Below, in pieces: positions 1-64,000 of a stretch of 64,000 nt of DNA. The stretch lies in the NCBI RefSeq assembly GCF_002005165.1, contig NZ_CP019699.1, forward strand, positions 3,472,001 through 3,536,000, read 5' to 3'. The stretch comes from Novibacillus thermophilus. Its GTDB lineage: Bacteria; Bacillota; Bacilli; Thermoactinomycetales; Novibacillaceae. A program made the translations under genes and the position numbers. How positions within the stretch are numbered: position 1 is the first letter of the stretch; every line of letters begins with the position of its first letter. The notes under the pieces are model-generated. The model saw nothing but the letters and a program-made list of their open reading frames with translations, searched no databases and was not told the DNA's origin.

Positions 1-314
1 TTTCGCCGCCAGTCCGAAAAATAGACATCTTCCGACTGGGTGGAATTAGGTGTGGGCTGAAAAGGAGAATCCGTCTTCCTTTCCTGAAGGTGAAAGTAGC
101 GGACCAGGTGATTCAATTGTCGTTCTGTGAGCGGCCGGTTCAGTGGAGCCCCATGGTGAACCATCCATGATTCGAGTTGCCAATTATTCGTCTGAAGGGT
201 TTGAACGAGTGGATGAACATTGACCGTTTGTTGCGCAGCCGACAAGTGGCTCCAACCTGTGTACAGAAAAACGATCCCCAGGGCTAATATGGAGAACCCC
301 CACTGCTTTACCAT
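1..314 (-). CDS. ywmB: YwmB-like secreted protein, 5' part only
   Basis: The first 104 codons of a minus-strand gene are present; the rest lies beyond the left edge. It is too short at this edge for a family search by eye. Translation gives a short N-region, a hydrophobic segment of about 17 residues and a likely signal-peptidase site after SHLSAA. A mature region rich in Gln, His and Asn follows. The ATG at 314 has a good ribosome site (GGGAGAGG). A TATAAT at 426-421 could be its -10, though no good -35 is seen. The assignment rests mainly on position: in B. subtilis ywmB follows the atp operon and ywzB and precedes murAA and spoIID. The function of YwmB is not well defined. Confidence 0.6.
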   Translation of the reverse strand, partial: MVKQWGFSILALGIVFLYTGWSHLSAAQQTVNVHPLVQTLQTNNWQLESWMVHHGAPLNRPLTERQLNHLVRYFHLQERKTDSPFQPTPNSTQSEDVYFSDWRR

Positions 315-551
315 ATGAACCTCTCCCATGTGCCGTGTCTATGTATTACACATTCTTCACGAATGGGCGGGGATCTATACTGTCGGACAGGCTGGAAAAT
401 GCATGAGATACACGCCATACATTATATAGCAAAATTCACCATCTGGCGACATTCTTTTTAAATTTAGACCAAGCCATTTTCTGGATGGGACAGACGAAGG
501 CTTCAGACGCGGTGGGACCGCGACAGGTTTCCGGCACGAATAAACGGTTCC

Positions 552-785
552 CTAAAAAAGCTGGGTCAGCATTTGTGACCACCCGGCATAATCGCTTAAA
601 AAGCGGGTAATGCCGTGTCCGAGGACGATCGATAGGATGATGATGAGGACTTTTGCCTGAACTCCCTGGGGGTTGGACAGAAACAAGTCGAATTTCACGC
701 TTTGCAAAGCCCACCAGCAGAGAGCAATGCCGGCAAGCGTTAAAACAATGTTGACGATGGCGGTTAATCCCAAACTAAACGACAT
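552..785 (-). CDS. ywzB: DUF1146 family small membrane protein (YwzB)
   Basis: This 77-residue protein has two clear hydrophobic segments, at about residues 5-28 and 45-63, and a short polar loop between them. That is the usual size and layout of YwzB/DUF1146 proteins of Bacillales, whose function is unknown. The ATG at 785 has a strong GGGAGG site seven bases upstream. It follows nuoN after a terminator, so it probably has its own promoter. In B. subtilis ywzB sits directly after atpC; here the whole nuo operon lies between them. The 237 bases between this gene and ywmB hold no other gene that I can support. Confidence 0.8.
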   Translation of the reverse strand: MSFSLGLTAIVNIVLTLAGIALCWWALQSVKFDLFLSNPQGVQAKVLIIILSIVLGHGITRFLSDYAGWSQMLTQLF

Positions 786-967
786 CGCGTTTCCTCCCTT
801 GCGTTGACAACTTGCGTGTTTCGAGTTGTCCTTTTTTCATCGTAACGCAAGTCAAGCGCCGACTCAAACTCCGTCGACACGTTTTTTGCAACATGTTCAT
901 GTTATCAAACTTAGCACGTGGCTGCATGCGTGTTTAAACCTATGGTTCGCTACGTTCGATGTGCACC

Positions 968-994
968 AAAAACCCCCTCCGTGCCGGAGGGGGT
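968..994 (-). terminator. Rho-independent terminator after nuoN
   Basis: On the minus strand a 9-bp GC stem (CCCCCTCCG / CGGAGGGGG) with a three-base loop is followed by TTTTT. It lies about 20 bases after the nuoN stop codon and ends the nuo operon before ywzB. Confidence 0.9.
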
Positions 995-1016
995 GTCATG
1001 AGGGTAACGTCTGGCT

Positions 1017-2528
1017 TCACTGGTTCTCGGCCGGCATCAGCACTTCGGTCAGCTGTAGCTGACTGAGGTAGTCGAAGACGGCCTGGGGCATGACGCCGAG
1101 GGCGACAGTGCCTACGACGCCGATGACGACGGCGGCCGCCACGCCTGCCGGTAGGCGCCACTGATCCAGGTCTTTCGGCGGGCGAAAGAACATCTGGCGC
1201 ACAATCTCAAAGTAGTAGAAATACGAGATGACGGTGGTGACGACCATGATCCCCGCCAGCCAAAAACTCTGCCCCGCGATGGCGTTGAAGAAAATGTAGA
1301 ACTTCCCGACAAAGCCTCCGGTGAGGGGAATGCCCGCCAGAGACAAGACGAAGACGAGCATAGCGGCAGCCGTCCACGGAGAGCGCCGGTACAGACCAGC
1401 AAACGATCGGATGTCTTCCGTGTCCGCCATGCGGTTCACGTGCATGATAACGGCGAAGGCGCCGACGGTCATGAACACGTACGCCAGCAAGTAGAAAGCA
1501 ACCGTTTCGAACAGGCCGACCCCGAGAATCGCAAAGGGCACGAGGATGTACCCCGCCTGGGCGATACTGGAGTAGGCCATCATCCGCTTTACGTTGCGCT
1601 GTCGCAATGCGGCTGTGTTCCCGACGATCATGGACAAAGCGGCGAGGATGACGAAAAACAAGCCGATCCGTTCCATCCACACCTGATCCATCGCATTCAG
1701 CAAGCCGCTGTACCCGACGAGGACGATGCGGATGAGCAGCGCGAAGGCGGCCGCCTTGGAAACGACGGCGAGAAAAGTCGTGGCCGGCGTCGGCGCGCCT
1801 TCGTACACGTCCGGTGCCCACATGTGGAACGGGGCCGAACTGATTTTAAACCCGATCCCGACGAGCATGAGCACGAGGGACAGCAGGACGAAAAACGCGT
1901 AACCGGTGTTGTACGCCTCGGTCAGTCCGTTCTGCATCTCGAACAAGTTCGTCGTTCCCGTCAAGCCGTAGGCAAACGACATTCCGTACAAGATAAAAGC
2001 TGACGACGTTGCTCCTAACACGACGTACTTAAACGCCGCTTCAGTCGATTTCAGTACGTGTTTGCGCGTCCCGACCAAGATGTAAGATGAAATGCTCAAC
2101 AGCTCCAGCCCGACGTACAGGGTGATCAAGTCTGCCGAGGAAGCCATCATCATCCCGCCCAGGGCGGCTGTCAACAGCAAGTAGTAAAACTCGCCGCGGT
2201 ACGCGATGTCCGAGCGCTTGAGAACGGACTGGGAGACGAGCAAGACGAGTAGCGTCCCGGCTAAAATGATCAGCTTGAACACGTTCGCGAAGTCGTCCAG
2301 CCGGTACGTGTCAGCTAAAATTTGATACGGCTCGCGGTCCATGTAATTGATGACAAACAGACCGGCGACGACGACACCTGCCATGCCGATCCAGGCGACG
2401 AAGCGGCGGTCGGCTTTGCCCCCCATCGCCAAGTCGACGACCGACATGAGGGTTGCGGCGATTAATATGGTCAGTTCAGGGGCCAATACCGTCCAGTCGT
2501 AATCGAGTAAAAATTTTTCTATTTCCAT
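1017..2528 (-). CDS. nuoN: NADH-quinone oxidoreductase subunit N
   Basis: NuoN is one of the three antiporter-like subunits of the complex I membrane arm and helps move protons. The 503-residue product is almost entirely hydrophobic, with about 14 predicted membrane segments, and matches the proton-antiporter (Proton_antipo_M) family. The frame is open further upstream, to 2585, but that would overlap nuoM heavily. The ATG at 2528 (MEIEKFLL) leaves a four-base gap after nuoM and has a G-rich site upstream, so I chose it. It is the last gene of the operon and is followed by a terminator. Confidence 0.95.
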   Translation of the reverse strand: MEIEKFLLDYDWTVLAPELTILIAATLMSVVDLAMGGKADRRFVAWIGMAGVVVAGLFVINYMDREPYQILADTYRLDDFANVFKLIILAGTLLVLLVSQSVLKRSDIAYRGEFYYLLLTAALGGMMMASSADLITLYVGLELLSISSYILVGTRKHVLKSTEAAFKYVVLGATSSAFILYGMSFAYGLTGTTNLFEMQNGLTEAYNTGYAFFVLLSLVLMLVGIGFKISSAPFHMWAPDVYEGAPTPATTFLAVVSKAAAFALLIRIVLVGYSGLLNAMDQVWMERIGLFFVILAALSMIVGNTAALRQRNVKRMMAYSSIAQAGYILVPFAILGVGLFETVAFYLLAYVFMTVGAFAVIMHVNRMADTEDIRSFAGLYRRSPWTAAAMLVFVLSLAGIPLTGGFVGKFYIFFNAIAGQSFWLAGIMVVTTVISYFYYFEIVRQMFFRPPKDLDQWRLPAGVAAAVVIGVVGTVALGVMPQAVFDYLSQLQLTEVLMPAENQ

Positions 2529-2532
2529 CCGG

Positions 2533-4059
2533 CTAACCCCCCATCCTCGCGACGATCGATTCCAGTGTGACGTACAGCGGGTCATTGAGTACGGCGGGAT
2601 ACACGCCGATCAAGATGATAAACCCGAGCAGCACGAGCATCGGCACGGCTTCAGCCGGGCGCGTATCTTTAAGGGACTGCCAGCGTCCTTTTGCTGGTCC
2701 GAATGTCGTCCCCAGTACGGCTCGCAGCATGTAAAGAGCGGCGAGGATCATGCCCAGCACCCCGAGTACGCCCAGTACGGGCTGTGTCTCGAAAATGCCG
2801 AGGAAAGCGAGGAACTCGCTGATGAACCCGGACATTCCCGGCAACCCGAGGGTCGCCATCCCGGCCGCGAGGAAAATCCCGCACAAGACCGGCGCCGACT
2901 TGGCCAGCCCGCCCAGCTCCGGTATGAGTGTCGTACCCGTCCGCTCCGTCAGAGCGGCGATGAAGAAGAACAGCAGGGCTGATATGAATCCGTGCGACAC
3001 CATTTGGAAGACAGCCCCCTGCAAGCCGGTCACGTTCAGCGCTGCAATGCCGAGGAGGATAATCCCCATGTGGCTGATACTGGAATAGGCGATGACCCGT
3101 TTCAAATCGGTCTGTACGAAAGCGAGAACCGCTCCGTACAAAATGTTCACAACGCCGAGTACGCCGATGAAAAAGGCCAAATCCGTCACATACCCCGGGA
3201 ACAGCTCTACACCGAAGCGAATGAGCCCGTAAGCACCCATTTTCAACATGACGCCAGAGTGCAGCATGACCACCGGCGGAGGTGCTTCCACGTGCACTTT
3301 CAGCATCCACGTGTGAAACGGGAAGAACGGCAGTTTAATGCCGAAAGCGACGAGGATCGCGATGAACGTGCCCAGAACTAACCAGTTCATCTCCGGCATC
3401 GTGCTCAGCTGCTCCGTCAGCTGTACGGCCCGTTCTATCAACTCGTCGTACTGCATCGTGCCGAAGATAAACCAGATGGAGATGAACGCGAGAAGCATGA
3501 CCCCTGACCCGATGCCATTGTAAATGAGAAATTGGTTTGCCGCTTGCTCGCGATGCACATACCCCCACTTGCCGACGAGCAGGAAAGTGGCGACGAGTAC
3601 AATTTCAAAAAAGATGAAAAACAGGAACAAGTCACGGGCGGCAAAGACGCCGAGCAGGCCGACTTCCAAAATGAGCAGCCAGATGAAATACGACTTCCAG
3701 TTGCGTTTGATGTACATAGACGCGACCGCAGCCAGCGTCGTGACAATTGCCGTCATGACGAGAAGCGGCATGGACAGTCCGTCAACCCCCATGCTGTACG
3801 TGATCGGAAATTCGATGGGCTGCCCCATGGAGCCAATGGCCGTAAACGTAATCCAGTTGACTTCTTCTTTAAACTGAACCCCTTCCTGACCTGTCTGAAA
3901 GTTCGCATAAAGGGAGAGCGCTCCAACCAGCGGAATGAGGGTCGCCATCATGCCCATGGCTTTTAGCCGCCTTTCATTGCCGCGGTCGACAAACAGTAAA
4001 AACAGAACACCGATGAGAGGCGAAAACGTGAGAAGTGTCAATACGATAACCCCATCCAT
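2533..4059 (-). CDS. nuoM: NADH-quinone oxidoreductase subunit M
   Basis: NuoM is the middle antiporter-like subunit of complex I. The 508-residue polytopic protein shows the family core near residues 200-330, including the histidine-rich PFHTWMLKVHVEAPPP stretch and the following YSSISHMG motif. The length is normal. Its ATG at 4059 is read as TAATG together with the nuoL stop, if one base is restored in nuoL (see nuoL), which is typical translational coupling. nuoN follows four bases after its stop. Confidence 0.95.
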   Translation of the reverse strand: MDGVIVLTLLTFSPLIGVLFLLFVDRGNERRLKAMGMMATLIPLVGALSLYANFQTGQEGVQFKEEVNWITFTAIGSMGQPIEFPITYSMGVDGLSMPLLVMTAIVTTLAAVASMYIKRNWKSYFIWLLILEVGLLGVFAARDLFLFFIFFEIVLVATFLLVGKWGYVHREQAANQFLIYNGIGSGVMLLAFISIWFIFGTMQYDELIERAVQLTEQLSTMPEMNWLVLGTFIAILVAFGIKLPFFPFHTWMLKVHVEAPPPVVMLHSGVMLKMGAYGLIRFGVELFPGYVTDLAFFIGVLGVVNILYGAVLAFVQTDLKRVIAYSSISHMGIILLGIAALNVTGLQGAVFQMVSHGFISALLFFFIAALTERTGTTLIPELGGLAKSAPVLCGIFLAAGMATLGLPGMSGFISEFLAFLGIFETQPVLGVLGVLGMILAALYMLRAVLGTTFGPAKGRWQSLKDTRPAEAVPMLVLLGFIILIGVYPAVLNDPLYVTLESIVARMGG

Positions 4060-5926
4060 TACTGCAAGTACCCCCCATCATCAGGCCGGCGAGCAACAGG
4101 ACGACACCCGCAACCGTCACGAGCCCGTACGTCTGAACTTGCCCGTTCTGGACGTAAGTTCCGCCGCGCCCAACCGCTACCGATAGACGTCCGAGAAATG
4201 CCACCAGTCCGGCGATCACATAGCGGTCAACGGCCTGCAAGGCGTATCCCACCGCTCTGAGTGGGGTTGCGATGACGTACTGATACAGCTCATCGACGTA
4301 ATATTTGTTCAGCAGCGTGCGGTACACTCCCGGCAGCGGTCGGCTGAATGTGTCCCTGGCAAGCTTCCGGCCGACGTACATCGCCCAGGCCAAAGCGACT
4401 CCCAAGAGTGAAACCGCCACTGTCAACACGGGCAGCCACACCGGCGCGCTGTGATCTCCTAACGCGGCGACGGCACTCCCCTCGGCTGTCAACCAGCGCC
4501 CCAATCCCTGGTTCCACGGGGTATGGACCCATCCGGCGACAACGGACAAAGCTGCCAACGCCCACATCGGCGCCGTCATGACGAGCGGCACCGGTTTGAC
4601 ATCCGGGTGGTTGCTGCGGTTTTTCCCGGTGAAGACGAGGAAAAACAGGCGAAACATGTAAAAGGCGGTGAAAAAGGCGGCGACAATCCCTACGGTAAAG
4701 ACGGCAAACCGTCCGTCGGCGTATGCGGCCGCCAAGATCTCTTCCTTGGAAAAGTACCCGGAAAAAGGCGGAATGCCTGCAATGGACAGACAACCGATCA
4801 AAAACAGCCATCCTACGGCTTTATTGCGGTGCCAAAATCCGCCCATGTTGCGGATGTCTTGCTCGTGGTGCAGGGCGTAAATCACCGCTCCGGCCGCCAG
4901 GAACAGCAGCGCTTTAAAAAAAGCGTGCGTCATCAAGTGAAACGTACCGGCCACGTATCCGGCCGATCCGAGGGCGAACATCATAAACCCGAGCTGACTG
5001 ACTGTGGAGTAGGCGAGCACGCGTTTAATGTCGTTTTGTACGAGGCCAATCGATGCGGCGAAAATCGCCGTAAACGCCCCGATGAACGCGATGACGTCCA
5101 GTGCGAGGGGTGACGCCTCGATGAGGGGATACACGCGGGCCACGAGGTACACCCCGGCCGCCACCATCGTCGCGGCGTGGATCAGGGCACTGACCGGCGT
5201 CGGGCCTTCCATGGCGTCGGGCAGCCACGTGTGCAGCGGAAACTGGCCCGATTTGCCCACCGCCCCGACAAATATGAGGATCGCGATCAGACTCAACGTG
5301 CCTACTGCGATCGTCCCCGATTCAGCTGCAGCAAACACGTCGCCGTATTCCAGGCTGCCCACCTGCCAGAAGACGAGGCAGATGGCGACAAACAGGCCCA
5401 CGTCCCCGATGCGGGTGACGATAAACGCCTTTTTCGCCGCTGCTTTCGCCTCGGGCTTGTGGTACCAGAAACCGACGAGCAAGAACGAACAGAGGCCGAC
5501 TAGCTCCCAAAATATGTACAGCTGTAAGAAGTTGGGCGAGATGACGAGTGCCAGCATGCTGAACGTGAACAGGGCCAAATAGGCGTAAAACACGTGGAAG
5601 CGTTCGTCTCCTTCCATGTAGCCCCGCGAGTACACGTGCACGAGGAAACTGACGAGGGAGACGACAAAAAGCATCATCGCGTTTAACGCGTCCACTTGAA
5701 ACCCCATCGTCAGCACGCCGTCGCCGATGTTCAACCATTCGAATGCCACATGGACCTGGTTCCCACCCACGCTCTCCACAACGGCAAAAACTGCCATCAC
5801 CAGTGGAGCTAAAGTAGCCAGTATCCCTACGATTGCCGATGATTCCCGTAATCTTCGTCCGAAGCCTAATAGCAGCACAAAGGCGATCAGCGGAAAGAGC
5901 GGCATTAGCCATGCATTGTTTAACAT
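4059..5926 (-). CDS. nuoL: NADH-quinone oxidoreductase subunit L (3' end frameshifted)
   Basis: NuoL is the distal antiporter-like subunit of complex I, carrying the long lateral helix. The N-terminal and central antiporter domains are complete, with the PLHTWLPDAMEGPTPVSALIHAATM motif region near residues 225-250 (seen as PLHTWLPDAMEGPTP then SALIHAA). As sequenced, the frame runs on to 3974, adding 28 unrelated codons inside nuoM (650 residues). This follows a run of six G (plus-strand C at 4071-4076). With seven G the protein ends LMMGGYLQ and stops at TAA 4061-4059, overlapping the nuoM ATG, and has 622 residues, a normal length. I annotate that version. Confidence 0.9.
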
Positions 5927-5937
5927 GGGATCACCCT

Positions 5938-6243
5938 CTAGCGTTTAAGTGTATTCATATCTTCGACGTTAACAGATTCTCGCCTGCGGTAAAGTGCAAT
6001 GAGAATCGCGATGCCGACGGCAACTTCGGCTGCCGCCACCGTAATGGTAAACAAGCTGAAAATGTGCCCCGTCACGTTTGCGCCGATCCCGTACTTCGCA
6101 AAGGCGACCAGGTTGATATTGACGGCGTTGAGCATCAGTTCGATGCAAAACAGGACGATGACAGCATTTCGCTTGGTCAGGACGCCGTACAAACCGATGC
6201 AAAACAAAATTGCCGCTAACGCGAGGTAAGACGATACCGGCAT
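5938..6243 (-). CDS. nuoK: NADH-quinone oxidoreductase subunit K
   Basis: A 101-residue protein with three membrane segments, the usual size and layout of NuoK. It carries the conserved acidic residues within helices ([10 protein letters not shown] near residues 33-42 and AAAEVAVG near 70-77) that form part of the membrane proton path. Its ATG overlaps the nuoJ stop as TAATG, and nuoL starts eleven bases after its stop, so it is tightly coupled in the operon. Confidence 0.96.
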
Positions 6244-6746
6244 TACTCCGCCTCCTTCTTCGCCAAAATAATGGCGCCGACAAGGGCGACCAGTAACAGC
6301 ACAGAAAGCAGTTCGAAGGGGATGACAAACTGTTTAAATACCGTCAACCCGATATTTTCGACAGTGAACGTGCTGACGTCTGCCGCCTCTCCCGGAAACG
6401 GCGTCGTGTTAATCCCCCACATGAGAAAGGCGAACAGCACGGCGACGGCGACAAAGCTGAGACCCCGGTGCAGCGGGCGGCGGGTCGGCGTTTCTTCCCC
6501 AGTATGCCGCGTCAGCATGATCCCAAACAACATGAGAATCGTGACGGCCCCGGAGTAGATGAGCACTTGAACGACAGCGACGAACTCCGCGTTCAGCAAG
6601 AAAAAGATACCTGCCACGCTTAACATCGTGGCGGCCATGGAGATCACCATGTGCACCACTTTTGTAAAGTTAATCATGAACACGGCGCCGCCGATGGCGA
6701 AGACGGACAGTACAAAAAAGGCGACGAACTCTCCGGTTATATTCAT
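6243..6746 (-). CDS. nuoJ: NADH-quinone oxidoreductase subunit J
   Basis: A 167-residue protein with five predicted membrane helices. It has the NuoJ signature in the third helix region ([20 protein letters not shown] near residues 59-78), which carries the flexible pi-bulge segment in known structures. The start overlaps the nuoI stop by four bases (ATGA) and the stop overlaps the nuoK start. The C-terminus ends in a short charged tail, AKKEAE. Confidence 0.95.
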
Positions 6747-7162
6747 ACTTTGTTCTCACTCCGGATATTGGTGTTGTTCTCATGCAGCCACTCCATGTCT
6801 TTGTACAAATCGTCGCGGCTGTATGCAGACAGCTCAAAGTTATTCGTCATCACGATCGCTTCTGTCGGACACACTTCGGTGCACAAGTCGCACAAAATGC
6901 AGATTTCAAAATTGATGTTATACGTGTCCAGAATCTTCCCCTTTTTGCCGGGATCCGGATGGGGTCGTCCGCTGAGCGTAATGCAATCGGTCGGGCAGAC
7001 GCGGGCACACTGGTTGCACACGATGCACTTCTCCGGATCGAGGTGCTGAATGCCTCGGAAGCGGTCGGGCATCTCCATCGGCTCATCGGGATAGTGGTGG
7101 GTCACCTTTTTTTTCGGTATGTGCTTCAGTGTGTACGCGAGGCCTTTAATGATGCCTTGCAT
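6743..7162 (-). CDS. nuoI: NADH-quinone oxidoreductase subunit I (2x 4Fe-4S)
   Basis: NuoI carries clusters N6a and N6b and passes electrons to NuoB. The 139-residue protein has two CxxCxxCxxxC ferredoxin motifs: Cys46, 49, 52, 56 and Cys88, 91, 94, 98. The N-terminal amphipathic region (GIIKGLAYTLKHI) is typical for membrane attachment. The ATG at 7162 has a GGGGTGA site. It lies 75 bases after nuoH and overlaps nuoJ by four bases. Confidence 0.97.
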   Translation of the reverse strand: MQGIIKGLAYTLKHIPKKKVTHHYPDEPMEMPDRFRGIQHLDPEKCIVCNQCARVCPTDCITLSGRPHPDPGKKGKILDTYNINFEICILCDLCTEVCPTEAIVMTNNFELSAYSRDDLYKDMEWLHENNTNIRSENKV

Positions 7163-7237
7163 GCGATCACCCCGTTTCGTTTGAGAAATTATTTCTTGTG
7201 CTCCCTCGCCTTCTGTCGTCCTCGAACCTATGGGCCT

Positions 7238-8251
7238 CTAGTAGAACTGGCTAATCCACGGGACCTCTTTCAACAGGGCGGAAAGGAAGATGTTGGCGAT
7301 TGCGAGGGGCAACAGAACTTTCCACCCGAGGCTCATCAGCTGGTCGATACGGATGCGCGGCAACGTGGCCCGCACCCAGAACAAGAAAAAGACGATCAGC
7401 AAAAATTTAAGTAAAAACCAGACGATGCCGGGGATGAAGCCGAGAAAGTCGAACGGCGGATGCCAACCGCCGAGAAACAGCACGGTCGTCAGCGATGACA
7501 TGGCGAAGATGTACACGTACTCGGCGAGCATGAAAAATGCCCAGCGAAATCCGCTGTACTCGACAAAATAACCGGCCACAAGTTCCGATTCAGCTTCTGG
7601 CAAGTCGAACGGCACCCGGTTCAACTCCGCAATAGACGCGATGAGAAAGATGACAAACCCGAGAATTTGCGGCACGATGAACCACATGTTCTGCTGAGCT
7701 TCAACGATGTCGATCATGTTCAGCGACCCAGCGGCCAATATCACGCCCACGACAGACAAAATGAGGGGTATTTCGTAGCTGATCATCTGGGCGGCGGAGC
7801 GCATCGCCCCCAAAAGGGCGTAGTTGTTGTTGGACGACCAGCCCCCGGTCAAAATTCCGATCACTGTAATGCTCGTCAAGGCCAAGTAGTACAGCAGTGC
7901 CACCCCGATGTCGGTAAAATACAAATTTTCCGTGAACGGAATGACTGCCACAATGGCGAACGACGGCACAAAGGCGATGATCGGCGCGATCTTGAACAGC
8001 GGTTTGTCCGCCTGGGCCGGGATCGTATCTTCTTTCACGAGCAGTTTCAGAATGTCAGCGACCGTCTGGAACATGCCCCACGGTCCAACGCGCACCGGCC
8101 CGTGGCGCAATTGCACCCAGCCCAACACTTTGCGCTCGAACAAAATGGCGTACGTCACGAACCCGAGAATGACGAGGAGTAAGGCTACAGCGCCCAAGGT
8201 GAACAATGTGGCGTTTAGCGGGGACAGCGGTTGCGACAGCAATTGGCCCAT
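7238..8251 (-). CDS. nuoH: NADH-quinone oxidoreductase subunit H
   Basis: NuoH forms much of the quinone-binding chamber at the junction of the peripheral and membrane arms. The 337-residue protein has eight or so membrane helices. It shows the family loops ERKVLGWVQLRHGPVRVGP (residues about 40-58) and the acidic loop AELNRVPFDLPEAESELVAG region (RVPFDLPEAESELVAG). Its ATG shares one base with the nuoD stop (TGATG). The length is normal. Confidence 0.96.
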   Translation of the reverse strand: MGQLLSQPLSPLNATLFTLGAVALLLVILGFVTYAILFERKVLGWVQLRHGPVRVGPWGMFQTVADILKLLVKEDTIPAQADKPLFKIAPIIAFVPSFAIVAVIPFTENLYFTDIGVALLYYLALTSITVIGILTGGWSSNNNYALLGAMRSAAQMISYEIPLILSVVGVILAAGSLNMIDIVEAQQNMWFIVPQILGFVIFLIASIAELNRVPFDLPEAESELVAGYFVEYSGFRWAFFMLAEYVYIFAMSSLTTVLFLGGWHPPFDFLGFIPGIVWFLLKFLLIVFFLFWVRATLPRIRIDQLMSLGWKVLLPLAIANIFLSALLKEVPWISQFY

Positions 8252-9354
8252 CAGGCGTCCACCTCCCCTAGCACGATGTCGATGGAACCGAGGATCGCCA
8301 CCAAGTTCGAGACGTTTTCGCCGTGCAGCAGTTCAGGCAGGATTTGCAAATTGCAGAAAGAGGGGCGGCGAAATTTGACGCGCCACGGATTGGACTTACC
8401 TTTACTGACGAGATAGCAGCCTAGCTCCCCCCGCGGTGCCTCGATCCCGACGTACACCTCTCCTTCCGGCACCCGCACGACCCGCGGAATTTTGGCCATG
8501 ATCGGGCCGGAAGGCGGAAACTGCTCGACAGCTTGTTCTAAAATGCGGACGGATTGGCGCATTTCCTCCATCCGGCATTTGAATTTGTCGTACACTTCCC
8601 CTGTCTGCCCTGTTGGCACGTCGAATTCGAACCGGTCGTAAATCGAGTACGGCTGATCTTTGCGCAAGTCCCACTTTACACCTGTTGCCCGCAAGTTGAC
8701 GCCGCTCAAGCCGTAGTCGATGGCCTGTTCCTTCGTGTACTTTCCGATCCCCTTCGTCCGGTTGAGGAAGATTTCATTGTTCGATACGAAATCTTCGTAC
8801 TCGTCAATCTTTTCTTTCATGACGGGGAGAAAGTTCTTCACCTTCTCAATCCAGCCGTCCGGCGCATCCCACTTCACACCGCCCACCCGCATGTAGTTAA
8901 AGGTGATGCGGGCGCCACACAGTTCGTTAAACAGATCGAGGATCGTCTCCCTCTCCCGCATGGAGTACAAAAACGGAGTCGTCGCCCCCAAGTCCAGCAG
9001 AAAGGTGCCGAACCACAGACAGTGACTGGCGATGCGATTGAGTTCCATGGCAATGACGCGCAAGTATTCGGCGCGCTCCGGGATTTCTAGCTCCATGAGT
9101 GTTTCGGCGGCGTGGCAGATGACGTAGTTGTTCGTCATACCCGACAAGTAGTCCATGCGGTCCGTGTACGGAATAATCTGCGTGTAGGACAAATCTTCTG
9201 CCAGTTTCTCCGTACCGCGGTGCAAATAGCCGATGACGGGACGCGCTTCTTGAATGATTTCACCGTCAATTTTGATGACGATGCGAAACACGCCGTGGGT
9301 GCTCGGGTGTTGGGGGCCGACGTTTAGCAACATTTCTTCTGTTCGCACTGCCAA
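8251..9354 (-). CDS. nuoD: NADH-quinone oxidoreductase subunit D
   Basis: NuoD is the 49-kDa-type subunit that, with NuoB, lines the quinone site near cluster N2. The 367-residue protein begins with the expected GPQHPSTHGVFR motif (residues 13-24), which contains the histidine near the quinone head group. It also has the GYLHRGTEKL and RGELG family segments. It starts four bases after nuoC and ends overlapping nuoH. There is no fusion to NuoC, unlike some enterobacterial NuoCD. Confidence 0.97.
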   Translation of the reverse strand: MAVRTEEMLLNVGPQHPSTHGVFRIVIKIDGEIIQEARPVIGYLHRGTEKLAEDLSYTQIIPYTDRMDYLSGMTNNYVICHAAETLMELEIPERAEYLRVIAMELNRIASHCLWFGTFLLDLGATTPFLYSMRERETILDLFNELCGARITFNYMRVGGVKWDAPDGWIEKVKNFLPVMKEKIDEYEDFVSNNEIFLNRTKGIGKYTKEQAIDYGLSGVNLRATGVKWDLRKDQPYSIYDRFEFDVPTGQTGEVYDKFKCRMEEMRQSVRILEQAVEQFPPSGPIMAKIPRVVRVPEGEVYVGIEAPRGELGCYLVSKGKSNPWRVKFRRPSFCNLQILPELLHGENVSNLVAILGSIDIVLGEVDA

Positions 9355-9358
9355 GGGG

Positions 9359-10051
9359 CTACACCTCCTCGTCCAACGGAACGTAGTCTTTGCGCAACGG
9401 GTGCCCGACCCAGTCGTCTGGCAGCAAAATGCGCTTCAAATTCGGGTGTCCCCTAAATTCGATGCCAAACAGGTCGTACACTTCCCGCTCGTTCCAGTTG
9501 GCACCGCGCCAAACGGGTGTGACAGACGGCACCCAGGCCGGCTCGCGTTCCGTATGAACGTGGACGGCCAACATCTCGTTCCTGGAAAACGAGTACAAGT
9601 GCGTGACGACGGACATGTAGTCTTGATCGTCGTAAGCTGTCAAATCCTTTAAGTAATCAAAGGCAAACGCGTCGTCTGCTTTTAACATGTGCGCGACGTC
9701 CAGCCACGTTTCCCGTTTGACGCGAATCGTCGGCAAATGTCCGTTCGGACGGTTGATGTGCGCTTCTTCTACGACGTCGTCCCCGAACGCTTCTTTCAGT
9801 TTGGCCACATAGGCGTCGAGGAGCGGCTGTTTCGGCGACGGTTCAAGGGGCTCTTCCTTTTTCTTTTTCGGCGTGCGCCTCGGCCGCGCTTTAGCCTCTT
9901 TCGCCTTCTGGGCGGCTTTTTCTTTCGCCTCTTTTACTTTTCGGGCTTTCTCCCTTTCATCTGCGTCTGAGACCGCCCCCTTTTCGCCGTTGACGGCATC
10001 TTTTGCTGCTGTTTCACTTTTTGGCTGGACAGGTTTTTGTTCATCACTCAC
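9359..10051 (-). CDS. nuoC: NADH-quinone oxidoreductase subunit C with long charged N-terminal extension
   Basis: The C-terminal part, from about residue 75, is a standard NuoC (30-kDa subunit): it includes the [13 protein letters not shown] and ERE(V)[18 protein letters not shown] segments. The first 70 or so residues are unusual: rich in Lys, Glu and Ala ([20 protein letters not shown]), low in complexity and probably helical or disordered. The start overlaps the nuoB stop by four bases (ATGA), so the extension is translated unless an internal start is used; no better ribosome site is obvious inside. The role of the extension is unknown. Confidence 0.93.
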
Positions 10052-10566
10052 TGACTGGTCACCTTCTTCCCAGTCTTCGCTTCGTAGCGAATCTTTTCCT
10101 GCAATTTGTTCACGCCGTAAATGAGGGCAGCCGGGTTCGGCGGACAGCCCGGGATGTAGACGTCAACGGGGATGATCTGGTCGACCCCTTTGATGACTGA
10201 ATACGATTTCACGTAGGGCCCTCCGGCCGTCGCACACGACCCCATGGCGATGACCCACTTCGGTTCCGGCATTTGATCGTACAAGCGCCGAATGACGGGC
10301 CCCATCTTCTTCGTGACGGTCCCGGAAACGATCATGACGTCGGCCTGCCGCGGTGAGCTGCGGTAGAACACGCCAAAGCGGTCGAAATCGTACCGTGCTG
10401 TACTGGCTGTCATCATTTCAATGGCACAGCAGGCAAGGCCGAACTGCAGCGGCCACATCGAATTGCTGCGCGCCCACGCCTTAATTTGTTCCAGAGTCGT
10501 AAACAGTACGTTCCGCTCGACGGCTTCTTGCTCGTCTACGGCCAGTTGTTCAAGGTTCATATCCAT
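10048..10566 (-). CDS. nuoB: NADH-quinone oxidoreductase subunit B
   Basis: NuoB holds cluster N2, the last iron-sulfur centre before quinone. The four expected cysteines are present: Cys46-Cys47 ([10 protein letters not shown]), Cys111 (GSCATAGG) and Cys141 (PGCPPNP). The open frame extends to 10689, but that would lie inside nuoA. The ATG at 10566 has an AAGGTG site and overlaps nuoA by ten bases; a second ATG is two codons later. The product is 172 residues, a normal length. Confidence 0.97.
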
Positions 10567-10931
10567 TCCAACACCTTCTTCTTCCAAGCGTAGATGAGGC
10601 CGATGATCAGAAGGAAGACGAAGATTCCCATTTCTAGCAGGATGAACAGTCCAATGTCGCTTCTCAACACGTCGTACGCCACAGCCCAAGGGTAGAGGAA
10701 GACGGTTTCAACGTCGAAAATGACGAACAGCAAGGCGAACATGTAGTAACGGACGTTAAACTGCAGCCAGCTTTGCTGGTACGGGTCGATACCGCTCTCA
10801 TAAGGGAGCAACTTTGCCTCGTACGGTTTGGACGGTCGCAACAACCGGCCAATCGTCCAAGCTACAATCGGAAGGGCAATGGCCAACAAGAAAAAAATAG
10901 CGAGGACGACGTAGTGGTTCGTGTACTCCAT
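10557..10931 (-). CDS. nuoA: NADH-quinone oxidoreductase subunit A
   Basis: A 124-residue subunit with three membrane helices. The conserved loop between helices one and two ([16 protein letters not shown], residues about 33-48) corresponds to the NuoA/ND3 loop that contacts the quinone cavity. It is the first gene of the nuo operon and is preceded by a good promoter, a short leader hairpin and a GGAGGG ribosome site. Confidence 0.95.
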
Positions 10932-10956
10932 GCACGTTCCCTCCGGACATCAAGAA

Positions 10957-10977
10957 ACTGATCCCTTAAGAATCAGT
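10957..10977 (-). other. Inverted repeat in the nuoA leader
   Basis: ACTGAT and ATCAGT form a six-bp stem around a nine-base loop, between the nuo promoter and the nuoA ribosome site. There is no U-tract, so it is more likely an mRNA-stabilising hairpin or a protein site than a terminator. Confidence 0.4.
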
Positions 10978-11018
10978 CTTTTCTAATATTTATTATGAAC
11001 AATATGCATGCCGCCTCA

Positions 11019-11047
11019 ATTATAGCAAATGCCATTCTTTGTGTCTA
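11019..11047 (-). promoter_or_regulatory. SigA-type promoter of the nuo operon
   Basis: On the minus strand TAGACA (11047-11042) is separated by 17 bases from TATAAT (11024-11019). The -10 is extended (TGCTATAAT). It lies about 90 bases upstream of nuoA and after the atpC terminator. Confidence 0.75.
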
Positions 11048-11055
11048 ACGGGAAA

Positions 11056-11083
11056 CGGGAAAGGCCTCTTCCGTCCTTTCCCG
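11056..11083 (-). terminator. Probable terminator after atpC
   Basis: The minus strand shows CGGGAAAGG and CCTTTCCCG as a 9-bp stem with a 10-base loop, just after the atpC stop. The downstream U-tract is weak (GTTTCCCG), so termination may be partial. Confidence 0.5.
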
Positions 11084-11091
11084 CTCACCAC

Positions 11092-11493
11092 CTATTTCTT
11101 TTTGGCTACTTTCAAACGGTTGAGCGCACGATTTAGCGCCAGCTCTGCCCGGTGAAAGTCGATGTTCTCCTGTTTTTCCCGCAGCCTTTTTTCGGCCCGC
11201 TCTTTGGCCGCCTTCGCGCGTTCGACGTCAATTTCCTCCGGAAATTCGGAAGACTCCGCCAGAATCGTGACCGACTCCGGTTTGACCTCCATAAATCCTC
11301 CACTGATGGCAGCTATCACTTCACGGCCGTCTTGTTTGATGCGGACGGCACTAATCTGGAGCATAGCCGCCAGTGGAGAATGGTTGGGAAGCACACCGAT
11401 CTCACCTTCTGTCGTTCTGGCGATCACCATTTCCGCCTGTTCGCTGAACACTTTGCGATCAGGTGTGACGATATCGACTTGCATCGTACTCAT
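11092..11493 (-). CDS. atpC: ATP synthase F1 epsilon subunit
   Basis: This 133-residue subunit has the N-terminal beta-sandwich (IVTPDRKVFSEQAEMV, LPNHSPLAAML) and a C-terminal two-helix domain rich in Glu, Arg and Lys (residues about 90-133). The C-terminal domain inhibits ATP hydrolysis in many bacteria. It is the last gene of the atp operon and starts 28 bases after the atpD stop. Confidence 0.97.
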   Translation of the reverse strand: MSTMQVDIVTPDRKVFSEQAEMVIARTTEGEIGVLPNHSPLAAMLQISAVRIKQDGREVIAAISGGFMEVKPESVTILAESSEFPEEIDVERAKAAKERAEKRLREKQENIDFHRAELALNRALNRLKVAKKK

Positions 11494-11521
11494 CTCTGCC
11501 TGCCTCCCCGCGCCGCGTCAC

Positions 11522-13886
<2,365 letters not shown>

Positions 13887-14022
13887 GTGGTATCACCACC
13901 TTATCTCAAAACGTTGTGGCGAAAGACTAATTTCCAGTACACACGCAGTGAGCTTGAAACACTCCCTCTCACTGGGAATCAACCTGTTCGCCGACTGTAT
14001 GCACCGTCCTGTACTCCCAAGG

Positions 14023-15551
<1,529 letters not shown>

Positions 15552-15565
15552 TCACCCCTGTCTCA

Positions 15566-16105
15566 TTAAACTTGCGTCTCTTGCAATCGTCTCTGGAACC
15601 GTGCCAATTTCCCGGCCACACTCCCGTCGTACACCCGGTCGGCAATCCGCACGAGTACACCGCCTTGAATACCCGGTTCCACTTTGTTCTGAAGCTTCAC
15701 TTTTTTGCCGACGAGGGCACTAAACCTCGATTCTAACCGGTTTAAATCCGCTTCCGAGAGCTTTATCGCCGTGACGGCCTCTCCCACTGAAACACCGCGG
15801 GATTCGTTGGCAAGCTCTGTCAGCTCCTCAGACACGAACGGAAGCAGCGCCTGTCTCCCTCTCTCGATGAGCAGGCTGATAAAATTGCGGCTGATGTCGC
15901 TTAACTGGGTGCCAAAGATGTTGGAAACGACCTGCTGTTTCTCATCCGCCGTAATGCGCGGGTGACGCAGAAAAGCGGCAAGCGCATCGTGATCCTGCAC
16001 ACTTTGGCTGACGAGTTCTATTTCCTCGACCACCCGATCTAATTGTCCCCGCTCTCGGGCCAACTCAAACAACGCTTCCGCGTACCTTTTGGCCACAACT
16101 CTCAT
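15566..16105 (-). CDS. atpH: ATP synthase delta subunit
   Basis: This 179-residue peripheral-stalk subunit links F1 to the b subunits. It shows the N-terminal helical domain (AKRYAEALFELARERGQLD) and the C-terminal VEPGIQGGVLVRIADRVYDGSV segment typical of AtpH. It overlaps atpF by four bases. Confidence 0.96.
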   Translation of the reverse strand: MRVVAKRYAEALFELARERGQLDRVVEEIELVSQSVQDHDALAAFLRHPRITADEKQQVVSNIFGTQLSDISRNFISLLIERGRQALLPFVSEELTELANESRGVSVGEAVTAIKLSEADLNRLESRFSALVGKKVKLQNKVEPGIQGGVLVRIADRVYDGSVAGKLARFQRRLQETQV

Positions 16106-16596
16106 ATGCGCTCCCCTACATCTTTCAAGTAGTCGTCGACCAACGTCTTCTGCGCCGCTTCGTCGATTTCTTTCTCAATGATCTTCGACGCGAGCATGAC
16201 AGACAGCGCCCCGACTTGGTCCCGCACCGCCGCCAGCGCCTGTTCCTTTTCGCGCTGAATTTCCTTCTGTGCGTCCTCCTTCAGCCGCTCAGCCTCCTCG
16301 CGCGCTTGCGCCAGTAAGTCTTGCGCCTGTTTATCGGCAGTCTGTTTTGCCCGCTCCAAAATTTCTTGAGCTTCGCGGCGGACCTTCGACATTTCCTCCC
16401 GCTGCTCTGCGAGCAGTTTCTCAGCTTCTTGCCGATTTTTCTCGGCCTCGGCCAAATCCTTTTCCACTTTCTCTTGCCGCGTCTGCATCACGTTCAAGAG
16501 GGGGCCGAATGCGTACCGTTTCAGCAGGAGAAACAAAATGATGAACACGACCAGTTGGTACAGTGTCGTGCCCCACGATATCTCTATGCCTCCCAT
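16102..16596 (-). CDS. atpF: ATP synthase Fo subunit b
   Basis: This 164-residue peripheral-stalk protein has one N-terminal membrane helix (LYQLVVFIILFLLLKRYAF, about residues 11-29) followed by a long Glu/Lys/Gln-rich coiled coil. The open frame reaches 16674; the ATG at 16596 has a GGAG site and gives the usual MGGIEISWGT start. It overlaps atpH by four bases. Confidence 0.96.
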   Translation of the reverse strand: MGGIEISWGTTLYQLVVFIILFLLLKRYAFGPLLNVMQTRQEKVEKDLAEAEKNRQEAEKLLAEQREEMSKVRREAQEILERAKQTADKQAQDLLAQAREEAERLKEDAQKEIQREKEQALAAVRDQVGALSVMLASKIIEKEIDEAAQKTLVDDYLKDVGERI

Positions 16597-16766
16597 GCGT
16601 GTTCCACTCCTTTCAACAAGGCACTCACCTTTCTTGCCACTTCCGTTAGCTTCGATCGGCACAGTGATGCCCAAACGAGTCTCAGATGTTCGCCGGTAAA
16701 CGGTTCTGAGCGGTAAAAGATGGCGAAAGTCTCAAACGGACTTCGCCATACTTCCTCGTCGCTTGC

Positions 16767-17798
<1,032 letters not shown>

Positions 17799-18197
17799 CT
17801 AATCTTCCCCCCTTTCAACGTCTGACTGGCGGAGACGGTAACTGTAGACCAGTCCGTCAATATACAGTATAACGGTGGCGAGGATGAGTCCGACGGCAAG
17901 TGACGGCAAGTGGAACGTCTCAGCGTAGCGGATGGCGATCAAAGCTGCCAGCGCCACCAAGCTAAACCGCGTCATCATGCCGAGACCGCGGGGCTTCAGT
18001 CCGGCCGCCACCCGTTTGCCGAATTGATGCACTTTGACGGCCGTGTACAAGGCGTTGACGAGACTGACAACGGCGCCCAGGATCAAACCCGCAAACACGT
18101 GCTTGTACTCGGTAAACGCAAGACCCAGGACAAACAGAGCGAGAAGGTAGCACATCGTTTTGACTAGGCGGTGAACCCGCACTCTCAATTCGCTCAT
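17799..18197 (-). CDS. atpI: ATP synthase-associated protein AtpI
   Basis: A 132-residue protein with four hydrophobic segments, as in AtpI, which helps assemble the c-ring and has been linked to magnesium handling. The frame is open to 18395, but the ATG at 18197 overlaps the atpZ stop (ATGA) and gives the standard length. The C-terminus is polar. Confidence 0.88.
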   Translation of the reverse strand: MSELRVRVHRLVKTMCYLLALFVLGLAFTEYKHVFAGLILGAVVSLVNALYTAVKVHQFGKRVAAGLKPRGLGMMTRFSLVALAALIAIRYAETFHLPSLAVGLILATVILYIDGLVYSYRLRQSDVERGED

Positions 18198-18418
18198 AAA
18201 CCGTCTCCCAAAAAACGCTTGATCAAAAGGATCGTTCCGACAATGCCTAAGACCACTCCGGACAGGATGCCAACCACGAGAAAGATAGGACCCGTGCCGA
18301 GCACGCTGTCCAACCAGCGGCCTGCGAAAAGGCCGGCGACGATCCAAACGGCCGTCTGCATCCCGAGTGCCCCAAACAGACCGAAGGCACGCCACGGGCT
18401 CGATGTGTCCTTCTTCAA
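18194..18418 (-). CDS. atpZ: AtpZ/AtpI family membrane protein
   Basis: This 74-residue protein with two membrane helices is the first gene of the atp operon. The size and the GLFAGRWLDSVLGTGPIFLVVG segment (seen as GLFAGRWLD then GPIFLVVG) match AtpZ/AtpI proteins, which form an assembly or ion channel unit with AtpI. It is translationally coupled to atpI. Confidence 0.85.
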   Translation of the reverse strand: MKKDTSSPWRAFGLFGALGMQTAVWIVAGLFAGRWLDSVLGTGPIFLVVGILSGVVLGIVGTILLIKRFLGDGL

Positions 18419-18499
18419 CGGTCCGGCCCCTTTCTCACGTTGAGCCGTCTCTTCGACAGAGTCGTGATGGAGGGATCTCGATGACTTGCCATCCCCGCC

Positions 18500-18528
18500 A
18501 TGTTACAACAGCGGAACTACTTTGTCAA
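18500..18528 (-). promoter_or_regulatory. SigA-type promoter of the atp operon
   Basis: On the minus strand TTGACA (18528-18523) and TAACAT (18505-18500) are 17 bases apart, about 80 bases upstream of atpZ. I see no terminator between upp and this promoter. Confidence 0.65.
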
Positions 18529-18622
18529 CGCGTTCACAAGCACGGTTATTTTTACACTACACATTAAATTCTAAACAAATGTTGACGGTCTCGCCGATGT
18601 AAATTTGACGTTTTCTTGACGG

Positions 18623-19252
18623 TTATTTTGTCCCGAACAAGCGGTCTCCGGCATCGCCTAAACCGGGAACGATGTAACATTTTTCGTTCAGTTTTTCGTC
18701 CACGGCGGCGACAAAAATTTCGACGTCCGGATGTTGTTTTTGCACGCGCTCAATGCCTTCAGGGGCGGCGATAATGCACATCAGCTTGACGTTGTGGGCT
18801 CCTTTCTCTTTGAGCATGTGAATGGCTGCCGCCGCAGACCCGCCCGTGGCCAGCATCGGGTCCGTGACGATCAGTTCCCGCTCTTCAATGTCGGATGGCA
18901 GCTTGGCGTAGTATTCGACCGGTTCGTGCGTATCCGGATCGCGATACAGTCCGATGTGGCCGACTTTCGCCGCCGGAATGAGTTTCAAAATGCCGTCCAC
19001 CATGCCGAGACCGGCACGCAAAATCGGAATGACCCCCACTTTTTTACCGGATATGACGTGACACGTTGCCGGGGCGACAGGCGTTTCCACCTTCACCTCT
19101 TTGAGCGGCATTCCGCGTGTAATCTCGTAAGCCATCAGCGTGGACACTTCGTCGACGAGTTCGCGGAACTCTTTCGTTCCGGTTCGCTTGTCCCGAATGT
19201 AGGTCAATTTGTGCTGAATAAGGGGATGGTCGAGTATGTGTACTTTGCTCAA
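18623..19252 (-). CDS. upp: Uracil phosphoribosyltransferase
   Basis: Upp makes UMP from uracil and PRPP. The 209-residue protein carries the PRPP-binding segment [16 protein letters not shown] (residues about 128-143) and the C-terminal uracil-binding [17 protein letters not shown]. Length is normal. It lies between glyA and the atp operon as in B. subtilis. Confidence 0.97.
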
Positions 19253-19320
19253 ACGTTGTCGCCTCCTTTGGATTCCTTCAACATTTTACAAGGGAAGGGG
19301 ACGAATGTCCACACACCTGG

Positions 19321-19344
19321 CCCCCTCTTGCAACCAAGAGGGGG
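19321..19344 (-). other. Strong GC hairpin between glyA and upp
   Basis: CCCCCTCTTG and CAAGAGGGGG form a perfect 10-bp stem with a four-base loop, ten bases after the glyA stop. Neither strand has a U-tract after it. It may be a pause or mRNA-processing hairpin, or a weak terminator. Confidence 0.5.
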
Positions 19345-19353
19345 CACTCACCG

Positions 19354-20601
19354 TCAAGCGTGTAAATCCGGGTAGAGCGGGTACTTCTCACACAAGTCGG
19401 CGACTCGCTTGCGCGCTTCGTTGTGGGCGGACTCGCTTTCCGGGTTTTTCAGCGTCAGCGCCATGATGCCGGCGATTTCTTCCATGGCCGCTTCGTCAAA
19501 GCCACGCGTCGTGACCGCCGGTGTCCCGATTCGCAAACCGCTTGTGACAAACGGCTTTTCTGGATCGAACGGGATGCTGTTTTTGTTGGTGGTAATTCCG
19601 ACAAGGTCCAAAAGCTCTTCGGCTCTTTTTCCGGTAAGGTTTAAGTTGCGCACATCGATGAGGATCAGGTGATTGTCGGTACCGCCCGAAATGAGATCGA
19701 ATCCTTCGTCGAGAAGAGATTGCGCCAGTGCTTTCGCGTTGGCGACGATTTTTTCGGAGTACTGTTTAAAATGGTCTTGTTGAGCTTCGCCGAGGGCGAC
19801 GGCTTTCGCGGCAATGACATGCATGAGCGGTCCGCCTTGAATACCGGGAAAGATCGCTTTGTCCACAGCTTTGGCGTGTTCAGCTTTGCACAAAATCATG
19901 CCACCCCGCGGCCCGCGCAACGTTTTATGGGTTGTCGTCGTGACAAAGTCGGCGTGTGGCACTGGATTCGGATGATGCCCCGTCGCCACGAGACCGGCAA
20001 TGTGCGCCATGTCCACCATAAACAAGGCCCCGACTTCTTTGGCGATCTGTCCCAGCTTTTCAAAGTCGATGATGCGCGGGTAGGCGCTCGCTCCGGCGAC
20101 GAGCAGTTTCGGCTTCTCCTTCAGCGCGATGCGCCGCACGTCGTCGTAGTCGATTTGGTGGGTGTCCTTGTCGACGCCGTAGTCGACAAACTCGTACTGT
20201 TGTCCGGAAAAGTTCACCGGGCTGCCGTGCGTCAAGTGACCCCCGTGGGCAAGGTTCATGCCGAGCACTTTGTCTCCCGGTTGAAGGGCGACAGTGTAAA
20301 CCGCCATGTTCGCTTGCGAACCGGAATGGGGTTGAACGTTGGCGTGGTCGGCCCCGAACAGGGCTTTAGCTCGGTCCCGCGCAATGTCTTCGACGACGTC
20401 CACATATTCACAGCCGCCGTAATACCGTTTGCCGGGGTACCCTTCGGCGTATTTGTTCGTCAACACCGTTCCCATCGCTTCCAGTACGGCGCGGCTGACG
20501 AAGTTTTCTGAAGCGATGAGTTCAATTTTTTCTCGCTGCCGTTTCAATTCTTTTGCGATGGTGTCCGCCACTTGCGGATCGCTTTGCCGGACGTGTTCCA
20601 A
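19354..20601 (-). CDS. glyA: Serine hydroxymethyltransferase
   Basis: GlyA converts serine and tetrahydrofolate to glycine and 5,10-methylene-THF. The PLP lysine is Lys226 in [14 protein letters not shown], and the [18 protein letters not shown] substrate motif is at about residues 51-68. The frame is open to 20652 with no ribosome site there. The TTG at 20601 has a strong GGAGGAG site, matches the family start (EHVRQSDPQ) and gives 415 residues. Confidence 0.97.
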
Positions 20602-20642
20602 GTCACATCTCCTCCTGTCGTCACAAAACTCAAATCCCCCAT

Positions 20643-20671
20643 ATTGTAGCACAGTCTCACAAGCTTTCAGA
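20643..20671 (-). promoter_or_regulatory. Possible glyA promoter
   Basis: An extended -10, TGCTACAAT, has its TACAAT at 20648-20643. A weak -35 (CTGAAA) lies 16 bases upstream. It is about 40 bases upstream of the TTG start. Confidence 0.45.
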
Positions 20672-20811
20672 CGTCATAGGCACGATGTATGGCTCGGCCG
20701 GCACTTTTCGCCATCTGGAGACTGTACGACACGAGGGTACGTCGCTAATACGACGATCTGGGAAAACTGCTCAACCAAAAACGTGGACAACATCCCTCTC
20801 CCGCAAGACTC

Positions 20812-21363
20812 TCACTCGCCGTCCAGCACGTAGACGGCGCGGTGGCCGCCGATGAGTTTCGGGCGCGTCCGGGCGACGGTGACATGGGCTTGTCCGATTC
20901 GTTTCACGGACGGACGCACCGGCACGGCGACCGGCCGCAAGTGCATGCCAATGAAGGTGTCCCCGATGTCGATACCAGCGTGGGCTTGTACACTTTCGGC
21001 CATGACAGCATCGGGCCACTGCCGGTAAACGTAGGCTGCCATCGAACCGCCCGCGTTCGGAGCAGGGACGACGGTCACTTCGTCCAGCCTGAACCGTTCC
21101 AGTGTTTCCCGACGGACGACGAGGGCGCGGTTTAAATGTTCACAGCATTGGAAGGCGACGTGAAAGCCGTGTTCGCCGCTCAATTTTTCCACAGGAGCAA
21201 AGACAGCTTTGGCCACGTCACGGTTCCCTGCTGTCCCGATCCGCTCCCCGAGGACTTCGCTCGTACTCACCCCGACGACGAGAATGTGATTTTCAGAAAG
21301 GGGCATCACGTCCAGCAGCTCATCCAGCACCTGCTCGACCTGTTGCGAGATGTGGGACGTCAC
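20812..21363 (-). CDS. ywlG: YwlG, UPF0340 / TIGR01440 family protein
   Basis: A 183-residue soluble protein of the UPF0340 family, whose biochemical role is not established. Family features include the VGVSTSEVLGERIG segment (residues about 30-43), the FQCCEHLNRALV segment (about 70-81) with a Cys-Cys pair, and PNAGGSMA. It starts eleven bases after rpiB and matches the B. subtilis order ywlF(rpiB)-ywlG-glyA. Confidence 0.9.
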   Translation of the reverse strand: MTSHISQQVEQVLDELLDVMPLSENHILVVGVSTSEVLGERIGTAGNRDVAKAVFAPVEKLSGEHGFHVAFQCCEHLNRALVVRRETLERFRLDEVTVVPAPNAGGSMAAYVYRQWPDAVMAESVQAHAGIDIGDTFIGMHLRPVAVPVRPSVKRIGQAHVTVARTRPKLIGGHRAVYVLDGE

Positions 21364-21374
21364 ACGGATTCCTC

Positions 21375-21818
21375 CTAGTTTTTCGCTTCAATCTCGTGAA
21401 TTTTGCCGATGCGCCGCTCGTGACGGCCGCCGGCGAATTCAGTCTGCAACCACACTTTGACAATGTCTGCCGCCAGCCCAGGGCCTGTGACGCGCTCTCC
21501 CAGTGCGAGCACGTTGGCGTCGTTGTGCTCCCGACTCATGCGCGCGGAGTAGGTGTCGGTGACCACAGCACAACGGATGCCTTTCACTTTGTTTGCACTG
21601 ATAGACATGCCCAGCCCGGTGCCGCAAATGAGAATCCCCCGGTCCGCTTTTCCTTCAGCGACTTTCTCCGCAACGGGAAGGGCGTAGTCCGCGTAGTCGA
21701 CAGAGTCAGTGCAATCACACCCGACATCTTCTATTTCCACCTCTAAATCCGCCAGCACCGTTTTAATTTCTTCTTTCAAGTGGTATCCGCCGTGATCAGA
21801 ACCGATGGCAATTTTCAT
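21375..21818 (-). CDS. rpiB: Ribose-5-phosphate isomerase B
   Basis: RpiB interconverts ribose 5-phosphate and ribulose 5-phosphate. The 147-residue protein has the N-terminal IGSDHGGYHLK motif and the catalytic cysteine Cys65 in ILICGTGLGMSISANK. The frame is open to 21905; the ATG at 21818 has an AGGAGG site and fits family length. It could supply or drain the ribose phosphate made by the ribokinase elsewhere in this window. Confidence 0.95.
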   Translation of the reverse strand: MKIAIGSDHGGYHLKEEIKTVLADLEVEIEDVGCDCTDSVDYADYALPVAEKVAEGKADRGILICGTGLGMSISANKVKGIRCAVVTDTYSARMSREHNDANVLALGERVTGPGLAADIVKVWLQTEFAGGRHERRIGKIHEIEAKN

Positions 21819-21929
21819 CTCAGTCGTCCTCCTCGAAGCTCTTTTCACTTCATTATACCTTGTTGGGCAGCTCTCGCGAGATCGTTTTCCCTTCACTACC
21901 CTCAAGCTGTCTCAAGAAAGGGGGCTTTT

Positions 21930-22451
21930 TCAGGTCCCTTGGGCTTTCAGGCGGGCGACTAACCGGCGAAGGAGTGATTCCAGCTCGTCCGCACAATGTC
22001 GGTAGTCATCTAGTGTGCCACCTACCGGATCGGTTATGTCGTTACTCGCAGGAGCTTCCCCGTTTTCTTTTGGTCGGTCCGCGTTCTGGGACTGCCTCCT
22101 TTCCCTCTCGTTCTCGTTTACGTATTCCTTCAGCAAGTGAATTTTACCGGCATGTTCTGTAAAGCGGGCGGACAACGATTGCTTGTGCTGCGCCGTCATC
22201 ACCAGCACGATGTCAGCCCACGCCATGATTTCCGGGCTGACAGCCGTTGCACTTCCTTCAAAAAGGGCCTCCCGCTCCTTGAGTACAGTCACGGCGTTGT
22301 CAGCAAAATCAGCCCCCGGTATGGCGGCGACACCCGCCGACCTGACATCGACGTCTAATTCCGATTCACGCGCCAAACGGCGAAAGAGCCCTTCCGCCAT
22401 TGGGCTGCGGCATGTGTTCCCGGTACAGACGAACAGGATGCGCATACGCAT
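21930..22451 (-). CDS. ywlE: Protein arginine phosphatase YwlE
   Basis: This is a low-molecular-weight phosphatase fold with the loop CTGNTCRS: nucleophile Cys9 and Arg15. The threonine at position 13 corresponds to the residue that makes B. subtilis YwlE specific for phospho-arginine, reversing McsB kinase. The general acid lies in DITDPVGG. At 173 residues it is longer than the usual 150. The excess is a Glu/Arg/Gln/Asn-rich, probably disordered insert just before DPVGG. The ATG at 22451 has the best-spaced AAGGAGG site. Confidence 0.88.
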   Translation of the reverse strand: MRMRILFVCTGNTCRSPMAEGLFRRLARESELDVDVRSAGVAAIPGADFADNAVTVLKEREALFEGSATAVSPEIMAWADIVLVMTAQHKQSLSARFTEHAGKIHLLKEYVNENERERRQSQNADRPKENGEAPASNDITDPVGGTLDDYRHCADELESLLRRLVARLKAQGT

Positions 22452-22483
22452 CACACTCCCTCCTTAGGTAAAAACGAATGTGA

Positions 22484-23046
22484 TCACAACAAAAATTTAA
22501 TGCCGAAAGACAGTAGGATGGTCCCCCCACCAACTCACCGTAATCGCCCAACCACCTGCCGGCGAAGCGGCCGACGGTCAGTCCGATGCCCGCCATCACG
22601 CCGCCCCCGATGCCGAGCATGCTGGCCGCAAGGGTCATATTCGCGGAAAACAAGCCAAGGGAAAGTCCCGTCGACAGGGAATCGACACTGACACCCAAAG
22701 ACAGCAGGACCATTTTCCACAACGACGAATCATTCCACGACACGCGGGCTGTCTCACCGCGAAACCCGGACCAGATCATGTTAATCCCCAGCGCACAAAG
22801 CAGTACGCCCCCTGTATACGCGGCGACGGTCCCCATGACTTCCCCGAGCCACCTGCCGATGCTGATCCCGAGGAGCGGCATCAAAAAGTGAAACAAACCG
22901 ATCAAGAGGCTGATGACGTATATTTTTCGAAAAACGAGGCCGCGGATTCCGATGCTCAACCCGAGGGAAAAGGCGTCCATCCCAAGAGCGACGGCGATCA
23001 TTGACAAGGTTACGAACTGCCCCAAGCTTTCCGGATCTAATACCAT
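22484..23046 (-). CDS. mntP: MntP-type manganese exporter (one-base frameshift at 3' end)
   Basis: MntP proteins export Mn2+. The six-helix protein has the conserved GMDAFSLGLSIG and SVDSLSTGLSLG repeats with their paired aspartates. As sequenced the frame leaves the family after DYGELVGG and runs into ywlE (to 22366). At that point there are six G (plus-strand C at 22523-22528). Seven would give VGGTILLSFGIKFLL and a stop at 22486-22484, for a 187-residue protein of normal length that no longer overlaps ywlE. The ATG at 23046 has a GGAGGGA site. Confidence 0.88.
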
Positions 23047-23126
23047 GCGATCCCTCCGCACGTACGTCTCGTACAACATATGCCGTGCGCGGGGAAAACA
23101 TGACAAGCCTTGGGGCGGCTCCGTCT

Positions 23127-24185
23127 TTAAATGACGCGCCCTCCAGCCGCTTTTCTCAAGCGGTTCATAATCGTTCGTCCCCACCCGCATTCTGGAAACG
23201 ACTCGGCCAGCACGCGTTCTACCCCGGCGTCGTCAAACTGGCGCAAGGCGCGGTACAAACCGCGAGCTACAGTGGGCAGCGCCTTGCGGCTGCCGCACGC
23301 AACGACCACGTCGGCCCGATATTCTTCCTTTCGCTCTTCCGTCGTCAAGATGCCAACTTTCAGCCCCTCGGCACGGTATTGATCGGCAAGGGCTTGAATG
23401 CGACGGACCATGTCCCCTTCGCTTCCGCCCACTAACGTCATTTCCCCCTGCGGTGCGTAATGGCGGTATTTCATGCCCGGAGAGCGCGGAGCACGGTCCG
23501 TTGCGTTGTCGATGAGAGTGGGGTCTGTCGTGACCGACCCCAATACGCGTTCCAGCTGTTCGACAGTAATTCCTCCGGGCCGCAGAAGCGCCGGCTCATC
23601 CCCTGTGACGTCTAATACCGTCGATTCCAGTCCGTACCCTGTTGGGCCGCTGTCGATCACTCCGTCGATGCGCCCGTCTAAATCGTCTAATACGTGACGG
23701 GCCTCTGTCGGGCTCGGGCGGCCGGAACGGTTGGCGCTGGGGGCCGCCACCGGACACCTCGCCACCTGCAGTAAAGCCCGTGCAACAGGATGTTCCGGCA
23801 GCCGTACGGCCACCGTCGGCAAGCCGGCCGTCACGTTGTCCGACACCGTCCCGGCCGACGGGAGCACGAGCGTCAACGGCCCCGGCCAGAAGCGATCCAT
23901 TAACTTCTCAGCAACGGACGGCACGTGTGCCGCGATGTCTGACAGCTGAGAGTGTTCGCCAATGTGCACTATGAGCGGATTATCCCCAGGCCGCCCTTTG
24001 GCACGAAAGATGGACTGGACGGCCTTGTCGTTTTGGGCATCAGCCCCGAGGCCGTACACCGTCTCGGTCGGAAAGGCAATTAACGCCCCTTCTCTTAAGC
24101 GGGAAGCCGCCTCTTGGATCGCAGGATGTTCCGTTAGCGTCGTCTTCCGCTGATGGAGGTAGACGGTCCATACGCGTGTTTTCAT
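23127..24185 (-). CDS. tsaC: Threonylcarbamoyl-AMP synthase (Sua5 type)
   Basis: The enzyme makes threonylcarbamoyl-AMP for the t6A37 modification of ANN-decoding tRNAs. The N-terminal YrdC-like domain (residues about 15-200) has the FPTETVYGLG motif and the SAPSANRSGRPSPT segment (seen as APSANRSGRPSPT). A linker and a C-terminal Sua5 domain follow (about 240-352), so this is the long Sua5 form (352 residues), as with B. subtilis YwlC. The ATG at 24185 has a GGAGAG site. Confidence 0.95.
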   Translation of the reverse strand: MKTRVWTVYLHQRKTTLTEHPAIQEAASRLREGALIAFPTETVYGLGADAQNDKAVQSIFRAKGRPGDNPLIVHIGEHSQLSDIAAHVPSVAEKLMDRFWPGPLTLVLPSAGTVSDNVTAGLPTVAVRLPEHPVARALLQVARCPVAAPSANRSGRPSPTEARHVLDDLDGRIDGVIDSGPTGYGLESTVLDVTGDEPALLRPGGITVEQLERVLGSVTTDPTLIDNATDRAPRSPGMKYRHYAPQGEMTLVGGSEGDMVRRIQALADQYRAEGLKVGILTTEERKEEYRADVVVACGSRKALPTVARGLYRALRQFDDAGVERVLAESFPECGWGRTIMNRLRKAAGGRVI

Positions 24186-24266
24186 CAGGTCTCTCCATTT
24201 TCTATCTTACTTGTGATGACATAATCCTACCACTTCTTGCCCCTAAAGCGCAAAGTGACAACGTCC

Positions 24267-24713
24267 TCAGCCCAGCCAATGAACCATCGTCACCGCTTCG
24301 CTTCCACTGTCCTGCACATGTGTACTCATCTTGATGTCGTCAGGCAATGCGTCCCGGTCGATTTTTGAAAAGCCCAACGGTTCAAAGAAAAGTGACGGCA
24401 TACGCGTCAAGAGGTACAGTTCTTGCACACCTTGTTCCTGGACAAATGCGAGCAACACCCGCATCACCTCGACGCCGATGCGGGCGTTTCCTGCTCCGCT
24501 GTCCACGACGAGCGAGCGCAGTAACGCTTTCTTGCCGTACAACTCGACACCAGCCGTTCCGATCAACTGACTCGTGTCACGCTTTTGACTTTCGACGACT
24601 AAAAAAGTCGTTCCCGGCTTGTCCACACCGGAAGCGTGCACGTTCGCCTTTTTCAACAACCGCTCGATGCGAGGAACGTCTTTTTCTGTCGCCAACCGTA
24701 CAATCGTCGCCAC
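24267..24713 (-). CDS. ywlB: GNAT family N-acetyltransferase (YwlB-like)
   Basis: This 148-residue single-domain acetyltransferase has the GNAT fold pattern: ALLRSLVVDSGAGNARIG is the acetyl-CoA-binding motif A region, followed by a C-terminal FEPLGFSKIDRD segment. The substrate is unknown. Position and size match B. subtilis ywlB. The start is uncertain: the open frame begins at a GTG at 24734 with no ribosome site, and I prefer the GTG at 24713 (VATIVRLAT), whose AGAGG site is rather distant. Confidence 0.8.
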   Translation of the reverse strand: MATIVRLATEKDVPRIERLLKKANVHASGVDKPGTTFLVVESQKRDTSQLIGTAGVELYGKKALLRSLVVDSGAGNARIGVEVMRVLLAFVQEQGVQELYLLTRMPSLFFEPLGFSKIDRDALPDDIKMSTHVQDSGSEAVTMVHWLG

Positions 24714-24775
24714 TGTTTGATAACATCCTCTCACTTTTTTTACACATGGGTATGCCAGACGCTCCCCAAATAGTA

Positions 24776-24803
24776 CATCAGCCGCCCAGTTGGGCGGCTG
24801 ATG
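24776..24803 (-). terminator. Terminator after spoIIR
   Basis: CATCAGCCGCCCA and TGGGCGGCTGATG form a 13-bp perfect stem with a two-base centre, immediately after the spoIIR stop. The U-tract is weak (TGTACTATTT), but the stem is very stable. Confidence 0.75.
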
Positions 24804-25457
24804 CTAAAAAGCACGCTTAATTTTGTCCATAAAGTCGTGAAACCAATCGAGAAGGAAGAAACGAACTTCGACTTCGTCTCCGCCTTCTGCTTCCTCGACG
24901 GGCGATCGCTTTTCACTTTCCGGCTCCGACTGTCTGCCTTCTCCTGCGCTATCGTCGGTTACCGCATCGGCATTGGTCATGTCGACAAAGCACAGGGGGG
25001 GAAAGAGGACGCACCACCAATTGGCTCCGGTACCCGAGCCGAGGGAAATTCTGACCGCCTCATACTCGCCCGCCGGGTAGACGCGGTTTCCGTACATTTT
25101 CGTCGGAAACGGGATGTACCCGTAATCGACGTCTACACTGTACGTGAAGCCGTACGCTCGGGCTATCGCTTCCGCCCGACGCTTGATGTCTGGCAAGCGG
25201 CTGACGATGAGCTTGCGCGCCGTCTCGAGGCTGTCCATTTCGCCGGTCAGTTGTTCCATGTAGTCGACGACGTCATCACGTATTTTTCGTTTTAACCACT
25301 GGTCTCGGGGGGCGTCACTGTTGGCCAGAATTCTGAGGCGAATCGCGTCTTCAGGTATCGGTCCAGAAGACGCGACAACGGCTTCATTGTGTTGAACTTC
25401 TCCATTGACAATAAACACAAAAAGTGCCAATGCGATAAACACGTACTTACGCATCAT
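24804..25457 (-). CDS. spoIIR: Stage II sporulation protein R
   Basis: SpoIIR is made in the forespore and secreted across the septum to trigger SpoIIGA, which processes pro-sigma-E. The 217-residue protein begins with a hydrophobic export signal (YVFIALALFVFIVNG) and contains the family core IRLRILANSDAPRDQWLKRK and the GTGANWWCVLFPPLCFVD motif. The C-terminal 50 residues are acidic and variable. Position upstream of ywlB and downstream of prmC matches other Bacillales. Confidence 0.95.
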   Translation of the reverse strand: MMRKYVFIALALFVFIVNGEVQHNEAVVASSGPIPEDAIRLRILANSDAPRDQWLKRKIRDDVVDYMEQLTGEMDSLETARKLIVSRLPDIKRRAEAIARAYGFTYSVDVDYGYIPFPTKMYGNRVYPAGEYEAVRISLGSGTGANWWCVLFPPLCFVDMTNADAVTDDSAGEGRQSEPESEKRSPVEEAEGGDEVEVRFFLLDWFHDFMDKIKRAF

Positions 25458-25535
25458 GGCTGTCTCCCTCGCTTTCCTCTCCTGTCCTCCAGTATGGACA
25501 GAAGGAAAGAGGGCTAAACGCCACTCTACAAAAGT

Positions 25536-25564
25536 CGTTTATCGCTAAAAGTTATTATGTGTAC
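25536..25564 (-). promoter_or_regulatory. Possible SigF-type promoter for spoIIR
   Basis: GTACA (25564-25560) and CGATAAACG (25544-25536) are exactly 15 bases apart, compared with the SigF pattern GYATA-15-GGNRANANT. Both elements are imperfect. The call leans on the known SigF control of spoIIR. Confidence 0.3.
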
Positions 25565-25649
25565 CGACACAGGAGATCTTTAAAAAGCGGCCGATGTGCA
25601 CCTTGACTTGACATCCATGTCCATACCGCTTGGCAGTAAGTGATCCCGT

Positions 25650-26540
25650 TCAGCAGGTCCAGTACAAAACGACGACGCGGTCGATCCCAGCCAGGTCCTT
25701 GACGACGTCGATCTTACCGTGCGGAAGGCTTTGGTGTAACAAGGACGCCACTTCTCGACTCTGACCAGCGCCGACTTCCAGTGCCACTATCCCCTTTGGA
25801 CGTTTCACCACATCTTTCAGCATGGCCGCCAGCCGTCGGTAAACGTCCAATCCATCCTCTCCGCCGTCCAACGCCAATCTCGGCTCGTGTTCCCGCACTT
25901 CGACTGCCAGTGTCTCAAGATCCCGAGTCGGAATGTAAGGGGGATTGGAGACGACGATGTCGACGCGTTCCTTCCCTTCAACGAGAGGGATCAACAAATC
26001 GCCTTGCAGGAAACGGATGCGCCGTTCCACTTTATGCCGTGCGGCGTTGTCCCGAGCTGTTCGCAACGCGTCTTTCGACAAGTCGATGGCAGTCACATCC
26101 CATGACGGCCGTTCCTTTGCCAGCGTAACGGCGATGGCCCCGCTACCGCATCCGACATCGACAACGGAAGGGGCAGCGGTTTGCCATAAGGTATCCGCTC
26201 GCTCCAATACCGATTCGACGAGACACTCAGTTTCGGGACGTGGAATGAGAACGTGCGGCGAAACGCGAAACTCCCGCCCGTAAAATTCCTGTGATCCGAC
26301 CAAGTATTGCAGCGGCATGCCTTGACCCTTCTCCTCAATTAAGCGGCGCAACGCTGGCCACAACTCTTCAGGAAACGGTTCATCCAAGGCCGCAAAAAAA
26401 CGGGCGCGATCCCACCCCAACAAGTGGCGCAGCAACCGCTCCGCAATAAAGCGGGCATCTTCCGCCGACTGCCCTCCGTTTTGTTGTAAAAAGGAAAAAG
26501 CCCAACGATGGGCTTCTCGGATCGTTCTCACCATGCTCAA
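25650..26540 (-). CDS. prmC: Release factor glutamine methyltransferase
   Basis: PrmC methylates the glutamine of the GGQ motif in RF1 and RF2. The 296-residue protein has an N-terminal helical domain and a SAM-binding Rossmann domain with VVDVGCGSGAIAV and the diagnostic NPPYIP motif. It follows prfA by eight bases, its substrate gene, as in most bacteria. The first ATG or the one two codons later could be used. Confidence 0.95.
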   Translation of the reverse strand: MSMVRTIREAHRWAFSFLQQNGGQSAEDARFIAERLLRHLLGWDRARFFAALDEPFPEELWPALRRLIEEKGQGMPLQYLVGSQEFYGREFRVSPHVLIPRPETECLVESVLERADTLWQTAAPSVVDVGCGSGAIAVTLAKERPSWDVTAIDLSKDALRTARDNAARHKVERRIRFLQGDLLIPLVEGKERVDIVVSNPPYIPTRDLETLAVEVREHEPRLALDGGEDGLDVYRRLAAMLKDVVKRPKGIVALEVGAGQSREVASLLHQSLPHGKIDVVKDLAGIDRVVVLYWTC

Positions 26541-26548
26541 GTTCCTTT

Positions 26549-27616
26549 TTATGACGATTGCTTTAACAATTCGGCTTGTTCTTGCATCGTTAAGCTGTCG
26601 ATAATCTCATCTAGCTCCCCGTCGAGGATGTATTCCAGCTTGTGCAGCGTCAAACCGATGCGGTGGTCTGTGACGCGACTTTGCGGAAAGTTGTACGTTC
26701 GGATTCGTTCGCTGCGATCCCCTGTCCCCACTTGTGTTTTACGGTTGTCTGCCAGTCTCGCCTGTTCTTCTTGCCGGTATTTATCCAACAAGCGTGCACG
26801 TAACACCCGCATGGCCTTTTCCCGGTTTTTAATTTGCGATTTTTCGTCCTGACACGACACGACGATACCGGTCGGGACGTGGGTAATCCTCACGGCTGAC
26901 TTCGTCGTGTTCACGCTCTGCCCTCCCGGTCCGCTGGAGCAAAACGTGTCAATGCGCAAGTCCTTCTCATCAATGTCCACTTCCACTTCTTCCACTTCCG
27001 GAAGTACAGCGACCGTGGCGGTGGACGTGTGGATGCGCCCGCCGGACTCGGTCGTTGGCACCCGCTGCACGCGGTGAGCTCCGCTCTCGTATTTCAAACG
27101 GCTGTAGGCTCCCTTTCCTTGAACGGTGAATATCACTTCTTTAAAGCCGTCCAGCCCGGTGTAGTTTGCTTCAATTATTTCTGTTTTCCACCCTTTTCGC
27201 TCAGCGTAACGGGTGTACATGCGGTAGAGGTCGGCGGCAAAGAGGGCGGCCTCTTCGCCGCCGGCTGCACCGCGTATTTCGACGATGACGTCTTTGTCGT
27301 CATTCGGATCCTTCGGAAGTAACAAGAGGCGAATTTTCTCCGCAAGTTTCTCTTTCCGCTCGGAAAGTTCTTCGATCTCCAGCTTGACCATCTCGCGCAT
27401 TTCAGCGTCGAGCTTTTCCTCAAGCATCGATTTGGCGTCGGCAAGCTGCTCACTGACGGATTTGTACTGTTTGTACGCTTCGTATTTATCTTCCAGGTCG
27501 GATTGTTCTTTCGAGTATTTGCGCAACTTATCCGGGTTGCTGACGACGTCCGGATCACAGAGCAGCTCGTTCAGCTCTTCGTAACGATCTGCGATCGCCT
27601 GCAATTTGTCTAGCAT
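26549..27616 (-). CDS. prfA: Peptide chain release factor 1
   Basis: RF1 reads UAA and UAG. The 355-residue protein has the PVT-type anticodon element as [10 protein letters not shown] (about residues 185-194) and the GGQ motif at 231-233. The ATG at 27616 has a GAGGTGG site; the frame is open a few codons upstream without one. A TATAAT at 27662-27657 may be its -10. It is co-transcribed with prmC. Confidence 0.96.
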
Positions 27617-27766
27617 TGTCCCACCTCGATGTTTCCACAATGGATAACATCTTTATATTATAATACACTCCGAAGGATAAGAAAAGTGTTACATCGGTTG
27701 AGGACCGTTCCCGGTTGGACTTGGGAGCGGCCTGCGTCGCGTCCCTGAATGGTTTGACATGTTTGT

Positions 27767-27988
27767 TCACCCCCCGTTATTCGACTCGTCAGCTTGTCCA
27801 GTCTCTAGTATTTCCTCAAGCGGGCAATCGTAAAAGTCCGATATGCGTTTCAATGTATAGTAACTGCCCACACGTTTCCCAAGTTCGATCATCGCGTACA
27901 TGCTACGCGATATTCCTAACGCGGAGGCCACTTCTGCTTGTGTCATGCCACGTTCTCTGCGCAATGCGATGAGTTTATGGCGCTTCAT
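27767..27988 (-). CDS. XRE-family small DNA-binding protein
   Basis: A 73-residue protein that is almost only a Cro/CI-type helix-turn-helix: RRERGMTQAEVASALGISRSMYAMIELGKR. The last 20 residues (EEILETGQADESNNGG) are acidic and flexible. It is transcribed from a promoter whose spacer contains an operator, so self-repression is likely. The ATG at 27988 has a GGAGAG site. It faces away from a second XRE gene. The regulated functions are not known. Confidence 0.85.
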   Translation of the reverse strand: MKRHKLIALRRERGMTQAEVASALGISRSMYAMIELGKRVGSYYTLKRISDFYDCPLEEILETGQADESNNGG

Positions 27989-28044
27989 CCTACCACTCTC
28001 CGCTTCTCTCACGTGTGGAAATACTGTGGAAACACACCATTAAG

Positions 28045-28072
28045 AGTATATCACATTTAGTGACAATGTAAA
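28045..28072 (-). promoter_or_regulatory. Promoter of the minus-strand XRE gene
   Basis: On the minus strand TTTACA (28072-28067) and TATACT (28050-28045) are 16 bases apart. Operator 1 (28049-28065) fills the spacer, a clear arrangement for repression. Confidence 0.65.
28049..28065. promoter_or_regulatory. XRE operator 1
   Basis: TATCAC-ATTTA-GTGACA, an inverted repeat with a five-base spacer. It is one of three similar sites between the divergent XRE genes. Confidence 0.65.
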
Positions 28073-28080
28073 AATGTTTC

Positions 28081-28097
28081 AGACACTTTCGGTGACT
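28081..28097. promoter_or_regulatory. XRE operator 2
   Basis: AGACAC-TTTCG-GTGACT, the middle and least perfect of the three sites. Its centre is 32 bases from operator 1 and 28 bases from operator 3. Confidence 0.55.
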
Positions 28098-28108
28098 GTC
28101 TTTATTTT

Positions 28109-28125
28109 TGTCACTCTCCGTGATA
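28109..28125. promoter_or_regulatory. XRE operator 3
   Basis: TGTCAC-TCTCC-GTGATA, the same pattern as operator 1. It overlaps a GATAAT (28122-28127) that could be the -10 of the plus-strand XRE gene. Confidence 0.65.
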
Positions 28126-28148
28126 ATCTGTTATGAGGAGGCGCGGAT

Positions 28149-28475
28149 ATGACCGAAAAACCGACGTTAGGAAACAGCTTACGCCGTTTGAGGAAACGAC
28201 ACCGCATATCTCAATCTGAATTGGCTAAGCATATTCGCGTTAGCCGAAGCACGATTGCCATGTGGGAAACGAGTCAGCGCGTTCCCGACTTGATGATGGT
28301 CGAGCGGTTGGCCGACTTTTTTCAAGTGAGCATCGACGAACTGTTGTCACGCCACGAAAAAAAGACGGTGTACGACCCGCAGACAGAATGGTTTGTCCAA
28401 GATTTCCGCAACGCCCCCGAACAACAAAAACAGGAACTCATCCGCATTTGGCAAATTATTCGGGAGAGAAGTTGA
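28149..28475 (+). CDS. XRE-family transcriptional regulator
   Basis: The only plus-strand gene in the window. The 108-residue protein has an N-terminal Cro/CI helix-turn-helix (residues about 8-62: ISQSELAKHIRVSRSTIAMWE then a DELLSRH end). A helical tail rich in Gln and Arg follows (APEQQKQELIRIWQIIRERS), probably for dimerisation. A GAGGAGG site precedes the ATG. It shares its control region, with three operators, with the divergent XRE gene. Confidence 0.87.
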   Translation: MTEKPTLGNSLRRLRKRHRISQSELAKHIRVSRSTIAMWETSQRVPDLMMVERLADFFQVSIDELLSRHEKKTVYDPQTEWFVQDFRNAPEQQKQELIRIWQIIRERS

Positions 28476-28506
28476 AACCCGGCAGTTTTCCTACGCTGCC
28501 AGGTTT
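28475..28506. terminator. Bidirectional hairpin between convergent genes
   Basis: AAACCCGGCAG and CTGCCAGGTTT pair with one mismatch around a 10-base loop. It starts at the stop codon of the plus-strand XRE gene and covers the last codons of the lipoprotein gene on the other strand. Confidence 0.6.
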
Positions 28507-28984
28507 CCTTCATCGGTTGAAAGATGGTTAAACAGCCGTTCGTCGGAACTGACGCGAAACTCATAGCGCGGGACGATGTCAAACAACTGGCGAGCAACTT
28601 CCTCTTCTATCGCTGGCGCCCGGGATCGGGCGACATGGGGGCCAGGTCAATGCGTACCAACGCATTCCCTCCTAAGATGACGACCGTCGCATCCTCCACT
28701 CCGTCGACGTTTTCCGCGGCCTGCTCCATTCTCCGTGCATCGGCACTGACTGTCCGCGGTGTCGGATCGCCAACCCGTATGTTCGGGTTTTGTCTGCTGT
28801 AATTGTTGTCCCCATCCGTTCGCGGATAGCGATCATCTCGTTCTTCAGGGGCCCGTACACCCGTGTGAGTGAAGCTGTCGTCCTCCCGCTCTTGGGCTTG
28901 GTCGTCTGCCGCACAAGCGGCAAGTGCCCAGATGAGGAGGAACACGATACTGAAGATGAGCGCAACCCTTTGGTACGTACTCAC
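28491..28984 (-). CDS. YhcN/YlaJ-family sporulation lipoprotein (one-base frameshift)
   Basis: The protein starts with a lipoprotein signal and lipobox LAAC (Cys24). A polar, Asp/Arg-rich linker follows, then the YhcN/YlaJ pattern AENVDGVEDATVVILGGNALVRIDL. As sequenced it stops at 28607 after LAPMSPDPGRQR (125 residues). The break is at five C on the coding strand (plus-strand G at 28637-28641). Six C continue the family sequence (HVARSRAPAIEEEVARQLF), ending at 28491 with about 164 residues. The GTG start at 28984 has an AAGGAGGTGG site. Relatives are spore coat or germination-linked lipoproteins. Confidence 0.8.
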
Positions 28985-29055
28985 ACTAACGCCACCTCCT
29001 TGGCCTTAGTGTGTCCAAGAAGGGAGGTTACAGTCGCTCCGTTTCTAAATAAAAA

Positions 29056-29086
29056 CAGGCAAGCGTGTCATTCAGATGCTTGCCTG
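29056..29086. terminator. Terminator after rpmE
   Basis: CAGGCAAGC and GCTTGCCTG form a 9-bp stem with a 13-base loop, followed by TTTTTATTT on the minus strand. A T6 run also follows on the plus strand, so it can act both ways. Confidence 0.9.
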
Positions 29087-29106
29087 CCGTTTTTTGCCGT
29101 TGCTTT

Positions 29107-29307
29107 TTATTTAAGGTTGTACTTTTTCTTAAACCGGTCTACCCGTCCGCCAGTGTCGACGAATTTCTGTTTGCCGGTAAAGAACGGATGGCACGCAGAG
29201 CAGATTTCTACGCGCAAGTTTTCTTTCGTTGAGCCCGTTTCAAATGTGTTGCCACATGCACAGGTGACGGTGGTTATTTTGTATTCAGGATGAATGGCCG
29301 TTCGCAT
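29107..29307 (-). CDS. rpmE: 50S ribosomal protein L31, zinc-binding type
   Basis: A 66-residue L31 with the cysteines of the C+ type: CACG (residues about 16-19) and CSAC (about 36-39), which bind zinc. The open frame reaches 29442, but the ATG at 29307 ([10 protein letters not shown]) has an AGAGGTG site and the standard length. It follows rho in the same order as in B. subtilis, with one hydrolase gene inserted between them. Confidence 0.97.
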
Positions 29308-29428
29308 CGTTCTTTCACCTCTTTTCCACCTTACTGTTACGTTCGATGTGATCAAAGTACCATTCAATACATAAGCGCGAGTACGATTATAGCACGGATC
29401 TTCTTTCCCTTGCAAGGAACGAAAAAAA

Positions 29429-30397
29429 TCAGGGCAAAACACTCATCGGGTCTAAGTTTTCGCCGTTTTTCCGCACTTCAAAGTGGAGGTGATAACCGGT
29501 GCTGTTACCGCTCTTCCCCATGTACCCGATAACGTCGCCACTGGAAACACTCTGTCCCCGGCTGACGTTCATCACGCGCAAGTGCGCGTAGTACGTCGAC
29601 CACCCGTCTCCGTGGTCGATGACGACGAGATTGCCGTAGCCCCCAGCATGCCCGGCACGGCTGACGACACCAGAGGCCGCCGCTTTAATGGGGGTGTTCC
29701 CTTCCTGTTCGTTCCATATGTCAATCCCGCGATGCAGACGGCCGTTTCGGTTGCCGAACCCACTCGTCAGCTGTCCGCCCACCGGCCACGAAAAACTGCC
29801 ACTGAAATGCCCACTCTCTTCGTTCGCCGGGCGGGAAGCGATTTGAACGCTGTTTTGGCCGCCGTGAAGTTTTTTTTGTTTTGGACTTGGACGCTGAACC
29901 TTTATCCGCTTCGGCACGGACACCACTTGGCCGACGTACAAGCCGCCCGTTTGTGTCAACTCTGGGTTAAACCGTTTCATCAACCCTTCGGATACGTTGT
30001 ACTGTTCGGCCAGTGAAGCGAGATCGCGCTCTTCTCTGATCCGAATTTGTTCTTCGCGGTACGGGATTTTCAGCGTGTGACCGGCGCGGATGGCATGAAT
30101 GTTTTGGATCTGGTTAAAGTCCGCGAGTTGCCGTGTGGTCAAATCAAAACGCTTCGCTATTTCGCTTAGTGTGTCGCCGGGTTTTATTTTGTACGTCATC
30201 GGTTTGTCCGACTGTTTCAACGGTTTCGCGTGTTCCAGAGATGCGAGAGGATTGTAGAACCGGTATACGGCTTCTTCGGCAATCTGTTCCCGAATGGCGT
30301 CGGGGTTTTCCGGAGGCTGTACGGGCACAGCGTACGCCGCGTTTCCGTGAACGGGAAATAACCAGGAGGCTGTACACAATCCTAACGACGACATCAC
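29429..30397 (-). CDS. Secreted LysM and M23 peptidoglycan hydrolase
   Basis: The protein has a hydrophobic N-terminal segment, two LysM-like repeats ([16 protein letters not shown] at about 69-84; the second weaker, near 117-162) and a C-terminal M23 endopeptidase domain (about 205-322). The M23 zinc motifs are HRGIDI and HLHFEVR. It should bind and cut peptidoglycan. The start is unclear: the first usual codon in frame is GTG 30397, but a CTG at 30415 would add LKRKQI, giving a classic signal peptide with a basic N-region. It has no counterpart at this place in B. subtilis. Confidence 0.87.
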
Positions 30398-30503
30398 GAT
30401 CTGCTTTCGCTTCAGGAGTCACCCACCACCTCTGTGTCAAGATGTGTCCTTCTACTAGGAACGTATGCCCATGACTTGTCTCAATATGATGCAGGTGTCT
30501 CCC

Positions 30504-31780
30504 TTACGCCGTCGATGAACGCGTGTGTTTTACGGAAGACTGGTTTTCGAGAGTGGCCAAAAACTCTTCATTTGTCTCCGTCTGTTTCAGTTTACGCAAA
30601 AAGCTTTCTGTAAAGTCCGGATGGTCAGACATCGTTTTACGCAGCGCCCACAACCGATCCAACTCGTCTTTTGAGAGGAGCAACTCCTCGCGCCGCGTTC
30701 CGGAACGGACGATGTCGATGGCAGGAAAAATGCGACGTTCTGCCAACCGGCGCTCCAAATGCAACTCCATGTTGCCCGTCCCTTTGAATTCCTCGTAAAT
30801 GACGTCATCCATTCGACTGCCGGTGTCGACCAGTGCTGTCGCGAGTATCGTCAGGCTGCCACCTTCTTCTACGTTGCGCGCCGATCCGAAAAACCGCTTT
30901 GGGCGGTGAAACGCAGCCGGGTCAATCCCTCCGGACAGTGTGCGTCCGCTGGGCGGTATGACCAGATTGTAGGCCCGCGCCAACCGGGTAATGCTGTCCA
31001 ACAAAATGACGACGTCTTTTTTGTGTTCGACGAGGCGCTGTGCCCGCGCCAGCACGAGTTCAGCCACTTTAATGTGGTTTTCCGGCATCTCGTCGAAAGT
31101 CGAGCTGACCACTTCCCCTTTAATGGAACGTTGCATATCTGTCACTTCTTCCGGCCGCTCGTCAATCAAGAGGACGAACAACTCAATTTCAGGGTGGTTG
31201 GCGACTAGACTGTTGGCAATTTCTTTGAGGAGAACAGTTTTGCCAGCTTTGGGGGCGATACGATTAAACCGCGCTGCCCGAATCCGACAGGCGAAATTAA
31301 ATCCACGATCCGCGTTGACAGTCGGTCTGGCGTCGTTTCCAACTGGAATTTCCGGTTCGGATGGAGCGGTGTCAAAGCTGGGAAGTGCAGTCTTCCAGCC
31401 GCTGTTTCCGGATCTTTCCCGTTGACGGCTTCCACGTGCAACATGCCGAAGTAACGTTCATTTTCTTTCGGAGGCCGAGCTTTACCGGACACGAGATCAC
31501 CCGTGCGCAAGTCAAATCGCCGGATTTGCGAGGCGGAGATGTAAATATCGTCCGAGGAGGGGAGGTAATTGATCGGGCGGAGGAACCCGAACCCTTCCGG
31601 CAAAATCTCTAACACACCTTCCATAAACGTCAGCCCGTCTTTTTCCGCTTGAGCTTTCAGTATGGCATAGATGAGTTCTTGTTTTTTCATCTGGCTGTAA
31701 TAAGGAATCTGGTATTCTTTTGCCAGTTTGTACAATTCAGTCAATTTCTTGCTTTCAAGGTCACCCAAATGCATTTCCAC
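30504..31780 (-). CDS. rho: Transcription termination factor Rho (one-base frameshift)
   Basis: Rho is a hexameric RNA helicase that ends transcription. The N-terminal half has the Rho-N and RNA-binding domains (EGFGFLRP). The frame then breaks inside the P-loop after GLIVSPPK. Five C are seen (plus-strand G at 31251-31255); six would give [17 protein letters not shown], the canonical Walker A. The second half ([15 protein letters not shown] and the R-loop) is intact. The restored protein is about 425 residues, as in B. subtilis. I prefer the GTG at 31780, which has a GGTGG site; the ATG at 31774 and GTG at 31804 are alternatives. Confidence 0.92.
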
Positions 31781-31844
31781 AACGTATCCACCACTTTCTC
31801 TCACACGCAGTTTACTTCTCCATCATTGCCCTATAGGCGTTTGT

Positions 31845-32810
31845 TTATTCCCCTACAAAATTCGGTTTTTTCTCTAAACGGTGTTTGCCGTCGATAAAGC
31901 GTACCGTACCGGTTTTGGCCCGCATGACGAGCGACTGGGTCGTAGCGATTGAACCGCGGTAGCGCACTCCTTCCAACAACTCGCCGTCTGTCACTCCTGT
32001 CGCAGCGAAAATGGCGTCATCCCCCTTGACGAGGTCGCTCATCTTCAACACTTGCTTCGGATCAGACAATCCCATCTTGCGGCAGCGTTCGTATTCCGTC
32101 TCGTCTTCAGGCATGAGCCGTCCTTGAATTTCTCCTCCGAGGCACTTCAAGGCGACTGCTGAAAGGACGCCCTCGGGTGCACCGCCTACGCCCATCAAGA
32201 TGTCGACACCCGTATCCGGGAATGCCGTATTAATGGCAGCCGCTACATCGCCGTCGGGTATGAGCTTGATTCTGGCACCGGCTGAACGCACTTCTTCAAT
32301 CAGTTGACTGTGGCGGGGCCGATCGAGAATGGACACGACCAGATCTTTCACATCGCGCCCCAGCGCATCGGCGACGGCATTTAAATTATCGGCGACCGGT
32401 GCATCTATGTCAATATGCCCCACAGCTTCAGGTCCGACGGCGATTTTCTCCATGTACATGTCGGGAGCGTGCAACAGACAACCCCTTTCTGCGATCGCCA
32501 CGACGGAAATAGCGTTCCACAGTCCTTTAGCCACGATGTTTGTCCCTTCCAACGGATCGACCGCCACATCTACTTCAGGCGGGTACCCCATCCCTAAGCG
32601 CTCACCAATGTACAACATCGGGGCTTCGTCCTTTTCTCCCTCGCCGATGACGACGGTTCCCCGTATCGGAATGGTGTCAAACACTGCGCGCATGGCCTCG
32701 GTCGCCGCGTTGTCCGCTCCGTTGTTGTTCCCGCGGCCCATCCATCGACCAGAAGCGAGGGCGGCCGCCTCGGTGACTCGCACCAGTTCCATTGCTAGAC
32801 TTCGTTCCAC
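31845..32810 (-). CDS. glpX: Fructose-1,6-bisphosphatase, class II
   Basis: GlpX dephosphorylates fructose 1,6-bisphosphate in gluconeogenesis. The 321-residue protein starts [17 protein letters not shown] like other GlpX proteins and has the metal-site segments [15 protein letters not shown] and [11 protein letters not shown]. The start is GTG at 32810; the ribosome site is AAGGTG or the GGGAGG further up. It lies between murA2 and rho, as in B. subtilis. Confidence 0.96.
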
Positions 32811-32855
32811 GACACCTTCATCCTCCCAATGAACGAAATAATGGTAACCTAATAT

Positions 32856-32885
32856 AGTATATATGTTACATTATTTCTGGTGCAA
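32856..32885 (-). promoter_or_regulatory. Possible glpX promoter
   Basis: On the minus strand TTGCAC (32885-32880) and TATACT (32861-32856) are 18 bases apart. The -35 lies inside the 3' end of murA2. Confidence 0.45.
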
Positions 32886-34151
32886 GAACGAACGCGCCCT
32901 CTCCTCTATCCGCCACGTCTCGGCGCCGAGCAAATTTAACTTCCTCTCCAAGTGTTCGTAGCCGCGGTCGATATGCTCAACTCCCGTCACTTCCGTGATG
33001 CCTTCTGCCATTAATCCAGCCACGACGAGGGCTGCGCCTGCCCGCAAGTCAGTCGCTTTGACCCGCGCCCCTTGAAGGGGGGTTGCGCCTTCTATGACCG
33101 CCGACCGGCCTTCGACTTTAATTTGCGCTCCCATTCTACGCAGTTCGTCGACGTGTTTGAAGCGGGAAGAATAGATGTTGTCGGTGACGATACTCGTACC
33201 GTCGGCTGCTGTCAAAAGAGCTGTCGCCGGTTGTTGCAGATCGGTGGGGAAACCGGGATAAGGAAGGGTTTTGATGTCCACTGGGCGAATGGCATCGACG
33301 CCCACCACTCGAAGAGAGTCTTCTTTTTCTTCGACAGTGACGCCCATCTCACGCAGTTTAGCGGAGATCGGTTCTAAGTGTTTCGGAATGACGTTGTCGA
33401 TTGTGACATCACCTTTCGTCGCAGCGGCGGCAATCATGTAAGTGCCTGCCTCAATTCGGTCGGGAATGATCGGGTGACGGCAACCGCTCAATGCGTTCAT
33501 TCCGTAGATGCGGATCACATCTGTACCAGCTCCTTTGATTTTCGCCCCCATGGCGTTTAAAATGGTCGCGACGTCAATAATTTCAGGCTCTTTGGCTGCG
33601 TTCTCGATAACCGTCTGTCCCTCGGCCCGGGATGCAGCTAACATAATGTTGATCGTGGCGCCGACACTGACGACGTCAAGGTAAATGCGGCAGCCGACGA
33701 GACGCTCTGCCGCTAGACGGACGGCTCCTTGTTCATAGGACACTGTGGCGCCAAGGGCTTCAAAACCTTTCAAGTGTTGGTCAATCGGGCGAGGTCCTAA
33801 ATTGCAGCCGCCGGGCATTCCGATGACGGCTTCTTTGAAACGGCCGAGCAACGCCCCCATTAAGTAGTACGAGGCACGCAGTTGTTTCACGTTTCCGTTG
33901 ACGAGCGGTACGTTGGTCAGGTTGAGTGTGTCGACCTCCATGACCGACCCATCTTGCCTCACTTTAGCCCCTAACCGTTCCAGCAATTCGCGGTAAATGT
34001 GTACGTCGCGGATGTCCGGCAGATTTTCTACGACAGTCGGCGTATCGGCCAACAACGTTGCGGGGATTAAAGCGACAGCGCTGTTCTTCGCACCGCTAAT
34101 ATGTACGGTTCCGCGGAGAGGACGGCCGCCTTTTATTTTTAATATTTCCAT
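32871..34151 (-). CDS. murA: UDP-N-acetylglucosamine 1-carboxyvinyltransferase (second MurA)
   Basis: MurA catalyses the first committed step of peptidoglycan synthesis. The 426-residue protein has Lys22-Asn23 (ISGAKNS) and the PEP-binding, fosfomycin-target cysteine Cys116 (GGCNLGPRP). The position between tal/fbaA and glpX corresponds to B. subtilis murAB (murZ), the second paralogue, rather than murAA, which would lie left of ywmB. The ATG at 34151 has a GTGGAGGA site. Confidence 0.95.
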
Positions 34152-34568
34152 TCGGAGACATCCTCCACTCTTTCATGTTTGGGTCTATGTTAAAACTTTA
34201 CATTCATGGTGAAGTGAAGTACTGTTGCACAATCACTGTCCATTATAGCACAGTCAGGACGCACTCATTCAACGGCAAATCGTACAAATGAGTGGACCTG
34301 AAGTGGGGCGAACAAGAGTGCTTAGAGTGTTCGACTGATTCAGAAAGGAAACGCCCCTGTGCCACTTTGACCACCATTAAGTTGTAAACCGAATTGGAAA
34401 AGATGTGTGTCGTGGAGGGGAAGGAAATTTCCGTTCCGTTAACGCAGGGAAAGAGGGAATTGCTTTGAGACAATTCCCTTCCCCCACTGTCAGAACGTCC
34501 CGTTGGTTGTAAGGTCTCATCCGCCGGGGCGACACGTGTTTTCGAGGAGGCACGTGAAATGTCGGCGT
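34152..34568. other. Intergenic region between tal and murA2
   Basis: This 417-base stretch holds the extended -10 of murA2 and a hairpin after tal (34454-34479: AGGGAATTG / CAATTCCCT, eight-base loop, weak U-tract CTTTCCC). An open frame of 76 codons at 34243-34473 has no ribosome site or recognisable sequence, and I do not call it a gene. Confidence 0.6.
34242..34250 (-). promoter_or_regulatory. Extended -10 promoter of murA2
   Basis: TGCTATAAT on the minus strand, about 90 bases upstream of the murA2 ATG. No good -35 is seen at 16-18 bases. Confidence 0.5.
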
Positions 34569-35216
34569 TTATTTCTTCGCGCTTTCCCAGTCGGCGAGAA
34601 ACCGTTCGATGCCTTGGTCGGTTAAAGGGTGCTTGACCATTTGTTCAATGACTTTAAACGGCATCGTTCCAATGTCGGCCCCCAGTTTCGCCGCTTCTGT
34701 CACGTGGACGGGGTGGCGGATGCTGGCCGCGATAATTTCTGCCGGCAGTCCGTGAATATCGAAAATTTCCGCGATGTCCGCGATCAGTTGCAATCCGTCC
34801 TGGTTAATGTCGTCAAGGCGGCCGATAAACGGGCTCACGTAAGAGGCTCCCGCCCGCGCCGCCAGGAGGGCTTGGTTTGCGGAAAAAATGAGGGTGACGT
34901 TCGTCTCAATTCCTTTTTGCGTAAATCGGTGGACGGCCTTCAACCCTTCCATCGTCATCGGAACTTTAATGACGATGTTGTCCGCGATCGCTGCCAGCTT
35001 CTCACCTTCCGCGACCATTTCGTCCGCTTTTAGACTCACCACTTCGGCACTGACAGGCAATTCTCCGACAATGTCCGCAATTTCGCGCAAAACTTCTTCA
35101 AAGTTGCGGCCTTCTTTAGCCACTAAACTCGGGTTGGTCGTCACACCGGACAGTATGCCGAGCTCGTAAGCTTGTTTGATTTGCTCTACGTTGGCGGTGT
35201 CGATAAAAATTTTCAC
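34569..35216 (-). CDS. tal: Transaldolase-like fructose-6-phosphate aldolase family enzyme
   Basis: A 215-residue short transaldolase (TalC/FSA subfamily) with the N-terminal [13 protein letters not shown] motif, the [13 protein letters not shown] motif and the Schiff-base lysine Lys84 (NIVIKVPMT). In B. subtilis ywjH at the same place acts as transaldolase of the pentose phosphate pathway. Some relatives are true fructose-6-phosphate aldolases; sequence alone does not decide. Confidence 0.93.
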
Positions 35217-35320
35217 AGTTCCGTCACGCTCCTTTTCGTTACAGTATATGATCTGATTCCTTTGCCATTCGCAAGGGGGATTTGTACGGTATGTCTCCGA
35301 CTCTTCGAGCAGACACTCGC

Positions 35321-36181
35321 TTACAGCGGAGCTTTTCCAGAACTGCCAAACAGGCGCATCTTGTGTTTGACGACTTCTTTAATGGCGTCGCGGGCAGGCC
35401 CCAAATATTTGCGCGGATCGACAAGGGTATCGTCTTCGTTCAGCAGTTTTCGCACGGTCTTCGTACAGGCGACTTGGCTCTCCGTGTTGACGTTCACCTT
35501 TCCGACACCTAACGAGATGGCTTTCTGAATAGATTCATCCGGCACGCCCGACCCGCCGTGCAACACGATGGGCACATCCACTTGGCGACTCACTTCTTCA
35601 ATGATGTCAAAACGAATTTTCGGCTCTCCCCGGTACATGCCGTGGGCAGTCCCGACAGCGATAGCCAAAGCGTCGACGTTTGTCTCTTCGTAAAAGCGAA
35701 TCGCCTCTTCCGGTTTGGCTAGGGCCGCTTCGCTCTCGTCGACGCTGACGTCGTCTTCCACACCGCCGATCGTGCCTAACTCTCCTTCTACGGAGACCCC
35801 TACAGCGTGCGCTGCTTTGACCACCTCTTTCGTTAAGCGGATGTTTTCTTTTAACGGGTAGTGCGAACCGTCAAACATGACGGAGGAAAACCCAGCTCGA
35901 ATACATTTCATGACCACGTCGAAACTGCTGCCGTGGTCCAGGTGCAACGCGATGGGCAGACCGGAGTTGTCCGCTGCCGTCCGTGCGATGGCGATCACGT
36001 AATCCAGCCCGATGTACCGCATCGCTCCCTCACTCACACCGAAAATAAGCGGAGACTGTTCCTCCTGGCCAGCCTCTGTTATCGCCTGAGTGAATTCCAA
36101 ATTGTTGATGTTGAACTGTCCCACCGCAAAACGTTCCCGCTTAGCTTGTGGCAAAAATTCCGTCATCGGAACAAGTGGCAT
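35321..36181 (-). CDS. fbaA: Fructose-bisphosphate aldolase, class II
   Basis: The zinc-dependent aldolase of glycolysis and gluconeogenesis. The 286-residue protein has the catalytic Asp82 and zinc ligand His83 in ALHLDHGSS, the GTAHGMY segment and the LHGGSG phosphate-binding motif. The frame opens at 36199; the ATG at 36181 has a strong GAAGGAGG site. It follows spo0F, as in B. subtilis. Its short upstream region has a palindrome next to a -10 element. Confidence 0.96.
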
Positions 36182-36196
36182 GGGGAAGCCCTCCTT

Positions 36197-36215
36197 CACA
36201 TGAACTGTTCACGTG
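36197..36215. promoter_or_regulatory. Near-perfect 19-bp palindrome at the fbaA transcription start
   Basis: CACATGAACTGTTCACGTG pairs over nine bases each side with one mismatch. It covers the expected start point just after the -10 element, so it is a strong candidate operator. I cannot name the regulator. Confidence 0.55.
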
Positions 36216-36219
36216 GGAC

Positions 36220-36228
36220 ATTATATCA
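36220..36228 (-). promoter_or_regulatory. Extended -10 promoter of fbaA
   Basis: TGATATAAT on the minus strand, about 40 bases upstream of the fbaA start. No clear -35 is visible. Confidence 0.5.
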
Positions 36229-36252
36229 CTTTGCCTGGGAAAAAGGGAGTGA

Positions 36253-36624
36253 TCACCCTGCCATTTGTTTGTTAACTTCCAACTTCAACTCTTCTATATC
36301 GAAAGGCTTGGTAAAATGACGAAGGACTCCGAGTTTAGACGCTTCCTTCAGCATATCCAGTTCACCGTAGGCTGTCATCATAATCACTTTCATGTCGGGT
36401 TCCATTTTTTTAATCTGCTTTAAAATTTCGAGACCGTCCATCCCTGGTATTTTCATGTCGAGAAGGACTAGACACGGTTTTTCCCTATTCACAATCTCTA
36501 ACGCGACCCTTCCGTTTTCCGCCTGAAATGTTTCGTAACCCTCTTGATTGAACACTTCACTCAACAACGCCCGAATTCCGAATTGGTCATCGACAATTAG
36601 GATTTTCTTGCCGTCCGCACACAT
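36253..36624 (-). CDS. spo0F: Sporulation phosphorelay response regulator Spo0F
   Basis: Spo0F takes phosphate from sporulation kinases and passes it to Spo0B. It is a single receiver domain of 123 residues with no output domain. The acidic pair Asp12-Asp13, phosphorylation site Asp56 (LLDMKIPG), Thr84 and Lys106 are all in place. The ATG at 36624 has an AAGGAG site ten bases upstream; a GTG two codons earlier is possible. A SigH-like promoter and a Spo0A box lie upstream, fitting known control of spo0F. Confidence 0.96.
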
Positions 36625-36693
36625 GCTCACGCATCTCCTTTCGCTTTACCGAACGTTTGACTCTTCACTCATGGTGACTTTTGAGGAAAAGGG

Positions 36694-36700
36694 TGACGAA
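36694..36700 (+). promoter_or_regulatory. Candidate Spo0A box
   Basis: TGACGAA matches the 0A-box consensus TGNCGAA. It lies about 40 bases downstream of the likely spo0F start point and could mediate Spo0A~P control. A seven-base match alone is weak. Confidence 0.4.
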
Positions 36701-36744
36701 TTCTAGGCACGACGGATGATTCCTTATGAGGTACTCTTTTTATA

Positions 36745-36773
36745 TATTTCGATCAAAAGTTCCATTTTCCTCT
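36745..36773 (-). promoter_or_regulatory. SigH-type promoter of spo0F
   Basis: On the minus strand AGAGGAAAA (36773-36765) and ATCGAAATA (36753-36745) are 11 bases apart. This fits the SigH pattern RNAGGAWWW-N11/12-RNNGAATWW with one mismatch. The -35 begins 22 bases after the 3' end of the group II intron. Confidence 0.65.
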
Positions 36774-38257
36774 TAATTGTAAAAAGTTTTTGTAATCGAG
36801 TAGGAGGGGGCGGCTAGCCCCCGTCCTCTCACACCACCTAGCATGCGGGTCCGCACTAGGCGGTTCCAAAAGGTTGACGAAGTTCCATATAACGAAAAAG
36901 CATACTCTTCAGCCCTTTCGCTTCCCAGTAGGAAGTCGGAAGGGCATTGTTTGTATTCCGGGACATTTCCCATGCGGGAATTGGCCATCATGAAGCAGGC
37001 CCATTCTGGTACGCCAAGGGCCCTAAGTTCACGAAGACGGGTTCTGACCCGTTTCCATTGTTTCCATAGGCACATCCTCAGTCTGCGCCGAATCCATTGG
37101 TCGAATCTTTCACAGTGCGTCTTCATCGATGCCAGTCGAAAGTACCTGACCCAACCGATGATGTAGCGGTTGAGCCGTTTAATTCGCTCTTCCATGGAGA
37201 TCGCCCGTGAACGACTCGTCATCTCACGTATTCTATCTTTGAATCGGGAGATGGTCTTCGGGGCTAACCGAATCGTTGCTTGTTTGTCCGGCAGAAAACT
37301 GAACCCTAGGAATTTCCGGTTCCAGGGGCGGTCTACCGCACTTTTGTCTCGCTTCACTTTCAGTTTCAGCTTTCCCTCTACAAAGCGAATTACCGATTCC
37401 ATGACGCGTTCCCCTGCGCGCTTGCTAGCGACAAAGATGTTACAATCGTCCGCATAACGTGCGAATTGCAACCCGCGTTTCTTTCGTTCTTTGTCCAGGT
37501 CGTCCAACAAGATGTTGGCCAGAAGCGGACTCAGCGGTCCGCCTTGCGGCGTCCCTTCCTCTGTCCGTTGGCATACTCCGTTGACCATGACTCCGGCGTT
37601 GAGGTACGCCCGGATGAGTTTCAGGTCTCGCTTGTCCTTCACCCTTCTTGCTACCCTCGCCATGAGCATGTCGTGGTTTACTCGGTCAAAGCACTTCTCT
37701 AAGTCCAAGTCCACAACCCATCTGTATCCACTCTGGATATAGCGCTGGGCTTGAAGGACCGCATCATGGGCCCGCTTCCCTGGTCGGAAGCCGTAGCTGT
37801 CCCATGAGAAGTGAGCATCGAAGATCGGATGCATCACTTGCAGCAGGGCTTGCTGGAGGAGCCGGTCCATCGCGGTCGGGATCCCTAGAAGCCTCACGCC
37901 GCCTCCAGGTTTGGGGATTTCCACCCGTTTGACTGGCGCGGGTTTGTAGGTTCCCGCTAGGAGCTCTGCTTTCACCTGTGCCCAGTGTGTGTTCAGGTAA
38001 GCCTGCAGTTCAGCTACCGTTACTCCGTCCACTCCGGGCGCTCCTCCGTTTCGGACCACTCGCTTGTATGCGAGCAAGAGATTTTCTCTCTCAAGCATCC
38101 TGTCCAGCAAGTCGTTATGGTCTTCGCGAGAGGAAGGGGCGACTTGTGCCGGAGAAGAGCTCGGCGCTCCAACATACCCTCGCGGCTTCACCGCTGCTCT
38201 CTGTTGGCAGCTCCCTTGCGGGATATTCTGCTGTCTGCGCTCTTCTCTCGAACGCAT
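36773..38257 (-). CDS. ltrA: Group II intron reverse transcriptase/maturase, C-terminus out of frame
   Basis: The intron-encoded protein copies intron RNA and aids splicing. The RT domain is intact: EIPKPGGGVRLLGIP, SYGFRPGKRAHDAV, VDLDLEKCFDRVNHD, EGTPQGGPLSPLL and catalytic ARYADDCN; the maturase X domain follows. From about NSRMG the open frame departs from the family and runs through domains V and VI into the 3' exon. Another frame nearby encodes the expected end (NNALPTSYWEAKGLKS then FRYMELRQPFGTA) and stops at TAG 36858-36856, inside domain V. So the C-terminus is frameshifted between about 36955 and 36985. The true start is probably near 38098-38110, just before MLERENLLLAY; a clear ribosome site is not seen. 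Confidence 0.88.
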   Translation of the reverse strand: MRSREERRQQNIPQGSCQQRAAVKPRGYVGAPSSSPAQVAPSSREDHNDLLDRMLERENLLLAYKRVVRNGGAPGVDGVTVAELQAYLNTHWAQVKAELLAGTYKPAPVKRVEIPKPGGGVRLLGIPTAMDRLLQQALLQVMHPIFDAHFSWDSYGFRPGKRAHDAVLQAQRYIQSGYRWVVDLDLEKCFDRVNHDMLMARVARRVKDKRDLKLIRAYLNAGVMVNGVCQRTEEGTPQGGPLSPLLANILLDDLDKERKKRGLQFARYADDCNIFVASKRAGERVMESVIRFVEGKLKLKVKRDKSAVDRPWNRKFLGFSFLPDKQATIRLAPKTISRFKDRIREMTSRSRAISMEERIKRLNRYIIGWVRYFRLASMKTHCERFDQWIRRRLRMCLWKQWKRVRTRLRELRALGVPEWACFMMANSRMGNVPEYKQCPSDFLLGSERAEEYAFSLYGTSSTFWNRLVRTRMLGGVRGRGLAAPSYSITKTFYN

Positions 38258-38664
38258 CGGTTTCCTCTCTCCTTTCGGTTCGGCCCTTCCGCTTTCCGGC
38301 GCCCCGTACTTGCGTACTATGGCCTCTGCTGACTCCTGCGGATTCAGCGCAGCCTCTCGACTGCGGTTACGATGTTACTTCGCGTGTTCCGCAGGCCTCC
38401 CCAGATAAGAGCGTCATCTTTCCGCCCGCGATCACTGGAGTTTACAGGATGAGCCCTTGGCGGCTTTGGATTTCGTTGTGTTCTGGCAACTCATCCGACT
38501 AATCCTGCCTCAAATCCAGTTCGTGTACCTTGACCCGTGCGTTTGTCTCCGGCTTCCTTCAGATTCCGCCTCGCGACGGACACCCTTGCCTTTGACTACG
38601 GTAGGCGCTCGCCAGCCCCCGTTCGGGACTTTCACCCTATAGATGACGCCCATGCTGGGCGTAC
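36795..38664 (-). mobile_element. Group IIC intron
   Basis: A complete 1870-base ribozyme element. The 5' end GTACGCCC follows the T-tract of the pyrG terminator; the next part (ATCTATAGGGTGAAAGTCCC; CAAGGGTGTCCGT; GGAATCTGAAGGAAGC) matches domain I of class C introns such as GsI-IIC. A reverse transcriptase is encoded in domain IV. The 3' end carries domain V, domain VI and the usual ending CTACTCGAT. Class C introns are known to insert just after Rho-independent terminators, and this copy does so exactly. Confidence 0.9.
36796..36865 (-). ncRNA. Group II intron domains V and VI
   Basis: Domain V (36833-36865) is a 33-34 nt hairpin: AACCGCCTAG pairs with CTAGGTGGT, with TGCGG/GCA in the distal stem; the triad is CGC, as in class C. 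The domain VI stem GGGGGC/GCCCCC and the splice end follow. Confidence 0.75.
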
Positions 38665-40322
<1,658 letters not shown>

Positions 40323-40355
40323 TCACCGATAGCCTGAATCTTAAGCATGCACATC

Positions 40356-40394
40356 AAAAAAGAAACGTGCCGCCCTTTTTGTGAAGGGGGCACG
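40356..40394 (-). promoter_or_regulatory. pyrG leader attenuator hairpin
   Basis: On the minus strand CGTGCCCCCTT and AAGGGCGGCACG form a terminator with a TTTCTTTTTT tail, about 55 bases before pyrG. The CCCCCUU in its first arm could pair with extra G residues at the RNA 5' end, as in the B. subtilis pyrG system. It also serves as the terminator of rpoE. Confidence 0.75.
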
Positions 40395-40421
40395 ATTTTT
40401 GACGACGTTAAGTTCATGAAG

Positions 40422-40460
40422 CCCACCGTTAAGTCTACCGGGAGTTTCTTCCCTTGTCAA
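40422..40460 (-). promoter_or_regulatory. pyrG promoter with GGGC start site
   Basis: On the minus strand TTGACA (40460-40455) and TAGACT (40437-40432) are 17 bases apart. Seven bases on, the expected transcript begins GGGCUUC (GGG at 40424-40422). B. subtilis pyrG starts GGGCU and adds extra G when CTP is low. Confidence 0.75.
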
Positions 40461-40466
40461 CCCGAT

Positions 40467-40901
40467 CTAGTCGTCTACGCCGATGTCGTCCCCGAAATCC
40501 TCATCTTCCGAAACGAGCAAATCGTCTTCTTCGTCTCTGGTGTCCCTCTCGTCGTATTCGCTTTCTTCCTCGTCAAGGTAATCGTCGTCATCGTAGTCGT
40601 CTTTCACACTGGCGGCAACTGCCGCATCTGACGCCTGATCCAGCGTGTACCGCTCTTTTAAGCCCCACAGGCTGCGACCGACGCAAACAAAACGTCCGTC
40701 TATGTTAATATCCGTGTAAAGCTGTGCCATGTAAGACCGCATGCCTTCCTCTGTCAATCCTTTGATTTCGGCTACTTTCTCAGTTAGGTCACGGTAGTGA
40801 AGAGGTTCTTCCGACTGTTTCAACAACTCGTAAACTAAATCGACCATCGGCACTTCTTTCGCTTCCTCGGGTGTAAGTTCCAATGCCGCTTTTTTTGCCA
40901 T
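40467..40901 (-). CDS. rpoE: RNA polymerase delta subunit
   Basis: The delta subunit raises promoter selectivity and RNA polymerase recycling in Bacillota. The 144-residue protein has the folded N-terminal HARE-HTH-like domain (residues about 10-95, MVDLVYELLKQS to SLWGLKERY) and a disordered, strongly acidic tail of Asp and Glu from about 100. It lies upstream of pyrG, as in B. subtilis, and has its own promoter. Confidence 0.95.
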   Translation of the reverse strand: MAKKAALELTPEEAKEVPMVDLVYELLKQSEEPLHYRDLTEKVAEIKGLTEEGMRSYMAQLYTDINIDGRFVCVGRSLWGLKERYTLDQASDAAVAASVKDDYDDDDYLDEEESEYDERDTRDEEDDLLVSEDEDFGDDIGVDD

Positions 40902-40948
40902 TGAGACACGTCCCTTCTATCCCGATTCTGACCTTCTGCGACACAACT

Positions 40949-40976
40949 ATTTTAACCAATATAAGGGCAATGTCAA
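40949..40976 (-). promoter_or_regulatory. SigA-type promoter of rpoE
   Basis: On the minus strand TTGACA (40976-40971) and TAAAAT (40954-40949) are 16 bases apart. The -35 lies four bases after the icmF stop codon; no terminator separates them. Confidence 0.75.
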
Positions 40977-40979
40977 ACG

Positions 40980-43900
40980 TTACAAATTCCGCCGGTACTT
41001 GCCGCCTACTTCGTACAGAGCGCGGGTGATTTGGCCGAGACTGGCCACGCGAACTGTTTTGCGCAGCTCTCTAAAAATGTTTCCTCCCTCCTTTGCCACT
41101 TGTTTTAGGCGGTTGAGTGCCGCTTCAGCCTCTTTTCGGTGTTTCTGTCGAAATTGTCGAACGTGCTCGATCTGACTCTTCTTCTCTTCTTCCGTGGCCC
41201 GGGACAGTTGGTATTCTGCTTCAGACGGTTCCCCTTCACCCAAAAACGTGTTGACGCCGATGATTGGCAGCTGGCCTGAGTGCTTCAACGTTTCGTAGTA
41301 CAACGACTCCTCTTGAATTTTGCTCCGCTGGTACTGGTTCTCCATCGCACCAAGGACGCCACCTCGGGCGTTGATGCGCTCGAACTCCGACAGCACCGCT
41401 TCCTCTACCATGTCGGTCAGCTCTTCGACGATGAAGGCGCCCTGGAGCGGGTTTTCGTTTTTCACGAGCCCGAGCTCTTTCGTAATGATGAGCTGGATAG
41501 CCATCGCCCGGCGCACAGACGCTTCCGTCGGCGTCGTGATCGCTTCGTCGTAGGCGTTCGTGTGGAGTGAATTGCAGTTGTCGTAAATGGCCAAGAGTGC
41601 CTGCAGCGTGGTACGAATGTCGTTGAACGACACTTCCTGGGCGTGCAGAGAACGGCCAGACGTCTGGATGTGGTACTTCAACTTCTGACTCCGCTCGTTT
41701 CCGCCGTACTTCTGCTTGATGACCGTTGCCCAGATGCGGCGCGCCACTCTCCCGATGACTGTGTACTCGGGATCTAACCCATTGCTGAAGAAAAAGGACA
41801 GATTTGGCGCAAACTGATCGATGGCCATCCCCCGGCTGACAAAGTATTCGACGTAAGTGAAGGCGTTCGCTAAGGTGAACGCGAGTTGTGAGATGGGGTT
41901 GGCACCCGCTTCGGCGATGTGATACCCGCTGATGCTGACCGAGTAGTAATTCTGTACGCCGTGGTCGATGAAGTACTGTTGCACGTCCCCCATGAGACGC
42001 AAAGCAAATTCTGTGGAGAAAATACACGTATTTTGTCCCTGGTCTTCTTTTAAAATGTCCGCCTGCACCGTGCCGCGCACCGTTTTCAACACGTCGGCTT
42101 CAATCTCACCTGCTTCGTCCGGCGTCGGTTCCCTCCCCTTTTCTTCGCGGAACCGGTTCAGCTCTTGATCGACGGCTGTGTTCAGGAACATGGCGAGAAT
42201 AATCGGAGCCGGTCCGTTAATCGTCATCGACACGCTGGTGCTCGCATGGCACAAGTCAAAGCCGGCAAACAGCTGGTGCATGTTTTCCTGTGTACACACG
42301 CTGACCCCGCTCTCGCCCACTTTCCCGTAAATGTCCGGCCGGTCATCCGGATCTTCGCCGTAAAGGGTCACGCTGTCAAAGGCCGTAGACAGCCGTTTTG
42401 CGGGATCGTTTTCTGACAGGTAGTGGAAGCGGCGGTTCGTGCGCTCAGGTGTTCCTTCCCCGGCAAACTGACGTTTCGGGTCCTCCTCCTCCCGTTTAAA
42501 CGGGAACACACCGCTTGTGAACGGAAACGATCCGGGCACGTTTTCTTTTAGCCGCCAGCGCAAGACGTCCCCCCAGTCTTCGTAACGGGGAAGGGCCACT
42601 TTCGGAATGCGCGTCCCCGCAAGGGAGGTCGTGTACGTCTGCGTGCGCTTCTCTCGGCCGCGGACCGTTGTGACAAATTCCTCTCGTTCGTACCGCTTTT
42701 TAAGTTCTGGCCACGTTTCGATGAGGCGTCGACATTCAGGGTCAAGGCGCTGGCGCGCCGCTTCCGTTTCCATTCGCACGTGTTCGATCACCTGTTCAGG
42801 AACTTCGGACTCACGCCGTTTTAGGGTACGCAATGTCCCGTCGAGCTGATACCACTCCCGGGCCAAAGCCACTTGTTCCTCGCAAAAGGCACGGTAATCC
42901 CGCACGGTCTGAGCGGCTTCGTACAGGTAGTGTTCGCGGTTCGGTGGAATAATGGGCCCCGTCTGTCTGGAGTCAGCCGGTTCTGGCGGCAGTTCCCACC
43001 GGATGCCACACTTATCGTTCAGTAAAGCGATGAGGCTTCGGAACAGACGGCTCGTTCCCACATCTTGGAATTGGTTAGCCCGCGTGGCAAAGACCGGCAG
43101 TTTGTCGTCAGGGATGTCGAACAGGTGGTGATTGCGCTTGTACTGTTTGCGCACCTCCCTCAGGGCGTCTTCTGACCCGCGGCGATCGAACTTATTAATG
43201 GCCACAGCATCGGCCACATCCAACATCTCGATTTTCTCCAGTTGGGACGGTGCCCCAAAGTCACTCGTCATCACGTAGAGGGACACGTCCGCTATGTCGA
43301 CGATGGCGGAGTCGCCCTGTCCGATCCCGCTCGTCTCGACGATCACCAGGTCAAATCCAGTCTGCTGCAAGACAGCTACAGCAGACTGGGTGGCGTGGCT
43401 CAACTCAGAGCGGGCTTTCCTCGTCGCGAGACTGCGCATGTAGACGCGCGGGTGGTGAATGGCATTCATCCGAATGCGGTCACCGAGCAAAGCCCCGCCC
43501 GTCTTTTGCCGGGACGGATCAATGGAGAGGATGGCCACCGTTCGGTCGGGGTACTGCTCTAAAAAGCGCTGGACGAGTTCGTCGGTGAGGGAACTTTTGC
43601 CTGCACCCCCCGTTCCCGTAATACCGAGAACCGGGATACGGTTATTTTCTCCAGTGTGCTGCCGCGTTTCTTCCTGCTGCCCGACCGCCTGTTCTCGAGC
43701 GGTGATGCGACGGGCAATCGCCCTAAAATCGGACGTGTCGAGAGACAGCTGGTCCCAACCTCCTTGTCGTTCCAGGGGAAAGTCGCACGCTTTCACCATG
43801 TGATTGATCATGCCCTGCAGTCCCATCTTGCGCCCGTCGACAGGAGAAAAGATGCGGTTGACGCCGTAAGCTTCCAGTTCGCGTATTTCGCGAGGAATGA

Positions 43901-44213
43901 TCACTCCCCCTCCGCCCCCGAACAGCTGAATGTGATCAGCACCCCGTTCCTTCAACAAGTCGACCATGTAGCGAAAGAATTCCATGTGACCGCCCTGGTA
44001 TGAACTGACGGCAATCCCCTGGACGTCTTCCTGTATGGCAGCCGACACGATTTCGTCGACAGAGCGGTTGTGCCCCAGGTGGACGACTTCCACGCCGCTC
44101 GCCTGCAGCAAACGGCGAATCAAGTTGATGGCGGCGTCATGTCCGTCGAACAGACTTGCCGCAGTGACAAACCGGACGTGGTGCTGAGGTCGATAAACTT
44201 CCGGCTTTTCCAT
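40980..44213 (-). CDS. icmF: Fused isobutyryl-CoA mutase IcmF
   Basis: IcmF is an adenosylcobalamin enzyme that interconverts isobutyryl-CoA and n-butyryl-CoA and carries its own G-protein chaperone. Order: B12-binding domain with DGHDAAIN (cobalt ligand His25), MeaI-type GTPase domain with [12 protein letters not shown] and NKFD, a linker, then the mutase barrel. Two specificity positions favour isobutyryl- over methylmalonyl-CoA: Phe in PKRQFAGEG (Tyr in MCM) and Gln in GQNTCIF (Arg in MCM). I inferred these by comparing motifs from memory. The ATG at 44213 has a GGGGAG site and gives 1077 residues; the frame is open 16 codons further. Related IcmF enzymes also take pivalyl-CoA. Confidence 0.93.
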
Positions 44214-44570
44214 ATCCGACTCCCCTTTTAATACTGCTTGGTGGCACGGGCCACCTGCCATTTATGCCAACACAAAAGCACAGACGAAAACGTCACACTC
44301 CGCCGCTACCACACCTCCACAGCGTAGAACGCAAGCTGTGAAGTTTAGTTCGCAACGAAAACATGACGGCATACCGCTTCATACGAGTAGCACTTCCATG
44401 TGCAGAGTGCCGCCTCCGGCAATACAACCCGACAGCATACCACCAATACCCGAACACGTCCCGCGATTTTTTCTGTTCTGCTTTTTGAACCTGCAATGCG
44501 TCAAAAGCGTTCACAGGCATGCGGCTGCCGAGAACAGATCCGCTGTACACTGGCAAGGTAAAACGCCAGG
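44214..44570. other. Intergenic region upstream of icmF
   Basis: 357 bases between the acyl-CoA dehydrogenase and icmF. A 93-codon open frame (44293-44574) has no plausible ribosome site or family resemblance. I see no convincing promoter or terminator, though the length leaves room for icmF control. Confidence 0.5.
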
Positions 44571-45716
44571 TCAAGACTCGCTCAACAAATGTCTCGCGAC
44601 GACGAGGCGTTGGATTTCGTTCGTCCCTTCGTAAATTTGGGTAATTTTCGCGTCGCGCATCATGCGCTCAACTGGGTACTCGCGAGTGTAGCCGTAACCC
44701 CCGAACACTTGCACAGCTTCAGTCGTCACGTACATGGCTGTGTCGCTGGCGTACATTTTGGCCATGGCCGACGCTTTGCCGTACGGTTCCCCGGCGCTTT
44801 CCAGCCAAGCGGCCCGGTACGTGAGCAACCGCGCCGCCTCGACACGCGTCGCCATGTCCGCCAGTTTGAACTGAATCGCCTGAAACTGGCTGATCGGCCT
44901 GCCGAACTGCTCCCGCTGTTTGGCATACGCCACGGCGGCATCCAGGGCGCCTTGGGCAATCCCGACCGCTTGCGCCGCGATGCCGGTGCGTCCCCCATCC
45001 AGCGTCATCATCGCAATTTTGAAGCCCTGTCCTTCCCCGCCGAGGCGGTTATCTACCGGTATGCGGCAATTTTCAAACAGAAGTTCTACCGTCGGGGAGG
45101 AACGAATGCCCAGTTTCTTCTCTCTTTTGCCGAAGCAAAATCCACGCGTGCCCTTTTCGACGATAAAGGCCGTGATGCCCCGGTGTCCTTTTTCAGGGTC
45201 TGTGACGGCGAAGACGATGTACGTTTCCGCTTCGCCGCCGTTTGTCGTAAAAATTTTCGTACCGTTGAGCACGTAGCTGTCGCCGTCGAGTACCGCCGTC
45301 GTCCGCATAGCCGCTGCGTCGGACCCGGACCCGGGTTCTGTCAAGGCGTACGCCCCCAGTTTTTTCCCTTCAGCCATCGGACGCAAAAACGTCTGTTTTT
45401 GCTCTGGTGTGGCAAAGGTGTGCAGCGGCCATCCCGCCAGTGAGATGTGAGCGGACAACGTGACGCCGGTGGAAGCACACACCCGCGACAGCTCCTCCAC
45501 GGCGATGGCGTAGCTGAGGTAGTCGGCCCCACTGCCGCCTTCTTCTTCTGGCCACGGGATGCCGGTCAGTCCAAGTTCTCCCATTTTGTCGAATATGCCG
45601 CGGTCGAATCGCTCCTCTTCATCCCGTTCAGCCGCTGTGGGAGCGACTTCTTTTAGGGCAAATTCCCGCACCATTTTCCGCATCATGTCGTGCTCTTCCG
45701 TCAGTTTAAAATCCAT
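44571..45716 (-). CDS. Acyl-CoA dehydrogenase (first copy)
   Basis: A 381-residue FAD enzyme that introduces the alpha-beta double bond in acyl-CoA. It has the family signatures [14 protein letters not shown] (residues about 122-135) and [23 protein letters not shown] near the C-terminus (seen as [13 protein letters not shown] then [18 protein letters not shown]), with the catalytic Glu in YEGTNE. The preferred chain length cannot be told by eye. The B. subtilis neighbour acdA is at the same place. Confidence 0.94.
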
Positions 45717-45743
45717 CGGCAGCCTCCCCCCATGCCCATGTAT

Positions 45744-46871
45744 TCAACCTCGCAACAGTTCTTTACTGATGACCATGCGCTGTATTTCGTTGGTTCCCTC
45801 GTAAATTTGTGTCACTTTCGCCTCGCGGAACAAACGTTCAACCGCGTACTCTTTCGTACAACCTTCATGCCCTAACAGTTGCACCGCTTCGGTCGCCAAC
45901 CGCATCGCAGCGTCAGACGCGGCCAGTTTGGCCATGGCCACTTCTTTCGCACACGGCTTGCCTTCTTCTTTCAACTGGGCGGCGCGGTATACTAGTAGCC
46001 GAGCGGCTTCCACTTGAACCACCATCTCCCCCAGCTTGCTTTGGACCAGGGGCATGGCCGCAAGAGGTCGACTGTACGGACGCCGCTCTGTCACATAGTC
46101 TACCACCAGCTCCAACGCCGCCTCCGCAATGCCGAGGGCCTGTGCGCCGATCACGATTCTGCCGCCGAGCAAACTCGCGATGGCGACGGAGAACCCTTCA
46201 CCTTCTTCGCCCAACCGGTTTTCTTCCGGAACGCGCACGTCGTCGAAGATGAGGGGCGCCGTCCCCGTCCCTCCGAGACCCATTTTGCGCTCCTGCTTTC
46301 CGCATGAAAGCCCCGGGCTCCCCTTTTCTACGACAAAGGCGGTGATGCCTTTTTCCGCTAACGCAAACGTCACAAACGTATCTGCACATGTAGCGTTTGT
46401 TACAAACGCTTTCATACCGTTGAGGACGTAATCATTCCCGTCGCGCCTGGCTGTCGTCCGCATACTTCTCACGTCAGAACCGGATTCAGGTTCTGTCAAG
46501 GCGAACGCGCCGAGGTGCTCCCCCTTCGCTAACGACGGGACGAAACGGGCCTTTTGCTCTTCTGTTCCAAAGGTGACAATCGGCATCGTCCCCACCGATG
46601 TGTGCACGGCGAGGATGACCCCTACGCCGGCGCTGACGCGCGAAATTTCTTCGATGGCCATCACATACGTCGTCCACCTTTCACCCGCCCCGCCCCACTT
46701 CTTGTCGACCGGGAGGCCGAGAAGCCCGTTTAATCCCATATCCTGCACTAAGTCTTGTGGAAACCGGTCCTTCTCGTCCATCTCGCGCACTCGGGGAGCG
46801 ATTTTGTCTCGGGCGAACTGGCGGATCGCCTGCCGCAGCTGCTCTTGAACTTCTGAAAACCGCACGTTCAC
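45744..46871 (-). CDS. Acyl-CoA dehydrogenase (second copy)
   Basis: A 375-residue acyl-CoA dehydrogenase, divergent from its neighbour, with AFALTEPESGSDVR, QLLGHEGCTKEYAVERLFR and the catalytic YEGTNEIQR. The GHEGC segment departs from the usual GGxGY, so its substrate may differ. The start is GTG at 46871 (NVRFSEVQ), set by the AAGGAGGGG site that falls inside the longer open frame. It sits 27 bases upstream of the first copy, so the two are co-transcribed. Confidence 0.92.
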   Translation of the reverse strand: MNVRFSEVQEQLRQAIRQFARDKIAPRVREMDEKDRFPQDLVQDMGLNGLLGLPVDKKWGGAGERWTTYVMAIEEISRVSAGVGVILAVHTSVGTMPIVTFGTEEQKARFVPSLAKGEHLGAFALTEPESGSDVRSMRTTARRDGNDYVLNGMKAFVTNATCADTFVTFALAEKGITAFVVEKGSPGLSCGKQERKMGLGGTGTAPLIFDDVRVPEENRLGEEGEGFSVAIASLLGGRIVIGAQALGIAEAALELVVDYVTERRPYSRPLAAMPLVQSKLGEMVVQVEAARLLVYRAAQLKEEGKPCAKEVAMAKLAASDAAMRLATEAVQLLGHEGCTKEYAVERLFREAKVTQIYEGTNEIQRMVISKELLRG

Positions 46872-47097
46872 GGTTTTCCCCTCCTTCACATGAGGTCACC
46901 CACTCGCGAGGAGATGGGGTTTCCTTCAGCTTTTGCTTTCGAAGGAGTAGCGAGGAGCGGTCGCCTTAAGGAGGCGCTGAATGGATGCCAGGCAGATCTG
47001 ACGAAGCCACTGCCTCGTCATCCACAATTTTCACGTTGACGGTCTCAGTTTGGCACTGTCCGCTTCTTCGTCGGTGTCGCGAATTGCCCTTCTACTG

Positions 47098-47949
47098 TCA
47101 GTCGTATGCGTAAAAGCCCCGGCCGGTTTTTCGCCCGAGCCAGCCGGCCTTGACGTATTGGCGCAAGAGCGGGCACGGGCGGTATTTCGGATCGCCGAAT
47201 CCTTCGTAAAGGGTTTCCATAATGTAAAGACACGTGTCCAACCCGATGAAGTCCGCCAGCTGGATCGGTCCCATCGGATGATGCATCCCGAGCTTCATGA
47301 CTTCGTCGACCGCTTCTGGCGTGGCGACTCCCTCGTAAACGGTGTAAATGGCTTCGTTAATCATCGGCATCAACACCCGGTTGGAAACGAATCCGGGAAA
47401 GTCCTTCACTTCGACCGGTGTTTTGCCCATCGCGCGCGCCAAGTTTTCTACTTCCCTTGAGACGCCGTCGGACGTCGCCAGGCCGCGAATGATTTCAACG
47501 AGTTTCATCACCGGTACCGGATTCATAAAGTGCATGCCGATGACCCGGTCCGGGCGGCCGGTCTCCGCCGCAATTTCAGTGATGGGCAAAGACGACGTGT
47601 TGCTGGCCAGTATGACTTCCGTAGGGGCCATCTCGTCCAGTCGGCGAAAGAGGTCTGCCTTCACTTCCATCTTTTCCGTGACGGCTTCGATGACGATATC
47701 GGCCTGGCGCACGTGTTCCAATTCAGTTGAGAGGCGAAGCCGCGACAAAACACCCGCCTTCTCCTCCCCCGACATCTTCTCCTTCTCTACGTAGCGGGAC
47801 AACCGCTGTTCAATGGCCGCCCGCCCACGCTCCGCCAATTCGGCCTTAATGTCGTGCAAGATTACGGAATGTCCGGACTGGGCGGCCACTTGAGCGATAC
47901 CACTTCCCATTTGTCCGGCTCCGACGACCATGATCGTCTCAATCGGCAT
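47098..47949 (-). CDS. hbd: 3-hydroxybutyryl-CoA dehydrogenase
   Basis: This NAD(P)-dependent enzyme oxidises 3-hydroxyacyl-CoA (or works in reverse). The 283-residue protein has the dinucleotide motif [13 protein letters not shown] (residues about 8-20), the catalytic His/Glu region [15 protein letters not shown] and the C-terminal dimerisation domain ([13 protein letters not shown]). Size suggests the short-chain Hbd/MmgB type. The ATG at 47949 has a GAGGAGG site. Confidence 0.93.
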
Positions 47950-48171
47950 CACATTTCCTCCTCAGTAAGCATTCACATCGCCTAGATCCATCTTAAAATG
48001 CGCGCTGCACCCCTTAGGTCCTCAGCACATGTCGTCCATTTCGCAGCGGAAGAGGGGTGACTTCACCGCGTCACATGAATGTCACTGCTTCTGCCGGCGC
48101 CGTAAAGGGCACTGGGGCTTGTAAAAATTACTCGTTGCCATACGTGTGGGAAGCGGTCACACTGTGGACAT

Positions 48172-49356
48172 TTAACTTCCGTCCACACGAATCAGAACCG
48201 CATCCCCTTGGGCAGCCCCACTGCAAATGGCGGCGATTCCGAGACCACCGCCGCGGCGTCTCAGTTCATACATCAAGGTGAGTACAATGCGGGCGCCGCT
48301 GGCCCCGATCGGATGTCCCAAGGCGACAGCTCCACCGTTGACGTTTAATTTCTCACTGTCGATCCCGAGAAGTTTTTGACTCGTCAACGTCACTGCAGCA
48401 AACGCTTCGTTGATTTCAAACAAATGGATGTCGTCCAGGGCATAACCTGTCTTTTTCAACAGTTTTTGAGCGGCGAGGGCTGGAACAGTGGCCAAATAAG
48501 GGGCTTCGGCCCCAACCGTGGCGTGCCCTAAAATTTCAGCCTTCGGACGCAATCCCAACGCCTCGGCCTTTTCCGCCGATGCGAGGACGAATGCACCCGC
48601 TCCGTCGTTGACCCCCGGAGCGTTGCCAGCAGTCACGGTCCCTTCTTCGTCGAAAATGGGGGGCAATTGGGCCAGCTTTTCCAGTGACGTGTCGCTGCGC
48701 GGCGCTTCGTCGGTGTCCACGCGTTGAGCCCCTTTTCTTTGGCGCACGGTAAACGGCACAATTTCTTCCCCCATCTTGCCGCTCGCGATCGCAGCGATGG
48801 CCCGCTCGTGACTGCGCAGCGCCCACTCGTCTTGAGATTTCCGGTCGACGCCGTACTCCTGGGCCACTCGACTTCCATGTACAGCCATGTGCACGTCGTC
48901 GAACGCACACCACAACCCGTCGTGAACCATTAAGTCTCTCGTCTCAACGTGCCCCATCCTGTGCCCCCACCGCGCCTGTGGCAGTATGTACGGCGCTTGG
49001 CTCATGCTTTCCATCCCGCCAGCCACGATGACGTCAGCGTCCCCGCTGCGGATGATTTGTTCGGCTAGCGTGACGCTTCTCAACCCGGAGGCGCACACTT
49101 TGTTCAACGTTTCCGACGTCACGTCCCAAGGGAGCCCAGCTTTGCGCGCTGCCTGTCGGGACGGGATCTGTCCAGCTCCCCCTTGCAACACCATCCCCAT
49201 CACGACGTGCTCCACTTCTTCCGGGGGAACATGAGATCGCTTTAACGCCTCGCTTATGGCGTGAGCCCCGAGATCGACTGCAGGTACATCCTTGAACACC
49301 CCGCCGAATTTGCCAATCGGCGTTCGCACCCCGTCTACGATGACTGTCCGTTTCAT
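48172..49356 (-). CDS. Acetyl-CoA C-acetyltransferase (thiolase)
   Basis: This 394-residue thiolase cleaves 3-ketoacyl-CoA or condenses two acetyl-CoA. The acyl-binding nucleophile is Cys88 ([11 protein letters not shown]), with GHPIGASG (His) and [10 protein letters not shown] (second Cys) near the C-terminus. Loop features look like the degradative/biosynthetic acetoacetyl type (MmgA, ThlA). It ends the sequence of steps provided by the neighbouring dehydrogenases. Confidence 0.94.
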
Positions 49357-49397
49357 CGTCCTTCTCCTCTCTTTAAACGTCAGTAGTCGTTCTCCCC

Positions 49398-51518
49398 TCA
49401 GTGAACGAACGGCTTTTCTCTCGTTCCGCCGTCAGGTCCAAAAACAGACTCGGCCAATATTTCCGCCACGTCTTTCGTGTGGACTTTATCCTCCACTTCT
49501 TTCGCTTTCGTTCCGTCACTCATCATCGTCAGGCAATACGGGCACGCGCTGGCAATGGTGCTCGGGTTCACGGCCATCGCCTGTTCCGTCCGGGCGACGT
49601 TCACCCGGATGCCGTCCGTCTCTTCCATCCACATCATCCCGCCGCCGGCGCCACAGCACATGGCGTTCTCCCGGCTGCGCGCCATCTCCACCAGCTCCGC
49701 GCCGGGGATGCGCGAGATGATGGTCCGCGGTGCGTCGTACTGGTCGTTGTACCTTCCGAGGTAACACGAGTCGTGGTACGTGATGCGCTCGTTCACTGCA
49801 AACCGCGGCTCAAGCCGCCCTTCTTCTAACAAGAGGGCCAGCAGTTCGGTGTGGTGGTACACGTCCACTCCTTCCAACCCAAAGTCCGGGTACTCGTGTT
49901 TGAACGTGTTGTAGGCGTGGGGGTCGCACGTGACGATCTTTTTCACCTTGTACTTTTGGAAGGTGGCGATGTTTTCGGCCGCCAACTGTTGAAAGAGAAA
50001 GTCGTTCCCCATCCGGCGCGCCACGTCGCCGGAGTTTTTCTCTTCGTTCCCAAGGATGGCAAAGGAGACTTCTGCCTCGTGCAGCAAGCGCACGAACGCT
50101 TCCGACACTTTCGTGCTGCGGCTGTCGAACGAGCCCATGGAGCCGACCCAGAATAAGTATTCGAACGATTCGACTTGCTTCACAGTGGGGACGGTCAGCT
50201 CTTCCCGGCCTTCTACCCACTTCACCCGCTCTTTGCGGTTAATGCCCCACGGGTTGCTCTGCCGCTCGATGTTTTGGAAAGTGCGGGAGACTTCCGGCGG
50301 CATCTTTCCTTCGGTCAGGACGAGGTAGCGCCGCATGTCGACGATTTTGCCGACGTGTTCGTTGCTCACCGGGCAGGCGTCTTCGCAGTTGCGGCACGTG
50401 GTGCACGCCCACAACTCGCTTTCGGTGATGACGTCGCCAATCAGTTGGACGGGGTAATCGTACTCCGGATGCGCCCGGTCGGCCGCCTCGTTCACCCGCG
50501 TGACGGCAGTCTCCATTGCCGTTTGGTTCGCTCCGGCAAAGGCGAAGGCCGGCATCCACGGCGACCGTGAGGTGATGGCGGATCCTTTCTCGGTTAAGTG
50601 GTCCCGCATTTTGACGATGAGGTCCATCGGCGAGAGCATTTTGCCCGTCCCCGCTGCCGGACAGACGTCGGTGCAACGCCCGCACTCGACGCAGGCGTAC
50701 AGATCGAGGAGCTCGTTGCGGTCGAACTGTTCGATTTTGTTTTTCCCGAACGACTCCGCCTCTTCGTCTTCGAAGTCGACGTTCTCAAGCTTCCCGGGCG
50801 GGTCCTGCCGCTTGAGAAAGACATTGATCGGAGCGGCGATTAAATGAGCGTGCTTGGACTGGGGCACGTAGACGAGAAAGGCGAACAAGACGAGGGCGTG
50901 CATCCACCAAAAGGCGTAAAATCCGACCATGGCCGCTGTATCGGACAGACCCAGGAATGGAAGCGCCAACAAGGAAGCGACGGGATGTGCCCAGCCGGTG
51001 GTTTCTTTCTGCCACACGACGTCGAAGGCAGCAGACATGAGGATGGAGACCATTAAGGACGTGAGAAACCAAATGACGAGCCCTGCTTTCCACGTCTGTT
51101 TGAGCCGGGCCAATTTCTCCCCGAACCGGCGGTACGCCGCGTAAACGGTCGCCATCAGGACGAGGAGGGTCACGATTTCCTGGACGAAGGTAAACGCCGG
51201 GTACGCCGGTACCGGCAAGTGGTGGCCGGGAGCCAACCCTTTGATGAACAGGTCGACGGCGCCGAACTGCAAGACGATGAACCCGTAGAACATGATGACG
51301 TGCATGAGGCCGCTCTTTTTGTCTTTGAGCAGTTTCTTCTGTCCAAAGACGTTGATCCACACTTCTTTAAGCCGCGCATCGTACTGCTTTTTCATCGGGG
51401 CTTTTCTCCCCAGTGATATGAACTGATAGCGGCTGTACACGACGTAGCCAAACAAGTAGAGGGCATAAGCTGCGACAGCGAGAAAGACGAGCCAGTTGAT
51501 GATTAGCCACACGCTCAA
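49398..51518 (-). CDS. fadF: FadF-like iron-sulfur membrane oxidoreductase (YwjF)
   Basis: This protein probably carries electrons from acyl-CoA oxidation to the membrane quinone pool. Five or six membrane helices fill residues 1-230 (DUF3483-like/heterodisulfide reductase gamma-like). Two 4Fe-4S motifs follow ([24 protein letters not shown]), then two CCG domains (CYLGRYND and CCGAGGGMM). Start is TTG at 51518, set by an AAAGGAG site inside the longer open frame; 706 residues. It is the same gene next to acdA in B. subtilis (ywjF/fadF). The electron donor, probably ETF, is not in this window. Confidence 0.9.
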
Positions 51519-51626
51519 TGGTGCCACTCCTTTTGTCAACTTGGGTCTTAATTTTGGGACATGCGATTGAATTTCAACTTATCTGCATTGTATCATAAAA
51601 TGCATGTCCATTTCTTCGCTGTCTTA

Positions 51627-51646
51627 TTATATCATGTTATATCGTG
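51627..51646. repeat. Tandem 10-bp repeat upstream of fadF
   Basis: TTATATCATG and TTATATCGTG lie directly side by side, in the AT-rich region upstream of fadF. They lie within possible promoter sequence, so they may be a binding site, but may also be chance. Confidence 0.4.
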
Positions 51647-51682
51647 TAGTGGCATAACGAAATTTTGGATGGCGGATGACTC

Positions 51683-51726
51683 AAAAAAAGTGTTCAAGAA
51701 GCCCCTTTTTTCGCTTTCTTGAACAC
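51683..51726 (-). terminator. Terminator of the sugar ABC operon
   Basis: On the minus strand GTGTTCAAGAA and TTCTTGAACAC form an 11-bp stem followed by TTTTTTT, right after the ATPase gene. Confidence 0.92.
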
Positions 51727-51742
51727 CTCGAGCTGTAAGAGA

Positions 51743-52837
51743 TCACTCACCAATGGCGCTTTTTTCAATTACATGCACGTCCACCCGCTCTTCCTGTTCA
51801 TCGAACCAGTGTACTTTCTCCCAATCCAGTTTGAGGCCCACCAAATCGTGCACCTCAACGCGCAGGGGCCGCGCCGCGCGGACGCGCAACCGGTCGCCGC
51901 CGTAGTCGACCGTGTACAAATATTCATGGCCAAGCGCTTCCTCCAACACCACTTTACCGGTGATGTCCCCTTCGTACGGCGATGTGAGGGCGATGTGTTC
52001 CGGTCGAACGGCCAATACAAGACGTTGATGCTGAAAGGATACAGAGGGTCCCAGTTTCGTCACCACACTGCGGTCCCGCGCATTCAACGCCCGCCCGCCT
52101 TGAATCACGACCGGTATGACATTAATGGACGGACTGCCGAGAAATTGTGCCACAAACAGACGGGCCGGGCGGTCGTACAACGTCATCGGCTCACCGTAAG
52201 CCATGAGCGCGCCGTCTTTCATCAGTGCAATTTTGTCCGCCATGGTCATCGCTTCCGTTTGGTCGTGTGTGACAAAAATAGCCGTGATCCCCAGCTGCTG
52301 CTGAATGTTGCGGATTTCCGCCCGCATGCGCATGCGCAGAGACGCGTCGAGGTTCGAGAGCGGTTCGTCCAGAAGCAAAAGCGCCGGCTCTTTCACGAGG
52401 GCCCGCGCCAGCGAGACGCGTTGCTGCTGGCCGCCGGACAACTCACCGGGTTTGCGCTTTAGGAGGTGCTCGATTTGGACCAGCTCGGCCACTCGATGGA
52501 CCCGCTGTCGAATCTCGTGCGCTTTCTTTTTTTGGATGGAGAGCGGAAAAGCGATATTGTCGAAGACACTCATGTGGGGGTAGAGGGCGTAATTTTGAAA
52601 GACCATCCCAATTTTCCGCTCTTGCGGTCGCAAGTGGTTGACAACTTTGTCTCCAAAGCGGATCGTGCCCTTTGTCGGCCGGTAAATGCCGGCCAGCATG
52701 AACAGGGTCGTCGTCTTGCCGCAGCCGGAAGGTCCGAGGAGCGCCACCATGTCGCCGTCTTTCACGTGTAACGTGAGCCCTTTGACAGCGCGGACAGAAC
52801 CGAACTGCTTGTCTACGTTTTCCAGTTGAACATCCAT
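51743..52837 (-). CDS. ABC sugar importer ATPase (MalK/UgpC type)
   Basis: A 364-residue ATPase with Walker A GPSGCGKTT, signature LSGGQQQRV, Walker B LLLLDEPLSNLD and the H-loop VTHDQ, followed by a C-terminal TOBE-type regulatory domain (from about 240). Such ATPases can serve one or several carbohydrate importers. It is the last gene of the operon; its start overlaps the permease stop. Confidence 0.93.
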   Translation of the reverse strand: MDVQLENVDKQFGSVRAVKGLTLHVKDGDMVALLGPSGCGKTTTLFMLAGIYRPTKGTIRFGDKVVNHLRPQERKIGMVFQNYALYPHMSVFDNIAFPLSIQKKKAHEIRQRVHRVAELVQIEHLLKRKPGELSGGQQQRVSLARALVKEPALLLLDEPLSNLDASLRMRMRAEIRNIQQQLGITAIFVTHDQTEAMTMADKIALMKDGALMAYGEPMTLYDRPARLFVAQFLGSPSINVIPVVIQGGRALNARDRSVVTKLGPSVSFQHQRLVLAVRPEHIALTSPYEGDITGKVVLEEALGHEYLYTVDYGGDRLRVRAARPLRVEVHDLVGLKLDWEKVHWFDEQEERVDVHVIEKSAIGE

Positions 52838-53667
52838 TACCCTTTCACCCCTCCTGAAAAGATGTTTAACAGATACTTTTGCGTCAAGGCGTAGAAGATG
52901 AGCACGGGGAGGATGTAGAACAACCCGACAGCTGTCACCAACCCGTAGTTCGCTTCATCGGCCTGACTCGTGAGCATGTTGAGAAAGACAGACAGCGTCT
53001 GAGTCGACGAATTCGGCGCGAATAAAAACGGGATCATAAACTCGCTCCAACCTGTTAAAAAGGCGAAGACAGCCAAGGCAGCCAAACCGGGACGCACGAC
53101 AGGCATCACCACTTTCCGCCAGACGTTCCAACGTGATGCCCCGTCCACCATGGCCGCAATTTCGAGATCCCACGGCACGTTGTCAAAAAAACCTTTCATG
53201 ATCCAGATGGCAAACGGCAACTCAAAGGCGACCTTGACGACGATGACGCCCGTTAAGGTGTCGTACAGGCCGAGCATGCGCAAAATGAAAAAGATGGCAA
53301 TGATGAGCGTGATGCTCGGAAACGCGTGGAGAATGATCACAAAGGAGAGAAACAGCCGTCTGCCTGGAAAATTCAGCCGGGAGATGGCATATGCGGCCAG
53401 TGAGGCGACTAAAAGTTCCACTACCGTAACGCAAGCGGCAAACAGGAACGTGTTGACCGCGTACGCCCATATGCTGGCTGCCCCTTGCTTTGTCTCCCAC
53501 AGGAAGCGCCAGTTGTCCAGGGTAAACCCTTGCGGGATGATTCCCTGCATCCCCGTACTGAAGGAGGACACAAACAGCCAGGTGTACATCATGACGATCG
53601 GCAAGGTGATCGGAATGAGAATGAGGTAAGGCACCCAAGCGCGACGGGCGTTCTCCGACTGCTGCAT
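52837..53667 (-). CDS. ABC sugar importer permease (MalG type)
   Basis: A 276-residue protein with six membrane helices and the EAA loop as EIAAMVDGASRWNVWRKVVMP (seen as EIAAMVDGASRWNVW), which contacts the ATPase. The open frame begins at 53685, but the ATG at 53667 (MQQSENARR) has a GGGAGG site. It forms the translocation path with the MalF-type partner. Confidence 0.9.
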   Translation of the reverse strand: MQQSENARRAWVPYLILIPITLPIVMMYTWLFVSSFSTGMQGIIPQGFTLDNWRFLWETKQGAASIWAYAVNTFLFAACVTVVELLVASLAAYAISRLNFPGRRLFLSFVIILHAFPSITLIIAIFFILRMLGLYDTLTGVIVVKVAFELPFAIWIMKGFFDNVPWDLEIAAMVDGASRWNVWRKVVMPVVRPGLAALAVFAFLTGWSEFMIPFLFAPNSSTQTLSVFLNMLTSQADEANYGLVTAVGLFYILPVLIFYALTQKYLLNIFSGGVKG

Positions 53668-53684
53668 GTCCGTGATCCCTCCCA

Positions 53685-54653
53685 TCAGTTGATTTCGATT
53701 TTCGGCCGGGCCACAAGCTCTTTAAACCGGAAAAACTTAAAGTACACGACGGACATGATAATCCCAATGACGACGAGGATAGCTGTGAGCGCTGCCCCCA
53801 GGCCGTACTGGGCGTTGCCGTAGTAATTGGACAGGGCGGTGTGGTAAGCGTAAAGCGACCACACTTCCGTCGTGTAAAATCCGGGCCCGCCGTTAGTCGT
53901 GAGCATAATGTACTCAAAGGACGTCAACAGTGACAGTGTTTGGTACACAGTCGTAAACAGTATCGGCCACTTTAACTGGGGCAGCACAATCCTGCGGATG
54001 ATCTGCCAGTTTGAGGCGCCGTCCACTTCGGCGGCCAAAAAGTGGGTGGACGGAATGGACTGGATGGCGGAACTGAACAGAATCATGCCCATGGACGCCC
54101 CGACGAAGCCGTTTAACGCAATGATAAACAGCCACGGCTGGGCGTACATCCAGTTTTGCGGCTCGACGCCGAGGGGCGCAAGCCACTGGTTGAGGATGCC
54201 GTACGGCGCGTCAGCGGCAGCCCACTTCATCATGATCACGTACACGACAGAAGGGGTGATCCGCGGCAACAGCCACAAGGCGCGGAAAACTGACCCTTGC
54301 GGCTTGGGGATAAATGCCGTCGCCACAGCAATGACGAGCCCCAATCCGACGTTGAAGAAGATCAAGGTACCGGCAACGTACAGAAAGGTGTTCTTTAAGA
54401 TCACCGGTACCCACGGACTGTCGGCAATGCTCCGGTAATGCTCCAACCCGATCCAGCTAAACCCGCTTAAGCCCGTGGACACACTCATGTCCGTCATGCT
54501 GATGATGAGCGTGATGACGACCGGCGCGACAAAAAAGCAAACCGTAACGACGAGGGACGGCAACAAAAAGAGGAGGGGAAGCCGGTAGCGGCTCCACCAC
54601 CCTTCTGCCGGTTCGCCTCGCGTCACTTGAGCGTCCACCGTTGTCACACTCAT
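53685..54653 (-). CDS. ABC sugar importer permease (MalF type)
   Basis: A 322-residue permease with six membrane helices and the EAA loop (FLAAEVDGASNWQIIRRIVLP region). Its start overlaps the binding-protein stop by four bases. The N-terminal 25 residues are polar, as in many MalF/UgpA-type permeases. Confidence 0.92.
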   Translation of the reverse strand: MSVTTVDAQVTRGEPAEGWWSRYRLPLLFLLPSLVVTVCFFVAPVVITLIISMTDMSVSTGLSGFSWIGLEHYRSIADSPWVPVILKNTFLYVAGTLIFFNVGLGLVIAVATAFIPKPQGSVFRALWLLPRITPSVVYVIMMKWAAADAPYGILNQWLAPLGVEPQNWMYAQPWLFIIALNGFVGASMGMILFSSAIQSIPSTHFLAAEVDGASNWQIIRRIVLPQLKWPILFTTVYQTLSLLTSFEYIMLTTNGGPGFYTTEVWSLYAYHTALSNYYGNAQYGLGAALTAILVVIGIIMSVVYFKFFRFKELVARPKIEIN

Positions 54654-56062
54654 CGGATGATCACCTCATCCCCCAGCTGCCGCTCCAGCTCTTCCACGAC
54701 GATGTCGACAGCTTCTTGCGGCACCATCTGTCCCGCCTCGACGGCAGTCAAGCCCCGAAAGACGGCTTCATCATACGTGCCGAACTGCTCGTGGTTCGGC
54801 AAGTAGGTCGTGTACTGGAGCATGTACGTCACGTCGCTTAAAAACGGATCATTGGCGTAGTCAGGATCTTCTTCCTGCGTTTCCAGTATCGCGAGGTGAT
54901 TGCTTTCCACAGCGTGCTTCGTGTTCAACTCCGGCGTCGTCGCCATGGCCAACACTCTCGCCGCCCAGTCGGGATGCTCGCTCTCTGACGTGATCATGTA
55001 GACGAGCGGATGGGACAAGGTTACCGGCGTGCCGCCTTTTTCACCCGCTGGCACTAAGGCGTAGCCCATGTTCTCCCAGTCTTCTTCCGACAAGTTGTAC
55101 TGTTCTTTCCACTCGGCGACAGTCCACGTACCCGCCTGGCTGATAAACGCCTCCTTCGACGTCACAGTCTTGTGCCAGATGTCCCACTCCATGCCGATGA
55201 AGTCTTCCGGCGTGGTCTCGTATTCAAACACCGTATCGTGGAAGAACTGGTAAAACTTCAGCAGCGCCTCTCGATCGAGTACAAGTTTTCCTTCAGTGTC
55301 ATCGAACATCTCACCGCCGAAGGCGTAGTAAAACATGTAAAAGTCGTTCCCCTGCTGCGGGCGGTGGAAAAACCCGTGCCCCTCTTTCACGATACCTTGT
55401 TCCTGGGCTTTGTTGGCCGTCTCTAACAAATCGTACAGCGTAAAGTCGCCCGATTCGATTTTTTCGGGCAAGGCGTCAATCTCTTCGTCGGACCAGCCCA
55501 GCTCCTTCAAGTACTCTTTTTGGTAGTATATGGGACGGGCCTCGACGTCTTGCGGGATCGCCCAAGTGTTCCCTTTATACTGTACTGATTCCCACAGCAC
55601 GTCGTACACGTCGTCGAATTGTTCATGTTCTTCGACGTACTCGTCCAAGGGCACAATGTAACCGGCTTGCGACCACGGCGCCACATCTTCGTGCCCGCTC
55701 AAAATGATGTCAGGAGCTTTATTCGATTCAACGGCCAGGGTAAATTGCTGTTTGTAGTCGTTCCAGTCCACATCCTCATGCTTGCCTTCAATGACAATTC
55801 GCGTCGCTTCCCCTTCGGCTTCCAACTGTTCGTTCAGCTGTTTCGCCGCTTCTTTAATGTTTTCCATTCGGTGCTCTTCCTGTGGCTTTCCGATCGTCCA
55901 CACTTCCAGCGTCACGGTGTCACCGTCCGCCTTGACGCCGTCTCCACTACTGTCGGCTTCCCCACTGTCGCCGCCACTTGCAGGGTCCGTGCTGCAACTG
56001 GCCAAAATGAGGCTTAACACAAGTAGACTCACGAGCAACGTGCGCTTTTTACCGTGATACAC
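54650..56062 (-). CDS. ABC sugar-binding lipoprotein
   Basis: A 470-residue family 1 extracellular solute-binding protein. It has a lipoprotein signal with lipobox LASC (Cys23), an acidic/Ser/Gly linker and a Venus-flytrap domain containing typical aromatic residues (WYLxx-type segments such as FHRPQQGNDFYMFYYAFGGEMF, seen as GNDFYMFYYAFGGE). The sugar is unknown. The GTG start at 56062 has a GGGGG site. It is the first gene of the operon, downstream of two putative LacI operators. Confidence 0.9.
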   Translation of the reverse strand: MYHGKKRTLLVSLLVLSLILASCSTDPASGGDSGEADSSGDGVKADGDTVTLEVWTIGKPQEEHRMENIKEAAKQLNEQLEAEGEATRIVIEGKHEDVDWNDYKQQFTLAVESNKAPDIILSGHEDVAPWSQAGYIVPLDEYVEEHEQFDDVYDVLWESVQYKGNTWAIPQDVEARPIYYQKEYLKELGWSDEEIDALPEKIESGDFTLYDLLETANKAQEQGIVKEGHGFFHRPQQGNDFYMFYYAFGGEMFDDTEGKLVLDREALLKFYQFFHDTVFEYETTPEDFIGMEWDIWHKTVTSKEAFISQAGTWTVAEWKEQYNLSEEDWENMGYALVPAGEKGGTPVTLSHPLVYMITSESEHPDWAARVLAMATTPELNTKHAVESNHLAILETQEEDPDYANDPFLSDVTYMLQYTTYLPNHEQFGTYDEAVFRGLTAVEAGQMVPQEAVDIVVEELERQLGDEVIIR

Positions 56063-56194
56063 GATGTTTCCCCCTGTCTACATTTTAGTTTAAACGGTCA
56101 AACTCAAGCCGATGACGATGCACACGAACGCAGTCGACCACCTCCTTAAACAAGAGATGCCGTCACAACTCCGAACCTGTACTCCACGACTCTA

Positions 56195-56210
56195 GTGGGA
56201 TCGTTCCCAC
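56195..56210. promoter_or_regulatory. LacI-type operator, proximal to the ABC operon
   Basis: GTGGGATCGTTCCCAC, an inverted repeat, 130 bases upstream of the binding-protein gene. It differs by one base from the core GGGAACGTTCCC. Confidence 0.65.
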
Positions 56211-56311
56211 TTGATACAGACATTGGGAAGACGCATGTATCATGAATACAGTTTTCTAACGCCTTTGCTGGCGAAACCGAAGGGGGCAATGCCCCGTAAA
56301 GACGACAAAGC

Positions 56312-56327
56312 GTGGTAACGTTCCCAC
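56312..56327. promoter_or_regulatory. LacI-type operator, distal
   Basis: GTGGTAACGTTCCCAC, one base from a perfect palindrome, between the regulator gene and the ABC operon. Its centre is 117 bases from the proximal operator, so looping is possible. No convincing -35/-10 pair is seen in this 298-base region. A GGGGCATTGCCCC hairpin near 56284-56296 may end the lacI-type gene. Confidence 0.6.
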
Positions 56328-56360
56328 TCATCCCACATGTTTACGTTTGGCGCGCGTCTT

Positions 56361-57350
56361 CTACGTTGATTCCCGTACGACGAGGGACGCCGGGAGCGTG
56401 ATCTCCTCGCCGAGGTCTTCGTTGCGGGATTCGCTGTTTATGTGGCGCAACAACTGACGAACCGCCAGCTCTCCAATCAATGTTTTGTCCACTTTCACCG
56501 TCGTGAGGGCCGGCTCGTACAGCGAAGCAAATTCAATATCGTCAAACCCGACGACACTCACGTCGTGCGGAACTTGGATGCCGTTCGCTTTTAGCTCTTT
56601 AATCACCCCGATCGCTGTCATGTCGTTCGCTGCAAATATAGCAGACGGGAGACGGGACTGCCCTAGAAAGTAACGGGCTCCCTGTTTACCCTGCTCCACT
56701 TTGGCATCCGTAAAATAGACGAGGGCCTCATCATACGCGACCCCATGATGGTGAAGGGCTTGCCTGTACGCCTCGTAGCGTTGACGTTCGTCGGGGTCAC
56801 ATATGAGACCGATGCGGCGATGCCCTTGTTTTAACAAATAGTAGACGGCGTCGTACGCCCCTCCGTAGTCATCGTTCTTGACGTAACTCGCATTTTCTAC
56901 TTTTACGGAATGATTGACCAACACGACGGGAATATTCGCCGCGCTAAAGCGTTCTAGAATGTCACGCGTCATGCGGCTAGCCAGTATTACGCCATCGACG
57001 CGCTGGGCTTGAAAGTTTTCGATACACTTTTGGATGTCGCGATCTGTAAATACGAGTACCCCGTGGTTGTACACGGTCGCTGTTTCGACTACAGCCGAGA
57101 GAAGCTGCGAGTAAAACGGGTGGGACAAAACGGGCTCGTGTCGATGGTGGATGAGAAAACCGATGTTTCCAGTCTGTTTTGTCACCATGGCCCGCGCGAT
57201 GGCATTCGACGTGTAGTTCAGCTCTTTAGCAGCCTGCATCACCTTTTCTTTCGCTTCCTGACTGTACTTACCACTGTTCGATAGCACCCGTGAAACCGTC
57301 GACTTGGATACCCCTGCTAACCGTGCAACATCTTTAATCGTGGCACTCAT
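56361..57350 (-). CDS. LacI-family transcriptional regulator
   Basis: A 329-residue repressor with an N-terminal LacI helix-turn-helix (TIKDVARLAGVSKSTVSRVLSN, seen as TIKDVARLAGVSKSTVSR), hinge helix (NAIARAMV) and a periplasmic-binding-protein-like effector domain. The frame is open to 57482; the ATG at 57350 gives the family start. It probably represses the adjacent sugar importer and itself, as palindromes with the same core lie upstream of both. Confidence 0.92.
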   Translation of the reverse strand: MSATIKDVARLAGVSKSTVSRVLSNSGKYSQEAKEKVMQAAKELNYTSNAIARAMVTKQTGNIGFLIHHRHEPVLSHPFYSQLLSAVVETATVYNHGVLVFTDRDIQKCIENFQAQRVDGVILASRMTRDILERFSAANIPVVLVNHSVKVENASYVKNDDYGGAYDAVYYLLKQGHRRIGLICDPDERQRYEAYRQALHHHGVAYDEALVYFTDAKVEQGKQGARYFLGQSRLPSAIFAANDMTAIGVIKELKANGIQVPHDVSVVGFDDIEFASLYEPALTTVKVDKTLIGELAVRQLLRHINSESRNEDLGEEITLPASLVVREST

Positions 57351-57370
57351 AGAAGCTTTCTCCCAACAAC

Positions 57371-57382
57371 GGGAACGTTCCC
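57371..57382. promoter_or_regulatory. LacI-type operator in the regulator's own promoter region
   Basis: GGGAACGTTCCC, a perfect 12-bp palindrome with the CG centre typical of LacI-family sites, 21 bases upstream of the regulator ATG. Confidence 0.7.
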
Positions 57383-57580
57383 ATTCAGTTCTTCTCAATA
57401 GTTTATTATATAAAAACCGACCGGGCGCGACAATACTTTCTAACGCATTTCGTCCGCGCCCGCGATCCCAGGAAGATCTCACCTCTTCCCGTTAGGCTCA
57501 AAGGTCTTTCTGAATGTGACTGCGCTCCGGAGTACAGGCATCGCCCACGACCCGCTTCCCCTGCTGAGTCTTCCTGTATG

Positions 57581-59250
57581 TCACATGCGTTCCGGAGCAG
57601 ACACACCCACCAGTGCCAGTCCGTTCTTAATCACCGTCGCCACCGCCCGCAACAAATTCAAACGGGCGCGACTCAACTCCACGTCGTCCGTCAACACGCG
57701 CTCTGCATTGTAATAGCTGTGAAATTGGGAGGCCAAGTCGTACAAGTAGTTCAAAATGCGGTGCGGTGCCAGCTGTTCTGCCGCAGTCGCGATTTCCTGC
57801 GGAAAATCGCCCAGTTTCATCAACAGGTCACTCTCCCGCTCGCGGGTCAACCGCTTCAACACAGCGGGCTCAAGTTTTGTGTCCAATCGTCTCTCTTCCG
57901 CTTGCCGCAACACACTGTGTATGCGCGCATGAGCGTACTGGACGTAAAACACGGGATTTTCGTTCGACTGGGAGACAGCGAGATCGAGATCAAAATCAAG
58001 ATGCGTGTCCGAGCTCCGCATGGTGAAGAAATAGCGGGTCGCATCGACGCCTACTTCGTCCATCAACTCTTCCAAGGTGACCGCTTTTCCCGTCCGCTTG
58101 GACATCTTCACCTCTTCGCCGTCTTTGTACAGCCGCACCATTTGCGTGATGACAATCTGCAGTCGGCCCGGATCGTACCCGATTGCTTCAAGAGCCGCTT
58201 TCATGCGCGGGATGTACCCGTGGTGGTCGGCCCCCCACACGTTGATCAGCCGGTCAAATCCGCGGCTGAACTTGTTTTTGTGGTAAGCGATATCGGGAGT
58301 CAAGTACGTGTAGGACCCGTCTTGTTTCACGAGCACCCTGTCTTTGTCGTCACCGTAATCACTCGTCTTGAGCCAGGTGGCACCGTCTCGCTCATACAAA
58401 ACGCCCCGCTCGAACAATTCGTCCAGTGTGCTGGTTACGTCCCCGAATCGTACAGCGAGGACTCGGAAAACCACTCGTCAAAGTGGACGCGGTACCGGTG
58501 TAAATCGGCCTTTATTTTGTCCAGTTCCTGTTGCAACCCGTACTCCCGGAAAAAAGCGAGGCGCTCTTTTTCCGGAACGGACACGTAGTGATCGCCGTAC
58601 TCTTCCGCCAGCCTCTTCCCGAGTTCGACAATTTCTTTTCCGTGGTAGCCGTCTTCAGGCATTTCTTTATCGATACCTAGCGCCTGAAAGTAACGGACTT
58701 CGATGGAGCGGGCCAACATATTCACCTGGTTCCCGGCGTCGTTAATGTAGTACTCCCGGGTGACATCGTAACCCGCGGCGGAAAGGACGTTGCTCAAAGC
58801 GTCGCCGACTGCTGCCCCTCGAGCGTGGCCCAAGTGCAGATGTCCGGTCGGGTTGGCACTCACAAATTCGACGAGCACCTTCTCCCCTTTTCCGGCGTCA
58901 CTGTGGCCGTAACGGTCTCCTTGTGTCAAAACAGTTTCCACAATGTCGGTCAGAACCGATTTGTCTAGAAAGAAATTAATAAATCCGGGACCGGCAATCT
59001 CTATTTTCTCGACGTGGGCCGCTCTTTTGTCGACATGTCGGACGAGGTGTTCGGCAATGTCCCGCGGGTTGCGGCGGGCAATGCGCGAAAGCTGCATCGC
59101 CATATTCGTGGCGACATCGCCGTGTACTTTGTCCTTCGGCGTTTCCAGCACAACGTCGGGGACCTCATCCACCTTCGCTAGTCCGGACTCTATCACCGCC
59201 TTGCGAATCTCGTTTCTCAGTGAGTCTTGCAGTTGCTCTAACACGTTCAC
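57581..59250 (-). CDS. argS: Arginyl-tRNA synthetase (one-base frameshift)
   Basis: ArgS charges tRNA-Arg. The N-terminal Arg-tRNA-synt domain and catalytic core have [15 protein letters not shown] (HIGH motif), the second part the KMSKR loop and the DALR anticodon domain. The frame breaks after SSLYDSG: four G are seen (plus-strand C at 58441-58444), and five would read [15 protein letters not shown], joining both halves into a 556-residue protein, the same size as in B. subtilis. Start is GTG at 59250 (NVLEQLQD), with a GGAG site. An essential gene, so sequencing error is the first explanation. Confidence 0.93.
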
Positions 59251-59255
59251 GCCAT

Positions 59256-59690
59256 TCACTCCGTTCCTGCCGGTTTTATCGTCAAGTTCATGTGAAACGT
59301 TCCTGCTTCGACACCGTTTAATCGCAGCCGGTAAGACCATTCCACCTGCCAGCCTTCTGGACCTGCACTCCGGTGGAAGCGTTCCGTCTCAGCCACCATT
59401 TCCATCGCGCCGTACGGATGAGTGTACAGGCCCTTCGTTTCCTTTTTCGGGTGAAAAACTTGCCGCATCGTCACGTAGCCGCGGCGAATGACAGTCAGAC
59501 AGTTCTTTCCCACTTTGACTGTCGTCGTGGCGGATTCGCGCTCTTCTGTCCGCTCCGAAAAGCACACCACCCACTGCGCGTCGCCAAACCACCCTTTTCC
59601 TGTGCTCTCGCTCTGTTGACGGTCAACTGAACCGTCTTCTGCAATCTGGGTTGTCTGCAATCGGGTTTTCACCGTGATTCCGTCCGCCAC
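59256..59690 (-). CDS. ywiB: DUF1934 family protein YwiB
   Basis: A 144-residue soluble beta-rich protein. Features include [18 protein letters not shown] and the C-terminal [23 protein letters not shown] (seen as [17 protein letters not shown]), typical of the calycin-like DUF1934 family. Function is unknown. It lies directly upstream of argS, as ywiB does in B. subtilis. I chose the GTG at 59690, which has an AAGGGG site, rather than the TTG at 59711. Confidence 0.87.
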
Positions 59691-59761
59691 GGTCCGTACC
59701 CCTTTCGCCAATTAATCGTTATCTTACCATCCTGCACACGCATCTGCCAAGTTTCTCGCAA

Positions 59762-59788
59762 ACAAAAACGGGGAAGTAAATCCCCAAG
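59762..59788 (-). terminator. Terminator after rbsK
   Basis: On the minus strand GGGGATTTACTTCCCC with a GTTTTTGTTTG tail, about 130 bases after the rbsK stop and before ywiB. The remaining bases of this gap show nothing more. Confidence 0.7.
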
Positions 59789-59915
59789 ACATACAATCCT
59801 AAACGGTGCGGAAAGTCTACCTGGTACTTTCCGCCATCTTAACGGCACGATAACACTATGGAATCACTTTAGGGCTGGTGGAGACATCGACACCACGATG
59901 GAATTTCATAAACAT

Positions 59916-60827
59916 TTAAAGTGGATAACGCTGCACATCATCCCGCGTCGGCAAAGACGGCTGCGCCCCTTCCCTCGTCACTGTGATCGCTGCTACTTTG
60001 CTTGCGAATTTAGCCGCTTCTACATCGGACATCCCTTGTGTCTTCCCCACGGCAAAGGCTGCCACGTAGGCGTCCCCGGCGGCAGTCGTGTCCACTGCGC
60101 GTACAGGGTAAGCGGGGATGTGAGTGTGAAGGGTCTCACTAATCAAGAAAGAACCTCTGTCCCCCATGGTGACGATGACCCGCTGGTTGCCGAGGGAGTT
60201 CAAGTGTCGGGCGGCATCGACGATTTCTTGTTCCGTTGAAGTAGGCATTCCGGAAAGGATCTGCAGTTCCGTTTCGTTGGGTATGAGGACGTACACATGT
60301 CGCAGCATCTCCGCCGGCAGATCTCGTGCCGGAGCCGGATTTAAAATGACGTTTTTACCGAGTCCGACCGCCAGTTCTAAAGCATGTTTCACCACTTCTA
60401 GCGGAATCTCCAGCTGCATGACGATCATGTCGCTTTCCTCAATAAGCCCTCTCATGGCCGATATGTCAGAGCGGCGCACAGCGTTGTTGTCACCCGCCAC
60501 GAGCACAATGTGATTCTCCCCTTCGTCACTCACACTGATAAACGCCATGCCGGTGGTGCCCTCCCGCCGGATGCCTGCCGTGGAAACGCCGGCTGACCTT
60601 AAACTGTTGATTAACAATTCCCCGTGTTCATCCGTTCCTACTTTGCCGATCATCGTCACGTTGGCACCCAGCTTGGCGGCCGCCACAGCTTGGTTCGCCC
60701 CTTTTCCACCTGGGTTCTTCTGGAACTTTCTGCTGGCGATCGTTTCCCCAGGTTGCGGAAGGTGCGGCACGCGGGTCACGAGATCGATGTTGAGACTGCC
60801 GATCACGAGTATGTTCTTCGATTTCAA
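59916..60827 (-). CDS. rbsK: Ribokinase
   Basis: RbsK phosphorylates ribose at O5. The PfkB-family protein has the N-terminal signature GGKGANQAVAAAKLG (about 40-54) and the C-terminal signature with catalytic Asp, DTTAAGDAYVAAFAVG. The usual GAGD is AAGD here. It follows the ECF transporter genes directly, which suggests that the transporter delivers ribose or a nucleoside that yields ribose. The TTG at 60827 has a GAGGTGG site; the GTG three codons upstream is also possible. Confidence 0.93.
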   Translation of the reverse strand: MKSKNILVIGSLNIDLVTRVPHLPQPGETIASRKFQKNPGGKGANQAVAAAKLGANVTMIGKVGTDEHGELLINSLRSAGVSTAGIRREGTTGMAFISVSDEGENHIVLVAGDNNAVRRSDISAMRGLIEESDMIVMQLEIPLEVVKHALELAVGLGKNVILNPAPARDLPAEMLRHVYVLIPNETELQILSGMPTSTEQEIVDAARHLNSLGNQRVIVTMGDRGSFLISETLHTHIPAYPVRAVDTTAAGDAYVAAFAVGKTQGMSDVEAAKFASKVAAITVTREGAQPSLPTRDDVQRYPL

Positions 60828-60837
60828 ACCGTCCACC

Positions 60838-61662
60838 TCAAACTTTTTCCTGTGCTCTCTTCTTTTGTTGTAAACATTGTATCATGTCATCGATGGTCAA
60901 TATCGGCGCTTGAAGTTGAAGCGAATGACTCAACCGGCTGATGTGAGGCTGTTTGAGCATACTTTGTTCCAAAATGCCAAAATCCCAGAAAACTTCTCTT
61001 TTCGACTTGTCTGCTATTTTCCTCCGGTCCGCCATGACGATCACCCGCTCAAAGTGGTTGACGACGAATTCCATGTCATGGGTAATCGTCATGACTAACT
61101 TTTTCTCCCCAATTAAAGATTGTATGATGGAGGCAAGTCTATCTAGAGCCGCGGGGTCTTGTCCTGCAGTCGGTTCATCCAAGATGATCACATCTGTATC
61201 CATCGCCAAGACAGACGCGATCGTCACAAATTTCCGCAGGGAATAAGGGAGGTTATACGGGTTTTCTTCTAAGACTGGGGTTAATCCCGTTCGTTCGGCC
61301 GCCTTCATCACATTTTCTTTAACCGCTTCCGGCGGTAGCTTCTGGTTTTTGGGGCCAAATGCGATCTCACTGTAAACATCGTTATGAAAAATTTGATCGT
61401 CCGGATTTTGAAAGACATATCCCACTTTTTTGGAGATTTGTGCCGTCGTGTAATCTTTCGTATTCCAACCGTCGATGAATACATCGCCCTTTTCAGGTTT
61501 TAGTAACCCGTTCATCAGTTTCACAGTCGTGGTCTTTCCCGCACCGTTCTGCCCGATGATCGCCACCGACTCGCCTTTTTCAAAGGACATGCTCACTCCG
61601 TCAACGGCCTTGTAACCATTCGGATAACGGTACGTGACGTCGTTCAACGTTAAATAACTCAC
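60838..61662 (-). CDS. ecfA: ECF transporter ATPase, with degenerate signature motif
   Basis: A 274-residue ATPase of the ECF type. Walker A (GQNGAGKTTT, residues 37-46), Q-loop (FQNPDDQ) and Walker B (IILDEPTAG) are normal. Where LSGGQ is expected the sequence reads PYSLRKFVTIAS (139-150), so the ABC signature is lost. The partner ATPase has an intact signature, so the pair should have one normal and one altered ATP site. It overlaps the partner gene by four bases. Confidence 0.92.
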   Translation of the reverse strand: MSYLTLNDVTYRYPNGYKAVDGVSMSFEKGESVAIIGQNGAGKTTTVKLMNGLLKPEKGDVFIDGWNTKDYTTAQISKKVGYVFQNPDDQIFHNDVYSEIAFGPKNQKLPPEAVKENVMKAAERTGLTPVLEENPYNLPYSLRKFVTIASVLAMDTDVIILDEPTAGQDPAALDRLASIIQSLIGEKKLVMTITHDMEFVVNHFERVIVMADRRKIADKSKREVFWDFGILEQSMLKQPHISRLSHSLQLQAPILTIDDMIQCLQQKKRAQEKV

Positions 61663-62516
61663 GGTCCCTCTCCTTCCAACCAGTTTCTGATCGTTGTAAC
61701 CGCCTCTCGTTCAGTGATTGGAATGCGAGGAAGGAGCATTCCCTTTTCGTTCATCTCGATCCCTAGAAGGGCGTATTGCGGGAGGGTGACACCGAATTGG
61801 AGTACGCGCTTATCTGAGAACACTGTGGCTGCATCACCTTGCATGACAATGCGACCGTCTTGCATCAGAAAGACATAGTCTGCGTATTCCGCGATGAGCT
61901 CCATCTTATGTTCGACGAGGATAATGGTCATCCCCCTTTTTTTCATGAGCTCGATGATTTTAAATACGGCTTCGGTACCGAGTGGGTCCAACTGGGATGT
62001 CGGTTCGTCAATGACGAGAATGTCCGGTTCCATCGCAAGGATGGAAGCGATGGCCACCCTTTGCTTCTGACCACCGGACAGCTCCTGCGGTTTGTGATCT
62101 TGTAATTCCTCAATTCCTAACAATTGAAGAGTATGCTTGACTTTCTGTTTAATCTCGCGTACCTCAACCCCTAAATTTTCAAGCCCGAACGCTACTTCCT
62201 CGAATACGGTGTCCTTGACACCACTGATCTGGGTGAAGGGATTTTCGAAGACAAACCCGATCTTCTGCGCGAGATCCCCTAACGCCCACTCTCGGATGTC
62301 TTTCCCTTCCACTAAGACCTTCCCCCGCAGATCTCCGTTGTAAAAGTGGGGAATAAATCCTCGCATCACATTGCACAGGGTGGTCTTCCCACTCCCATTC
62401 GTTCCGATGAGGGCGTACACACATCCTTTTTCGATATTGATGTTCACTTGCCTCAACACATCTTCCTTACTCGTCGGATAACGGTAGGAGAGGTCAATCA
62501 TTTCAATCTGTTTCAC
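61659..62516 (-). CDS. ecfA: ECF transporter ATPase, with canonical signature
   Basis: The partner ATPase of 285 residues with Walker A GTNGSGKTT (38-46), signature LSGGQKQRVAIAS (146-158) and Walker B LVIDEPTSQLD. Its Q-loop reads FENPFTQ, with Glu where Gln is usual. It overlaps both neighbouring genes by four bases. Confidence 0.92.
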   Translation of the reverse strand: MKQIEMIDLSYRYPTSKEDVLRQVNINIEKGCVYALIGTNGSGKTTLCNVMRGFIPHFYNGDLRGKVLVEGKDIREWALGDLAQKIGFVFENPFTQISGVKDTVFEEVAFGLENLGVEVREIKQKVKHTLQLLGIEELQDHKPQELSGGQKQRVAIASILAMEPDILVIDEPTSQLDPLGTEAVFKIIELMKKRGMTIILVEHKMELIAEYADYVFLMQDGRIVMQGDAATVFSDKRVLQFGVTLPQYALLGIEMNEKGMLLPRIPITEREAVTTIRNWLEGEGP

Positions 62517-63259
62517 AAGACGAACCTCCAGACGACAATGATGATCAATAAAATGAGGATCAGGGCCCGAACGCCAGTGTCTTTCTTTGTTTTTTTCAAC
62601 TGATATAAGCTCGTCTTTTTCACGGGAACGGTGAAGGCCCTCGCTTCCAATGTAATGGCTCGCTCTTCAGTATGAGCGATCGACGTCAGGATGAGCGGAG
62701 CTAATGTCGGTAAAAACGCCTTTGCTCGCACGAGTAGATTCCCCTCCGTCTCTACCCCGCGTGTTTTTTGAGCGTCCATGATCGCAAGTGATAACTTGTG
62801 CATTTCGGGAATAATGTTGAAGGTCGCCAAGACCACATATGTCGCCTTCGGTGAAAGCCCGAGCTTCTCAAGCGCATAAACAAAGTCCTTCACGGGTGTG
62901 ACCCTAAAAAATAAGATGATAGCAGAACCGACCGCGACAATGCGCGAGGTTAAAATCAAGCTGAAATCAATTCCCTCTTGTGTGATCGACAGTGTATGCC
63001 ACGTCCACCACACCGTCTCACCGGGGTGAAAAAAGATCTGGAATAGGAAAATAAACAGGCAGATCGGCAACAGGCCTTTCATCACCAAGCTCCACAACTC
63101 TTTCGATGTTTCAGTAAAGTAAGCAATGATGAGACAGACAGGCAGCATCAAATACGCATACCAATACCCTTCAACGAGAAATGCTGAAACCACCATAAAC
63201 AACGTGACGAAAAGTTTGGTAGTCGGGTAGAGCTCCAGAAACCAGTTCGTCTTTTCCAT
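62513..63259 (-). CDS. ecfT: ECF transporter T component
   Basis: A 248-residue membrane protein (five to six helices) that couples the ATPases to the substrate-binding subunit. The cytoplasmic coupling helices carry the Ala-Arg-Gly-type motifs, as DAQKTRGVE (about 150) and TLEARAFTV (about 205). The ATG at 63259 has a GGAGG site; the frame is open upstream. It is next to the ATPases as a dedicated (group I) module. Confidence 0.9.
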   Translation of the reverse strand: MEKTNWFLELYPTTKLFVTLFMVVSAFLVEGYWYAYLMLPVCLIIAYFTETSKELWSLVMKGLLPICLFIFLFQIFFHPGETVWWTWHTLSITQEGIDFSLILTSRIVAVGSAIILFFRVTPVKDFVYALEKLGLSPKATYVVLATFNIIPEMHKLSLAIMDAQKTRGVETEGNLLVRAKAFLPTLAPLILTSIAHTEERAITLEARAFTVPVKKTSLYQLKKTKKDTGVRALILILLIIIVVWRFVL

Positions 63260-63330
63260 GCGTGATCCTCCGCTCTGTAAGGGACAGAAAAGTCCGCACG
63301 ACCGAGCTTCTCTGCCCCTGTCATTCATCC

Positions 63331-63924
63331 CTACTTCTTCTTAATATAAGGTGACCCGTAGTTCAGTTTGGATAAATACCGATCAGACATACTGCGTACG
63401 ATGAAGTAAGCGATTAAAATAGATACAATCTTGTCGATGCTCTCCACAATGATATTTTTTGTAAAGACCGCGGTCCATATTTCTTGCCCCGAGGCCAATA
63501 ACAAGGCGGTGATCGTGTCGGAAGACGTTCCTGTGGCTCCCCCATATAGGAAAACGGAAATGAAGGATGACATGACGACGGCAATGAGTGTGATGATGAT
63601 ACCGGTCACAATCGTTCTGCCGATATTCGTCAGCATCTTCTTTTTGGATAAATAGCCTACGGTCAGTCCGATCGCAATCGATACGAGGGCAAACGGCAAG
63701 ATCGTCGGTTGAAAGATAGATAGAATGAGATTGTTCGCTAGGCCGACGACGGCACCCACCCAAGGACCGGCAACCATCGCCGTGATCATCGTTCCAATAA
63801 CATCTAAGTAGAGCGGAATCTTTAAAATTTGAACGAGCTGCCCGATGACAACGTTTACAGCGACCCCGATCGGAATCAGCAATATCGCCACCAGCGTGAA
63901 GTCGTGCTTCAGCCCTCTCTTCAT
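63331..63924 (-). CDS. ECF transporter substrate-binding (S) component, CD3073-like
   Basis: A 197-residue protein with about six membrane helices, the S component of the module. The segments GPWVGAVVGLANNLILSIFQP (seen as GPWVGAVVGLANNLILS) and GYLSKKKML resemble the CD3073-type putative ECF S family as far as I recall. The substrate is not established; a ribonucleoside or ribose-like compound fits the neighbours. The ATG at 63924 has a GGGAGGG site. Confidence 0.8.
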   Translation of the reverse strand: MKRGLKHDFTLVAILLIPIGVAVNVVIGQLVQILKIPLYLDVIGTMITAMVAGPWVGAVVGLANNLILSIFQPTILPFALVSIAIGLTVGYLSKKKMLTNIGRTIVTGIIITLIAVVMSSFISVFLYGGATGTSSDTITALLLASGQEIWTAVFTKNIIVESIDKIVSILIAYFIVRSMSDRYLSKLNYGSPYIKKK

Positions 63925-63944
63925 TATCAGTACCCTCCCTAATC

Positions 63945-64000
63945 TCAATTTAATTTTTTGAGTGAGTCGTAAAGCAAATCGACCATTCGGTCTCGCTCCA
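63945..64000 (-). CDS. C-terminus of a probable nucleoside hydrolase
   Basis: Only the last 17 codons are present: ERDRMVDLLYDSLKKLN, stop TGA 63947-63945. The sequence resembles the end of inosine-uridine nucleoside hydrolases, whose last helix reads similarly. This, plus the following ECF and ribokinase genes, suggests nucleoside salvage. The fragment is too short for certainty. Confidence 0.4.
   Translation of the reverse strand, partial: ERDRMVDLLYDSLKKLN

Follow-up and report, generated by a model that had tools for sequence, protein, structure and literature searches.

A candidate CTP-sensitive attenuator in the leader of pyrG in Novibacillus thermophilus

The rpoE-pyrG gap and the surrounding locus

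The window, i.e., the whole stretch of 64,000 nucleotides analysed here, carries on its minus strand rpoE, followed by pyrG, and the gap between these two genes is 165 bases. The assignment of rpoE is based on an open reading frame with a HARE-HTH match, which we take to be a domain of the RpoE delta subunit. In a profile search, pyrG was the sole PF06418 match in the genome. The attenuator candidate lies inside the gap, in the same sense as pyrG, and in the direction of transcription the locus consists of the following features:

40467..40901, minus strand: rpoE (RNA polymerase delta subunit), the upstream gene; open reading frame with Pfam HARE-HTH (E 8.5e-12)
40455..40460, minus strand: -35 box TTGACA, from the sequence (read 40460-40455)
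40432..40437, minus strand: -10 box TAGACT, after a 17-base spacer behind the -35 box
40421..40424, minus strand: GGGC, inferred transcription start and putative G-stuttering site (+1 to +4), 7 bases after the -10 box
40395..40420, minus strand: spacer of 26 bases between GGGC and the hairpin
40384..40390, minus strand: CCCCCUU in the 5' arm of the terminator, proposed target of a G tail by predicted pairing; C tract from +35
40356..40394, minus strand: intrinsic terminator, composed of the hairpin 40394-40366 (CGUGCCCCCUUCACAAAAAGGGCGGCACG, -17.3 kcal/mol) and the U-rich tail 40365-40356
40312..40320, minus strand: Shine-Dalgarno sequence AGAAAGGAG, assigned by inspection of the sequence
38682..40301, minus strand: pyrG, CTP synthase of 539 aa; open reading frame with Pfam CTP_synth_N (4.3e-135) and GATase, ATG at 40301

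The first-pass annotation proposed a TTGACA-17-TAGACT promoter followed by GGGCUUC, and this is exact to the base on the minus strand, with GGGCUUC as the predicted 5' end of the RNA. The terminator that it placed about 30 bases further on, with CCCCCUU in the first arm, was found at 40394-40366, beginning 30 bases after the inferred +1, with the arm tract at 40390-40384. The order of the parts between rpoE and pyrG also agrees with its description, and the identities of both genes are backed by Pfam. Over its first 75 bases, the leader folds with a z of -3.21, and only one of 200 shuffles folds as well. A simple terminator scan reported the attenuator hairpin in its plus-strand reading only; it was missed on the minus strand presumably because of a bulge in the minus-strand stem. 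The hairpin also scores as a plus-strand terminator, at 40372-40391, so it may act bidirectionally.

The downstream end of pyrG has an arrangement of its own. The terminator of the gene (38665-38701, minus strand) overlaps the gene end: its 5' arm falls within the final codons of pyrG, and its loop holds the stop codon (38684-38682). Directly behind this hairpin and its T run, which ends at 38665, lies a group II intron (36773-38664, minus strand), recognized by Rfam RF02001 at 38410-38580 and RF01998 at 38283-38369, whose open reading frame (36773-38257) is a reverse transcriptase-maturase (Pfam RVT_1 and GIIM). Class C introns insert directly behind terminators. The Rfam gathering scan of the intron gave no match to a domain V family, so its 3' end may be lost.

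Conservation of the promoter-GGGC unit and of the terminator upstream of pyrG

The region upstream of pyrG was compared in 141 loci, taken from 61 genomes (the window's own included) and from the best 80 named genome contigs; these loci are mutually related, and the two sets were pooled without dereplication. The unit searched for, within 1000 bases upstream of the gene, consisted of a -35 box matching at 5 or more of its 6 positions, then 16-18 bases of spacer, TANNNT, 5-9 bases and GGGC. It was present in 125 of the 141 loci, and in none of the 141 when the upstream DNA was reversed or reverse-complemented. By kinship, 41 of the 42 genomes from the window's order carry it, the window being one of them, as do 14 of 19 from other families of the class; among the best 80 named contigs, it was found in 70. 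The geometry is narrow. The distance from the -10 box to GGG is 7 in 119 of the 125 units and 6 in the other 6, and the spacer between -35 and -10 is 17 in 106. The start reads GGGCT in 122, GGGCA in 2 and GGGCG in 1. GGG is preceded by T in 121 units, by C in 3 and by A in 1; as a G never occupies this position, the run is exactly three G in all 125.

The choice of search rules was also varied. A loose pass (TANNNT, 4-9 bases, GGG, at most 400 bases upstream) matched 127 of the 141 loci, some of them at chance positions. A pass requiring GGGC at 6-7 bases, at most 400 bases upstream and with no rule for the -35 box, gave 125 of 141, a set that differs from the main one: it includes L109, L140 and L141, which have poor -35 boxes, and L053, with a -35 box of 4/6, and it misses L043, L056, L086 and L087, whose leaders exceed 400 bases. 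The main counts for 125 loci leave out L053, L109, L140 and L141. Among the 16 loci in which the unit was not found, 8 lack a terminator in the 300 bases upstream; the best-scoring terminator of 7 others has no more than two consecutive C in its 5' arm; and L053, the last of the 16, combines the attenuator anatomy with its weak -35 box. The single genome of the 42 in the order in which the unit was not found (G038, locus L140) also has no terminator within 300 bases.

Outside the class, the unit is rare. In an even draw from the phylum, pyrG was present in 58 of 61 genomes, two of which (the window's own and G044) were already counted, leaving 56 outside the class, and the unit was found in one of these. 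In this locus (L194), the -10 box is 5 bases from GGG, the start reads GGGCGCU and the 5' arm of the hairpin has two C in a row; by eye, arm and loop together read CCUUCCC. L194 is a candidate member only.

The terminator shows a strict asymmetry. When a stability of -8 kcal/mol or lower and a place no more than 140 bases from the inferred start were required, a terminator was present in all 125 leaders, and without exception the 5' arm holds the longest C run of its stem, the mean longest C run being 3.96 in the 5' arm and 1.06 in the 3' arm. As a control, 98 terminators behind pyrG were used, from loci whose DNA extends that far. The longer C run was in the 5' arm in 44, in the 3' arm in 23 and tied in 31. 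The controls thus show a weaker bias in the same direction (sign test 0.014, compared to 5e-38 for the leaders, both with kinship ignored). There is no reason for a strict 5'-arm rule in a plain terminator, whereas it is required of the target of a G tail. The C tract, counted over arm and loop, is 2 long in 9 leaders, 3 in 34, 4 in 39, 5 in 36 and 6 in 7, and in the 125 leaders it starts 23-92 bases from +1 (median 45). With 5 C at +35, the tract of the window is ordinary among the 125, and the claim of a stronger five-C target made in the first-pass annotation does not hold.

The spacer between start and hairpin was compared with that of L123, which comes from the sister genome G001, the sole other genome of the window's family searched. 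Spacer identity was 0.39, compared to 0.44 (sd 0.04) for shuffles of the L123 spacer, and promoter and terminator were each 0.68 identical. In six further leaders, identity was 0.29-0.50 for the spacer, 0.50-0.59 for the promoter and 0.43-0.66 for the terminator, ranges that overlap; the shuffle comparison was made for the sister only, and it is only there that the identity measure separates the parts. The Rfam covariance models gave no match in the leader at gathering score, and none at E up to 1. An aptamer or riboswitch was therefore rejected as a candidate for this leader, as there was no Rfam match and the likeness of the spacer to the sister does not exceed that of shuffles.

The same sister locus has the only GGGCG start among the 125. 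On inspection, the templated GGGCGC of L123 could form pairs with GUGCCC of the arm even when no extra G is added, yet the predicted pairing of the 5' end is low without extra G (0.025), and it is 0.724 with one and 0.997 with two.

Predicted pairing of the G tail and two builds of the leader

Folding was computed for the leader cut before the 3' arm and for the leader with the whole hairpin. In the window leader cut before the 3' arm, the C tract is already predicted to pair partly with the 5' end when no G is added, at a probability of 0.596; two extra G raise this to 0.998 and five to 1.0, and with added A it is 0.594-0.598. The energy of this truncated form changes from -5.7 to -12.5 kcal/mol with two G and to -17.1 kcal/mol with five, close to the -17.3 kcal/mol of the terminator hairpin. 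Across the 125 leaders, the mean pairing before the 3' arm is 0.498 with no G, 0.964 with two G and 0.619 with two A. Clean in the window, the A control is less so in general, as with added A pairing rose from 0.284 to 0.795 in the Bacillus velezensis locus L061 and from 0.498 to 0.643 in the mean of the 125, probably through pairing of A with the U next to the C tract.

When the whole hairpin is present, the probability of the terminator is at least 0.992 in the window at every G number up to 12 and at least 0.998 in L061; in the mean of the 125 leaders, with added G, it goes from 0.946 to 0.827 and C-tract pairing to the 5' end from 0.0 to 0.135. The full terminator wins at equilibrium, so the switch would have to be kinetic and act during transcription. 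In these models, pairing of the G tail is possible and, in the window, G-dependent; being a calculation at equilibrium, folding is neither proof nor refutation of the switch.

The leaders divide by the base that precedes the C tract. This base is U in 54 of the 125 (L061 among them), G in 69 (the window among them) and A in 2. In the G build, templated C4 lengthens the predicted antiterminator helix, in which GGGGGC faces GCCCCC. Because C4 extends the helix in this way, fewer extra G might suffice in the G build, and the CTP set point might differ from that of the U build, a suggestion drawn from the modelled helices that we consider rather doubtful. The mean gain from two extra G is -5.91 kcal/mol in the G build and -5.37 in the other (Mann-Whitney p 0.006, uncorrected for kinship). 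The C tracts of the G build are also longer (4.39 vs 3.48). For the truncated form to match the terminator, a median of 8 G is required in both builds.

Proposed mechanism, its alternatives and its relatives

Judged from its sequence and comparative features, the leader is very probably a transcription attenuator of pyrG worked by CTP-sensitive reiterative initiation. The parts, the spacing and the asymmetry between strands are conserved at pyrG across the class, and the pairing that the G tail needs is possible; the G-stuttering attenuator put forward in the first-pass annotation is thereby supported. By analogy to B. subtilis, start site, slippage and response to CTP in this leader would be as follows. 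The polymerase would initiate at GGGC. When CTP is ample, elongation would proceed to C4, the RNA would keep its templated 5' end, the hairpin at 40394-40366 would form and transcription would stop before pyrG. When CTP is scarce, the polymerase would stall before C4 and slip on GGG, adding extra G. The resulting G tail would capture CCCCCUU in the interval between emergence of that arm and synthesis of the 3' arm; the terminator would then fail and pyrG would be read. Only 6 bases separate the rpoE stop codon from the -35 box, which leaves no room for a terminator before the promoter, and the attenuator terminator probably also stops read-through from rpoE.

The same lack of room speaks for an alternative in which the hairpin is a constitutive rpoE terminator that leaves pyrG weakly expressed with no sensing of CTP, GGGC being an ordinary start, and it is in line with this alternative that folding prefers the complete hairpin at every G number tested. 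However, with a constitutive terminator there would be no need for the 5' arm to carry the longest C run in 125 of 125 leaders, or for GGGC to stand at a near-fixed distance from the -10 box, and we consider this explanation very unlikely. An attenuator may also be run by a ligand-binding RNA or an RNA-binding protein instead of slippage, and such control is, as general knowledge, frequent for leader terminators of biosynthetic genes. Against this are the blank Rfam result, a spacer of just 26 bases and its identity to the sister, which is no higher than that to shuffles, and such a device is extremely unlikely here.

A chance resemblance has also to be considered, since in the genome the bare patterns are no commoner than their backwards controls. 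Genome-wide (3.63 Mb), the promoter-to-GGGC pattern was matched at 2 places, the pyrG leader and one other, vs 4 for the backwards pattern; TANNNT-6..8-TGGGC-20..45-CCCCC occurs at 2, including the pyrG leader, vs 7. The pattern by itself can therefore arise by chance and is no proof. What takes the pyrG leader beyond chance is where it lies, between rpoE and pyrG, and that it is conserved at this place: 41 of the order's 42 genomes have the unit, and the comparative count at pyrG gave 125 of 141 loci, with 0 of 141 for either control; chance is thus an almost negligible explanation. The one other promoter-to-GGGC match (C1:655840, L142), considered as a second G-stutter leader, was rejected: it reads GGGGC, and by eye the C run of the nearby hairpin is on the 3' side.

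Reiterative initiation as the preferred explanation has well-known precedents. The B. subtilis pyrG attenuator, as we take it, follows rpoE and has a GGG start before C and a terminator with a C/U-rich 5' arm. Meng, Turnbough and Switzer reportedly described it in 2004 as a case of CTP-sensitive reiterative transcription, and a 2007 paper by Elsholz and others names the number of G in its title as what governs the regulation. The leader described here is like it in the gene, GGG before C, the terminator, the C/U-rich 5' arm and rpoE upstream. Compared to L061 of B. velezensis, the nearest named stand-in for B. subtilis, the start is GGGCUUC here and GGGCUCUUC there, and the arm is GCCCCCUU with a bulge here and GCUCCCUUUC there. 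The E. coli pyrBI, codBA, upp and carAB systems slip on T/U and sense UTP, mostly via abortive products and not via an antiterminator. The proposed switch would share with them slippage at initiation as a sensor of a nucleotide.

These four E. coli examples are listed as genes under reiterative control in a passage of PMC4448216, which also describes reiterative addition of G at the start of B. subtilis pyrG under pyrimidine starvation, preventing attenuation, and reiterative transcription at pyrG of Streptococcus agalactiae, with a similar start sequence and a terminator before the gene. Reiterative G at the pyrG start is stated for S. pyogenes in a part of PMC6431027, and in a part of PMC4403831 pyrG is termed tightly regulated by CTP-sensitive reiterative transcription attenuation. 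The streptococcal leaders resemble ours in start sequence and terminator; they belong to a different order and their evidence is RNA-seq, while ours comes from sequence only. In the literature searched, which leaves most subscription journals outside, no title on a prior description of this organism's leader was found.

As the mechanism is already known, this locus is a further member, and the switch looks like a widely conserved and already described device. The 125 leaders provide a quantitative description of the element, T-GGG-C mostly 7 bases from the -10 box with the 5' arm holding the longest C run, and since Rfam is blank at this leader, such a description could serve annotation. The locus itself is ordinary; with it, another order would be added to textbook nucleotide sensing by polymerase slippage.
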